This document shows positions 1-42,817 of a stretch of DNA of 42,817 nucleotides, in pieces (the stretch's first letter is position 1; the number at the start of each line of letters is the position of its first letter). The translations under genes were made by a program, and so were the position numbers. The DNA is from Candidatus Woesearchaeota archaeon. Lineage in GTDB: Archaea > Nanobdellota > Nanobdellia > Woesearchaeales > DSVV01. Below the pieces are notes generated by a model that was not told the origin of the DNA, made no database searches, and saw only the letters and a program-made list of their open reading frames with translations. The stretch is from contig JACRPI010000024.1 in the NCBI GenBank assembly GCA_016214075.1, forward strand, positions 1 to 42,817. Reading direction: 5' to 3'.

Positions 1-2
1 AA

Positions 3-122
3 CGTACACATAGTTGGTTCAACCGATTTAGAGGGTTATTGATTCGTTGGTCTAAAAGACCAGATGCTTACATAGGATTATTGCATCTCGCATGTGGAAT
101 AATTACATGGAGGTCAATCTAA
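3..122 (+). mobile_element. IS5-like transposase, C-terminal fragment
   Basis: The window opens inside an open frame that encodes about 39 residues and stops at 120-122. The peptide runs RTHSWFNRFRGLLIRW and later LLHLACGIITWR, which matches the C-terminal end of DDE transposases of the IS5 family (the [E]RTxxWxxRxRxLxxRxE and HxACxxIxxR motifs). The start is outside the window. The sequence just after the stop (about 123-136, containing GGGATAGGCTC) could be the terminal inverted repeat, but the other end is not visible to confirm this. Bases 137-184 hold nothing I can assign. Confidence 0.72.
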
Positions 123-184
123 TGGGATAGGCTCTAAGAAATGCAATAAAAAATCGAGTTAAGATTATTGATACAGGTAAGCAA

Positions 185-1717
185 TTATGGAGAATACTCT
201 TCCACTAAAATATTAATATTCTGGAAATCACAAAGCCCTTCATTATCACAGACTTGGACGAGGAGTGTATGTTCTCCTTTGTCGCCAATTTGTGTTGTAT
301 ATTCTGCTGCTCTTTGCGTTGTTTGCCATGTTGTTGACTCGTTAAACCCATCAGTCACTCCTACTGTCTTTACTCCTGCAACTTCATTATAATCCACTTT
401 CCAAAGACCATAGATGTACCTATTTTCCATATAATCCTGCGCTGTATGATCATCTTCATCAGGATCATAGCCGTACGGATTAATGGAAATAATGTCTCCT
501 TCTGTTACGACATATTCATATTGATCTTGTGCGGATTCATTTCTAATTATTTCCAAAGCCGGATACCGATTCTGCACTGCAAACGCAAACACAAACGGAC
601 GACCATTGATTGTGGATTTATTGTCTTGAATCATCACAATATCATCATATAATCCATAAGATTTGCACAACCCGTTTGTTTGACAGACATCCCTGTATTT
701 TATGACTTGCATTCCATCTTTGAGACAGCGGGTGACTTTTGCTTCTTTTCCTGGCTCTTTGCAATCCACCAACTCATTCGCGTCTCTTGCTATGTTGAAG
801 AAGATGTTGTTGACATCATTTTCTATCAATCTGCTCGCAAGCTCATGGATCATTTTTAATCGCACATCGACTGTTGTGTGAAATTTTTGCAACGCAAGCA
901 CTCCTTCTTTTCCAGAAACATCCGCGATAATTGGATACTCTGCATTGATCGAAACACTTGTTGGCGAAAATGTCGCGCTTATCGTTATATTCCCTGAATG
1001 AATAGAGGTGTTTGAAAACTCCGGCAATGTTTCCAGCGAAACGCATTCTTTGAATGCTTTCGTGATATACTTTTCTAAGTACTCTTGTACGTTATCATTG
1101 TCTGATTTTCTTTTTGAATCGTAGGTTTCACACGAGAAAACTGCGCCTTCTTGCCCTGGCGCATTTGCACCATAATAGTCGCATAATGGTGGAAATGGGT
1201 TCAGCAAAATGTTGCCGAATGGATTAGAATATATTCTACTTATGTTCATCGGATCTTCAATGAGCTTTGTCAATCCATACGGATAATCTGGAACGCCAGG
1301 ATGACCTTCTATTCCTAACGAAAGATCTGGCGCAATAATTCCATAGGAAATGTTGAATATGGTTGCAGTGCCATCATAAGTGTTGAGTGTTTTTTCATAT
1401 TTGTATGGGAGGACATATTGCCCGTACTCATACTTTCTTGGCCCTAAAAATGGTTTTGTGTCATTTGCCTGATAGTCCCAGATAACTCCTCCTTGCATTC
1501 CTAACAACGCAATGCCTTGCTTTGTTGTTTGATCAAGACAGCCTTGCATGTAGCTGGTGTACTTTCCCTGCGCGGTGAATAAATCCGTTACTTCTTGTTT
1601 CTCTTCTGTGAACTCTTTACTCTTGATTGTTGTGGTGAGATAAAAAAGAAGACCAATGACTGTAAAAATAACAATGCCGAGAATAATGAAGATAGTGACT
1701 TGTGCATTTTTTTTCAT
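185..1717 (-). CDS. Membrane-anchored surface protein, hypothetical
   Basis: A 510-residue protein with a short basic N-terminus (MKKNAQVT) followed by one hydrophobic helix at about residues 8-30, so most of the chain is expected outside the membrane. This N-terminal style is common in DPANN exported proteins. The C-terminal 80-90 residues, with the DKGEHTLLVQVCDNEGLCD stretch, look like an Ig/PKD-type beta-sandwich. Several Cys pairs suggest disulfides. The start codon overlaps the stop of the upstream HEPN gene by one base (TAATG), so it is probably co-transcribed with the MNT/HEPN pair, although a functional link is not evident. The middle of the protein is not recognised. Confidence 0.8.
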   Translation of the reverse strand: MKKNAQVTIFIILGIVIFTVIGLLFYLTTTIKSKEFTEEKQEVTDLFTAQGKYTSYMQGCLDQTTKQGIALLGMQGGVIWDYQANDTKPFLGPRKYEYGQYVLPYKYEKTLNTYDGTATIFNISYGIIAPDLSLGIEGHPGVPDYPYGLTKLIEDPMNISRIYSNPFGNILLNPFPPLCDYYGANAPGQEGAVFSCETYDSKRKSDNDNVQEYLEKYITKAFKECVSLETLPEFSNTSIHSGNITISATFSPTSVSINAEYPIIADVSGKEGVLALQKFHTTVDVRLKMIHELASRLIENDVNNIFFNIARDANELVDCKEPGKEAKVTRCLKDGMQVIKYRDVCQTNGLCKSYGLYDDIVMIQDNKSTINGRPFVFAFAVQNRYPALEIIRNESAQDQYEYVVTEGDIISINPYGYDPDEDDHTAQDYMENRYIYGLWKVDYNEVAGVKTVGVTDGFNESTTWQTTQRAAEYTTQIGDKGEHTLLVQVCDNEGLCDFQNINILVEEYSP

Positions 1718-2310
1718 TATTTCACCAGCAACTCTTTCACGATTGTGAGGAACTCTTTTGCTCTCTTTATTGATGATTGTGCTTTTGCTTCTTCTGCGCT
1801 TTTTCCCATTTCGTACGTGAATATTCTTCTCTTTTCTAACTCTAACCTTACATTTTCAATTTGTTGCTTTGCCTCTGCTTCTGCAACTTGAAGTATTTCA
1901 AATGATTCTTTTTCTGCTTCTTTATATTGTTCAAGATAATATTTCTTCAGCTTTTGATCATTATCTAAAAAATAATACACAAGCGCGTGATACGTAAGCG
2001 CGTGTATTCCCTTCTCTTCTTTAATTCGCCAGTTATATTTTGCAAGAAGCGCTGTTGCAGCATAAAACATCGCATAATACGCAGTGTTTATTACCCAAAC
2101 ATACCCATTATACATTTCATGAAGCGAGAATTCTTTCTTTTTTTGTTCATTGCATGAGAGAGTATCAAGAACTAGTGCTGTTTCTAATGCATTTTCTGCC
2201 TTCTGCATGAAAAAAGAAACAAATTTTTTATCTGCTGAGACAATTTTCTCTGTTTCTATCAGTTCTTTTATTACTCTTCTCGATTCTAAAATCTCTTTTC
2301 CGGTGATCAT
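1717..2310 (-). CDS. HEPN-domain protein (partner of MNT)
   Basis: A 197-residue alpha-helical protein. The region AYYAMFYAATALLAKYNW followed by a His-containing helix (IHALTYHAL, about residues 115-130) is the typical HEPN core. It sits directly downstream of the nucleotidyltransferase gene with a 4-base overlap, the usual arrangement of HEPN/MNT modules, in which the HEPN protein is often an RNase-type toxin neutralised by AMPylation. The classical RxxxxH catalytic pair is not clearly present here, so whether it is an active toxin is uncertain. The C-terminal third is charged and probably coiled coil. Confidence 0.75.
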   Translation of the reverse strand: MITGKEILESRRVIKELIETEKIVSADKKFVSFFMQKAENALETALVLDTLSCNEQKKKEFSLHEMYNGYVWVINTAYYAMFYAATALLAKYNWRIKEEKGIHALTYHALVYYFLDNDQKLKKYYLEQYKEAEKESFEILQVAEAEAKQQIENVRLELEKRRIFTYEMGKSAEEAKAQSSIKRAKEFLTIVKELLVK

Positions 2311-2909
2311 TTTCCTAGCAGATAATGAAACTGCTCTGCACCTCGCAAGATTATATGATTTGGAATTACTTCTTTTATTATGTTTATGGTTTGTTCTTTT
2401 TTCCCATCGATGAACTCCTTTTCTGTTAGAACATTTACATCTATTTTATAATGGAGGATTTTGAGAATGGAATGCATTTCTTGTTCATATTGCTCTCTCT
2501 TTTTCCCTTCTGGAATAATACACAGAATATCTACATCACTCTCTGTTTTTTGTTTCTCTCTCGCATAGCTTCCAAATACTATTATTGTATCATAAACAGT
2601 ATTTGTTTTTTTATCAATCTCTTGTTTGATGATGTTTATAGCGACATTTTTTTCAAGAACCTTCTTTGTTCTTTCGGCTTCAGCATACGTGCAGAGAGGA
2701 ATATTCCCCGCAGAAATAAATGAACAGAGACGAATATTTCCCACGTTTTTTATTTCCAAAAAATTTTCTTTTTCAAGAGCAAGAACCGCATTATATATCA
2801 ACCGATAATTAATGCCGGTGTTTTTTGCTATTTCCCTGATATTATACGCTTTTGTTGGATCAGCGACAAAAAATTTAATTATTTCGCTTGCCGCATTAGT
2901 TATTACCAT
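2307..2909 (-). CDS. MNT nucleotidyltransferase with N-terminal winged helix
   Basis: A 200-residue protein. Residues 1-65 form a winged-helix DNA-binding domain (YNIREIAKNTGINYRLIYNA helix-turn-helix). About residues 105-185 form a minimal nucleotidyltransferase with the motif GSYAREKQKTESDVD, which keeps the GS and DxD residues expected for catalysis. In HEPN/MNT systems this enzyme transfers AMP to the HEPN partner. The HTH domain suggests it also represses its own promoter, and the palindromes immediately upstream of the start codon fit that role. It overlaps the HEPN gene by 4 bases. Confidence 0.82.
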   Translation of the reverse strand: MVITNAASEIIKFFVADPTKAYNIREIAKNTGINYRLIYNAVLALEKENFLEIKNVGNIRLCSFISAGNIPLCTYAEAERTKKVLEKNVAINIIKQEIDKKTNTVYDTIIVFGSYAREKQKTESDVDILCIIPEGKKREQYEQEMHSILKILHYKIDVNVLTEKEFIDGKKEQTINIIKEVIPNHIILRGAEQFHYLLGK

Positions 2910-2943
2910 AAGTAATAATGTTATTACTTTAAGTAATACTTAA
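2910..2943 (-). promoter_or_regulatory. Promoter and double palindromic operator of the first MNT/HEPN pair
   Basis: Two perfect inverted repeats abut the MNT start codon: AAGTAATAATGTTATTACTT at 2910-2929 (9-bp arms) and TTAAGTAATACTTAA at 2929-2943 (7-bp arms). Both carry the core AAGTAAT/ATTACTT. Read on the minus strand, ATTTAAGTATTA about 26 bases before the ATG could be the TATA box of a leaderless transcript. The MNT protein has an N-terminal HTH domain, so autorepression is the simplest inference. Confidence 0.6.
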
Positions 2944-3044
2944 ATGTTTCGGCTTTTGCCAGTATTTCTGTACCTCCATCATGGGAAATACTCGCTCATG
3001 TCCCTTCGATCTTGTTTTTATTGATATTATAATGAGATATAACC

Positions 3045-3178
3045 TCATAAAACCCCATTGCTGCTGCAATCGGTCCCCCTGATATTTTTTTCTTTGCTGG
3101 TGCGCGTGTTTGTTATTGCTGAGCAACTATTTTTCTTGGTGTTGTTTGAATCGCCTGATAGTCCTTGAGAGTCCCTAT
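3045..3178 (-). repeat. Dispersed structured repeat, copy A
   Basis: Read on the minus strand, this segment contains ordered blocks shared with 10989-11081 and 41556-41652: TCAAGGACTATCAGGCGATT, TTGCTCAGCAA, ACACGCGCACCAGCAA, TATCAGGGGGACC, then a hairpin (ATTGC-AGCA-GCAAT) and GGGGTTTT. It lies just downstream of the stop of the 1098-aa surface protein gene. The rest of the 2944-3242 gap is AT-rich and I assign nothing to it. Confidence 0.65.
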
Positions 3179-3242
3179 TCTTTTATTATTTATTTTTATA
3201 TCATGCAAGTTATCAAAAGATTGCAAGAAAATTAAAAAACAA

Positions 3243-6200
3243 TTATTCTTCTGCTCTGAATCCTGCGGTGAGACTTCTCCAGTACGCTGATCCTTCTGGA
3301 GATCGTTCGAGAACAATTCCGTTGGTGCTGTCGCAGAACATTGTCGCAGTATCTTCATACGGCGCATAGACTTGCTCGCAATCGAGTGTTGGACCATCGT
3401 ATAGTACTGCCATATAATATCTGTTGTCTCCATCTCCATTGTATTTTATATCTTCGACCCCAATAATTGTTGCGCTATTTTCTGTGCTGTAATAGAATCT
3501 ATTGTAGTCTGCAATTGTTTCCATACCCACTGTTTCTTCTTCTGTACCAATAAACTCTTCATTCAACTCGATAGAACCATCTTGTGTGGTGAGTTCATTA
3601 TCAGTGATATATGCGATTACTGTATCTTTTTTCTCATCAAGAATTCCCTGCCAAGAATCTACATCGGGATACGCTGGACTTGCGCTTAATCCGTCTCTGC
3701 TGTAAATAGTCGCATTCAAAACAGAATTGTACCAAACAGTTGTGGAGCCATCGCAACTAAAGAATTCTCCAAAGCGCTCTGTTTGTGTTTCTGCAAGCGC
3801 ATCATCGCAATTATCCACTTCTTCTTCTACTGCCGCATCAATAAAACCATTGGAGTCAAACAACGTTTCTTCAAGATCCGCTCCCATTGGATAGGACATA
3901 TCTTGACTGTTGAGCGTTATTCCCACAGTAACTTCATCGTCTTGTTTCAAAATACAAACGCTGTTGATTTCTTCTGCAATTGGTTCAAGATCGACATAAT
4001 TATTTACTGCGCTATCATACTTATCACAGAACAATGTATATTCTGTTCCATCTGCCATTTCTAATAACTGGAACGCAAGGAACTTTGTTCGCGATGTCCA
4101 TTGTGATGTGTCTCCTTCTTCATCATAATCTTCAGTTCCATCATCATCTCCATCTATCGCTTCACAGAAATGATCATTGCTGTAAAAGTCCTGCGCCATG
4201 GTACAGCCAGAAACCACATACTCTTCATTATCTGTGCAGTAGGTTTCATCATCTTCGCTTGTGCTACAGACACACGCATAATTATTGAAACAATAATCCA
4301 CTGCTGCTGCGTCGGTGTTCGCATACCAATCATATTTTGTTTCTTTTGGACCACTCCATGATCCTTGAGAACAAATTGCGACGACTTCTGGTGTCTCTTC
4401 AACAGCATCATCATCATAACTATATTCTGAATATTCATCGACACACGCTGTGCCATCCCAACAACGATTTGCCGCGCAACAACCGTATGGCTGTAATCCT
4501 TCATCTTCTGCCCACGGCGTTACTGGAGGATTTGAGGTGAATGTGTCTCCTGATTTGTAGCCTAAAACGTTTTCGACATAGTCTCCTTCATCACCTATGT
4601 TAAGAGAGTACCATTCCCATTCTTCGCTCTCTGGCGTACCATCTTCATCCGAATCAGTGTAGTTATAATTACAGAGATAACTTCCTTGCACTGTGCACGA
4701 TGCGATGTTTGTGGTATCTGTGATTAATGAAGTGGATGTTTCTCCATTTTGTACTTTATACCAGTCTTCTCCTGCATCATTAATATATTCCATATTACAA
4801 CCATACCATGTTCCTTCTGCATTGAGAAGTTCTACTGTTGTGCCATTGTCTTTTGTGTAGCGTGCAGGAGTTCCAGCACCTTCTCCATCATAAATTTCTC
4901 CTTGCAAGCATGCATATTGATATACTACATCTCCTGTATCATACGTGATAGGTGTTGCTTCTGAGAAAGATTCATCATAATATCCCACTGTTCCAAAATC
5001 GCCGCCATAATCATACTTGTTTCCGCAGCAATGGCCTCCTGTCCACTTTCCCCCAAGATATTTTTCACAGATGGTTGTTGCTCGGTTCTCTTCTTTGTAT
5101 AGTTCGGTGACTTCTTCTCCCATTATTGTTATGGCAAGATCACCCACATCATTTACATCAGCCCATGCAAATGCAGGGATTGTACTTGTTTCTTCCAAAT
5201 CAGTCTCAACATAACAAACTTGCGGGTTTGAAGTAGTACCATCGAGAGAACTCCATTTTCCTAAATCTGTGGGTTGTTCATCTGATTGCGGATCTATTAC
5301 TGTTGCAATCTGATATGCACACGTTGAAAGAAGGTTTCCTTCATCATCATAACAAGTATCTTCATTTGCTGCGGACCATGCAGCTGCATCTTCTACATCA
5401 TCATCATACGCATCAAATTCTGTTCCTGGGCAAGTATAATACAACCCCATATTCACTGGTTCTAATGCGTCTCCAGTAGTTTCATCTTTTGTTCCATAAA
5501 GACAATAATTAACTGAAAGTGCAATTAACCCTTCTACATCATCTTCTGCTAAACTCTCTTTTTGTTCATCAAGATACTCTAAATCATACGAATTTCCCCT
5601 CTCGTCTTCTGTCAACGGTCGATTCATAACCCAAACATAGTCATCCCCACAACACTGTTGGTTTCCATATGTTTCATCCTCAGACCATGTCCCCCCTATA
5701 TTTGCACAGTCCACTGGATCTTCATCCCAAACTACATCAGTCCCATAGTCTGCGAATGTACCATCCCATGAGGGAATAGAAAACATATCTTCTGTAGAGA
5801 ATATTGACCCTGAATAAAACTGTTCTTTATTCTGATCCATTCCCACAGGAACACCAGCAATATCATATTTAACAAAATATCCCCCATACGCCCTACAACC
5901 CATGTTTGCACTAAAACGATCATCCCCTTCTATACCTTGGCCTTCATACCTATACAATCTTGGGTCATCTGCTTCGCTATGAATAATCCACGGGATGTAC
6001 GCTGCATACTCGTGAACACTACTCCATTCATAAGAGCAGTCATAGCCACTCTCTGCGTCCTCACTGCAATCTGCGGTATAAGGGAGAACTGCATCTAAAT
6101 CAGCAAGGCCTGAATTATACGTTATACCCCCAAAGAATGCTTCTTTAATTAAAATCTCTGTTGGAACAATATCACTTATTTTATACCCTGAGGATGTATC

Positions 6201-6539
6201 TGTTTCTTCATATTCAAAGCCATAGCCATAATAACTTCTTACATCTTGCAAAACTTTTCTTGTGTTTAAATCATCTCTCGCTCCCCTGTAGCATGCAATC
6301 CCTGTATCTATTCGAACAATAGTACAATTATGGTTATCAAGACACCATTCTTCTAATGTAAATTCAGAATCCCCTTCATCAGGAATATCGCTTCCCCCGT
6401 CTGTTCCGGAATCTCCTCCTGTGCTCGAAGGATCGTAATTATAGCCCCCGCCACCCCACTCATACGCAGAGGCACTTTCTGTAATAACAAAAATGCACAC
6501 CATAAAAGAAAGTATGATTAAAAGATTTTTTTTCATCAT
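3243..6539 (-). CDS. Large acidic secreted surface protein
   Basis: A 1098-residue protein that starts with a clear Sec signal peptide (KKNLLIILSFMVCIFVI then SASA-YEW, cleavage near residue 25). A second Met follows at residue 2. The mature part is very rich in Asp, Glu, Tyr and Cys, with many short DxDxDG-like acidic stretches (for example DGDDDGTEDYDEEGD near residue 800) that could bind calcium, and dozens of Cys likely forming disulfides. No catalytic domain is recognised. It is large compared with most proteins of small-genome archaea and is probably displayed or secreted. It is transcribed divergently from the 6676 gene. Confidence 0.82.
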   Translation of the reverse strand: MMKKNLLIILSFMVCIFVITESASAYEWGGGGYNYDPSSTGGDSGTDGGSDIPDEGDSEFTLEEWCLDNHNCTIVRIDTGIACYRGARDDLNTRKVLQDVRSYYGYGFEYEETDTSSGYKISDIVPTEILIKEAFFGGITYNSGLADLDAVLPYTADCSEDAESGYDCSYEWSSVHEYAAYIPWIIHSEADDPRLYRYEGQGIEGDDRFSANMGCRAYGGYFVKYDIAGVPVGMDQNKEQFYSGSIFSTEDMFSIPSWDGTFADYGTDVVWDEDPVDCANIGGTWSEDETYGNQQCCGDDYVWVMNRPLTEDERGNSYDLEYLDEQKESLAEDDVEGLIALSVNYCLYGTKDETTGDALEPVNMGLYYTCPGTEFDAYDDDVEDAAAWSAANEDTCYDDEGNLLSTCAYQIATVIDPQSDEQPTDLGKWSSLDGTTSNPQVCYVETDLEETSTIPAFAWADVNDVGDLAITIMGEEVTELYKEENRATTICEKYLGGKWTGGHCCGNKYDYGGDFGTVGYYDESFSEATPITYDTGDVVYQYACLQGEIYDGEGAGTPARYTKDNGTTVELLNAEGTWYGCNMEYINDAGEDWYKVQNGETSTSLITDTTNIASCTVQGSYLCNYNYTDSDEDGTPESEEWEWYSLNIGDEGDYVENVLGYKSGDTFTSNPPVTPWAEDEGLQPYGCCAANRCWDGTACVDEYSEYSYDDDAVEETPEVVAICSQGSWSGPKETKYDWYANTDAAAVDYCFNNYACVCSTSEDDETYCTDNEEYVVSGCTMAQDFYSNDHFCEAIDGDDDGTEDYDEEGDTSQWTSRTKFLAFQLLEMADGTEYTLFCDKYDSAVNNYVDLEPIAEEINSVCILKQDDEVTVGITLNSQDMSYPMGADLEETLFDSNGFIDAAVEEEVDNCDDALAETQTERFGEFFSCDGSTTVWYNSVLNATIYSRDGLSASPAYPDVDSWQGILDEKKDTVIAYITDNELTTQDGSIELNEEFIGTEEETVGMETIADYNRFYYSTENSATIIGVEDIKYNGDGDNRYYMAVLYDGPTLDCEQVYAPYEDTATMFCDSTNGIVLERSPEGSAYWRSLTAGFRAEE

Positions 6540-6639
6540 CTACCTCGCTACATTTTCTCTTTGAAGACGGAAACTTGAAATATGCCCTACGTCAGTTTAC
6601 CTTTTTTTGTAGCATTATTGTATATAAAGCTTGCGTCGG

Positions 6640-6675
6640 CAAAGGTTTATATAAGTGCAGATGTAGAGAATCTGC
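6640..6675 (+). promoter_or_regulatory. TATA promoter of the 6676 gene
   Basis: GGTTTATATAAG at 6644-6655 is a good archaeal TATA box. It lies about 25 bases ahead of the ATG at 6676, consistent with a very short or absent leader. Confidence 0.6.
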
Positions 6676-7200
6676 ATGGATCCGCTTGTCAAATATATTG
6701 AAACAGAAGTTAAAAAAGGATTCTCCGAAGACCTTGTTAAAGAGAAGCTCGTGCAGTCCGGCTATAGTGAACAGGAGATTGCGTTCGGCCTTCGCGATTA
6801 TCACACCAAACAGCATTATCACAAATTCATCGACAAAATTGTTGAAGAAGAAGCAAAACATAAATGGCTTTTCGCAATCCTTGCTGTGCTTTTTATTATT
6901 CTTACTGTTTTCTTCATCGTGACGCTGCTTCTCTCTCTTGACTGGACAACAGTTTTGGAAAACGCATTTCCTTCTGAAAAAACTGTTGCTGTTGAACCAC
7001 AGCAAGAAAGCGATTGCAGCATATTCAGTCATCGCGACAAAGAACGCTGTTTAATGAAAGTTGCAGCATTTACTCAAGATACTTCTTTTTGCACGAATAT
7101 GACCAGCAAAGTGATGAAATACGAATGCAAAACAGAGGTCTGGAACAAGAATTACTGCAACTTCTTGATTTTGACGAACCAGAGCACTGTTGGGTGTTGA
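6676..7200 (+). CDS. Single-pass membrane protein, paralogue 1
   Basis: A 174-residue protein. Residues 1-45 form a small helical module (YIETEVKKGFSEDLVKEKL followed by GYSEQEI) that also begins the 302-aa protein at 7491. Residues 68-92 are a transmembrane helix (FAILAVLFIILTVFFIV), and the remaining 80 residues, with about eight Cys, would face outside. The chain ends shortly after a Cys-rich stretch at a point where a hairpin-bearing intergenic segment begins, so it may be a shortened relative of the 7491 protein. Function unknown. Confidence 0.7.
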   Translation: MDPLVKYIETEVKKGFSEDLVKEKLVQSGYSEQEIAFGLRDYHTKQHYHKFIDKIVEEEAKHKWLFAILAVLFIILTVFFIVTLLLSLDWTTVLENAFPSEKTVAVEPQQESDCSIFSHRDKERCLMKVAAFTQDTSFCTNMTSKVMKYECKTEVWNKNYCNFLILTNQSTVGC

Positions 7201-7260
7201 GTTATTCTTTTTTAGACTCGCTTGTTTTAGTCGATTATATTCCTACACCTAAATATAAAG

Positions 7261-7349
7261 AGATAAATTGTGTTGTAGGACTTTTGCTTGGCGATTCTTT
7301 TGAGACCGAGCGACTCCCTGGTTTATTGTTTATTCGCTCAGCAAAGTCC
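7261..7349 (+). repeat. Long imperfect hairpin and repeat fragment
   Basis: GGACTTTTGCTTGGCGA at 7278-7294 can pair with TTCGCTCAGCAAAGTCC at 7333-7349. The 34 bases at 7261-7294 are about 85% identical to 29808-29840. The words AGGACT, GGCGATT and GCTCAGCAA also occur in the same order in the dispersed repeat copies A and C, so this may be a distant member of that family. The rest of the 7201-7490 gap holds only a TATA-like stretch near 7460 for the next gene. Confidence 0.5.
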
Positions 7350-7490
7350 TTGTCTGTCTACGCAATCTATTTTTATTTGAATACCTAAAATAGAGAACAA
7401 AGAAGAAACAAGATGAAAAATGACAAACCAAGCATACTCCCCTTTAGTGAAAACAAAGGATTATAAAGATAAAGTGGTGGTTTTTCTGTT

Positions 7491-8399
7491 ATGTCTCAGC
7501 TGACAAACTATATTCAAAAAGAACTCGATAAAGGTTTCTCTAAAGATTTGATTAGTAAGAAGCTTTTGCAGGCTGGCTATAGTCAACAAGAAATCAGTGA
7601 GAGCTTCCAAAGTTTGAAGAGCGCTGAACCATTATTAAGACGAAAATCTATTGAAATGCCCCACATGGAATTTCACCTCAAATGGAGTAGATGGGTGTTT
7701 GGGATTTTAGCAGTTCTTCTTGTTCTTGTCTTTGGGTATTTGATTTATTTGTATGAAGGGGATATGGAAAGCATAGGGGAAAAAGGATCCTTAATTATTT
7801 CAGAAGGCATTGAAGAAGAAATCTTTTCTTGTGGATTTGCAGAAGATCGGAGATTTTGCATTACACAGCTTGCACTACAACAAGATAATATTACTGTTTG
7901 TGAAAAAGGAACATATTGCACAGCTGCTTTTGCTGTTGCAAAAAATGATGCTACATTATGCCTCGAGCTTGAAGAGTCAAAAAAAGATCAATGTATTCTC
8001 CTTTTTTATGATTCTACTGGAGATGCAACATACTGCAGTAAACAAGACCTTTATTGTGGTTACAATCCTAACGCATCAGCAGATGAAATTAGAGCATATT
8101 TAACAGAAAAGTTGGAGAATGTTGAACTTGGTGCTACTGCAGAAAATATACTTCAATTTGCTGTTGAGAAAGAACAACCCATTGCCTGTGAGTTCTGGAA
8201 CCCATTATCGCAAGAATATACTTCTCTCTTCAATACATACGGGCTAGATGCTTATGATTTCTGCCTTTTTGCAATAGTTTATGAAACACAAAATACAACA
8301 TTTTGTATCACGATTGCTGAAAGTAATAAAAAAACTACTTGTTTAGAAATACTTGGATGCGATACAACCTCAGAGGAAATTTGTAATGCACTTGATTAA
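7491..8399 (+). CDS. Single-pass membrane protein, paralogue 2
   Basis: A 302-residue protein with the same layout as the 6676 gene: an N-terminal helical module (residues 1-45, KGFSKDLISKKL and GYSQQEI), a transmembrane helix at about 66-88 (WVFGILAVLLVLVFGYLIYL), then an outer domain of about 210 residues with some 20 Cys in small repeated clusters (CxxxFAV, CLELEES, CSKQDLYC). The outer part resembles short helical repeats held by disulfides. The next gene overlaps its 3' end by 14 bases. Function unknown. Confidence 0.72.
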   Translation: MSQLTNYIQKELDKGFSKDLISKKLLQAGYSQQEISESFQSLKSAEPLLRRKSIEMPHMEFHLKWSRWVFGILAVLLVLVFGYLIYLYEGDMESIGEKGSLIISEGIEEEIFSCGFAEDRRFCITQLALQQDNITVCEKGTYCTAAFAVAKNDATLCLELEESKKDQCILLFYDSTGDATYCSKQDLYCGYNPNASADEIRAYLTEKLENVELGATAENILQFAVEKEQPIACEFWNPLSQEYTSLFNTYGLDAYDFCLFAIVYETQNTTFCITIAESNKKTTCLEILGCDTTSEEICNALD

Positions 8400-8715
8400 A
8401 TTATTTGTATTTTGTTTATTCTTCTTTATATCTCTCTCCTCTGTTACATTAGCATTAGAAAAATATCTTATTGATGAGTGGACAACGAGAGAAACTGGTG
8501 CAGATGATGAAGATGATATTGCAACGAGAGGTGCTGATGAATGTTATGTCATCTGCACTGATCCTAACACAGATATTGAATATACACTTCGTGCAGAAAT
8601 TACTGCAACTGTTTTTGATAACACCAATGATCACACCACAAGCAGGTGGTATCTAGAATATGTGGATAGTAACAATGATGAACCAGTTAAAGTTTATTAT
8701 TTTAGAGAATTTTGA
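8386..8715 (+). pseudogene. Truncated copy of the 8939 secreted protein
   Basis: The frame from the ATG at 8386 gives 109 residues: a signal peptide (HLIKLFVFCLFFFISLSS) and then a domain (DEWTTRETGADDEDDIAT onward) almost identical to residues 36-113 of the 262-aa protein at 8939. After YYFREF the frame ends at a stop lying on the left arm of a 10-bp inverted repeat. Downstream, 8764-8790 still resembles the 3' end of the 8939 gene (GAAGAAGATAC.ATTGATGAC). The pattern is a duplicated gene that lost its middle. It could still yield a short secreted peptide. Confidence 0.65.
8473..8703 (+). repeat. Tandem gene duplication, copy 1
   Basis: This segment and 9044-9277 are about 95% identical at the nucleotide level; the second copy has one extra Asp codon. 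The near identity indicates a recent duplication of the secreted-protein gene. Confidence 0.8.
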
Positions 8716-8753
8716 AAAAATCATTTTTTTAAGTTTTAGCAGGTGATTTTTTC
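8714..8753. repeat. Perfect 10-bp inverted repeat with 20-nt loop
   Basis: GAAAAAATCA at 8714-8723 and TGATTTTTTC at 8744-8753 are exact reverse complements separated by 20 bases. It lies where the middle of the duplicated gene is missing and supplies its stop codon. It could be a terminator or the scar of an insertion or deletion. The remaining bases to 8938 hold the decayed 3' end of copy 1 and the ribosome binding site AGGAG of the next gene. Confidence 0.6.
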
Positions 8754-8938
8754 TAAAATTATCTGAAGAAGATACTATTGATGACGATACATACCTACAT
8801 CCAGAAGTTTTATTTTGGTAAAAATTTGTCATAAAGTAGAAGAGATTTGTTTGGATCAGTGTTTATAAATGATGAAAAAGAAAAAATAGATAAATTATTA
8901 AATAAGAATATTCAATCTAAATAAAGAGGAGATCTGCA

Positions 8939-9727
8939 ATGCACTTCAATCGGTTTTTTTCCATCTTCGTACTCTTCCTTTTGTTACTGCCTTTTAGTGT
9001 TGGGTTAGGTCTTGATCCGATAACTTACACAGAATTTTTAGTAGATGAGTGGACAACCAGAGAAACTGGCGCAGATGATGATGAAGATGATATTGCAACG
9101 ATAGGTACTGATGAATGTTATGTCACCTGCACTGATCCTAACACAGATATTGAATATACACTTCGCGCAGAGATTACTGCAACTGTTTTTGATAACACTA
9201 ATGATCACACCACAAGCAGGTGGTATCTAGAATATGTGGATAGTAACAATGATGAACCTGTTGAAGTTTATTATTTTAATAAAAATTCTGATTATGAAGA
9301 TGAAGGTTCACATCGGAGAACTGCTCAACTTCGTTTTTTCCCTTGGTATGAATATGACAGTGTTTTTGGGAGCAATCTTATGAAAAGTTTTACTGCTTAT
9401 GGTGCAGTGGGCCTTACTCCTTTTTTCCCCCTTATTTTCCAAAGCGACTCTACATTTAGTATCAATGGCGAAGGAAACTGGATTACACACCATTATCATC
9501 ATGCAATAGATTATAATGCATGCAGTGGTAAATATATTGAGATTGACGCATGCGCGGATGATGGTAGAAATAGTTGTGATGGATACAGCAATACAGCTGT
9601 TGTTACTTGTTACATCTTTGGGAGTGATGAAACTGATCGTGATGATAATAACGACGGTGTTATTGTAATCAGAGGAGTAGATACTGAAGAAGATACGATT
9701 GATGACTCTGCAACAAGTGACTATTAG
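8939..9727 (+). CDS. Secreted acidic protein, intact copy
   Basis: A 262-residue protein with a signal peptide (NRFFSIFVLFLLLLPFSVG, cleavage near residue 24) followed by an acidic domain with few Cys pairs (ECYVTCTD; CSGKYIEIDACADDGRNSC). It has a good ribosome binding site, AAGAGGAG, 8 bases before the ATG. No family is recognised; the length and predicted beta-rich sequence suggest a small extracellular domain. It is the full-length partner of the broken gene at 8386. DNA at 9044-9277 is the second copy of the duplicated segment. Confidence 0.75.
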   Translation: MHFNRFFSIFVLFLLLLPFSVGLGLDPITYTEFLVDEWTTRETGADDDEDDIATIGTDECYVTCTDPNTDIEYTLRAEITATVFDNTNDHTTSRWYLEYVDSNNDEPVEVYYFNKNSDYEDEGSHRRTAQLRFFPWYEYDSVFGSNLMKSFTAYGAVGLTPFFPLIFQSDSTFSINGEGNWITHHYHHAIDYNACSGKYIEIDACADDGRNSCDGYSNTAVVTCYIFGSDETDRDDNNDGVIVIRGVDTEEDTIDDSATSDY

Positions 9728-9748
9728 TAAATAGGTTATTTCTTCTTT

Positions 9749-10300
9749 CTAAACCAAACACCACACATCTTTCCCATTTCTCATGTCTGTTGGTTCTGCC
9801 GCAAAGGACGCAAGAATTACTTTTACTTTATACTTCTTCGCAAGCTCGATATTCTGCCGCAATCTTCCCACTATCTCTCCTTTGAGCTTCTCTTCTGCAC
9901 TGATTAATTGCGAAACTGGAAATGCGTATGTAACGTTTTTCTCTGCCATCATTGCCGCATGCATATGATTCATCCCACTATTTCGATGATGCATGAAATC
10001 CTTTCTTTCTGAGAATTCAAAGCCATACATAATAGTGGGTGGGAAATGTTCCAATGTATGTAAATCTGTTTCTCCTGCTGCTTTGACGACTACTATTTCT
10101 GCCTTTTTTTGCGCGTCGCGGACTTGCTTTGGAAGCGCACAAATTCCTGTTTTTATAGTAATGCCTTTTTCATTGAATGTCTTTGCCTGATATGCGGTGA
10201 AAGGGTAAAGGAAGATCAACTCTTTTGTTCCCAACGCTTTCGCTGTTTTAATAAACGCTTCTTCGTTATTTTTAGGGAATACGATGTCGATGGATTTCAT
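9749..10300 (-). CDS. rnp3: RNase P protein component 3 (Rpp30)
   Basis: A 183-residue protein with the RNase P p30 TIM-barrel pattern. The diagnostic segment is RNSGMNHMHAAMMAEKN, followed by the conserved GRLRQNIELAKKYKVKVILAS helix-strand region and the TDMRNGKD motif near the C-terminus. It is part of the RNase P holoenzyme that matures tRNA 5' ends, acting together with Pop5 and the catalytic RNA (neither is in this window). It is somewhat shorter than the usual 200-230 residues. Its start overlaps the stop of the upstream DUF5615 gene by 4 bases, so the toxin-like pair and this essential subunit share an operon. Confidence 0.85.
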   Translation of the reverse strand: MKSIDIVFPKNNEEAFIKTAKALGTKELIFLYPFTAYQAKTFNEKGITIKTGICALPKQVRDAQKKAEIVVVKAAGETDLHTLEHFPPTIMYGFEFSERKDFMHHRNSGMNHMHAAMMAEKNVTYAFPVSQLISAEEKLKGEIVGRLRQNIELAKKYKVKVILASFAAEPTDMRNGKDVWCLV

Positions 10301-10659
10301 TCTATGTCCCTCACTCTATACTTTCCTATCTCAACAATAGCCATCTTCCCCATTAAATCTTTTTCTTCTCCATTTATTAAAAATATTTTAAGATGTTTAA
10401 GAATAAGAGGAGTAGTGAAGTAACAAGGAAACCGTAATATGATTAAACCATAATGAGTGCCTTTTGGGTATAAAAGCAAGCTCCCAAACTCAATATCTTT
10501 TGTTACTAAAATTGCTTTTTGTTTTTTTGCATATTGTGCTATCTCTCCATCTTTTGCACCCCTTAATCCAACACTGATTGCATGCTCCACTTCAAATCCA
10601 AGTTTCTGAAGTTCAAAAACTAATAGTAAAGATATGTTCTCATCAAGAAAAAGCTTCAT
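10297..10659 (-). CDS. DUF5615 PIN-like toxin
   Basis: A 120-residue protein that begins MKLFLDENIS, with the LDEN acidic start, GAKDGEIAQYAKKQKAILVTKD in the middle and a GLIILRF strand: the DUF5615 (Mut7-C-like PIN) signature. The acidic residues (D6, E7, D36, D53) are in place for metal binding, so RNase activity is plausible. It pairs with the DUF433 gene one base upstream and overlaps rnp3 downstream. Confidence 0.8.
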   Translation of the reverse strand: MKLFLDENISLLLVFELQKLGFEVEHAISVGLRGAKDGEIAQYAKKQKAILVTKDIEFGSLLLYPKGTHYGLIILRFPCYFTTPLILKHLKIFLINGEEKDLMGKMAIVEIGKYRVRDIE

Positions 10660-10660
10660 T

Positions 10661-10879
10661 TTATGCAGGGATTTTATGAACCTCTACCCCTGAAATTATT
10701 GAAGAAGTGTATCGTATGACCGAAAGAACTTGTTCCTTTGTCAAACCATATTCTTTTTGAATCTCTTCATACGTCATTCCTGTCTCTAACATTTCCAGCA
10801 CTTCATCTACTGTAATTCGAGTTCCCTTAATTACTGGCTTTCCATGTCTCGTTTTTTGGTCAATGATTACTTCTGCCAT
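10661..10879 (-). CDS. DUF433 antitoxin-like protein
   Basis: A 72-residue protein with the DUF433 pattern: GKPVIKGTRITVDEVLEML followed by a helix-turn-helix (TYEEIQKEYGLTKEQVLSVI). DUF433 proteins are usually encoded immediately before a DUF5615 protein and are regarded as its antitoxin and transcriptional regulator. The pair is separated here by a single base. Confidence 0.82.
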   Translation of the reverse strand: MAEVIIDQKTRHGKPVIKGTRITVDEVLEMLETGMTYEEIQKEYGLTKEQVLSVIRYTSSIISGVEVHKIPA

Positions 10880-10988
10880 GAATGATTGTATGTGTTTCTC
10901 CTATTTAAAAGTTCTTATCGAAAATTTTAAAAAACTCCCCTTCATTTTGTTTCTTTCGAAAGTTTCAATAAATTATTCAAAAAAAGAC

Positions 10989-11081
10989 AATGGGATTCAA
11001 AAGCACTGCAAGGCGAATACACGCACCAGCAAAAGCAAAAAATGTCAGGGGGACCCATTACCGCAGTAATGGGGTTTTATG
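10989..11081 (+). repeat. Dispersed structured repeat, copy B
   Basis: On the plus strand this carries CACTGCAAGGCGA, ACACGCACCAGCAA, TGTCAGGGGGACC and a perfect 8-bp hairpin CCCATTAC-CGCA-GTAATGGG followed by GTTTT. Compared with copies A and C it lacks the GCTCAGCAA block. It lies in the 10880-11155 gap between TBP and DUF433, antisense to both. The hairpin plus T-run could terminate plus-strand transcripts. I see no other feature in the gap. Confidence 0.68.
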
Positions 11082-11155
11082 TAAAGAGAAATACAACTAT
11101 TTAGAAATGATAATGGTATTAGAAATGAAATAAAAATATAAGAAAAAACAAAAAT

Positions 11156-11761
11156 TTACTTCCCTTTTGTCTTCTTCAAGTTTTCGATGAGCTTATCCAC
11201 TGCATCATTAACCTGCTCTTCACTCTTTGTTCCTGTACAGACAATCTTTCCGTTACTGAACAATAAGAAGGTTGCTTTTGCCTGCGGTAACTTGTAAACA
11301 AGACCTGGGAACTGTTCTGGCTCGTACTCTGTGTTTTCCAATTTCATCGCAAGCACGTTCAGATTGAGATCCATACCCACACTGCCTGACGCAACAATGT
11401 TCTGCACATTGATTTTTGGCTTGATCTTGATTTTAATGTTAATTTTTTCAAGGCTCTTGATAATTTGCTGCAAGGATTCTTCTACTTTTTCCAATGTTCG
11501 AGCGCCAGTGCATACTACTTTTCCTGAACTGAAGATGAGCGCACTTGTTTTTGGCTCTCTAATTCTTATGACTAAACCTGGAAATTGTTCTGGATTGTAT
11601 TCTGTATTACTCAATGTCGCAGCCATCTTCTCTAATGGAATGTCATGCTCCAAAGAAGTAGAAACAACAATGTTTACTATCTGAATATCGCGTTTTGCAG
11701 GCTCTGTCCCTTTAATAGATTCTTTCGACTTTGCTGCTTTCGTTGGTTTTGCTTTTGGCAT
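11156..11761 (-). CDS. tbp: TATA-binding protein
   Basis: A 201-residue protein with the two direct repeats of TBP. The first carries NTEYNPEQFPGLVIRI and SGKVVCTGARTLE, the second NTEYEPEQFPGLVYKL and NGKIVCTGTKSEEQV. It binds TATA boxes and recruits TFB and RNA polymerase. A Lys-rich extension of about 25 residues at the N-terminus (KPTKAAKSKESIKG) is unusual compared with the roughly 180-residue archaeal norm. The start is supported by a strong ribosome binding site. Confidence 0.95.
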   Translation of the reverse strand: MPKAKPTKAAKSKESIKGTEPAKRDIQIVNIVVSTSLEHDIPLEKMAATLSNTEYNPEQFPGLVIRIREPKTSALIFSSGKVVCTGARTLEKVEESLQQIIKSLEKINIKIKIKPKINVQNIVASGSVGMDLNLNVLAMKLENTEYEPEQFPGLVYKLPQAKATFLLFSNGKIVCTGTKSEEQVNDAVDKLIENLKKTKGK

Positions 11762-11764
11762 ATA

Positions 11765-11812
11765 ATCTCCCCCTCACTTATATATAAACCCCTAATTAGA
11801 GTATATAAATAG
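11765..11812 (-). promoter_or_regulatory. tbp promoter region
   Basis: Read on the minus strand, GAGGGGGAG lies 5 bases before the tbp ATG as a Shine-Dalgarno site. Two TATA-like boxes follow upstream (around 11780-11788 and 11800-11810), the second better placed for a short leader. Confidence 0.5.
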
Positions 11813-11991
11813 TTCTTATTTATAAATACTTCTTTTTTAAAGACCTATTTTCAGAGGAAGGAGGGATTTATTCTTCTCACTGAAAAGAGGTACATCTGCT
11901 TCTCTTGGAAGAAAACACGTCGACCTGTTTTTTGGAGTTAGAACTTGCTCTGCCTTCATTAAAAACAAGAGAATTAAAAAATAAAAAAAAG

Positions 11992-12018
11992 CAAATGTAA
12001 GCAGGATGCTCACATTTG
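11992..12018. terminator. Long hairpin in the tbp-vapB intergenic region
   Basis: CAAATGTAAGCA and TGCTCACATTTG pair over 12 positions with one mismatch around a 3-base loop (GGA). In the 11813-12148 stretch this is the only clear structure. Neither neighbouring gene ends here, so it could be a small RNA hairpin or part of a lost gene rather than a terminator. Confidence 0.4.
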
Positions 12019-12148
12019 TTTGATTTGATCATATGTTTAGCCTAGATATGTTGTATGATCAGTAATCTCATTGACCCATTTTATATTTAAAGTTATCTCT
12101 TTTTGTTTATAAATAACGCCATTTTCAACAGAAATCCTCAAAAACAAA

Positions 12149-12182
12149 ACTTTTATATACCACTTTTACTACTTAGTAACTT
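12149..12182 (+). promoter_or_regulatory. Promoter and operator of the RHH/PIN pair
   Basis: The TATA box CTTTTATATAC at 12150-12160 is about 25 bases before the ATG. The perfect inverted repeat TTACTACTTAGTAA (12166-12179) covers the expected transcription start, a fit for autorepression by the ribbon-helix-helix antitoxin. Confidence 0.6.
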
Positions 12183-12446
12183 ATGGTAAAAACGATCAAA
12201 ATCAGCGATGAAAATTATGTTTGGCTCACAAAAATCGCTGGAAAACTCCAACATGAAGCAGGACATCCTGTTTCTATTGATTCTGCAGTTACTTCTCTTC
12301 ACAAAAGCAGGAACATTAGTGAACTTGCTGGCTCGTGGAAAGAATCTGAAAAACAGATTTCTGGAACTACTAAAGAACTCAAAGATCGCTGGAAGCTCTG
12401 GCGTCTCCGTTATATTCCTCAGAAAGCAGAACCAAAGAAGCAATAA
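12183..12446 (+). CDS. Ribbon-helix-helix antitoxin (VapB-like)
   Basis: An 87-residue protein that opens VKTIKISDENYVWLTKIAG, the strand-helix start of archaeal VapB-type antitoxins, and continues with a helix (VSIDSAVTSLHKSR). The C-terminal half, rich in Trp, Lys and Glu, would wrap the toxin. It is 12 bases ahead of a PIN-domain gene and starts 25 bases after a TATA box with a palindrome between, the normal arrangement of an autoregulated pair. Confidence 0.75.
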   Translation: MVKTIKISDENYVWLTKIAGKLQHEAGHPVSIDSAVTSLHKSRNISELAGSWKESEKQISGTTKELKDRWKLWRLRYIPQKAEPKKQ

Positions 12447-12458
12447 TAAAGGTGCACA

Positions 12459-12854
12459 ATGGATAAAGTATGTGTGACAACAGAAATACTCTGCGATCTT
12501 CTCGCAAATAAAACAGAGATTGTCGAGCAGATTGCAAAGATAGAGAAAACTGCGAACATCGCAGTTGCACCTTTTGTTTTGTTTGAACTTTTTTGCATCG
12601 CAGAAGCATCAGAAAAGCCTACAGAGAACACTGCTGCTGTCTGGGATCTCCTTCATCGGATGACCCTGCTGGAATGGACACCAGAAGCGTGCGCAGAAGC
12701 AGCAAAGATGTTTACTCGATTTCAAAAAGAAGGGAAAAAAGTGGATTTGCGCGATATCTTCATTGGCGTTCTTGCAGCCAGAAACAATTATGCTCTTTTT
12801 ACAACGACTCCTGATTTGTACAAAGAGATTCCTGAGATCAAAATATATAAATGA
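12459..12854 (+). CDS. PIN-domain protein (VapC-like)
   Basis: A 131-residue protein that aligns by eye with VapC PIN ribonucleases: VTTEILCDLL at the N-terminus, FELFCIAEA with the second acidic position, VDLRDIFIGVLAARN with the third and TTTPDLYKEI with the fourth. The first catalytic Asp, normally in the (L/V)DT(N/S) start, appears to be replaced by Thr (VTTE). The metal site may therefore be weakened, or the protein may have another role. It follows its RHH partner by 12 bases and precedes the ubiquitin-like gene by 18. Confidence 0.75.
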   Translation: MDKVCVTTEILCDLLANKTEIVEQIAKIEKTANIAVAPFVLFELFCIAEASEKPTENTAAVWDLLHRMTLLEWTPEACAEAAKMFTRFQKEGKKVDLRDIFIGVLAARNNYALFTTTPDLYKEIPEIKIYK

Positions 12855-12872
12855 GGATCACTTATTTCTGTT

Positions 12873-13067
12873 ATGGATGTTTTTATAGAACGAACGGGTA
12901 AAAAGCTTACACTGACTTATCAAGGAAAAGCACAAGGACTCTTAGAGCACCTTAAACTCAATCCTGAAACTGTTCTCGTGGTACGAAATGATCAACTCGT
13001 TACAGAACAAGAGAAACTTAGAAATAGTGATAGCATTAAGATTCTTTCTGTTATTTCTGGTGGCTAA
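12873..13067 (+). CDS. Ubiquitin-like sulfur carrier (MoaD/ThiS/TtuB-like)
   Basis: A 64-residue beta-grasp protein ending in ISGG, the C-terminal Gly-Gly that is activated as a thiocarboxylate. The order of strands (DVFIERTGKKLTLTY ... TVLVVRNDQLV ... DSIKILSVISGG) fits MoaD/ThiS/SAMP proteins. Its stop is directly followed by the ATG of a TtuA-type thiolase, so it is most likely the sulfur donor for tRNA 2-thiolation. Confidence 0.85.
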   Translation: MDVFIERTGKKLTLTYQGKAQGLLEHLKLNPETVLVVRNDQLVTEQEKLRNSDSIKILSVISGG

Positions 13068-13952
13068 ATGCGCTGTCTCACATGCAAACAACCTGTTGTT
13101 TTTTCTTCTCTTTGTAAAAAACACTTTATCGCTTCTGTTGAGAAAAAAGTATTGGACACTATCAAGAAACATAAACTCATTACTGCAAAAGATAAAGTTG
13201 TTGTTGGAGTGAGCGGAGGCAAGGATTCTCTCACTATCCTCTATTTACTTCAAAAATGGAAATATAAAGTGATCGCTGTCTGCATTGATGAAGGGATTGC
13301 AGGCTACCGACCAAGCACTATTGAAGATATGAAAGCATTTTGTGAGAAATATCATGTGCCTTATACTATTGTTTCCTATAAAGAAGCATTGGGCAAAACG
13401 CTTGATGAAATGAAAGTGCTTTTGAAAGAAAAGCCGTGCACAATCTGCGGGGCATTTCGTCGATATTTATTGAATAAGAAAGCACGCGAACTTGGCGCGA
13501 CAAAACTCGTCACTGGGCACAACCTTGATGATGAATCACAGGCGGTATTGATGAATTTATTGAAACATCAAGTTGATTTATTGCCTCGCCTTGGTCCCAT
13601 CACAGGCATGGTGAAAGATACCGCTTTTGTTCCACGGATCAAGCCCCTGTATTTTGTGACAGAAAAAGAAATTGCTGCGTACGCGTTTTTGCAAGGATTA
13701 GGAGTGCGATATGTAGAATGTCCGAACGCTGTTGGCGCATATCGAGCAAAAGTAGGAGATACGCTGAATGATCTTGAGAGATTGTATCCAGGAGGGAAGG
13801 CGCGGTTGCTCAAGCATTTTGTTTCACGATTGCCGTTGTTGAAAAAGAAATTGCGCAATGTTCCTTTACTCCGTCATTGTCAGACCTGTGATGAACCTTG
13901 TGTTGGGGAGTATTGCAAGGCGTGTATGTTGTTGAAGGAGTTGGGAGCATAA
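13068..13952 (+). CDS. tRNA 2-thiolation enzyme, TtuA/NcsA-like
   Basis: A 294-residue PP-loop ATPase. The N-terminal zinc site CLTCKQ...CKKHF (residues 3-24) and C-terminal one CQTCDEP...CKAC (about 270-288) bracket the catalytic domain, as in TtuA/NcsA proteins. The PP-loop SGGKDS lies near residues 48-53, CTICG near 124 and VEC near 217, giving the Cys set used to hold a 4Fe-4S cluster or persulfide. It adenylates and thiolates a tRNA uridine (s2U34 or s2T54; the target cannot be told from sequence). The last 20 bases of coding sequence are repeated beyond the MNT/HEPN pair, so the present final Ala-stop may be a consequence of insertion. Confidence 0.88.
   Translation: MRCLTCKQPVVFSSLCKKHFIASVEKKVLDTIKKHKLITAKDKVVVGVSGGKDSLTILYLLQKWKYKVIAVCIDEGIAGYRPSTIEDMKAFCEKYHVPYTIVSYKEALGKTLDEMKVLLKEKPCTICGAFRRYLLNKKARELGATKLVTGHNLDDESQAVLMNLLKHQVDLLPRLGPITGMVKDTAFVPRIKPLYFVTEKEIAAYAFLQGLGVRYVECPNAVGAYRAKVGDTLNDLERLYPGGKARLLKHFVSRLPLLKKKLRNVPLLRHCQTCDEPCVGEYCKACMLLKELGA
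13927..13946 (+). repeat. 20-bp direct repeat, left copy (att-like)
   Basis: TGTTGTTGAAGGAGTTGGGA, the end of the thiolase gene, recurs exactly at 15127-15146. The two copies are 1200 bases apart and enclose only the MNT/HEPN pair and its promoter. Confidence 0.85.
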
Positions 13953-14483
13953 CTATTTGTATATTATTTCTTTAGTGATATCAATAAGTTCTTTGCAGAT
14001 CTTTTTCAATTCATTGATCTTTGCTTCGTCTTTGACTGAAATTTGCACACCATATGTGTAATTTTCTCTCATGTCAATAACACTGTTCTCTTTGATTTCT
14101 TCTATCTCTTCATATTCCAACAACTCGATGAATTTTTCCCCAAGCTGTATTTTGTTGGTTTCTTTGAGGAATCTCATTAAAGAGATTGTGCAGGTTTGAT
14201 TTGCGGATTCGTAGCCGAATTTGCCGGCAATGGCCAAAAAGCAATGATAAATGCAATAAAAGCCAGCTGACATAGACCAATCAGAAAAACCAATTTCTTT
14301 GAATTTTGTTATTCCATTAAGATTATGCTCCGCTTTGGCAAGATGTTTTTTAGCTTCGTCAATGTTGGAGTAGGTTTTTACCAATCCTCTATGTTTTGTT
14401 CTCTTGCCATGTTTTTTACATTCTTCAATCTCTTTCTCAGCTTTGCTCAAACACCATTCAACATGCTTAGAGGCTTGCGACAT
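13953..14483 (-). CDS. HEPN-domain protein, second module
   Basis: A 176-residue helical protein with a HEPN-type core: KHLAKAEHNLNGITKFKEIGFSDWSMSAGFY followed by CIYHCFLAIAGKFGYES. It overlaps the upstream nucleotidyltransferase gene by 17 bases. It is a divergent homologue of the 1717 gene. The canonical RxxxxH pair is not evident, so RNase activity is unproven. Its stop is 6 bases beyond the left 20-bp direct repeat. Confidence 0.7.
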   Translation of the reverse strand: MSQASKHVEWCLSKAEKEIEECKKHGKRTKHRGLVKTYSNIDEAKKHLAKAEHNLNGITKFKEIGFSDWSMSAGFYCIYHCFLAIAGKFGYESANQTCTISLMRFLKETNKIQLGEKFIELLEYEEIEEIKENSVIDMRENYTYGVQISVKDEAKINELKKICKELIDITKEIIYK

Positions 14484-15057
14484 TTTTTACTATCCCCACA
14501 TATGTATCTTGACCATAAAGAATAATTGCATTTTTGATAATATCAACGAATGCTTTATCTCTCTTTTTAAGATTTTCCAATAAATCCTGCTGAGTTAATT
14601 TAATATCATGAAGCTTTTTAGGAAGTATTTCTTCTTTTTTCTTTAAGATAGCATTTACTTCTTTGACTTCTTTATTTTCTATAACTATCATTATATCTAT
14701 ATCATAGGCATGAGTATAATCTTTAACAGCGGAGCCAAAAAGCAGGACTATTCTCTCTTTCTTAAAAAGTTCTTTAAACTCTTCTTTCCATCGTTTGAAT
14801 TTATTGGCTTCATCTGCGAGCAAAAAAGCGACCAGCTGGCTGACATACTGATCATTAAAATTGAGTTTGTAAATTATGGACTTCCCTATTGTTTTACTAA
14901 TTACTAGATTTTCCTGAAGAAGTCTCTTCAATATCTTTTGGGCGCCAACGTGGCTGATATTCAAAACTTTACTTATTGAATTCGCATTGTAAAAAACAGT
15001 GTACTCTTTAAATAGGATCAGCACAATTTTTCGTTCATTCTGAGTTAAAGTTGTCAT
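14467..15057 (-). CDS. MNT nucleotidyltransferase with winged helix, second module
   Basis: A 196-residue protein with an N-terminal winged helix (NERKIVLILFKEYTVF ... HVGAQKILKRLLQENLVI) and a nucleotidyltransferase core at about 100-140 with LFGSAVKDYTHAYDIDIMI, keeping GS and DxD. It has the same architecture as the 2307 gene but low sequence similarity. The two palindromes upstream of the ATG fit self-repression. The gene pair reads opposite to the thiolase it follows. Confidence 0.78.
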   Translation of the reverse strand: MTTLTQNERKIVLILFKEYTVFYNANSISKVLNISHVGAQKILKRLLQENLVISKTIGKSIIYKLNFNDQYVSQLVAFLLADEANKFKRWKEEFKELFKKERIVLLFGSAVKDYTHAYDIDIMIVIENKEVKEVNAILKKKEEILPKKLHDIKLTQQDLLENLKKRDKAFVDIIKNAIILYGQDTYVGIVKNVASL

Positions 15058-15104
15058 GGTAACATTAAGTTACCACATAGAAACTATGAGTTACTATATA
15101 AAAG
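15058..15104 (-). promoter_or_regulatory. Promoter and operators of the second MNT/HEPN pair
   Basis: GGTAAC-ATTAA-GTTACC (15058-15074) and CATAG-AAA-CTATG (15076-15088) are perfect inverted repeats between the ATG and a TATA box, CTTTTATATAG on the minus strand (15094-15104). The palindromes sit on the expected transcription start. Confidence 0.62.
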
Positions 15105-15126
15105 TTTCGCTATTTTAATAACATTT

Positions 15127-15146
15127 TGTTGTTGAAGGAGTTGGGA
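15127..15146 (+). repeat. 20-bp direct repeat, right copy (att-like)
   Basis: This is an exact copy of 13927-13946. Read in the thiolase frame, the copy continues GGA TGA, so the stop at 15147-15149 is probably the ancestral end of the thiolase gene. Confidence 0.85.
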
Positions 15147-15150
15147 TGAG

Positions 15151-15165
15151 GTCTTGGTGCAAGAC
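15151..15165. terminator. Short hairpin after the right direct repeat
   Basis: GTCTTG-GTG-CAAGAC forms a perfect 6-bp stem just after the inferred original stop of the thiolase gene and 23 bases from the 3' end of the convergent methyltransferase gene. It may have ended thiolase transcription before insertion. Confidence 0.4.
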
Positions 15166-15188
15166 TCAAAATGAAAATGTTCGATGCG

Positions 15189-16010
15189 TTATGGTTTTCT
15201 ACAAACGTAGATTGCCCACCCTATTTCTTTTTTATTTGTTGCTTCAATTGTTTTTTGATACGCTTTTATAAGATACGCATACCTCTCATGATATTTGCTG
15301 TTTTCTCCGTTAGCAATTTTATCTTGAAGTATTTTTATTAATTTTTTATATGTCTTACTCATGTGTTGTGATATGTCCATCGCTTGAATAATTTCAAAAC
15401 CTGTCTTTTTTAATTGTGTTTGATATGACGTAAAAGAAAAAGGAGTATCAAAGAGAAGCCGTTCATACACCCATTTTTGCGCATCTTTGCTTATTTGCTT
15501 TTGGGGCTTTATTAAATCATCAAATACAAAAATGCCTTTGTGTTGCAAAACTCTATATATCTCGCCCAACGCTTTTATCTTATCATGAACATGATAAATA
15601 CTCGACTGACTTATGACATGAGTGAAACTATTATCCCTATATTTAAGGTCTGTTGCTGATGATTTGAAAAATTTGAGCACATGGTCCAGTTTTTGCTGTT
15701 TCGCCTTCTGTTTTGCATGCGCTATACGAACACCACTTACATCTATACCAACGAGCTTACATCCTGTTTTTCTTACAACTTGAACATCTCCTTCACCATC
15801 CCCGCACCCAACATCCAAAACAATAGAATGTGCGTTAATACTTGCATTTTTGATCATAAAATAAGTTAAGTTCTCAGCTGCCAAAATATGACTTTCATCA
15901 TCGGTAAAAAGCCCAAAATGACACGTTCCCTTCGCATCCCAAAATGATAAATAAATTTTATCCTCTGCGTCATAGTATTCTTCTGTCTTGCGTTCAGTAA
16001 ATCGCTTCAT
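15189..16010 (-). CDS. SAM-dependent methyltransferase, class I
   Basis: A 273-residue protein with the class I motif I VLDVGCGDGEGDVQVV near residue 65, the acidic strand-2 end VGIDVS and a UbiE-like core (SFTHVISQSSIYHV). The C-terminal part (DDLIKPQKQISKDAQKWVY, then a Phe/Thr/Tyr-rich segment) recalls sarcosine/dimethylglycine or gamma-tocopherol-type methyltransferases acting on small amines, but the substrate cannot be assigned. It is a single gene with a poorly defined AT-rich promoter. Confidence 0.8.
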   Translation of the reverse strand: MKRFTERKTEEYYDAEDKIYLSFWDAKGTCHFGLFTDDESHILAAENLTYFMIKNASINAHSIVLDVGCGDGEGDVQVVRKTGCKLVGIDVSGVRIAHAKQKAKQQKLDHVLKFFKSSATDLKYRDNSFTHVISQSSIYHVHDKIKALGEIYRVLQHKGIFVFDDLIKPQKQISKDAQKWVYERLLFDTPFSFTSYQTQLKKTGFEIIQAMDISQHMSKTYKKLIKILQDKIANGENSKYHERYAYLIKAYQKTIEATNKKEIGWAIYVCRKP

Positions 16011-16213
16011 ATAATAAATAAAAGAAGATTAATCCTATAAATGTAGTGGTGAAACACGAAGTATTTGCCGAACTCTTTATCCGCTGTTATGTCGTCCGTT
16101 AGGATTGAGGTTTAAGTTTGAACGAAGTGAAAACATTAAACCGAGAAGTTGCGAAGGGGTCAAATGCTCTCAAGAACAAAGTTCTCTTAAGCATAAGAAG
16201 AGAGAGTAGGAAG
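16011..16213. other. Intergenic segment with hairpins
   Basis: There is no coding region here. GGTTTAA GTTT ... AAAC A TTAAACC (16109-16142) forms an 11-bp stem with one bulge and an 11-base loop, and AAGAAC-AAA-GTTCTC near 16172-16186 forms a second small hairpin. Either could end the RelE gene transcript on the minus strand or be a small structured RNA. Confidence 0.4.
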
Positions 16214-16462
16214 CTACTGCTCGTCTTTATGATATAAATCAATGAAGACAATCTTTTCTTCTTCTTGGAAATATGCATATGCTAATCTATATGGTTTCAC
16301 ATATAATTCACGAGTTCCTTTTCTGCTATACATCATCGGTTTTCCTATTTCGGGGTTTTCTATTATTTTCTCAACTTGTTTTTTGATTTGTTCTTTAGTG
16401 GCTCGGTGCTTTATCTTGCTCACTTTCTTAAGGAAATTTTCTCTATGTTCTATTTCTAACAT
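16214..16462 (-). CDS. RelE/ParE-type toxin
   Basis: An 82-residue protein with the RelE/ParE fold pattern: FLKKVSKIKHRATKEQIKKQ helices, then PMMYSRKGTRELYVKPYRLAYAYF and IVFIDLYHKDEQ strands ending in the usual HK-D tail. These toxins cut ribosome-bound mRNA or inhibit gyrase. The gene overlaps its AbrB-type antitoxin gene by 7 bases. Confidence 0.83.
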   Translation of the reverse strand: MLEIEHRENFLKKVSKIKHRATKEQIKKQVEKIIENPEIGKPMMYSRKGTRELYVKPYRLAYAYFQEEEKIVFIDLYHKDEQ

Positions 16463-16722
16463 GCACGTAACTCCTTAAGAAAGTCTTCTTTAGATTTTCT
16501 CTGAAATTTTCCATTGTCATATTCTTGCCATGCTTTCTCTACTTCTTCCGCAAAGGCAAGGTCTTCTCGAAGATTTGAAGCAAGGGATTTCATACTTTTT
16601 AGTATAAACCTTCCATCATCTTTTATCATGAGAAATTCATCTCCTGTTTCTACATCATCTCTTAAAGATGAAGGGATGACTATTTGCCCCTTTGTGCTTA
16701 CTTTTGCTATTGCGTATTCCAT
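16456..16722 (-). CDS. SpoVT/AbrB-type antitoxin
   Basis: An 88-residue protein. Residues 1-48 are a swapped-hairpin AbrB domain (AKVSTKGQIVIPSSLRDDV, then GDEFLMIKDDGRFILK), and the C-terminal helix would bind the RelE toxin. An inverted repeat lies between its TATA box and start codon. Confidence 0.85.
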   Translation of the reverse strand: MEYAIAKVSTKGQIVIPSSLRDDVETGDEFLMIKDDGRFILKSMKSLASNLREDLAFAEEVEKAWQEYDNGKFQRKSKEDFLKELRAC

Positions 16723-16734
16723 ATTACCACCAAA

Positions 16735-16762
16735 GTAAGGTGTAACTTACCCATATAAATAG
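16735..16762 (-). promoter_or_regulatory. Promoter and operator of the AbrB/RelE pair
   Basis: GTAAG-GTGTAA-CTTAC (16735-16750) is a perfect 5-bp inverted repeat between the ATG and a TATA box (CTATTTATAT on the minus strand, 16753-16762). Confidence 0.55.
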
Positions 16763-16851
16763 TTTTGGTTTTTAGCAGTACCCCTACCACAGATTTGCCT
16801 GTTTTCAATTGGACATAACATTGGAATTTAACGAAGTCCTGAAAGCAAAGA

Positions 16852-16884
16852 TTTTCCCCCGTTTACGCGTAATGGGGGTAAAAA
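16852..16884 (-). terminator. Hairpin after the Lrp-type regulator gene
   Basis: TTTTCCCCCGTTTACG and CGTAATGGGGGTAAAA pair strongly with small mismatches. The hairpin begins directly after the stop of the regulator gene and is flanked by T/A runs, so it is a likely terminator. Its CCCATTAC/GTAATGGG core resembles the hairpin of the dispersed repeat, copy B. Confidence 0.55.
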
Positions 16885-16885
16885 T

Positions 16886-17860
16886 TTAGAAAATGTCTTT
16901 TTCACCAAAGACCCAAATATCTTCTCTCATTAATACAAATTCGTAGTTTCTCAATGAATCCACAAATTTTAATCTAATCTCGTCCATAAGACTGCTAAAT
17001 TCCTCATAACTTTCAGCCATAATCTCTAGTTCAATATCCCAAGCGGATAGTTGTCGTATTAGATAGAGGATTTTATTATTTTGTTTTGCATATTCAAATA
17101 ATCTTTTTTCATCCTGTTCGGATAAATTATTAAAATAAATAAATGCTTTAAACATATCATAACCTAATTTCGTATGGTCAACTGCAATACGATATTGAAG
17201 AATGATTTTTTTCTCCTCCATTTTTCTAATTCTGTTTCTCACGATATCCACTGTAGATTTTATTTTTTTAGATAATTCGACTAAACCAATTCTGGCATTT
17301 TGAGCAAGGTTATTTAAAATTTTTTGATCTAACTCATCCAGCTTATTATCGATAATATCATCAGCAAAGATTGCTGGTTCAGATATTTCTTTAAATTTCT
17401 CGTGGAGGTATCTTTTTGTATATTGACGAACATTAACTAGAATCCCAACATCTCTTTTTATTATCAAACCCCTAAATTCCGTATAAATTTTGTTCTTAAG
17501 ATCATTAAATTCTTTAACATTTCTTGCGTAAATTGTTGAATGAAAATCCCAGACTCCATCATTACCTCCAAACCAATAAAGACCAGGGATTTTCTTGAAG
17601 TATTCATAAAATCTTTCTCTTTCTTTTGGATTATTAGCCAATTGGAAGTAAAGCTTGAAAAACATGTAACCAAATTTACTAGGGTTAATAGAGGTAATAA
17701 ATCCCTGAATTATGCCCTCTTTTTGTAATTTCTTTATTCTGTTTCTTATTGATTCACGTGATAAGTTTACTTTTTTGGCTAGCTGGTTATCACTAATTCG
17801 GCAATTTTTATCTAGTTCATATAAAATTTTTCTGTTTATTAAATCTAATTTATAAGTCAT
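16886..17860 (-). CDS. Tandem double Lrp/AsnC-type regulator
   Basis: A 324-residue protein made of two Lrp/AsnC units in one chain: HTH 1 (LDLINRKILYELDKNCRIS ... RESIRNRIKKLQKEGII) and ligand-like domain 1 to about residue 150, then HTH 2 (LDQKILNNLAQNARIGLVEL ... RNRIRKMEEKKII) and domain 2. Single-domain Lrp proteins are about 150 residues. A TATA-like box (17881-17890) about 25 bases upstream supports the ATG at 17860 over one 12 bases earlier. It is divergent from the SAM-synthetase operon with a 128-base gap, so it is the obvious candidate to control that operon, possibly in response to an amino acid or SAM-related ligand. Confidence 0.85.
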   Translation of the reverse strand: MTYKLDLINRKILYELDKNCRISDNQLAKKVNLSRESIRNRIKKLQKEGIIQGFITSINPSKFGYMFFKLYFQLANNPKERERFYEYFKKIPGLYWFGGNDGVWDFHSTIYARNVKEFNDLKNKIYTEFRGLIIKRDVGILVNVRQYTKRYLHEKFKEISEPAIFADDIIDNKLDELDQKILNNLAQNARIGLVELSKKIKSTVDIVRNRIRKMEEKKIILQYRIAVDHTKLGYDMFKAFIYFNNLSEQDEKRLFEYAKQNNKILYLIRQLSAWDIELEIMAESYEEFSSLMDEIRLKFVDSLRNYEFVLMREDIWVFGEKDIF

Positions 17861-17873
17861 TTTAACTGACAAA

Positions 17874-17973
17874 AGTGGTTTAATTTATAAGTATTTCCAT
17901 TTATTGCACGATTTTTCCCAAAACATTTAATATACTCTTTATGATTTTAACTATATAGTGGTAATTAAATTAA
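17874..17973. promoter_or_regulatory. Divergent promoter region, Lrp gene and SAM-synthetase operon
   Basis: AGTGGTTTAATTTATAA (17874-17890) and AGTGGTAATTAAATTAA (17957-17973) are similar direct motifs next to the two divergent starts. A palindrome ACTATATAGT overlaps the second (17950-17959), and TTTAATATAC (about 17926-17935) is a TATA-like box for the operon. The shared motif is a candidate site for the Lrp-type regulator. Confidence 0.45.
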
Positions 17974-17988
17974 CACGTGGAAAAATTT

Positions 17989-18942
17989 ATGGTACGAGAA
18001 AATATTATATTGGAACCAGCACCCATAGTTAAAAGTAGAACAATTGATGATTTTTGTAGGAAACGGAATGTATTAATTAAAGATTGCAGTAAAGTACGAA
18101 CTCTGGATGGTTTTTCTTCTGGAACATTCAAAGATTATCGTAGTTCAAGATTGGTTAATGATTTTGGAGAAAGAGATCCTGTTTTATATTCAATCGTTTA
18201 TACTACAGCAGGCTATAGTTTAGGAAATATTGCACGAGAATACAATCAGCTAAATGGCATGGATGGAGAGAACGGAGTTAAAGTAATGAGTATAATTGAC
18301 CAAAGATTAGATGAAAGAGTTAAAAGATTATTGGCTGGTTGTTCAGAATTAGTTGAAATTTCTTTAAGTGATAGAATTTATTCAAGAGAAGAGATAAGAG
18401 AAATAGTTCTTAAGACAGTTGGAGAAACAGAAAGAGACTGTATTGATATTGAAAATTACGATTTAAGTTATAATCAACTCGCTAAAGAGGTCTTAGCTTG
18501 TAGTCCCGATTATGTTTTCATGCCATTAGGTGGTGGGGAAGCAATAAACTCAACTTTGAATCTTTTCCAAACCATTAGTAAGACTGGAAGGAAAGTACCA
18601 CGATTAATCGCAGCAACAATTAAAGCGAGTGTGTATGGGGGTAGAACACAAGAAGATTCAATTGCAGATAAATTAGTAACACCCTATTCAGAATTGTTTC
18701 CAAAAATAAATAGAGCCATTGGTGAATACGGAGAGATTATCGTTGTAGAAGAAACAGAAATTATGCCGACTTATTTTGCTCTTCAGCAATGTGGAATTAA
18801 AGCTGAACCGAGTGCGGCAGTTGCATTTGCTGCTGCCAAAAAGATAAATGTTCCTGAAAATGAGATTGTTTTGGTAGTTAATAGCGGTTCTGGAATTTAT
18901 TTTGATGAGAATCATACTCTAAGGGGTGCAATATGGGGTTAG
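17989..18942 (+). CDS. Fold-type II PLP-dependent enzyme (threonine-synthase-like)
   Basis: A protein of 317 residues from the ATG at 17989; a GTG 12 bases earlier is an alternative start. GFSSGTFKDYRSSRLV places the likely Schiff-base Lys at residue 48, as in SGSFKDR of threonine and cysteate synthases. LGGGEAINSTLNLF (GGG at 181-183) is the phosphate-binding loop, and VVNSGSGIYF (Ser 299) contacts the PLP ring nitrogen. Members catalyse beta- or gamma-replacement or elimination on phosphorylated or acylated serine/homoserine. It is about 80-100 residues shorter than typical threonine synthase and the substrate is unknown. It overlaps the next gene by 10 bases, and the third gene is SAM synthetase, pointing to an amino acid related to methionine or SAM. 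AGA- and TTA-rich codon use differs from the MCM gene. Confidence 0.8.
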   Translation: MVRENIILEPAPIVKSRTIDDFCRKRNVLIKDCSKVRTLDGFSSGTFKDYRSSRLVNDFGERDPVLYSIVYTTAGYSLGNIAREYNQLNGMDGENGVKVMSIIDQRLDERVKRLLAGCSELVEISLSDRIYSREEIREIVLKTVGETERDCIDIENYDLSYNQLAKEVLACSPDYVFMPLGGGEAINSTLNLFQTISKTGRKVPRLIAATIKASVYGGRTQEDSIADKLVTPYSELFPKINRAIGEYGEIIVVEETEIMPTYFALQQCGIKAEPSAAVAFAAAKKINVPENEIVLVVNSGSGIYFDENHTLRGAIWG

Positions 18943-19967
18943 CTGAAGCAGTATTAAAATCAAGAGAACTCTGTGCAGATGGAAAGATAAGAGTTTATTG
19001 CTTTGGAAAACAAGGTCCTGTAGAAGAAGAAAGTCCTAATGCAAAATTAAAGTATCTTTTTTCTCCACAGATACTTGGTGCTGTTTTAGATTCTCTTTCT
19101 TCACAACAGTTAGAAGAAACTTTGAGTACACACACTTCTGCTATGGTGGATAAGGATTTCCAATTCAAAAGAGCATGTGAAGTCAGAGCTACAGACTTGG
19201 AACCGGTTTTAGATAGAATAAATTCTGGAACTAAATTAGGAATTCAAGCAGCAAATCCGTCTCTCCCCAGACAATTGGATTTGATTAGGTATAAAAGAAT
19301 ATATGAAACTGCCAAAGATAAGATCGAAGCTCATCAGCAGCTTAGCCAAGATGAGGCTATAATCTTTAGAGCTTTTTCGACGGATTGCGATTCAGGAATA
19401 TCAAGATTAGACTTTGCCAGATATTATTGCAGAACAGTCAATTTTATGTTTAATATAGGGCTTTTATTGGCAAATTGTGCACAAGAAAAAGGTGTCGAAC
19501 CATTGCTTGCTTTATGTTTAGATGATTACCTGACGGAAGATTATGAAAAGATTGCTTCTAAACATGGATTAGATAGAGTAAAACTTATAGAAATGTATCA
19601 CGAAAGATTAGGTACTTTTAGAGGTCTTCTGAAACAAGGAACGCAGAGAAACACTGGAAGCTATATCTTTAATGAAGTTGGTTTGGAGGCTGAATTATGT
19701 TATTGTGATGCTTGCAATGCCAGAATTTGTCCATCAAGAGCTTCAAAAGCAGTCGAAACAATAGCCGAGCTTGGTTGTGATGCCGTTGTGAATTTTTACA
19801 TAGAGGATGATGGGCCTGTAAGAATGGGCTTGCATTATGAAAGAATAGAAAGAGGAATGTTACATTATACTGAAGTACTAAAAGATAATACTTTGCGAGT
19901 TAATGTCTATTTTGGAAGGAATAGGTCATTTATGGTCATTCACGAGTCAGGAGAAAAGAGAGAATGA
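18933..19967 (+). CDS. Unrecognised Cys-rich enzyme-like protein in the SAM-synthetase operon
   Basis: A 344-residue soluble protein that I cannot place in a family. Features seen: RVYCFGKQGPVEEESPNAK near the N-terminus, a helical middle (RYYCRTVNFMFNIGLLLANC), LALCLDDYLTEDY, GTQRNTGSYIFNEVG, then the cluster ELCYCDACNARICPSRA near residues 257-273 (C-x-C-x2-C-x4-C) and a strand-rich end (VVNFYIEDDGPVRMGLHYER). The Cys cluster could bind zinc or an iron-sulfur cluster; it is not the CxxxCxxC of classic radical SAM enzymes. It is translationally coupled to both neighbours (10-base and 4-base overlaps), so it should act in the same pathway. Confidence 0.7.
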   Translation: MGLAEAVLKSRELCADGKIRVYCFGKQGPVEEESPNAKLKYLFSPQILGAVLDSLSSQQLEETLSTHTSAMVDKDFQFKRACEVRATDLEPVLDRINSGTKLGIQAANPSLPRQLDLIRYKRIYETAKDKIEAHQQLSQDEAIIFRAFSTDCDSGISRLDFARYYCRTVNFMFNIGLLLANCAQEKGVEPLLALCLDDYLTEDYEKIASKHGLDRVKLIEMYHERLGTFRGLLKQGTQRNTGSYIFNEVGLEAELCYCDACNARICPSRASKAVETIAELGCDAVVNFYIEDDGPVRMGLHYERIERGMLHYTEVLKDNTLRVNVYFGRNRSFMVIHESGEKRE

Positions 19968-21130
19968 AAAATATAATTATTGAGGAATCCAAGAAATATC
20001 TCGTACAGAATTTTCCTGTAGAAATGGTAGAAAGAAAAGGGAGAGGTCATCCCGATACGCTAATAGATGGAATTATGGAAAATGTAAGCCTATATTTAAG
20101 TCAGGAATATTCAGTAAAGTATGGAAAAATAAGACATCATAATGTAGATAAAGGACTTCTCTGTGGAGGAGCCACGAAAGTTGAATTTGGTGGGGGTCAT
20201 TTTACCAAGCCAATTAAAGTAATATTAAGTGGTCGTGCTTATGGTGGAATTTCAATAGAAGAAATTGCCCAAAGAGCAGCACGTGATTACCTGAGAAGAG
20301 CAGTTCCTCATCTTAATCTTGATACAGATGTAGTAGTAGAATCTACAATCACCGAAATTTGGCCAAGTTGGAATGAAGTAACAGAGCGATCTAGGGTTCC
20401 TCTGGCTAATGACACTAGTTTTGGAATAGGATATGCGCCATTAACCGATACAGAAAGATTAGTTTTAGGGATTGAAGAATATTTGAATTCTCCTGCATTT
20501 AAAGCAAAATATCCATGGACAGGAGAAGATATAAAAGTTATGGGTCTAAGGACTAATGATGCAATTGAGTTAACAGTAGCAGTTGCGTTAATTTCTCGTT
20601 ATATTGGAAGTTTGGAGAATTATATTGAAGCTAAAAGAACACTGGAAAAAGAAGCGACTGGATTTGCTCAAACTCAAACAGATAAGAAAGTTTATGTTAA
20701 AGTAAATCATGCTGACAGTGTAGAGGCAGGATCAATATATCTGACTGTAAGTGGAACAAGTGCTGAAATGGGTGATGATGGTAGTGTAGGAAGAGGGAAT
20801 AGAGCAAACGGTTTAATTACTCCATTTAGACCTATGACACTCGAAGCGATTGCTGGTAAGAATCCAGTGAGTCATACTGGAAAAATTTATTCCATTCTTG
20901 CTTTTGAAATTGCCGAAAGAATTGTGAGAGAGTTACCACAGGTAGAAAATGTAGAGGTTTATTTACTCTCCAGAATTGGACAGCCAATAGATGACCCTCA
21001 AAATGTCTCCGCTTTAATAACGACCAATGAGAGATATTTTTCATCAATCCAAAGTAAAGTTAAAGATATAATTTGTGAAGAACTTTCCCAAGTTGCTAGT
21101 TTTGCTGATAGATTAATTCGTCATAAATAA
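19964..21130 (+). CDS. Archaeal-type S-adenosylmethionine synthetase
   Basis: A 388-residue protein of the archaeal methionine adenosyltransferase family, distinct from bacterial MetK. It carries [54 protein letters not shown], an [11 protein letters not shown] segment, and [18 protein letters not shown] with [10 protein letters not shown] toward the C-terminus. It makes SAM from methionine and ATP; a relaxed substrate (a methionine analogue made by the two upstream proteins) is an inference from context only. It overlaps the preceding gene by 4 bases (ATGA). Whether this is the only SAM synthetase in the genome cannot be told here. Confidence 0.92.
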
Positions 21131-21494
21131 TTTTTGCCCTTATTTTGTTTAGTGTTTTATTTAACTCTGAAAAATTTTAGTCGAGTGAAACGAGCCATTA
21201 AATCAACGTTAGAGGATAGTCCGAAGCATTTCTTGGTTGTTTTGTTTGAAGATTTAACGAAGCCGCCAATGTTAAGATTTTCGGATTTATCCCCTGCTTT
21301 CTCGAAGAGGGGGAAAACATAGTTTTCTTTTGCTCGAGCTTTGTATGGGAGAGCAAAAACTCATCGAGAAAGTTGTGCAATAAGGTGACAAAAAAATTAC
21401 GCAAAACACCCATTATATGAAACTCTTTGCGAAGAACTTCACTATAATTGCCAAAAACTATACATTTTGTCAACGCCTAAACACAAAACATTAA
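21131..21494. other. Intergenic region before MCM
   Basis: No gene is seen. TTTTGCTC and GAGCAAAA near 21326-21356 can pair across a 15-base loop, and a C/G-rich inverted stretch (CCCCTGCTTTCTCGAAGAGGGG, shown here as positions 21290-21312) may act as terminator of the SAM-synthetase operon. ACTATACATTTTG near 21459 is a possible TATA element for MCM. Confidence 0.4.
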
Positions 21495-24400
21495 ATGGGC
21501 AGAAAAACCCTTTTTCTTGGGAGCGCTATGGAAGTAACAGAACAAATCAAGGTATTTCAGGAATTTCTCGAGATTCACTACTTAGCAGACCTCCTAGAAG
21601 CAGTCCGCGTTGGAGAGACGCATTTTAACATTGATTTTGCCATACTCAGCAAACACTCCCCTGAACTTGCGGATTTGCTCCTTGAACAGCCAGAAGAAGT
21701 GACTAAGGCTTGCGAACTTTCTCTTTCCAACTTTGACCTTCCTAAAGAAATAAAAAACTTTCATATTCGCTTCAGGAATCTTCCTGACCAACATAAAATG
21801 TTTGTTCGAAACATCAGAAGCGAACATCTCAACAAACTTCTCGTTATTGAAGGAACGATCAGACAGAAATCTGATGTTCGACCACAAGTTACTTCTGCAC
21901 GCTTTGAATGCCCCAGCTGTGGAAATGTCATGAATGTTCTCCAGCTAGACAGCAAATTCAAAGAACCGAGCAGATGTGGCTGCGGAAGAAAAGGAAAATT
22001 CAGGCTTCTCAGCAAAGAACTTATCGATGTTCAGGGAATTGTTCTTGAAGAAGCGACAAAAGATCTTGAAGGTGGCGCGCAGCCAAAACGCATGAACATT
22101 CTTCTCAAACAAGATCTTGTTAGTCCGATGTCTGATAAAAAGACAAATCCTGGAACAACACTCCAAATAGTGGGGGTATTGAAAGAAATTCCCATCATTC
22201 TTCGCAGCGGCGGACAATCCACAAAATATGATCTCCTTATTGAGGCAAATAACATTATTCCTCTTGAAGAAGACTACAGTAACATTCAAATCAAACCAGA
22301 AGAAGAAGAACAAATCAAAAAGCTTTCTGAGGATCCAAAAATCGCACAAAAACTTGCTGCTGCACTTGCGCCAGGGATTTATGGTCATCAAAAAATCAAA
22401 GAAGCACTTATTCTCCAATTTGTCGGAGGAGTTAAGAAACTTAAAAATGATGGAGTCATGAGCAGAGGGGATATTCACATTTTATTGATTGGTGATCCAG
22501 GATCGGGGAAAACGATTCATGGTGACAGTAAGATCGTTCTTTCTGACGGGACTTATTGTCGCATTAAAGATTTTGTAGAAAAATCTTTTAAAGGATCTGA
22601 CGAATACTCTACTTACTCAGGAACGGTAAATTCAGTGCCAAGTCTCAATGGGCTTGGACTAGAAATCAATAATCCTATTACTGGACTTTGGAAGAGAAAA
22701 GCAACTGCATTATACAAAATAAAAACAAAAACAGGAAAAGAACTGATTTGCACTGAAACAAATCCCCTTTTTACTACGTCATCGGGATATGTTCAAGTAA
22801 CAAAAACAAAAGACCTTTCTCGTCAGGACTGGATTGCTCTTCCACGCAAAATCTCTCTCGATTGCAAAGAACAAACACTTTCTATCTCTGGAAAAACTAT
22901 TGTTGTTACCCCTGCTGTTGCGCGTTTCTTTGCATACGTTCTCGCTGAATCATACGCAGTCTATGCACCTGATAAAGGAAAATATGTTATTGAGTTTACA
23001 AATACTGATGACGCTCTTCTTTCTGATTTTGCTTCCCTTTCTGAAACACTATTTGGACAAAAGACAAAACAATACAAGAACAAGAGCTGTAAAAAGATAT
23101 ATTTCATGAATAAAAATATCTTAAAAGCGTTTTATAGTCTTGAGCCTGCTATTTTTACAACTTCTTTCAATAAAAAAATCCCCTCCTTCATCATGCGCTC
23201 CCCTCTTCCAATTATTTCCTCTTTTTTAGCTGCTTTTTTTGAATGTGATGGCTATGTTGAAAAAAATAAAGGAGTAGGAATAACCCTCGCAAGCAAAGAG
23301 ATGATTGACCAAATTCAGCACCTTCTTCTTCGCTTTGGCATTATCTCTCATTGTGCTGCTGTTACAAAGTGCGCGACAAACACCGCAAAAAAAACAAAGA
23401 GGACCTACTGGAAACTTTTCATTTATGGAACAAATGCACGAATCTTTGGCAAAGAGATAGGTTTTTTATCAATGAGAAAGAATGAAGCTTTGGAAAAAAT
23501 AAGGAGTTTAGAGGAAAATACAAACGTTGATGTCATTCCTCAGCTTTCTTCAGTTCTCAAAACAGTTCGTGCAAAACTACGGATGACACAATTTCAAATG
23601 AATATTCCACGAAGCACGTATCAGCATTTTGAGAGAGGAGACAGAAATCCATCACGAACATCTCTTCAAAGAATAGTCGCTGGTCTTCAAATTAGAGTTT
23701 GCGAACTGCTTCTTGTTTTACAAAAAGCTGATGATATTTCTGTCTTTTCTAACAGAGAACTCTATAACGCAAGTCAAGAAGAGATGAGCAGTATCCTTGG
23801 CTGTTCCCAAACTCTTGTTTCACACTACGAAACGAATAAAATGCAACAACAGGAAGCATTTGATTACACAACATTGAAACAGAAAGTGTTTACTCTTCTT
23901 GATGATGAAATTCTTCTCAAACAACTGAACAATCTTGCACTTCTTTCTACTTCAAACATCTTCTGGGATCAAATAGTATCTATTGAACCTTATCACACAA
24001 ATGAACCTTACATTTATGATCTTGAGGTTGCGGAAACCCATAACTTCATTGCAAACTCTATTTATGTTCATAACTCCCAATTGTTGAAGCGCGCAGCAGT
24101 TGTCGCACCAAAAGCACGGTTTGTTTCTGGAAAAGGAGTCAGCGGCGCCGGACTTACTGCTGCTGTTGTCAAAGATGAATTTCTTCAGGGTTGGAGTTTA
24201 GAAGCAGGAGCAATGGTTCTTGCAAACAAAGGAATTCTTATGATCGATGAGATGGATAAAATGACTGACGAAGATAGAAGCGCAATGCATGAAGGAATGG
24301 AACAGCAGAGTTTCCACTACGACACTCTTTTCCAATTTGCAGATGGCAGCGAGATGAAGATAGGGGAGTACATTGAATCCCTCTTCCAGAAACATCCTGA

Positions 24401-26543
24401 AAAAGTTGTCAAGGGAAAAGATTGTTTTATCCTTAAACTCAGCGCGTTTGATAAAAAAATGCTGACTACAGATTGGGAAAAGATTATGGAAACTTCAATA
24501 GACAGAGTAAGCAAACACCTTGCACCAGCTTCTTTCATTGAGATTAACCTTATGAATGGCAGAAAAATTATTGTCACCCCTGAACATCCAGTCTTTTGTA
24601 TAGAACAAGGCAAAATCATTACTAAAGAAGCAAAGGATATTACTCAAACTGATTGGCTTCCTATTCCCCTAAACATTCCTATTTTAGGAGAAGAGCAACT
24701 CTTCAATGTTCAAGAGAATGAATTCTATAATGCACGAGCAACACAACACATTGCTGTTCCTATGCACAATGACAAAAATTTCTACAAAATGATTGGTTAT
24801 CTTCTTGCAGAAGGGTCTAAAGAAGTAAATAGAGGTAAACCTATAGGAATTAACTTCACCAACAATGATTTCTCCCTTATAAAAGATTTTAATGCTGCTG
24901 TTTATGATGTGTTCAAGATTCACCCCTATATTCAGAAAACAACTAAAAAAGGGGAGAGCTGCTGGATGACAAGGTATGTTTCTCGAGAGTTATTTGTATT
25001 TTTAGAAAAAACTACGCCTGAAGCACTTCGTCACTCAAGGGAAAAAGAAATTCCTGCGCTTTGTATGAAAGGGCGAAAAGAGGACATTGCGACAATGCTT
25101 TCCTGTATGTTTGAAGGAGATGGCCATGCAACAAAAAAACAAAGAACAATTCGAATTGGCTATACCTCAACAAGCAAAATACTTTGTGAACAAATTCAAG
25201 ATTTATTATTACGATTTAAAGTACGAAGTAATCTTATTGAACATAAAAAAGTATGGAAAGTCCTCATTACAGGGTATGAAAATATATTTAGGTTTTATCA
25301 TAGCATTGGATTCATTACAAAACGGAAGAATAGTGTAATTGAGGACTATGTTTCATCAAACAATAGAGAAATTATACGAACTGTTAAAGATCTAATCCCA
25401 AATATACAAGAAGAAATTATTACTCTTTTAGAAAAGCACAATATCACATTAGTAGGGAGAAATACTCTCGCAACGATGAAACATGATTACCTTAAACGAA
25501 AAAGAAATATTTCAAGAAGACACCTCCAAAAGATTGTTGTTTTACTTGAAAAAAAGACAAGAGATGAAGATGTAGAAAAAGTTTCTTTTTTGAAGAAACT
25601 TGCATTCGGAGAAATTGGTTTTGAAAGCGTACGAAACGTTCGCACCATTCATAACCATAATCAAGAATGGAGCTACGATATCACTGTTGAACCTCACCAC
25701 ACTTTTGTCTCTCAAAACATGATTCTTCATAATACCATTTCTATCTCCAAAGCAAACATTCAAGCAACGCTGCGCTGTGAAACCACTGTTCTTGCTGCAG
25801 CAAACCCGAAACTTGGACGCTTTGATCCCTACGAGCCTATTGCAAAACAGATTAACATGCCTCCTGCACTCATCAACCGATTTGATCTTATCTTTAGCAT
25901 CAAAGATCTTCCTGACAAAGAAAAAGATGAAGAACTTGCGCATTTTATTCTCACGATGCACAAAAAACATGAGACAGAGAATGTTGAAATTGAAACAGAG
26001 CTTCTTCGAAAATATCTTATTTACGCACGTCAAAAAGTTGTTCCGCGACTTACTGACCAGGCACTTGAAGAAATCAAAGAATATTATGTGAAAATGCGTT
26101 CTTCTGGCTCTTCAGATGACAAAGGTCTTAAAGCAATCCCTATCTCTGCACGACAACTTGAAGCACTTGTTCGACTTTCAGAGGCATGCGCAAAAGTCCG
26201 GCTTTCCTCCACCATCACCAGAAAAGACGCGCGAAACGCAATCAACCTGCTTCACTATTGCCTTGAACAGATTGGGCTTGATCCTGAAACAGGGAAAATT
26301 GATATTGACAGAATCAGCACAGGGATTACTACTTCAGAACGCGCAAAAATCGTTGGTATTCGTGAAATTATTGGAGAACTTGAACAAAAACTAAACACAA
26401 AACAAATTCCTATTGAAGAAATTATTAAAGTAGCACAAGAAAAAGGACTCAACGATGAGAAAGTCAATGAATCTATAGAAAAACTCAAAAGAAGCGGAGA
26501 TATTTTTGAACCGCGAAAAGGATTTATATCAAGACTTGGTTGA
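21495..26543 (+). CDS. mcm: Replicative helicase MCM with two inteins
   Basis: A 1682-residue precursor. Removing the two inteins leaves 686 residues, the normal size of archaeal MCM. The N-terminal domain holds a zinc site (C139, C142, C161, C163). The AAA+ part has Walker A GDPGSGK at 333-339, split from SQLLK by intein 1, Walker B ILMIDEMDKM near 912-921, then AMHEGMEQQ split from TISISKANIQ by intein 2. Sensor 1 is AAANP, followed by the Arg-finger segment LINRFDLIFS, and a C-terminal winged helix ends the protein. MCM unwinds DNA at the fork. A GGGAG site before the ATG at 21528 suggests that start (11 residues shorter). The RPA-like gene follows after 27 bases. Confidence 0.96.
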   Translation: MGRKTLFLGSAMEVTEQIKVFQEFLEIHYLADLLEAVRVGETHFNIDFAILSKHSPELADLLLEQPEEVTKACELSLSNFDLPKEIKNFHIRFRNLPDQHKMFVRNIRSEHLNKLLVIEGTIRQKSDVRPQVTSARFECPSCGNVMNVLQLDSKFKEPSRCGCGRKGKFRLLSKELIDVQGIVLEEATKDLEGGAQPKRMNILLKQDLVSPMSDKKTNPGTTLQIVGVLKEIPIILRSGGQSTKYDLLIEANNIIPLEEDYSNIQIKPEEEEQIKKLSEDPKIAQKLAAALAPGIYGHQKIKEALILQFVGGVKKLKNDGVMSRGDIHILLIGDPGSGKTIHGDSKIVLSDGTYCRIKDFVEKSFKGSDEYSTYSGTVNSVPSLNGLGLEINNPITGLWKRKATALYKIKTKTGKELICTETNPLFTTSSGYVQVTKTKDLSRQDWIALPRKISLDCKEQTLSISGKTIVVTPAVARFFAYVLAESYAVYAPDKGKYVIEFTNTDDALLSDFASLSETLFGQKTKQYKNKSCKKIYFMNKNILKAFYSLEPAIFTTSFNKKIPSFIMRSPLPIISSFLAAFFECDGYVEKNKGVGITLASKEMIDQIQHLLLRFGIISHCAAVTKCATNTAKKTKRTYWKLFIYGTNARIFGKEIGFLSMRKNEALEKIRSLEENTNVDVIPQLSSVLKTVRAKLRMTQFQMNIPRSTYQHFERGDRNPSRTSLQRIVAGLQIRVCELLLVLQKADDISVFSNRELYNASQEEMSSILGCSQTLVSHYETNKMQQQEAFDYTTLKQKVFTLLDDEILLKQLNNLALLSTSNIFWDQIVSIEPYHTNEPYIYDLEVAETHNFIANSIYVHNSQLLKRAAVVAPKARFVSGKGVSGAGLTAAVVKDEFLQGWSLEAGAMVLANKGILMIDEMDKMTDEDRSAMHEGMEQQSFHYDTLFQFADGSEMKIGEYIESLFQKHPEKVVKGKDCFILKLSAFDKKMLTTDWEKIMETSIDRVSKHLAPASFIEINLMNGRKIIVTPEHPVFCIEQGKIITKEAKDITQTDWLPIPLNIPILGEEQLFNVQENEFYNARATQHIAVPMHNDKNFYKMIGYLLAEGSKEVNRGKPIGINFTNNDFSLIKDFNAAVYDVFKIHPYIQKTTKKGESCWMTRYVSRELFVFLEKTTPEALRHSREKEIPALCMKGRKEDIATMLSCMFEGDGHATKKQRTIRIGYTSTSKILCEQIQDLLLRFKVRSNLIEHKKVWKVLITGYENIFRFYHSIGFITKRKNSVIEDYVSSNNREIIRTVKDLIPNIQEEIITLLEKHNITLVGRNTLATMKHDYLKRKRNISRRHLQKIVVLLEKKTRDEDVEKVSFLKKLAFGEIGFESVRNVRTIHNHNQEWSYDITVEPHHTFVSQNMILHNTISISKANIQATLRCETTVLAAANPKLGRFDPYEPIAKQINMPPALINRFDLIFSIKDLPDKEKDEELAHFILTMHKKHETENVEIETELLRKYLIYARQKVVPRLTDQALEEIKEYYVKMRSSGSSDDKGLKAIPISARQLEALVRLSEACAKVRLSSTITRKDARNAINLLHYCLEQIGLDPETGKIDIDRISTGITTSERAKIVGIREIIGELEQKLNTKQIPIEEIIKVAQEKGLNDEKVNESIEKLKRSGDIFEPRKGFISRLG
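22512..24074 (+). other. MCM intein 1 (Walker A site), LAGLIDADG type
   Basis: The intein spans residues 340-860 of the precursor (521 aa), between GDPGSGK and SQLLK. Block A reads TIHGDSKIVLSDGTYCRI, aligning Thr with the usual Cys1. Block B reads LICTETNPLF, with Asn (residue 423) where TxxH is normal. The endonuclease part has FFAYVLAES and FLAAFFECDGYVE. An XRE-like HTH segment follows (TQFQMNIPRSTYQHFERG). Blocks F/G read YDLEVAETHNFIANSIYVHN with +1 Ser. Both splice junctions follow from rejoining a normal MCM Walker A motif. Confidence 0.9.
24309..25733 (+). other. MCM intein 2 (after Walker B), LAGLIDADG type
   Basis: The intein spans residues 939-1413 (475 aa), between HEGMEQQ and TISISKA. 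Block A is SFHYDTLFQFADGSEMKI with Ser1. Block B is IIVTPEHPVF, with the normal TxxH. The LAGLIDADG motifs are MIGYLLAEG and MLSCMFEGDGHA, and the end is YDITVEPHHTFVSQNMILHN with +1 Thr. All splicing residues look standard. Its nuclease and HTH-like arrangement parallels intein 1. Confidence 0.92.
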
Positions 26544-26570
26544 CTAATAAATTAGTAACGACGTGAAAGC

Positions 26571-27257
26571 ATGGCAACAACAATTGAACGACAAACTGCA
26601 TACCTTACCACAATAAGCACGCTTCTTAACGGTAATTTTATCAAAGCAGAAGCGCATATGCAGCCAAGCTTTCTGCGCACTGCATCTGGAAAAGAAATGA
26701 GCAGGGTTCATATCATTGCAGTAATCGTTGGATTTGGAGAAGGGAATGAAGCAACACTTGACGACGGTTCTGGGAAAATTACCTGCAGAAGCTTTGACAA
26801 CCCTACGCTCTTTTCTCCATTTAATCTTGGCGACATTGTCCGCGTTATTGGAAAAGTTCGCGCATTTAACGAACAGCAATACCTTATCCCAGAAATTGTT
26901 AAGAAAATAACCAACAAGCAATTTGTGACCTTTCACAAGCTTGCACTTCAATTTCTTGAAGCGCATGAGGAACATGTACTTCCGGGACACTCTGTTCCTA
27001 CTACTGAACTTGCATCAGAAGAAATCATCTCTGCTGAAGCTGTTGATGAAATCCCCATTGATGCTGATGACAGTACACCACATACTCCTTTTGATGATGT
27101 CATTTCCAAGATTAAGGAACTTGATATAGGAGATGGCGCAGGGATTGAACACATTATTGAACTGCTTGGTTCTGACAGCGAAAAGCTCATTCATCACCTT
27201 CTTGAAACAGGAGAAATTTTCGAGATACGTCCAGGACGAGTTAAGTTGCTTGATTAA
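26571..27257 (+). CDS. RPA-like OB-fold ssDNA-binding protein
   Basis: A 228-residue protein. About residues 35-115 form an OB-fold (SRVHIIAVIVGFGEGNEATLDDGSGKITCR ... GDIVRVIGKVRAFNEQQYLIPEIV), typical of the RPA32-like or helicase-type OB family. The C-terminal part is acidic and ends in a helical region (IEHIIELLGSDSEKLIHHLLETGEIFEIRPGRVKLL), which looks like a winged-helix/PCI-type tail as in RPA32. It follows MCM by 27 bases in the same direction, so it is probably a co-transcribed replication accessory that binds single-stranded DNA. Confidence 0.78.
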   Translation: MATTIERQTAYLTTISTLLNGNFIKAEAHMQPSFLRTASGKEMSRVHIIAVIVGFGEGNEATLDDGSGKITCRSFDNPTLFSPFNLGDIVRVIGKVRAFNEQQYLIPEIVKKITNKQFVTFHKLALQFLEAHEEHVLPGHSVPTTELASEEIISAEAVDEIPIDADDSTPHTPFDDVISKIKELDIGDGAGIEHIIELLGSDSEKLIHHLLETGEIFEIRPGRVKLLD

Positions 27258-28105
27258 ATAAAGAACAACGGCGTTACATAGACTTCCACTACTGCGGCAA
27301 CAAACAGCACGACTAAAGACATAATCATTAATCCTGCTGAGTCTAACAAAACGCGATCAAACTTTGGTGTTCCGAAATTATGGCGAACGACAGAAATGGA
27401 GATTATCCCTCCCGCAAGCCCTGCAATGAAATACGCAAGAATTTCTAAGACTCCATGTGTTGCATAGCGCAGAACCCCCAAAGAAATAACTTGGAAATAA
27501 TGCGCAGTGCTCAAGTAGCCAAACACAGAAGCAACTGAACCTAGCTGCGAACGGATGAAATCCCCCAGCGCCACACCAATAACTGTTGCATTCCACACTA
27601 AAATGAAAATTGCACCGACACCATACACAAACGCAAACAAGATGCAAAAGATGAGGACTTTGAGATTATTCAAGAATATTAATGGAAGCGCATCAGGATT
27701 TATGACACTTCCAGATACTCTGCTGTTTACATCCATAATTGCCTGTGTCTGCACATTAAACAAGGCATCTAAATTTTCTTCCGGAGCAAACACATACACC
27801 GCAGCACTTGCAACGACAATCCCCGCAAACAAGAACATGAACAAAGAGAGTGCTTTTGCGTGCTCTTTTAACAAATACGTTTCTGAATAGTCCATTTCAT
27901 CTTTTCTTTCTTCCAATCGCATGGTATTGAAAACAATAGGGATGGATGCCATGACTATGAGAAAAACCATGACTAATGAGGATTGTCCTTCAAACACCCA
28001 GACACTGAAGCCTATACCCACCAATGAGAATAAAATGCCAAGAAAAAACATCTGCCATGGCCGCTCTTCTGCAGTCAATGGGGTTACTAATGATTCCAGA
28101 ACCAT
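27254..28105 (-). CDS. SpoIIM/DUF95-type integral membrane protein
   Basis: A 283-residue polytopic protein with about six transmembrane helices. The NLKVLIFCILFAFVYGVGAIFILVWNATVIGVALG stretch and the later HGVLEILAYFIAGLAGG match the stage II sporulation protein M/DUF95 family, widespread in archaea with unknown function and often linked to membrane remodelling. Its end overlaps the 3' end of the convergent RPA-like gene by 4 bases. A TATA-like CTTTAAATACTT precedes the start. Confidence 0.82.
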   Translation of the reverse strand: MVLESLVTPLTAEERPWQMFFLGILFSLVGIGFSVWVFEGQSSLVMVFLIVMASIPIVFNTMRLEERKDEMDYSETYLLKEHAKALSLFMFLFAGIVVASAAVYVFAPEENLDALFNVQTQAIMDVNSRVSGSVINPDALPLIFLNNLKVLIFCILFAFVYGVGAIFILVWNATVIGVALGDFIRSQLGSVASVFGYLSTAHYFQVISLGVLRYATHGVLEILAYFIAGLAGGIISISVVRHNFGTPKFDRVLLDSAGLMIMSLVVLFVAAVVEVYVTPLFFI

Positions 28106-28202
28106 TGTTCTTTTTTATTGCTCCAAGTATTTAAAGGTTCACATTTTTTTGGATTAAAAAATAAAGCGAAAAGTTTAAATGATCTTATTTTATTTTCAAA
28201 TT

Positions 28203-29255
28203 ATGAAAAGTTTAACTCCTTTTTTTTTGATTATAATTATACTTTTTGGTTGTTCCAACCAAGAGATTGAAAAACAAATAAAAATTACAGATAATAAAAT
28301 AGTTGACTCACAATCTGGATCTGCAGAAGATCTTATTTATCAAACATTAAAAGAAAGAGGAGAACAACTTGCAAAAAAATATCAATTTAGCCCAGATCCT
28401 GAGTTTAGAATAGATTATGCCTCAAATCCTTTAATTATGGGTTACACAGATGGGATTCTAAGTTTAGGATATGAGTATCAGACAAAAGAGTTAAAAAATG
28501 CTCCTAGCGAAAGGGGATATCTCGCAACAACAGAGGATGGCTTAGAATTTTCAGAAGGAAGGAGATTTACTTCAGAAGAATCTCGTGGACCATTTATTCA
28601 ACTTGCTGATGGAACATATAAAAGATACAGGGAAAATAATGAAGGATATGTTGTGAGTGAAAGCTCTTCAGATGGTCTTTCTTTTTATCAAGATGCAGGA
28701 ACACGATATAATTTAAATGAATATGATCAAGGACGGATGGGAGTAAGAACTTTTTTTGTTGATGCAGAAGGAGGGGTTGTTCTTTTGTATAACAGTGATG
28801 TTATAGATGAAAATGGGAATGAAATTATTTATGTTCGAAGAGCATATTCTGAACCAGAGAACAATGGAGAAGATTTTGTTTTTGAAGACGACGATGTTCT
28901 TGAAATAAAAAACAGTGATGGAATCCCGCTAAGTTTTGCTGATCCACATGCAATTGTATTAGAAGATGGAACAATTTTACTTATTACTATGCATCAAAAA
29001 CCTGGACCCAAACCTCCTTTAGGAAAAACAGGAACATTATATCTTTTCATAAGCACTGATGGAGGAAGAACATTTGCAGAAGGAGGAGAAATTTTAGATT
29101 ATACAGATTATTCAGATTTAGAAGTTCGTTCATTAAATGACCCTAAATTTATTTTGCTTGAAGATGGCGCATTGAAACTCTATTTTGCTGCAATGGTCCC
29201 TGATGAAACAGATTACAAGTGGATTATTGTTAGTGCAACTGCTCACTACAGCTAG
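28203..29255 (+). CDS. Asp-box (BNR) beta-propeller lipoprotein
   Basis: A 350-residue protein from the ATG at 28203, which is preferred because a TATA-like AAGTTTAAATG lies about 25 bases upstream. The N-terminus KSLTPFFLIIIILFGC is a lipoprotein signal with a lipobox Cys near residue 17. The rest repeats short DG-turns (YLATTEDGLEF, VVSESSSDGLSFY, FISTDGGRTFAEG), the Asp-box pattern of sialidase-like or glycosidase beta-propellers. Catalytic residues are not identifiable, so it may be a carbohydrate-binding surface lipoprotein. Confidence 0.72.
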   Translation: MKSLTPFFLIIIILFGCSNQEIEKQIKITDNKIVDSQSGSAEDLIYQTLKERGEQLAKKYQFSPDPEFRIDYASNPLIMGYTDGILSLGYEYQTKELKNAPSERGYLATTEDGLEFSEGRRFTSEESRGPFIQLADGTYKRYRENNEGYVVSESSSDGLSFYQDAGTRYNLNEYDQGRMGVRTFFVDAEGGVVLLYNSDVIDENGNEIIYVRRAYSEPENNGEDFVFEDDDVLEIKNSDGIPLSFADPHAIVLEDGTILLITMHQKPGPKPPLGKTGTLYLFISTDGGRTFAEGGEILDYTDYSDLEVRSLNDPKFILLEDGALKLYFAAMVPDETDYKWIIVSATAHYS

Positions 29256-29306
29256 AACATTCCTTGAATTCGAAATGTTTAAAAACAAACCCTCTTTTCT
29301 TAGTGT

Positions 29307-29720
29307 ATGGTTGAAGGATATGAAAAATTAGTTGAAAAAGCGTATAAAGTGCTTCCTGAAACAGTTGTGAAAGAAGAGCGATTTACTGTTCCAAAAGTTC
29401 GCGGGCATCTTCAAGGAAACAGAACAATTATTAGTAATTTTCATCAGATTGCAGATACACTTGGAAGAAAACCACAACACATTCTCAAATATATTCTCAA
29501 AGAACTTGCAGCTCCAGGTGAGTTGAAAAAAAATGGAGTCATTATGGGAACAAAGATTGCTGCTTCCCGAATTAATGAAAAAATTGAACAGTACGTTGAA
29601 GAATTTGTTTTGTGCAAAGAATGTAAAAAACCAGACACTAAACTAATCAAAGAAGGCGCTTTTGTTTTCATGAAATGCATGGCATGTGGTGCACGACAGA
29701 GTGTCAATGCGAAGATATGA
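29307..29720 (+). CDS. Translation initiation factor aIF2, beta subunit
   Basis: A 137-residue protein with VPKVRGHLQGNRTIISNFHQIA, the conserved aIF2-beta/eIF5 core, then LGRKPQHILKYILKELAAPGE and the C-terminal zinc ribbon CKECKKPD ... CMACGA (about residues 101-128). As part of aIF2 it helps bring initiator tRNA to the ribosome. A TATA-like GTTTAAAAAC sits about 27 bases upstream, so the transcript is nearly leaderless. Confidence 0.93.
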   Translation: MVEGYEKLVEKAYKVLPETVVKEERFTVPKVRGHLQGNRTIISNFHQIADTLGRKPQHILKYILKELAAPGELKKNGVIMGTKIAASRINEKIEQYVEEFVLCKECKKPDTKLIKEGAFVFMKCMACGARQSVNAKI

Positions 29721-29807
29721 TTTAATCACTTTTTCTTAATCGCCTTACTCCTGTTTATTCGCCTTTTGTTTGATCACAATTTATCTCTTTCTTATTTTAT
29801 AATAAAT

Positions 29808-29840
29808 AGATGAATTGTATTATAGGACTTTGCTAAGCGA
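29808..29840 (+). repeat. Repeat fragment matching 7261-7294
   Basis: AGATGAATTGTATTATAGG and the following ACTTTGCTAAGCGA match 7261-7294 at about 28 of 33 positions. The rest of the 29721-29894 gap contains two CT(A/T)AGCGAGT words in direct orientation and no gene. Confidence 0.45.
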
Positions 29841-29894
29841 GTAATGGAGAACCTTAGCGAGTTTAAGGGATAGTAAGTTATTCTTGCGATCCTT

Positions 29895-32800
29895 TCACCC
29901 AAACCATTTCCCCAACGCTTCTTGGGTTTCCTTGTCTTTACCAAACTCTGCATCAACTCTACGCTGCAACAAATCCAACGTTTGCTTGAGATACGGAGAA
30001 ACATCATAGGTTTCTGCGAGCTTGATACTTAACGCAAGATACTTAATCACTGAACCTTCTGAAATTGTGAAAATAATTTTCCCACTGCACTTTAGGCACT
30101 TTCCTAATAATGGTGGACGGCGATAAGACTCATTACACTTCACACAACGAAATCCTTGCTGAGAAAACTTCCTCAGATTGCCTTTGGTGTCTTTCAAGAA
30201 ATGCTTTTCAATAACTAATCGTGCAACATCTCGCTCACTCACTGCACGGATTTTCACCGCGAGCTGCATCTGACCATTTACTTTATCTTCCATTGAAGGA
30301 AGCTCCTTATACGCAGAACAACTTATTCCAATGTTGATACTTGTTGTGCCATGCGTGAATCCCACTCCTTCATATTGCAGCGGCGTGTTCACTCTATTTT
30401 TTATTTGCTCTACTTTGACTGCTTTTGCACTTTGATACTCTTCTGCTGCTTCATACAACTCAATAGGATATTCAAACATCACATCAAGCCCCAACGCCTG
30501 ATCATCTACTTCTGTTGGAATTAGGCGAGAGGTAAGCACGAGTGGCGCGTCCATTGTTCGTGCGCCAATTCTTGCAGGAAGATATCTTCTTGAAAAATTG
30601 AGAAGACCATCTAACAGCAGACTGACGCTTGCTTCATCGCCGTCGCAGTCTCTTCTCAGCGCAGCGTGAAACAGGGGATGCGCAAAGAATCCTTGCGTCT
30701 TAGAGAAGCCAACAATTCTCCCCACCATCCCTGCAGAAATATGCGGCGCAAGACAGATGGTTAAATGACCTACAAGATCACTTTTTTTGCTGAGTTTGTA
30801 AAATGGCTTCTGCTTATAGACTCGCACTAGTAAATCATCAATGAACTGCGCAGTTCTAAATAATACTGCATCCGCTGGTTCATTAAGCGCATCTGTTGCT
30901 GCAGGAAGAACAACATCCTGCGGATATAGTTCAAGCACTTGCTCAGGATTTTCCAACAGCTTTCCATCAATATCTTTTTCATAGCCCATTTCTAGAAGTT
31001 TCTCCACAGAAGTGCCTACTTCTGCTGGTTTAAAATGAGTAAGAGGTAATTCACTCATGTCATAACGGATTGTGCCGTCCTTATTGACATAGACATCGTG
31101 CTTTGCACGCAGAATTGCTTTTCCTATATATTCAACAACGTGATCTTCGTTGCTTGTTCCTTTAATTCCTTTGATCAACGAAGGGACACTCTCCAACTGC
31201 ATATATTTTACTGCAGTTGAAAATTCTGGTTCGATAGGCAGCTCTATTTTTTTATACTGTTTTGCTTTTCCATGAACCTTGCAGATTGGCTCAGGAATTT
31301 TTCCACAGAGCTGACAAAAGAAAAATTGTTTTGCTTTTTTGTTACATGCATAACAAAACCCATGAACACTCTCTTTCTCACAAGAAGAACAGACAAATAC
31401 TGGAAAATCTGCTGTTACTTTTTTTGCTTCCAAGGCAGCCTGAAATGATCGTAACCTGCCTCCTTCACTGCCTATAGGGAATAATCCATGCGGAGATCCT
31501 GTTAACTCCCTGATCTTTGCTTTTTCAGGGCGGCCCATTCGCGCACCAATAGTTGTTCCTGCTTTATCTTTCATTTCTATTTTTGCAAAGAAGTTAATAT
31601 TTTCGAGCACTGTTTTTGCTTTGTCATACGCTTTTTGCGTCTTTTCAATGTCTTCATACTTTTCTATTCCCAATGAAAATAAAAATGCAGCTGCGTCATC
31701 TTTTTCTATCACAATAAATTCATTATTTACAAGAATATGAGGAATCCCAAGAAGCTCGATTGTCTGTTTTATAGAGGGGGTGTTTTTTATTGTCACTTTT
31801 TCTTCCAGCATTTTCATCTCTGGCAATGCATGCACAAGCTCTTCAAACTGCTCCTGCGTTATTTGCGTCCAATAATATGTATAGCGAGGATGCAGCGGCA
31901 CATTATACTTTTTACTGAGCGCAATCATATCTTTGCATGTTTTCTGCTGCTTTGGATCTCTGATATGATTTCGCATTTCTTCTGAAAGATCTTCCTGCTG
32001 CTTCTTCATTTCTCTTCGCAACTGTTGCACATACCAATCTTCATTGTATCCACAAGGAACGAGCACATGACCATTTTCTGAAAAATCTCCATAATTAAAT
32101 AAGATATCTCCTATATAGATAATTTGTTTTACTTTGTCCTTGCATGCTTTTGCTTCTTCTATTGTTTCTATAATTCGCACAGACCCCTCTTCAAGTAACA
32201 CTACTGGCCCATGGACCATATCACATGCTGTGATTGCTGCTGCTTTTCCTGGACGTTCTACTTTTAACTGTGTTCCAATCGCAACGAACTTGTCAAGCAC
32301 AAGCATTGTTGCAGGATTTATTGCTGCTGCAGAAAACCCTGATGTTCTCGCTCTTCCATACCGCAAACGGAATCCTCCTTTCGCCATAGGAAATGTCAAG
32401 ACAGGACGACCTGCAACCATATCTGCAATAAATGTATAGTTTGGAGAAAGTTTTTCTTTTTTTTGTTCTCCTCCCGAAGGTTTCTTTTTTGCCTTAATGT
32501 CTTTCTGCAACTTGAGAAATTCTCCCAGAAAATCCCAATCCATTCCAAAATCTTTCCCCCATTCTTCGAGACGCTTCCAGAGTTTTGGCGCTTTCTGTGA
32601 GAGTCCTTCTGCGAGAACAAGACAAATTCCTCCACGAATTTTATTTGTTTCTACTCTTGGTGTATCTTTGTAATTAGAAACATCTTTTGTTTCTGTTGGC
32701 TCCCCATCTACTTGCACTGGTAAATGACGCATTAAGAAATCAAGTTCTTCCAGAGAAGGAAGATATTGGAGGTTGGTGACTCGCTCATGATAATCATAGA

Positions 32801-33386
32801 TCTCTCCTTTGTATCTATTTATTTCTTTTTCTGAAGGATCATACTTTGCATAACCCATCTGCACACGAATATAATCTGTCAAGAGCAATGAGAATGCCGC
32901 TGCTGTTCCTCCTGCACCACGAATTGGTCCTGCATAACAAGGAACAAAGTATTCTTTCCCATCATATGTCTGTCGTATTTTTAATCCTGTAAAACCCTCG
33001 AGCGGTGCTGCAACAATTCCTGCTGTCTGATACGCAAAACCTGTTCTTATTCCTACTTCCATCGCTTCTTTCTTATCTTTGAACTTGCAGAATTTTTCGC
33101 TCGCTACTTCCAGCGCAATTTTGAGCGCAACACGCCAGTCCATTGGTTCATACTCTTTTTCCAGCTCGATAATTCGCTCTGTGACTCCTGAACCTACGAG
33201 CTGCTGCGCAACAACGCTGATGAGTCCTTCTACCCGCTCTGCCATATTTTTTGCAAGTTTTATGTCTACTCTGTCATCAGCATCAAACCCCATTTCTTTC
33301 GCAGCTTTCGCTTTATCATACTCATAAAGAACTTCTTTTTCAATACTTTCAAAATATTTTTGCATGCGCTCTGATGTTGCTGTCAT
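29895..33386 (-). CDS. polC: DNA polymerase D large (catalytic) subunit DP2
   Basis: A 1163-residue protein, the usual DP2 length without intein. The N-terminal domain includes FVPCYAGPIRGAGGTAAAF. The catalytic double-psi barrel region holds ALRRDCDGDEASVSLLLDG near residue 910-920, with the metal-binding DxDGD. Zinc modules are CSSCEKESVHGFCYAC ... CQLCGKIPEPIC (about 665-705) and CVKCNESYRRPPLLGKCLKC (about 1079-1099). The last residues (ALGKWFG) may be a PCNA contact. It is encoded 5 bases after DP1 in the cdc6-DP1-DP2 operon. This enzyme replicates DNA in most non-Crenarchaeal archaea. Confidence 0.96.
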   Translation of the reverse strand: MTATSERMQKYFESIEKEVLYEYDKAKAAKEMGFDADDRVDIKLAKNMAERVEGLISVVAQQLVGSGVTERIIELEKEYEPMDWRVALKIALEVASEKFCKFKDKKEAMEVGIRTGFAYQTAGIVAAPLEGFTGLKIRQTYDGKEYFVPCYAGPIRGAGGTAAAFSLLLTDYIRVQMGYAKYDPSEKEINRYKGEIYDYHERVTNLQYLPSLEELDFLMRHLPVQVDGEPTETKDVSNYKDTPRVETNKIRGGICLVLAEGLSQKAPKLWKRLEEWGKDFGMDWDFLGEFLKLQKDIKAKKKPSGGEQKKEKLSPNYTFIADMVAGRPVLTFPMAKGGFRLRYGRARTSGFSAAAINPATMLVLDKFVAIGTQLKVERPGKAAAITACDMVHGPVVLLEEGSVRIIETIEEAKACKDKVKQIIYIGDILFNYGDFSENGHVLVPCGYNEDWYVQQLRREMKKQQEDLSEEMRNHIRDPKQQKTCKDMIALSKKYNVPLHPRYTYYWTQITQEQFEELVHALPEMKMLEEKVTIKNTPSIKQTIELLGIPHILVNNEFIVIEKDDAAAFLFSLGIEKYEDIEKTQKAYDKAKTVLENINFFAKIEMKDKAGTTIGARMGRPEKAKIRELTGSPHGLFPIGSEGGRLRSFQAALEAKKVTADFPVFVCSSCEKESVHGFCYACNKKAKQFFFCQLCGKIPEPICKVHGKAKQYKKIELPIEPEFSTAVKYMQLESVPSLIKGIKGTSNEDHVVEYIGKAILRAKHDVYVNKDGTIRYDMSELPLTHFKPAEVGTSVEKLLEMGYEKDIDGKLLENPEQVLELYPQDVVLPAATDALNEPADAVLFRTAQFIDDLLVRVYKQKPFYKLSKKSDLVGHLTICLAPHISAGMVGRIVGFSKTQGFFAHPLFHAALRRDCDGDEASVSLLLDGLLNFSRRYLPARIGARTMDAPLVLTSRLIPTEVDDQALGLDVMFEYPIELYEAAEEYQSAKAVKVEQIKNRVNTPLQYEGVGFTHGTTSINIGISCSAYKELPSMEDKVNGQMQLAVKIRAVSERDVARLVIEKHFLKDTKGNLRKFSQQGFRCVKCNESYRRPPLLGKCLKCSGKIIFTISEGSVIKYLALSIKLAETYDVSPYLKQTLDLLQRRVDAEFGKDKETQEALGKWFG

Positions 33387-33391
33387 AGTAC

Positions 33392-35104
33392 TTACTCCAT
33401 AAACCTAAGGATTTTTACTTCTCTTGTTTGTAAATTCACTAGTGGAACTCGCGCAGGTTCTGGATTGTGCCCCATTTTTTCCTGAAACGCTGTTTTCCCC
33501 TGCCAACAACTTCCACAAATCAATGTAATATTTCTATAATTTGAAACAGATGTTTTATGCAGATGACCTGTCGCAAAGATATCTGGAATTTTTCCAATCA
33601 CCATAGGATCAGAATCTCTAAAAGGAATATACATACACGACGCGTGGGTCGGCGCAAGATGGCGGCGCTGTAGCAGATATTTCATCACGAGATCCGCCCT
33701 ATCATACCCCCCATTATTCCTAATTTCATCCACATTCGCAATATAATAATCAAAACTGTACCCATGATACATCAGCACAGTAATCCCTGGAAATCCTTCT
33801 GTCTTTCCTACATTAACTAGTGCAGGGTTACTCACCATCACTGCGTTCGGAAGATCATACAATGGTTTTGCCATATCTTCGTACAGCGGAAGCTGCGGCT
33901 CTGCCAAGCGCATTGCATCGTGATTGCCAGGACACATAATTATTTTCATGTGTTTTGGAATTTGCGCAAGCAATGTGCCACATGCTGCATATTGATTATA
34001 AATATTAGTTATCTCTAAATCATTTTCTTGCCCAGGATAAATTCCAACTCCATCAACAATATCTCCTACAATAAAGATATATTTTATCTTATTTACTAAC
34101 GCACGTTGCTTTTCATCACCCATCTCGCCGTTGATCCACTTCAGGAATTTTTCAAACGCCGCAGTAAGAAATTGTTTTGACCCTACATGAATATCAGACA
34201 GAAAAATAGCATACTCTTCTATAGGTGATTTTTTTAACTCATTATAGACAGGAACTTCTGGCCAGATTATTTTTTCGACAAAAATAATTCCTTTTCCTGC
34301 AACTCCTACCACTCCAATCACTTCGTCAAGCACTAATGATTTTCCCCCTTCATAAAGTTCTTTTTTACTCTTTGAAATGAGCGCTTTTATTTCTCCTGTG
34401 CTGTCTTCTAATGCAATAATAATATTCTTATTTTTAGTTTCTTCAATTTTTTTAACAAGACCAATGACTGCTACTGGCTCCCTCTCTTCTTTCTGCAACG
34501 CGCGCTTGACGACAGTGACATTATCTAATTCCTGCCTTCCACGCAACAGCCGCTCAAGTGTTTTGTATCGTTCATTAAAATAAGAGACAAAATCCTGAAT
34601 CTCTTTATTTACTTCCTTTGCGGTAAAGCTTGAAACAATTGTGACTATTCCTTCTTTTGTTTCTTCCTCATTTTTGGCATCCAGGAGTACTTCACTTTTT
34701 TCTTGGTTGAGAGTGGTTGCTTCTACGTCTGCTTCTTTATTTCGAAATTGGGTCGAATACCCCACAGCTTGCTGTGACCCAATTTCGTAATCCCGCGAAC
34801 TCGCCGTATTGCGAGCTGGAAATACCCCGCAGCTTGCTGCGATTGGGGTACCAGCGGGCGGCGAGTTCGTGTTATTTTCTTTTTCTGCGGAAGTAGTTCT
34901 TTGTTCTTTTTGTTTTTCTTGTTGTAAATAAGAGAAGATCATTTTCCTTATATTGTCATCATCTTTATTTTGTATGTCTGCATATAATTTTTCTGTTTTT
35001 TGGTCACTCTGTTCTTTTATCATTGCCATGAGCTTTCCTGTCACAAGAATTTTTTTCGCAAGAAGTAATTGCACAAGCTCTTTTTTTGTCGTCATTTTCT
35101 TCAC
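33392..35104 (-). CDS. polB: DNA polymerase D small subunit DP1 (3'-5' exonuclease)
   Basis: A 570-residue protein. Residues 1-75 form a helical domain, residues about 78-122 a non-conserved linker rich in Ser, Ala and Pro, residues about 200-290 an OB-fold and the rest an Mre11-like phosphoesterase: SDIHVGSKQF near 301, GDIVDG near 343, CPGNHDAMR near 391, YHGYSFDY near 446 and GHLHKTS near 514. All metal ligands seem present, so proofreading activity is expected. The linker coincides with a block of long palindromes at 34743-34869 that keeps the frame. It lies between cdc6 and DP2. Confidence 0.95.
   Translation of the reverse strand: MKKMTTKKELVQLLLAKKILVTGKLMAMIKEQSDQKTEKLYADIQNKDDDNIRKMIFSYLQQEKQKEQRTTSAEKENNTNSPPAGTPIAASCGVFPARNTASSRDYEIGSQQAVGYSTQFRNKEADVEATTLNQEKSEVLLDAKNEEETKEGIVTIVSSFTAKEVNKEIQDFVSYFNERYKTLERLLRGRQELDNVTVVKRALQKEEREPVAVIGLVKKIEETKNKNIIIALEDSTGEIKALISKSKKELYEGGKSLVLDEVIGVVGVAGKGIIFVEKIIWPEVPVYNELKKSPIEEYAIFLSDIHVGSKQFLTAAFEKFLKWINGEMGDEKQRALVNKIKYIFIVGDIVDGVGIYPGQENDLEITNIYNQYAACGTLLAQIPKHMKIIMCPGNHDAMRLAEPQLPLYEDMAKPLYDLPNAVMVSNPALVNVGKTEGFPGITVLMYHGYSFDYYIANVDEIRNNGGYDRADLVMKYLLQRRHLAPTHASCMYIPFRDSDPMVIGKIPDIFATGHLHKTSVSNYRNITLICGSCWQGKTAFQEKMGHNPEPARVPLVNLQTREVKILRFME
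34743..34869. repeat. In-frame palindromic block inside the DP1 gene
   Basis: First unit: CGAAATTGGGTC (34743-34754) pairs perfectly with GACCCAATTTCG (34776-34787) around a 21-base loop that itself holds ACAGC-TT-GCTGT. Second unit: CGAACTCGCCG (34796-34806) pairs with CGGCGAGTTCG (34859-34869), with inner nested pairs GCTGG/CCAGC, TACCCC/GGGGTA and CGCAGC-TT-GCTGCG. The word AATACCCC(A/G)CAGCTTGCTG(T/C)G occurs in both units. The block is markedly more GC-rich than the gene around it and encodes the variable linker. Confidence 0.85.
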
Positions 35105-35119
35105 ACTACACTAAATGCG

Positions 35120-36331
35120 CTACTCCACATTTAAACTCTGCTGAAGTATAGTCATTATTTTTGGCTTAATTGTTTGCGGAATAGCAACAGAAATCTCGCG
35201 CGTTCTTCCAAATCTTCCTTTTGAAACAACTTTCGCGTTTATAATTCCAAGCATATCCAACTCCGCAATAATATCAGAAACTCTTCTTTGCGTTAATGGA
35301 TATAAACCTACTTTCACACACAATGTTTTGTAGACATCATACACATCCCCTGTATAAATAATAGCATTCTTCTCATTATACAAGGAAAAAATCGCATAGA
35401 GTGTGGTCTGCTGCTGCCGCGGCTGCGTTTTGACAATATCAATAACTCTATCTCTTTCAATTTTTTCTTCTGCATTGTCTATGTGCGCTATCTTTACTGT
35501 CTGTTCTCCATTTCTCTCCGCAATTTCTCCCGCAACACGAAGCAACTCAAGAGCTCTTCTCGCATCCCCGTGTTCTCGTGCCGCATACGCTGCACATTTT
35601 TCCAAAACCCCTGATTCAATAATATTTTCTTTAAATGCGTGCGTTGCCCTTCTCCGTAAAATATCTTGAAGCTGAAGCGCATTATATGGCGCAAAAATTA
35701 CTTCTTCCTCACTCAAAGAAGATTTTACCCGTGGATCCAAATGATCTGTAAAAACAAGATCATTAGAAATTCCAATAATACACAGCTGGCTTTTTTTGAG
35801 ATTTGTATTAATTCTCGTTAGGTTATAGATAATTTCATCTCCTACTTTTTTTATTAACTGATCTATTTCATCTAAAATCAACATGATGAGCTGTTCTTTG
35901 TCATCCACTGCACTAAAAAATATTTTATACACTTCATCTGTCGGAAGTCCTGTTGCCGGAATATCTTTATTGAACTCTCTCGCAAGCTGCGCAATAACCC
36001 TATATTCTGTATCCGCAATTCGACTCAACTTACAATTAATATATACTGTCTTTAAAGGAATGTTTCGCTCCTCTGAGAGTCTTCTTATTTCTGCCGCAGT
36101 ATATATCGCAGTGACTGTTTTCCCAGTTCCTGTTTTTCCATAAAGAAAAACATTCGATGGTCGTTCCATGCGCAGCGCGGGAGCAAGAATCTTTGCAAGT
36201 TGATTGATTTCTTCATCCCTATGAAGCAACGCATCTGGTGTATAAGAAGATTGTAATACTTTTTTATCTTTGAAAATAGACACCTGACTTAAAAATTTCT
36301 CAAATATATTGTTTAACCCCTTTTCTTCCAT
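35120..36331 (-). CDS. cdc6: Orc1/Cdc6 origin-binding initiator
   Basis: A 403-residue AAA+ protein from the ATG at 36331. Walker A VFLYGKTGTGKT is near residues 60-71, Walker B LILDEIDQL near 147, then a sensor segment (LCIIGISNDL) and the Arg-containing lid (EHGDARRALELLRVAGEIAE). A C-terminal winged helix (YPLTQRRVSDIIAELDML) binds origin boxes. It is the first gene of the cdc6-DP1-DP2 operon and lies next to an AT-rich region with ORB-like sites, as expected for the initiator of the neighbouring origin. Confidence 0.95.
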   Translation of the reverse strand: MEEKGLNNIFEKFLSQVSIFKDKKVLQSSYTPDALLHRDEEINQLAKILAPALRMERPSNVFLYGKTGTGKTVTAIYTAAEIRRLSEERNIPLKTVYINCKLSRIADTEYRVIAQLAREFNKDIPATGLPTDEVYKIFFSAVDDKEQLIMLILDEIDQLIKKVGDEIIYNLTRINTNLKKSQLCIIGISNDLVFTDHLDPRVKSSLSEEEVIFAPYNALQLQDILRRRATHAFKENIIESGVLEKCAAYAAREHGDARRALELLRVAGEIAERNGEQTVKIAHIDNAEEKIERDRVIDIVKTQPRQQQTTLYAIFSLYNEKNAIIYTGDVYDVYKTLCVKVGLYPLTQRRVSDIIAELDMLGIINAKVVSKGRFGRTREISVAIPQTIKPKIMTILQQSLNVE

Positions 36332-36444
36332 ATAATTCCATAGGAAACCAAGGTTTATATAGTTTTTTAATTCATTTTTTTTACCCCTTTTCCACAACAA
36401 CTTATCGAGGATAACAAGAGCGTGGAAAATAGGTAATGGGCCCT

Positions 36445-36466
36445 CCCCCCTTGATTTCTACTGGAG
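36445..36466 (-). promoter_or_regulatory. ORB-like origin recognition box 1
   Basis: On the minus strand this reads CTC then CAGTAGAAATCAAGGGGGG, close to archaeal ORB boxes (TCCAGTGGAAAC.AAGGGGG), including the terminal G-string. Confidence 0.6.
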
Positions 36467-36782
36467 ATGGAAGTTGAGGAGTTAGAGAGGTTCGAAGGTG
36501 TTGTTTAGAAGGCGCGGTTTAGAGGTGGTGCGTTTTGTTGATAATATTAAATATATGAAATAGATACGTGGTGTAGATATACAAGATAGACGTACGAAGA
36601 AGCATTATACAAATTATGAAAGAATAGTAAAGTACAACAAACAAAAAATAATCTAATTCATTTTGCCTTTTTTGTTACTCTTAATTTATAGTTAATATTA
36701 TTTTATTGTTTTACTTCTATTATTTAACAATTTCACTATAATTCTTTTTTCATTATTAATTTCATTATCTATTTATTTTATT

Positions 36783-37016
36783 ATATTTTTATTGTTATTT
36801 ATTATTAATTTTATATTTATTGATTTTATTTTATTATTTATTATATTATTAATTTTATCATCTATTGATTTTATTATTTATTATTCTATTTATTTTATTA
36901 TATTTTTATTGTTATTTATTATTAATTTTATATTTATTGATTTTATTTTATTGTTTATTATATTATTAATTTTATCATCTATTGATTTTATTATTTATTA
37001 TTCTATTATATTATTA
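36783..37016. repeat. 117-bp AT-only tandem repeat, two copies
   Basis: The segment starting ATATTTTTATTGTTATTTAT at 36783 recurs at 36900 with almost no change. The unit is 117 bases and nearly all A/T. It lies in the middle of the presumed origin. Confidence 0.8.
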
Positions 37017-37055
37017 TTATTTTCTATATAGAAATTAATTATATTATTATATTAT

Positions 37056-37076
37056 CCTTGATTTCTCATGGAAAAC
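37056..37076 (-). promoter_or_regulatory. ORB-like origin recognition box 2
   Basis: CCTTGATTTCTCATGGAAAA matches box 1 (CCTTGATTTCTACTGGAGA) at 16 of 19 positions in the same orientation. It lacks the full G-string. Confidence 0.45.
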
Positions 37077-37425
37077 AAAAATAATGAACGTAACTCTATT
37101 ATCAAAATTTTCTTTGTTTTTTATTTTGTTTAGCACTTTTTATTTTTAATTTCTTTCTTATTTATTTCTTTTTTTTCGTCGACAAAACCACAATTACTCC
37201 TTTTTCTTCTTTTCCTTCCTTCTTTCTCTTCTTTCTTTTTTATTCCACTTTCTTTTTTAGAAATAGTATTTCCATAAGAAATGATGGGGTGAGGGGCTAC
37301 AAAAAGAAGACTTTCTCTTTTTTCTCCTTTTTCGTTACCTTTGTTGAGTAAAAAGAAAGCTTTTTATATACCACTATATATAAAAACAAATATTAAGCGG
37401 GTTTTAGAAAGAGGTGTTTATCGTT

Positions 37426-37615
37426 ATGGCAACAGAAGCAGTATCTTTAGAAGTCATTATCCTTGCTATTATTGTTGGAACGCTTGCAGCAATTGTCTAC
37501 AGTTTGCGCATTCTTGTTCTTCTCGAACGGCGCATTGCTCGTTGAACACCAAGAAGCGGTTATTGAGAAAAAGCTTGGCATCAAAGTAGGAAAAAAATCC
37601 AAAAAGAAAAAATAG
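37426..37615 (+). pseudogene. Small membrane protein gene with an apparent +1 frameshift
   Basis: From the ATG at 37426 (site AGAGGTG 13 bases upstream, TATA TTTTATATACC further up) the frame gives 39 residues: a transmembrane helix (VIILAIIVGTLAAIVYSL) and LVLLERRIAR before TGA at 37543. Removing one T in CGTTGAA lets it continue EHQEAVIEKKLGIKVGKKSKKKK to the stop at 37613. The joined protein, one helix plus a short coiled and Lys-rich cytoplasmic tail, looks natural. The cause may be mutation, sequencing error or programmed frameshifting. Confidence 0.6.
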
Positions 37616-37666
37616 TTTGCTTCTTTTTACTCTTTTTATTTATTTTACTTTGCTCAGGCGGTCACT

Positions 37667-38569
37667 ATGAAATTTACTCAAGTAGTTAAGGACATTAAAA
37701 CATTGCGGATTCAAGGAGCAGAAGGGGTAGCTCGCGAAGGAGTACGTTCATTACTTCTTGTTTTAAAAGAGTCTCACGCAGTCACTCATGAAGCAGTTCT
37801 TGCAGAGCTTTATCATGCTCGTGATCAACTTATTGCTGCACGACCAACAGAGCCTTGTCTGCGAAACGCACTCGCTTATGTTTTTCATAACATTTATTCT
37901 TACGATGAACACCATTCTTTATTTCAAATGCTTACGCAGCGTATCAATGAGGTTATTCTCTTTTTCGATACCTCAAAACAGAAAATAGCACAACTTGGTG
38001 CCGCAAAGATTCGACACAAGAGTATTGTGTATACACATTGTCATTCTTCCACTGTTGTTGCTATACTTCTTGCTGCAAAAAAACAAGGGAAAAAATTTAC
38101 TGTTCATAACACAGAAACACGACCTCTTTTTCAGGGAAGAAAAACTGCAACAGAGCTTGTTGCAGCAGGTATTCCTGTCAAATATTTTGTGGATAGCGCA
38201 GCAGGGATTGCAATGAAAGAAGCACACCTCGCGCTTTTTGGAAGCGACGCGATTACTTCGTACGCAGTGTACAATAAAATTGGTTCAGGTATTTTTGCTG
38301 AATTATTAACTGCACGGAAAATTCCTCTTTATATTTGTTCGGATGCATGGAAATTTGACAGCCACGCAAGCAAACGGCATAAGGAAGTGGTTGAAATGCG
38401 ACCACCTTACGAGATTTGGCAGGATGCTCCTCGCGGGGTTGTTGTTGAAGATCCTGCATTTGAAGCAATTATCCTGCCTGATGTGAAGGCGTTTATTACA
38501 GAGCTTGGTGTGCAATCTCCTTCTGTGTTTTTGAAAGATGTGAAGAAGAAGTATAATTGGATGCAATAA
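37667..38569 (+). CDS. eIF-2B family protein, ribose-1,5-bisphosphate isomerase-like
   Basis: A 300-residue protein of the eIF-2B alpha/R15P isomerase/MtnA superfamily. An N-terminal helical domain (residues 1-110) precedes a Rossmann-like part with YTHCHSSTVVAILLAAKKQGK, HNTETRPLFQGRKTATEL, GIPVKYFVDSAAG and a DAI segment followed by YNKIGSG. In many DPANN genomes such a protein is the R15P isomerase of the AMP-to-RuBisCO route; AMP phosphorylase and RuBisCO are not in this window, so the exact role is unproven. MtnA and a regulatory eIF-2B subunit are alternatives. Confidence 0.75.
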   Translation: MKFTQVVKDIKTLRIQGAEGVAREGVRSLLLVLKESHAVTHEAVLAELYHARDQLIAARPTEPCLRNALAYVFHNIYSYDEHHSLFQMLTQRINEVILFFDTSKQKIAQLGAAKIRHKSIVYTHCHSSTVVAILLAAKKQGKKFTVHNTETRPLFQGRKTATELVAAGIPVKYFVDSAAGIAMKEAHLALFGSDAITSYAVYNKIGSGIFAELLTARKIPLYICSDAWKFDSHASKRHKEVVEMRPPYEIWQDAPRGVVVEDPAFEAIILPDVKAFITELGVQSPSVFLKDVKKKYNWMQ

Positions 38570-38599
38570 TTTATAATTGTGCTTAGGCATCGGTTATTT

Positions 38600-38998
38600 A
38601 TGAAAAAAATAATGAAATATGGGTTAGTCATCGTCCGCGATCACAAATTTCTCATTAACCGAAAAAAAGGAACCACATTATTTTTAATGCCTGGCGGCAA
38701 ACCTGAACAAGGAGAGTCTGTTGAAGCGTGCCTTATTCGTGAAATTAAAGAAGAACACAAATGCACAGTAGTTCCTAAGAGTATTTCTTTCTTTGGATCC
38801 TTTGAAGATGTTGCAGCAAATGAGCTTAATACTGTTGTTTGCATCAATCTCTACTTAGGCACTATTATTGGTGCTCCTCATATTTCTTCTGAAATTGAAG
38901 AACAGCGCTGGTTTGGAAAAGGCGATGATCCCACTATTCTTTCTCCTATTATTCGCAATAAGATTTTGCCTGTGTTACTTGAGAAGAAGATTATTTAG
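38600..38998 (+). CDS. Nudix hydrolase
   Basis: A 132-residue protein from the ATG at 38600 (an ATG 21 bases earlier is possible). The Nudix box GGKPEQGESVEACLIREIKEEH is at about residues 32-53 and keeps the RE...EE residues that bind metal; the Gly usually after EE is His. The fold cleaves nucleoside diphosphates linked to another moiety. The substrate is unknown. It stands 30 bases after the eIF-2B-like gene and may be co-transcribed. Confidence 0.87.
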   Translation: MKKIMKYGLVIVRDHKFLINRKKGTTLFLMPGGKPEQGESVEACLIREIKEEHKCTVVPKSISFFGSFEDVAANELNTVVCINLYLGTIIGAPHISSEIEEQRWFGKGDDPTILSPIIRNKILPVLLEKKII

Positions 38999-39026
38999 TG
39001 CTTCCTATTTTTTCTGTTCTTGTTTT

Positions 39027-39425
39027 TTACTCGAACTTTCCTATCACTTCGTTGAACAGTAATCCTTTGAGTTTAATATTCTCTGTGGTAATTACCGCGC
39101 ATCGTTCTGTTAATTCTAAATTTTCCATGCTCATGAAATGCCACGCAGTTTTTGCGAAACGGACCGCAATCCATGGTTCTGCGCCAAATAATTTTGCGAA
39201 TGTTTGGAGTTGTTCGACGTCTTCTTTTGGTATGTATACAGACTCATTTTTGACGCTTTTACATTCAATAACTAACTTTCTTAACGCATTGCCCGCAAGA
39301 ATGTCCGCAGAAGGATATTGTGTATTTCCTGAGCCAGCTACTCGCACTGCTGCCCACTCTTTTGTTCCCCAGAATAGATGGATCAGCTCTCGTTCATAAG
39401 AAATACCTTTGCTTTTTCTGCTCAT
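39027..39425 (-). CDS. hjc: Holliday junction resolvase Hjc
   Basis: A 132-residue protein with the archaeal Hjc motifs: KGISYERELIHLF (active-site Glu), AAVRVAGSGNTQYPSADILAG (with the conserved Asp) and LVIECKSVKNESVYIP (E-x-K). It resolves four-way junctions in recombination and fork repair. It is tail-to-tail with the Nudix gene and 19 bases after the phytoene-synthase-like gene on the same strand. Confidence 0.92.
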   Translation of the reverse strand: MSRKSKGISYERELIHLFWGTKEWAAVRVAGSGNTQYPSADILAGNALRKLVIECKSVKNESVYIPKEDVEQLQTFAKLFGAEPWIAVRFAKTAWHFMSMENLELTERCAVITTENIKLKGLLFNEVIGKFE

Positions 39426-39444
39426 CTCCTTATTCTTGTTTTTC

Positions 39445-40284
39445 TTATTTATATGTGCTTTCTTTCCAGTATTTTTTACAAAAGGATTCCATTCCTCTTA
39501 TTAAAGGATGACACACTCTTCTTGTTCCTATATCCATCTCTTCTCCTGCTTCTTTTTTCCACTTATTTATTTCTTGCCCATATGTTCTTACTTCTTCATC
39601 CATCCAGTGTCTCACGTTCTGGTTTCTTCTTACTCTCTCATAAGAAATGATTCTTCTCACATCAAATCTTCCAGCACTTATTTCTTCATACGGTATATTT
39701 ACAATTCCTTCGCTAATGTCTCTTTCCATATCTCTTATAGAATATAAATGTCCCATACTATATACTATCTCAGGAATTTCATCACCTCGAACACTCGCTC
39801 TTGCAATCATTAATGAGATATTTACTACTGGCGTAAATGTATCGTCGTAATATTGCTCAATTCTTTCTCTTGAAAGGAACTGTGTGCGTTGACTTCTTTC
39901 ATAATCAAATAACATTGCATCTGTTACTCTTTCAAACTCATTTTCAGGGTTGTCTCCTCCTCTCTTTCTTTTCTCTATTCCTTTTATTGCATATTTGTAT
40001 AATTCTATTATTTTGTTTTTTGATTTTCCTCCTTTCATTGCGTCTTTTATTTCTTCTACATATCCTTTTGGGTCTTCTGTTATTTTTCTGTCTCCATCAA
40101 GAACGTCATCGATATGTCTGCAGAAAAAGTACGCGGCTCTCATCAGCTTTGCTCCTTCTGGATCAAAAATACTCTTTCCATACATATGCGCAAGGAGTAG
40201 CCAATATTTACTGTCGCGTTGTGCAAGCGCAATTGCTTCTTCTAGGCAAATTATCTCAACATCCATGTTTGCTTGGTTTTTCAC
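39445..40284 (-). CDS. Squalene/phytoene synthase-family prenyltransferase
   Basis: A 279-residue all-helical protein of the trans-isoprenyl diphosphate synthase head-to-head group. The first Asp-rich motif is FCRHIDDVLDGD near residue 52-63; the second is SIRDMERDISEGIVNIP near 182-198, matching the DxxRD pattern of squalene/phytoene synthases. It would join two prenyl diphosphates. No desaturase or other carotenoid gene is nearby, so the product is unknown. It is divergent from the histone gene. Confidence 0.82.
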   Translation of the reverse strand: MKNQANMDVEIICLEEAIALAQRDSKYWLLLAHMYGKSIFDPEGAKLMRAAYFFCRHIDDVLDGDRKITEDPKGYVEEIKDAMKGGKSKNKIIELYKYAIKGIEKRKRGGDNPENEFERVTDAMLFDYERSQRTQFLSRERIEQYYDDTFTPVVNISLMIARASVRGDEIPEIVYSMGHLYSIRDMERDISEGIVNIPYEEISAGRFDVRRIISYERVRRNQNVRHWMDEEVRTYGQEINKWKKEAGEEMDIGTRRVCHPLIRGMESFCKKYWKESTYK

Positions 40285-40348
40285 TTTCTTTACATACTTA
40301 TTGTTCTTTTCAACAAATTATATATAGCTGTTCGCTCTTTTATGCACT

Positions 40349-40561
40349 ATGACAAAACGTGGCATTCCTCTCGCAGCAATTGACGTCCTCATCAAAAAAG
40401 CAGGCGCCGATAGAGTGAGCGATGACGCGAAAATGGCACTCAAAAAAATAGTAGAGAATCAGGCAACTGAAATAGCAAGCTACGCAATCAAGTTTGCCCA
40501 TCACGCAGGAAGAAAAACAGTTAAGGCAGGCGATGTGAAGCTTGCATTGAAAAGTCCTTAA
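40349..40561 (+). CDS. Archaeal histone
   Basis: A 70-residue single histone fold: [19 protein letters not shown], then a long central helix ([20 protein letters not shown]) and [18 protein letters not shown]. It forms dimers and larger nucleoprotein fibres on DNA. TATATATAG lies about 25 bases before the ATG. Its 3' end overlaps the convergent tRNase Z gene by 4 bases. Confidence 0.96.
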
Positions 40562-41457
40562 ACAGTCAATTTCATTCCATCATACGCGAGAATAACATTT
40601 GGAAAAACATCTTTTGCTTCTTCTTCAATCTCTGCTTTTTCTTTATATCGCTGTGAGAAATGGGTGAGGATGAGTTTTTTTACATTTGTGGTGTGCGCAA
40701 TCAATGCTCCTTGTTTGATGGTGAGATGTTTATACTGCTCTGCTTTTTCCGCTTCTTTTTCCATAAAGGTTGCCTCACAGATTAAGACATCCACTCCTTC
40801 TGCAATTTCCAGACAATTTTTACACTGCCCTGTGTCTGTAATAAACCCAATATGTTTTCCTGGTACAATGTATGTGGTGTCTTTCGGAGAAATTTTTTTG
40901 CCTCCCTGTGTTATTGCTTTGTTTTGCTGGAGCTTTCCAAGTAATGGTCCTTCTGGAATTCCCAGCTTTCTTATTTTTGCAATGTCAATCCTTCTTTTAT
41001 CTCGCTCTCTGAACTTAAATCCAAGACAGGGAATACTGTGTTCCATGGGAAACGCGTCTATCTCAAAATTTTCTGTTTTGATGAATATTCCATTGCTTAC
41101 TTCCTTAATACTCATGTTGAGCTTGTTGTCAAACGGAAATGCGATAAGCATTGCTTCTATCTGTTTTTTGCAGCCTTTTGGTCCGTAAATTTCTAATGTA
41201 CTGTCTTTTTTTGCGTACTCTGACGCGCTCAATGTTTGTAACAATCCTGGAAGACCAAGCACATGGTCTCCATGCCAATGGCTAATAAGAATTTTTGTTA
41301 TTCTTGTTGCGGTTTCTTCTGCTATTTTGAACTGCCGCTGGGTGCCTTCTCCACAATCAATCAATATTCCTTCTCCTTCATATTTGAGAAAGATACTACT
41401 ATGATTTCTTTCCTTTGTGGGCACCATCGCGCTTGTTCCTAAAAAGACGAGTTCCAT
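40558..41457 (-). CDS. rnz: tRNase Z (RNase Z)
   Basis: A 299-residue metallo-beta-lactamase protein from the Met at 41457 ([14 protein letters not shown], the family's usual N-terminus; an upstream Met at 41541 would add 28 atypical residues). Metal motif [14 protein letters not shown] is near residue 60, with NHSSIFL early, PxKxxG-like [28 protein letters not shown] and a final LTHFSQRY. It cuts the 3' trailer from tRNA precursors. Confidence 0.93.
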
Positions 41458-41555
41458 GTTTCTTTGTTTTGGTTTGTCGTATATATAGTTTGCCTCTTCA
41501 AGTGTCATCTGATTCAGAAAATGAAAATATCTACTTTTCATAAAAAATAAGGATA

Positions 41556-41652
41556 CATAGGGATTTTCAAGGACTGTAAGGCGATTATTTGCTCAGCAAC
41601 AAAAAAATACACGCACCAACAAGACTTTTTACTGTCAGGGGGACCCATGAAC
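41556..41652 (+). repeat. Dispersed structured repeat, copy C
   Basis: It carries TCAAGGACTGTAAGGCGATT, TTTGCTCAGCAAC, ACACGCACCAACAAG and TGTCAGGGGGACCCAT in the same order as copy A. The terminal hairpin is lost or replaced. It lies in the 41542-41898 gap between divergent genes and is followed directly by two strong hairpins. Confidence 0.65.
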
Positions 41653-41661
41653 CGAAGTATA

Positions 41662-41749
41662 GCAGACGCAATAAATTATCATCACTTGTTTGCGTCTGCG
41701 GAATAGTGAACGCACTATTTTTATTACAATAATTTGGTGCGTTCACTAT
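41662..41749. repeat. Two adjacent perfect inverted repeats
   Basis: GCAGACGCA/TGCGTCTGC (41662-41670 with 41691-41699, 20-base loop) and ATAGTGAACGCAC/GTGCGTTCACTAT (41703-41715 with 41737-41749, 21-base loop) are exact. They could be protein-binding sites upstream of the 41899 gene or a small mobile palindrome. A TATA box (CTATATATAG) near 41863 serves the next gene. Confidence 0.7.
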
Positions 41750-41898
41750 AACGAATGAAAAAAAAGAAATATGGAAGAGAAATTCGGTGAATGGGGTATT
41801 TTTTAGAAATGGAAGAAAAACAATATCTCGCTCGAAAGATAGGATGGCACTAAAAATCCAAAGCTATATATAGATAAAATGCGGTAAACAGGTTTAAA

Positions 41899-42414
41899 AT
41901 GGCAAAAAAACAGAAACAGCAAAAGCCAAAACATATTCAAGCATTTTTCTTTTTTGGTATCTTTCTTCTTGGACTCTATATCGTCAGTGTCGCAAACGGA
42001 ATGAATGGGGTTACTGGCGCGGTTACTGCTGAGGAGATTTTTACCAATGATCTTCTTTCTACTTACAAAGAGACGTATAATGAGAAAGCTAACGGACTTC
42101 CTGATATTCTTTTTACTTTTTTTGGCGATGATGTGGTGAATGTTTACCTTACTGATCTTGATCATCATCTTTATGCTGTGCTTGATGCGGGGGAACTTAT
42201 TGAACTTGAAAACGGCGAGCAAGAAGATCCTTCTTTTGAAATGACGACGACCTATGATACGCTTGTTTTATTACAGCAAGGGGATTTGGAGATTTCTGAC
42301 GCTGTTGATCAAGGGCTTGTTTCTTTTAGTTCTGATAGTTTTGTCAAAGAAGCGGAGATTTCGACTGTGCTCTACAGCATTGATATTTATTCGTTGTTTG
42401 CGGAAGAAGAGTAA
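41899..42414 (+). CDS. Membrane-anchored hypothetical protein
   Basis: A 171-residue protein with a basic start (AKKQKQQKPKHIQ), one hydrophobic helix at about 16-36 (FFFFGIFLLGLYIVSVANG) and an outer domain of 130 acidic residues. The segment TTYDTLVLLQQGDLEISDAVDQGLVSF weakly resembles an SCP2-like lipid-binding fold, with low confidence. It follows the palindrome pair and a good TATA box. Confidence 0.72.
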   Translation: MAKKQKQQKPKHIQAFFFFGIFLLGLYIVSVANGMNGVTGAVTAEEIFTNDLLSTYKETYNEKANGLPDILFTFFGDDVVNVYLTDLDHHLYAVLDAGELIELENGEQEDPSFEMTTTYDTLVLLQQGDLEISDAVDQGLVSFSSDSFVKEAEISTVLYSIDIYSLFAEEE

Positions 42415-42425
42415 GTCTTATTTGC

Positions 42426-42659
42426 TTAGGATAATAATTCTATCTTCTTAACTTTATCTTGAAAGCCTGAAATAAATTTTAACAAATCTCTCTCTTTTAA
42501 TGTCTTGAGCCAAGCTTCAAATCTTCTTGCTTGGGTTTCATTAGAAAACTCTCGAAAATATACTAGTCTGTTTGTTGGATATCTCATTTTTAACTCAATA
42601 AGTCTTGAATTCAAATCGTTTGTATATCCTATTTTATAATTAGTAGTATTATAAACCAT
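42426..42659 (-). pseudogene. GIY-YIG endonuclease-like protein, 5' end displaced by an IS
   Basis: The frame encodes VYNTTNYKIGYTNDLNSRLI and later FREFSNETQARRFEAWLKT, the core of small UvrC/YhbQ-type GIY-YIG nucleases, with the KIGYTNDLNSRL half clear. The first strand (TVYV) is kept just upstream, but from 42677 the frame runs into the inverted repeat of an IS3-like element, so the native start is gone. The ATG at 42659, or one inside the IS at 42764, could still start translation. Confidence 0.65.
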
Positions 42660-42676
42660 AACATATACAGTATGGA

Positions 42677-42817
42677 TGGACTGACCCCCTAAAAAAGGAC
42701 ACATAGTTAAGTTACTATTTTCTACCAAAGTATGGAGGTCTGAAAATGGGGTCACGCAGAGCATTTACCAGAGATTTTAAACGTAAAGTTGTAGATGAAC
42801 TTGACTTTCGACCAGTA
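42677..42817 (+). mobile_element. Left end of an IS3-like insertion sequence
   Basis: TGGACTGACCCCCTAAAAAA at 42677 followed by GGACAC is a typical IS3-family terminal inverted repeat (TG-ACTGACCCCC). The first orf begins 69 bases in. The element continues past the window. Confidence 0.72.
42746..42817 (+). CDS. IS3-like transposase OrfA, N-terminal fragment
   Basis: The first 24 residues read GSRRAFTRDFKRKVVDEL, the start of the IS3/IS911 OrfA helix-turn-helix (RRxFTxEFKxxVV). GGAGG at 42735-42739 gives a good ribosome binding site. The window ends before the rest. Confidence 0.78.
   Translation, partial: MGSRRAFTRDFKRKVVDELDFRPV

Follow-up and report, generated by a model that had tools for sequence, protein, structure and literature searches.

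The stretch of DNA analysed here (the window) comprises 42,817 nucleotides, positions 1 to 42,817 of contig JACRPI010000024.1 (assembly GCA_016214075.1, Candidatus Woesearchaeota archaeon). The assembly is a single draft genome of 46 contigs, 98% complete. Within the window a HEPN/MNT gene pair directly follows a gene for a tRNA-thiolation enzyme and is bracketed by a short direct repeat. The features of the locus were as follows.

10297-10879: DUF5615 pair, toxin-antitoxin-like, near ttuA
12459-12854: PIN gene, toxin-antitoxin-like, near ttuA
12873-13067, + strand: ThiS/SAMP2-like sulfur carrier gene, upstream of the ttuA-like gene (Pfam PF02597)
13068-13952, + strand: TtuA/NcsA-type tRNA 2-thiolation enzyme gene, the target gene, intact (PF01171; sub-threshold PF16503)
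13927-13946, + strand: left copy of the 20-mer, an exact match within the last codons of the ttuA-like gene
13937-13949, - strand: module tail TGCTCCCAACTCC, overlapping the left 20-mer copy and common to two modules away from ttuA
13953-14483, - strand: HEPN gene of PF05168 type, presumed toxin (Pfam; A2 alignment; remote PDB match AF0298)
14467-15057, - strand: MNT gene with an N-terminal winged helix, presumed antitoxin and autoregulator (PF01909; PADLOC PDC-M05A)
15058-15112, - strand: module promoter/operator, conserved upstream of MNT in relatives, with an abrupt end
15127-15146, + strand: right copy of the 20-mer, an exact match followed by an in-frame TGA; probably the ancestral 3' terminus of the ttuA-like gene
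15147-15149, + strand: probable ancestral stop codon TGA in the ttuA frame, judged from the sequence
16214-16722: ParE-like/MazE-like genes, toxin-antitoxin-like, near ttuA

The gene to the left of the pair had been named a thiolase in an earlier note on this DNA. That identity is wrong and was dropped, as the product combines a PP-loop ATPase domain (PF01171) with a zinc ribbon tail (PF16503, below threshold) and a ThiS/SAMP2-like carrier is encoded just before it. The TtuA-like protein was matched in 52 of 60 related genomes. A look for an empty ttuA site within the genus yielded none: the ttuA gene of G002 breaks off at the edge of its contig, and neither G001 nor G002 gave a match to the protein's last 68 residues. 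In the family-level relatives G003 and G008, ttuA is not immediately followed by a module, and the methyltransferase gene to the right of the module is not conserved across the family. The other toxin-antitoxin-like genes listed above are densely packed around ttuA (10297-16722), and a second HEPN (1717-2310)/MNT (2307-2909) pair occupies the minus strand at 1717-2909, with no convincing repeats on its flanks. Elsewhere in the window, a Cdc6/Orc1 gene lies beside an extremely AT-rich array with a 117-bp period (35120-36400 and 36714-37017), a candidate replication origin. A 202-nt segment is duplicated at 96% identity, 574 bp apart, across ORFs 7491-8399 and 8939-9727 (8462-9278). A dispersed 43-nt repeat ending in TGTCAGGGGGACCCAT (11016-11058 and 41606-41648, 79% identical) had no Rfam match, nor did any other part of the window.

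The sequence TGTTGTTGAAGGAGTTGGGA (+ strand) occurs in exact copies at 13927-13946 and 15127-15146. The perfect 20-bp repeat and the 1200-base spacing reported previously were thus borne out, and 100 shuffles gave 0 matches. The repeat is exactly 20 bp long, since the bases neighbouring the left and right copies differ at both ends, and it is the longest exact direct repeat of the window, two local tandem or duplicated arrays excepted. The next-best match within the window has 3 mismatches. The genome (1.62 Mb) holds these two copies and no third at up to 2 mismatches, so that a search for the 20-mer beside other cassettes of the genome, as the earlier note had proposed, returned none. GCA TAA comes after the left copy, which ends 6 nt short of the end of the ttuA-like gene; read in the same frame, the C-termini are LLKELGA* for the left copy and LLKELG* for the right. 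The TGA at 15147-15149 agrees with the suggestion that the right copy probably preserves the original stop. ORF and Pfam analysis found the interior to consist of the HEPN gene, the overlapping HTH-MNT gene and their promoter and nothing else, the 69 bp upstream of MNT being all that remains before the right copy. The claims that only a toxin-antitoxin pair with its promoter lies between the copies, and that no integrase gene does, therefore hold.

The HEPN product scored 21.2 bits against PF05168, just under the 22-bit cut-off (E 3e-4), and has RENYTYG where RX4HXY is expected. The MNT motif GSAVKDYTHAYDID reads GSX9DXD, one residue shorter than GSX10DXD, and GSX9DXD is intact in all 21 modules compared. 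Upstream of MNT the promoter includes a TATA box, TTTATATA, at 15102-15095 and repeated GTAAC motifs; the winged helix of MNT together with these repeats suggests autoregulation of the module. Going by its domains, the pair belongs with the Class II HEPN/MNT pairs, in which a PF05168 HEPN lacks RX4HXY (PMC7641770). Type VII HepT-MntA systems (Class I) are characterised by HEPN RX4HXY, in place of which RENYTYG stands here, and by MNT GSX10DXD, which appears here as GSX9DXD.

The sister-genus genomes G006 and G009 carry the same module (MNT 75% identical in protein, DNA 76%). The DNA match spans only positions 13960-15117 of the window, with both flanks unmatched; that the similarity stops near the edges of the insert supports the proposal of a minimal transferable toxin-antitoxin cassette. 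In both genomes the module sits upstream of the RNase HII gene, and a second copy of that gene's initial ~32 bp stands on the module's far side (TTAATCATAGGCATTGAYGAAGCAGGWAGAGG). The same module has therefore been inserted at two sites, with a different duplication at each. Between RNase HII and HEPN, G006 also carries a minisatellite (TTAGTTTAGTTAAAAG)n (L083, 9050-9270) that is nearly absent in G009. Twenty relatives of the module, one of which (L231) is the G006 locus, were found at varied locations in Woesearchaeota, Pacearchaeota and Nanoarchaeota genomes. Among them the conserved stretch opens, ~55 bp before MNT, with a BRE/TATA/operator block, continues to the HEPN stop and then ends; in the window the outer limit on the promoter side corresponds to the promoter/operator at 15058-15112. 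Some relatives have repeats of their own (L224, 18 bp; L236, 28 bp; L240, ~250 bp or more). The tail TGCYCCCAACTCC after HEPN recurs in L222 and L230, neither of which adjoins ttuA. These tails were considered as fossil ttuA ends and rejected, there being no significant similarity outside the 13-mer.

An empty site holding a single copy, which the earlier note had proposed to look for, was found for a related module. The Rpp30 (RNase P p30-like) gene of G003 carries an MNT/HEPN module at its 3' end, bracketed by an exact 37-bp core repeat of that gene end, and the syntenic locus of G008 has a single Rpp30-end copy, no module and continuous flanks. An Rpp30-like gene is also present in the window near ttuA (9749-10300), so modules seem to have entered two genes of one neighbourhood, ttuA and Rpp30, in separate lineages.

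Modules were collected from several dozen genomes of the order with MNT (A1) and HEPN (A2) profiles, yielding 156 non-redundant MNT(/HEPN) modules with flanks. A module was counted as straddled where a direct repeat scored at least 18 with each copy no more than 400 bp from the module. Straddling repeats were found for 23 of the 156, as against 7 of 911 shifted control windows of the same size (Fisher p ~1e-14) and 0 of 48 windows centred on TtuA or methyltransferase genes. The same kind of test gave 0/25 for PIN, 0/29 for glycosyltransferase and 4/29 for Fic genes. Hand curation covered part of the 23 positives, a few of which may represent gene paralogy; the repeat around L058 turned out to come from the beginnings of two paralogous genes and was left out of the target duplications. 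Both copies lie within ~130 bp of the module in 15 of the 23. Repeats have a median length of 38 bp (range 19-258 bp), and the unit between the copies measures 1057-1617 bp in all 23. About 14 have one copy placed no more than 20 nt from an intact host gene's terminus, usually the 3' one; 5' ends also serve as duplicated targets. No common bracketing sequence exists: the ttuA end, the RNase HII start, the Rpp30 end, a GatE-like end and others are used.

The remaining 133 modules have no straddling repeat; either repeats decay or insertion often happens otherwise. The earlier note had named relatives carrying the pair without the repeat as evidence against its reading. Most relatives do lack the repeat; with 15% of modules retaining one compared with fewer than 1% of controls, we read them as cases of decay or of junctions of another type.

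Other units bracketed by repeats were seen among the collected loci. Fic genes lie between direct repeats of ~25-63 bp (L170 191/1319, L144 2709/3921, L285, L277, L290 and L297); a two-gene unit, AbiE-like by eye, lies in a 92-bp repeat and adjoins an MNT/HEPN module (L139, 2775-4346); and further units resembled AbiE-type, Fic, RhuM/HNH and MccF-like genes, as judged by eye from the sequence.

Alongside the observed borders, the paired copies, the second site with its own duplication, the empty site of a related module and the enrichment over controls, we consider it probable that the ttuA-like gene received a bare HEPN-MNT operon at its 3' end, 20 bp of the gene being duplicated in the process, as one of many events with variable duplications in this archaeal order. 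The previously claimed insertion at a gene 3' end is upheld, the ttuA-like gene remaining whole. The accompanying claim of site-specific integration fares otherwise. It would have a tyrosine recombinase, acting in trans, join a circular cassette to the ttuA 3' end through the 20-mer or a 10-bp core (TCCCAACTCC), leaving attL and attR; the position of the repeat at a gene 3' end, the recurrence of the tail TGCYCCCAACTCC at two unrelated locations and the two tyrosine-recombinase genes encoded elsewhere in the genome are in its favour. A constant att core is, however, absent across independent insertions, where the sole shared element was 10-13 bp of tail overlap among three modules, and the tails share nothing significant beyond the 13-mer. 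Close relatives of the module are inserted elsewhere with unrelated repeats, the duplications range from 19 to 258 bp and gene 5' ends are targets too. Since the repeats vary in sequence and length between sites, usually at the very end of a gene, att recombination is not supported, and we regard it as improbable. Somewhat less improbable, though still unlikely, is transfer facilitated by homology, in which donor DNA already carrying the module behind ttuA recombined on one side and was joined illegitimately on the other, leaving a partial second gene end. Such a process would likewise yield duplications of variable length at gene ends, and the identical 20-mer is compatible with a very close donor; yet it requires a prior insertion at each of many different genes, and both flanks in the G003/G008 comparison are the recipient's sequence as far as the repeat, so that no donor gene tract is visible.

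Integrative elements of archaea often reside at the 3' ends of genes, and toxin-antitoxin pairs are carried on such elements. This background would favour a bigger integrated element, be it a virus, plasmid, casposon or insertion sequence, since reduced to the toxin-antitoxin pair, an origin that we hold to be very improbable: each of the 23 units, at 1.06-1.62 kb, amounts to the operon alone, no relatives of the module were detected in the IMG/VR, phage and plasmid collections at the sensitivity used, the genome has no Cas1, and the same repeats were not seen around larger elements in relatives. That the pattern derives from chance or from an assembly artefact is scarcely credible. The window does come from a single draft genome of 46 contigs, but shuffles gave zero matches, controls were near zero and genomes independent of this one show the pattern again, two sister species among them sharing the RNase HII duplication.

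Under the preferred reading of a bare operon insertion, the inserted unit would be ~1.15 kb, made up of ~65 bp of promoter, the two genes and a few bases past the HEPN stop. Insertion would have duplicated 20 bp of the ttuA-like gene, the far (right) copy representing the original gene end, while the left copy, joined to the gene body, would keep the protein whole and the insert would supply the new stop TAA. The target gene would thus stay intact because the insertion lies at its end and the duplication rebuilds it. Each event in turn would leave a duplication of its own sequence and length. Joining may have been carried out by the host repair or replication machinery and not by a dedicated recombinase, with short foreign DNA captured by template switching or microhomology-mediated capture; a switch to the cassette followed by a return upstream of the leaving point would copy the intervening target twice. 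The end of ttuA holds the reverse complement of TCCCAACTCC, a 10-bp overlap with the module tail, and the HEPN-side junction, a single case, therefore probably lies within a 10-bp microhomology. Neither a Cas1 nor a Ku gene was found in the 98% complete genome, and the variable duplication length argues against known transposases. Retention may be explained by the pair being addictive, presumably, and by survival of the target gene.

Insertion of restriction-modification (RM) units with long, variable target duplications is known (Nobusato 2000; Furuta 2010), and in the accounts given in PMC3874152 and PMC3031569 those duplications are likewise direct, variable in length and sequence and on the order of 100 bp. 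Such units are also selfish or addictive and do not require a transposase or terminal repeats. As in RM insertions, target repeats bracket the units described here and vary in length (19-258 bp) without being related in sequence; a single-copy empty allele is available for the G003/G008 pair only. In contrast to RM units, the cargo is a HEPN/MNT pair (or some Fic genes) in small-genome archaea, the duplications in most cases occupy the extreme ends of host genes and the unit has no DNA nuclease able to break the target. With HEPN/MNT as cargo in place of restriction-modification, the process works like the described RM case and is not identical with it. PDC-M05 systems are enriched in archaea, their antiviral role being unconfirmed (PMC12988326). 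Like these and Class II HEPN/MNT, the present pair is archaeal, with a PF05168 HEPN adjoining a PF01909 MNT that has GSX9-10DXD; the N-terminal winged helix of its MNT sets it apart from those described, and no description of the insertion mode of pairs of this type was found. HEPN-MNT insertions in Thermus and Deinococcus were noted in 2009 from presence and absence between close relatives at syntenic sites, with no mention of direct repeats and no junction analysis (PMC2701414); here too the pair is present or absent at otherwise syntenic sites. No paper describing target duplications for HEPN/MNT or Fic units was found among open papers.

Insertion sequences and casposons that make long target-site duplications encode a transposase or Cas1, and their ends are defined and their duplication length is near-constant. 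The present insertions resemble them in the duplicated target DNA on each side and differ in that no transposase or Cas1, defined ends or constant duplication length was seen. HEPN/MNT pairs are among the commonest archaeal gene pairs and are known to come and go; the route by which they enter genomes was not found described in the searchable papers. The duplications are base-exact footprints of single insertion events, with the bare operon as the unit of transfer, and they make the mechanism testable. Such pairs seem to travel as gene cassettes on their own, no mobile element being visible, and the duplications connect the way archaeal toxin cassettes move with the way restriction-modification units do. 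As a more speculative and rather doubtful extension, a general machinery in small-genome archaea might move bare toxin operons (HEPN/MNT, Fic and perhaps AbiE) from one genome to another as unmarked linear or circular DNA and seat them at gene ends with duplication of the target. If true, genes would be mobile in this way with neither terminal repeats nor an enzyme carried by the cargo.

What the first reader, a model, noticed from the sequence alone, without database searches (positions are those of the whole stretch)
34743..34869. GC-rich nested palindromes inserted in frame in the PolD exonuclease subunit
Two cruciform-like units, with perfect 12-bp and 11-bp arms and shared inner core AATACCCC-CAGCTTGCTG, lie inside the DP1 gene and encode the variable linker. 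Composition differs strongly from the gene. This resembles protein-coding palindromic elements known in some bacteria and would be a new case in an archaeal replication gene.
Basis: partly seen in the sequence, partly recalled or inferred. Interest (0 to 1): 0.62.

Follow-up and report, generated by a model that had tools for sequence, protein, structure and literature searches.

The report
Jumping hairpin element inside polymerase gene
A 135-base mobile DNA hairpin element, of the kind moved by single-strand (IS200/IS605) transposases, has inserted in frame into the gene for the small subunit of an archaeon's replicative DNA polymerase and is probably translated as 45 extra amino acids; the same kind of element sits in frame in at least four other archaeal genes.

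Summary
Two nested hairpins (perfect 12-bp and 11-bp outer arms, shared core) lie in frame in the DP1 gene (fold z = -6.7; GC 56% against 37% for the rest of the gene). They are one element of 135 bp (45 codons) between TTATTT direct repeats at 34737-34742 and 34872-34877, slightly longer than reported. It belongs to a dispersed family: nine intact copies plus fragments in this genome, and relatives in many Woesearchaeota. The same hairpin core flanks IS200-type Y1 transposase genes in other genomes, including one of the same order. The best reading is a non-autonomous IS200/IS605-derived element (PATE type) inserted after TTATT and read through by the ribosome. DP1 of 29 relatives lacks the peptide. 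A second copy (89% identical) is in frame in another gene here. Two more are in frame in relative G041 (succinyl-CoA synthetase beta, acyl-CoA synthetase) and one in G139. All five use the same strand and frame and are multiples of three long. For the succinyl-CoA synthetase, a same-family orthologue lacks exactly the 33 inserted residues. Protein-coding palindromes are known in bacteria (Rickettsia RPE, REPs in repair genes); I found no archaeal report. Translation is inferred, not shown.

The parts
33392..35104 (-). DP1 (small, exonuclease subunit of family D DNA polymerase), 570 codons, only DP1 copy found in the genome
   Evidence: DNA_pol_E_B, Metallophos; PDB 6knb, 5ihe
34742..34876 (+). 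inserted mini-element, 135 bp (45 codons), drawn in IS200 left-to-right orientation; encodes NTNSPPAGTPIAASCGVFPARNTASSRDYEIGSQQAVGYSTQFRN on the minus strand (ends ambiguous by the length of the repeat)
34737..34742 (+). left flank TTATTT: presumed TnpA target TTATT just outside the left end
   Evidence: same TTATT at the left end of other copies
34743..34787 (+). left-end hairpin; outer arms 34743-34754 / 34776-34787, inner CACAG-CTTG-CTGTG
34756..34777 (+). left core AATACCCCACAGCTTGCTGTGA
34796..34869 (+). right-end hairpin; outer arms 34796-34806 / 34859-34869
   Evidence: compensatory changes against other copies
34820..34847 (+). right core AAATACCCCGCAGCTTGCTGCGATTGGG; the 28-nt stretch (query 82-109) is identical in at least 14 copies in relative G028 and in single copies in G001 and G049
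34872..34877 (+). right-end TTATTT: presumed right cleavage site carried by the element

Best explanation
The DP1 insert is a non-autonomous IS200/IS605-type mini-element (PATE type) made of two TnpA-recognised ends: a left hairpin and a right hairpin sharing the core AATACCCC-gCAG-CTTG-CTGc-GATTGGG. Inferred mechanism: a Y1 transposase encoded elsewhere peeled the element out as single-stranded DNA and pasted it just 3' of a TTATT in the strand opposite to DP1; the element brings its own TTATT at its right end, so the site now shows TTATT on both sides. Because the element is 135 bp and the frame entered has no stop, DP1 kept its reading frame and gained 45 residues in the flexible linker between its N-terminal domain and its OB domain, where the change is tolerated. 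Shown: repeat family, ends, target, in-frame state, absence in relatives, transposase association elsewhere, further in-frame copies. Inferred: transposition by TnpA, that the peptide is translated, that it is neutral.
For: Dispersed family in the genome, nine intact copies with TTATT at the left and TTAT at the right. The core lies next to Y1 transposase genes in other contigs (13 Y1 frames found, most within about 50 bp of a core), and on both sides of the gene in L145 and L178. In same-order genome G028 a Y1 gene lies between a half core at the contig start and a full core, with right end ...TTTCATT. Autonomous copies L107/L131 have a similar target and right end (...TTATTTC / GTTTATT). Same two-hairpin architecture with TTATT on both sides in G001, G010, G028, G041 and G049. 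Genomes with the element carry Y1_Tnp more often (14/20 against 11/40, Fisher p 0.002, no phylogenetic correction). Outer stems keep pairing through compensatory changes (6 of 23 pairs, score 0.273 against 0.168 shuffled). DP1 of 29 relatives lacks the insert while the N-terminal domain before it and the catalytic part after it are conserved. Second in-frame copy in C13, absent from homologues in G015 and G013. G041 succinyl-CoA synthetase beta: insertion of 33 residues = 99 bp, cleanly missing in same-family G146 and in Thermus SCS. All five in-frame copies use one strand and frame and are 135, 135, 99, 99, 111 bp.
Against: No transposase with this core was found in the window's own 98%-complete assembly: its two Y1 pieces (C21 end, C10 start) are cut by contig ends and the one visible right end has another hairpin. 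No exact empty site for DP1 exists in hand, because the linker varies from 8 to 104 residues in relatives. The length-divisible-by-3 contrast (4 of 4 in-frame against 1 of 15 other intact copies in two genomes, p 0.0013) is partly built in, since in-frame copies were recognised by being read through. No expression data.
Confidence: 0.88

Rival explanations
1. The insert is removed or skipped at the RNA or ribosome level (a splicing-like or byp-like hopping element), so the protein lacks the 45 residues.
For: The RNA folds very stably (-62.8 kcal/mol, z -6.3); mobile hairpins that ribosomes skip are known in some yeast mitochondria (from memory, not tested).
Against: The frame used is the only one of six open in all four copies compared, and lengths are multiples of three: not needed if the insert were skipped. 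Insertion points are linkers or loops.
Confidence: 0.05
2. The insert has been taken up as a useful linker under selection, for example to regulate PolD, as has been speculated for REPs in bacterial repair genes (PMC3733652).
For: Replication and repair genes are notable among REP-carrying genes in bacteria; DP1 is the only copy and is kept intact.
Against: Between the two in-frame copies here 12 of 15 changed codons are non-synonymous, so no sign of constraint on the peptide; other host genes are metabolic; relatives do without it.
Confidence: 0.06
3. An ordinary variable DP1 linker that happens to be palindromic, or an assembly artefact of the metagenome-assembled genome.
For: The DP1 linker is naturally variable.
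Against: 89% identical copy elsewhere, genome-wide family, fold z -6.7, GC shift, TTATTT on both sides, frame kept.
Confidence: 0.01

Closest known systems
PATEs, palindrome-associated transposable elements of Haloquadratum walsbyi (PMC3119063)
   Same: No transposase, no terminal inverted repeats, two near-terminal palindromes alike in sequence and related to IS200/IS605 ends, short target oligonucleotide, terminal-only core-deleted copies of about 50 bp (L272-L275), other small repeats nested in the palindromes.
   Different: Different archaeal phylum and sequence; here some copies sit in frame inside conserved genes, which the passages I read do not describe for PATEs.
Rickettsia palindromic elements (RPE), protein-coding palindromes (as summarised in PMC10969869)
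   Same: About 100-150 bp palindromic repeats inserted in frame in unrelated genes, with a recurrent frame and peptide.
   Different: Archaeal host; here the mobilising class can be named from autonomous copies, whereas no dedicated transposase is known for the CGTC-type RPEs (PMC3733652).
REP / REPIN elements with RAYT transposases (PMC3733652, PMC3116915)
   Same: Hairpins tied to Y1 (HuH) transposases; intragenic copies, several in DNA replication and repair genes.
   Different: No GTAG or CGTC tag at the hairpin foot; whole element with left and right ends in the same orientation rather than inverted REP doublets.
IS200/IS605-family insertion sequences
   Same: Same terminal hairpin core and TTATT-like sites as the transposase-bearing copies L107, L131, L145, L178, L253.
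   Different: Carries no tnpA or tnpB.

Membership tests
PATE (IS200/IS605-derived non-autonomous element) | too short to encode a transposase | tested here: met
   135 bp
PATE (IS200/IS605-derived non-autonomous element) | palindrome near each end, no terminal inverted repeats | tested here: met
   two hairpins, cores in direct orientation
PATE (IS200/IS605-derived non-autonomous element) | palindromes related to those of IS605-type transposons with a Y1 transposase | tested here: met
   same core at the ends of Y1 elements, though in other genomes
PATE (IS200/IS605-derived non-autonomous element) | insertion 3' of a fixed short target without target duplication | tested here: inconclusive
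   TTATT at the left of all nine intact copies; right-end TTAT is part of the element in IS200 logic but cannot be told from a duplication by sequence alone
PATE (IS200/IS605-derived non-autonomous element) | mobilised in trans by TnpA | not testable with these tools
   no cognate Y1 in the own assembly
Rickettsia RPE / protein-coding palindromic element | palindromic repeat in frame in unrelated protein genes | tested here: met
   five in-frame copies in three genomes
Rickettsia RPE / protein-coding palindromic element | sequence homology to RPE families | not tested
   no RPE sequences compared; works-like claim only
Rickettsia RPE / protein-coding palindromic element | insert translated | not testable with these tools
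   no transcript or peptide data
REP (GTAG/CGTC superfamilies) | GTAG or CGTC at one foot of the hairpin | tested here: not met
   feet carry TTATT; read directly from the sequence

The most novel reading that the evidence does not exclude
Woesearchaeota repeatedly grow their proteins, core replication and metabolic enzymes included, by tolerated in-frame insertion of IS200/IS605-type hairpin elements that carry an intrinsic open frame: the archaeal counterpart of Rickettsia protein-coding palindromes, with a transposase class that can be identified and tested.
Probability: 0.6. Interest if true: 0.65.

Novelty: new variant of a known kind. Interest (0 to 1): 0.55.

Why it matters
Protein-coding palindromes were described in Rickettsia and intragenic REPs in several bacteria; how they move and why genes survive them is open. 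Here the elements can be tied to IS200/IS605 ends and a TTATT target, and an exact empty site is available for one host gene. That lets the idea that small mobile hairpins add linker or loop segments to proteins be tested at DNA and protein level, in an archaeal phylum known almost only from metagenomes.

Tried and rejected
Window's own Y1 genes as the source: the visible right end is a different hairpin. Y1 loci of other relatives: only L253 of 29 carries the core near the gene. L167 (bacterial SDR) and several short ORFs over the core: truncated or spurious frames, not counted. The C13 protein has no Pfam or NCBIfam family, and the G139 protein has no Pfam family and no PDB relative. The G006 homologue of the C13 gene has extra residues at the same place but no palindrome of this kind that I could see.

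Full report
What is there. The DP1 gene (33392-35104, minus strand, 570 codons) carries two nested hairpins at 34743-34787 and 34796-34869 with perfect 12-bp and 11-bp outer arms and cores AATACCCCACAGCTTGCTGTGA / AATACCCCGCAGCTTGCTGCGA that match at 91% over 22 nt. As single-stranded DNA the stretch folds at -40.1 kcal/mol against -19.4 +/- 3.1 for shuffles (z -6.7). GC is 55.6% against 37.4% in the rest of the gene. The unit lies between TTATTT repeats at 34737-34742 and 34872-34877, 135 bp apart, i.e. 45 codons.

It is a dispersed element. The 10-mer CAGCTTGCTG occurs 25 times in the 1.62-Mb genome; the pattern read backwards, without complementing, occurs once. Some of the 25 are chance matches in genes. 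The full 138-bp stretch matches many places, the best at 89% over its whole length (C13:964-1101). Nine intact copies could be delimited, all with TTATT at the left end and TTAT at the right. The intergenic copies carry further palindromic modules nested in the hairpins. Stems are kept by compensatory changes: 6 of 23 pairs have a change on both sides, 93.6% of cells paired against 26-45% when the partners are slid.

What kind of element. In these, 13 open frames match a Y1 transposase profile built here, most of them within about 50 bp of the core; L145 and L178 have the core on both sides of the gene. Left flank and right end of L107 and L131 (TTATTTC / GTTTATT) resemble those of the DP1 copy. 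In G028, same order as the window's genome, a Y1 gene lies between half a core at the contig start and a full core, and G028 has about two dozen copies. Over 60 relatives, the element goes with presence of Y1_Tnp (14/20 against 11/40, p 0.002, not corrected for phylogeny). These are the features of PATEs, non-autonomous relatives of IS605-type transposons defined in Haloquadratum (PMC3119063), down to terminal-only copies of 50 bp in G041 and small repeats nested in palindromes. In IS200/IS605 logic the enzyme recognises subterminal hairpins and a short target next to the left end (PMC6006769). The window's own assembly shows no matching transposase, so mobility here may be past.

In frame in genes. 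DP1 orthologues of 29 relatives, including one of the same genus at 75% identity, lack the peptide; they keep the N-terminal domain before it (so translation starts upstream of the insert) and the OB and phosphoesterase domains after it, and their linkers vary from 8 to 104 residues. No second DP1 was found in the genome. The C13 copy is in frame in a 553-codon open frame whose homologues in G015, G013 and G088 match on both sides but not over the insert. In G041 two copies are in frame: in an acyl-CoA synthetase (860-codon frame) and in succinyl-CoA synthetase beta. For the latter, same-family G146 reads ...SLSDLK-NKKIKK... where G041 reads ...NLKELK + 33 residues + NKKIPQ..., exactly 99 bp, and Thermus SCS lacks it too. 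In G139 a 111-bp copy is in frame in a 366-codon gene. All five are read on the same strand and frame; for the four copies compared it is the only one of six frames free of stops in all. G028, whose many near-identical copies carry a TAG in that frame, has none read through in a long frame in that search: a natural control, though one genome only.

Meaning. Neutral tolerance is the simplest account: insertion points look like linkers or loops, and 12 of 15 differing codons between the two in-frame copies here change the amino acid. That intragenic REPs in bacteria often hit replication and repair genes has been noted (PMC3733652), and Rickettsia RPEs sit in frame in many unrelated genes (PMC10969869). 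In the open-access library I found no report of protein-coding palindromes in archaea; most subscription papers are not held, so absence is weak evidence.

Limits. Translation, transposition and neutrality are inferred.

Noticed in passing
L016, L017, L018, L025, L027, L011 (own genome): Intergenic copies carry three different palindromic modules nested inside the hairpins, at recurring sites; they look like small mobile repeats that target the palindromes, as SMR-A elements do in Haloquadratum.
   Followed up: partly
L034:1308-1343, L035:1297-1331, L029, L036, L037 (own genome): At least two further related element subfamilies (TTATTTGTTGGAAATACCCCGTTGC... and TTATTACCGAATGGGTTTAC...) share the AATACCCC core with different outer stems.
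   Followed up: no
L143:3200-3430: A two-hairpin element of the same type is read through in frame inside a PIN-domain gene of Pacearchaeota isolate ARS103; ends and exact frame uncertain.
   Followed up: partly
L073, L322, L323, L326 and others: Many copies lie within 100 bp of contig ends, so these elements seem to break metagenome assemblies and are probably undercounted.
   Followed up: no
36792-37031: AT-rich repetitive stretch giving a low-complexity ORF (repeated IIDFILLFIILLILSSIDFIIYYS-like units), close to the Orc1/Cdc6-like gene at 35120-36400; possible origin region.
   Followed up: no
L215 (G000:C46:37850-40243): A 973-codon open frame in the own genome holds two or more diverged copies of the first domain of the C13 gene.
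   Followed up: no
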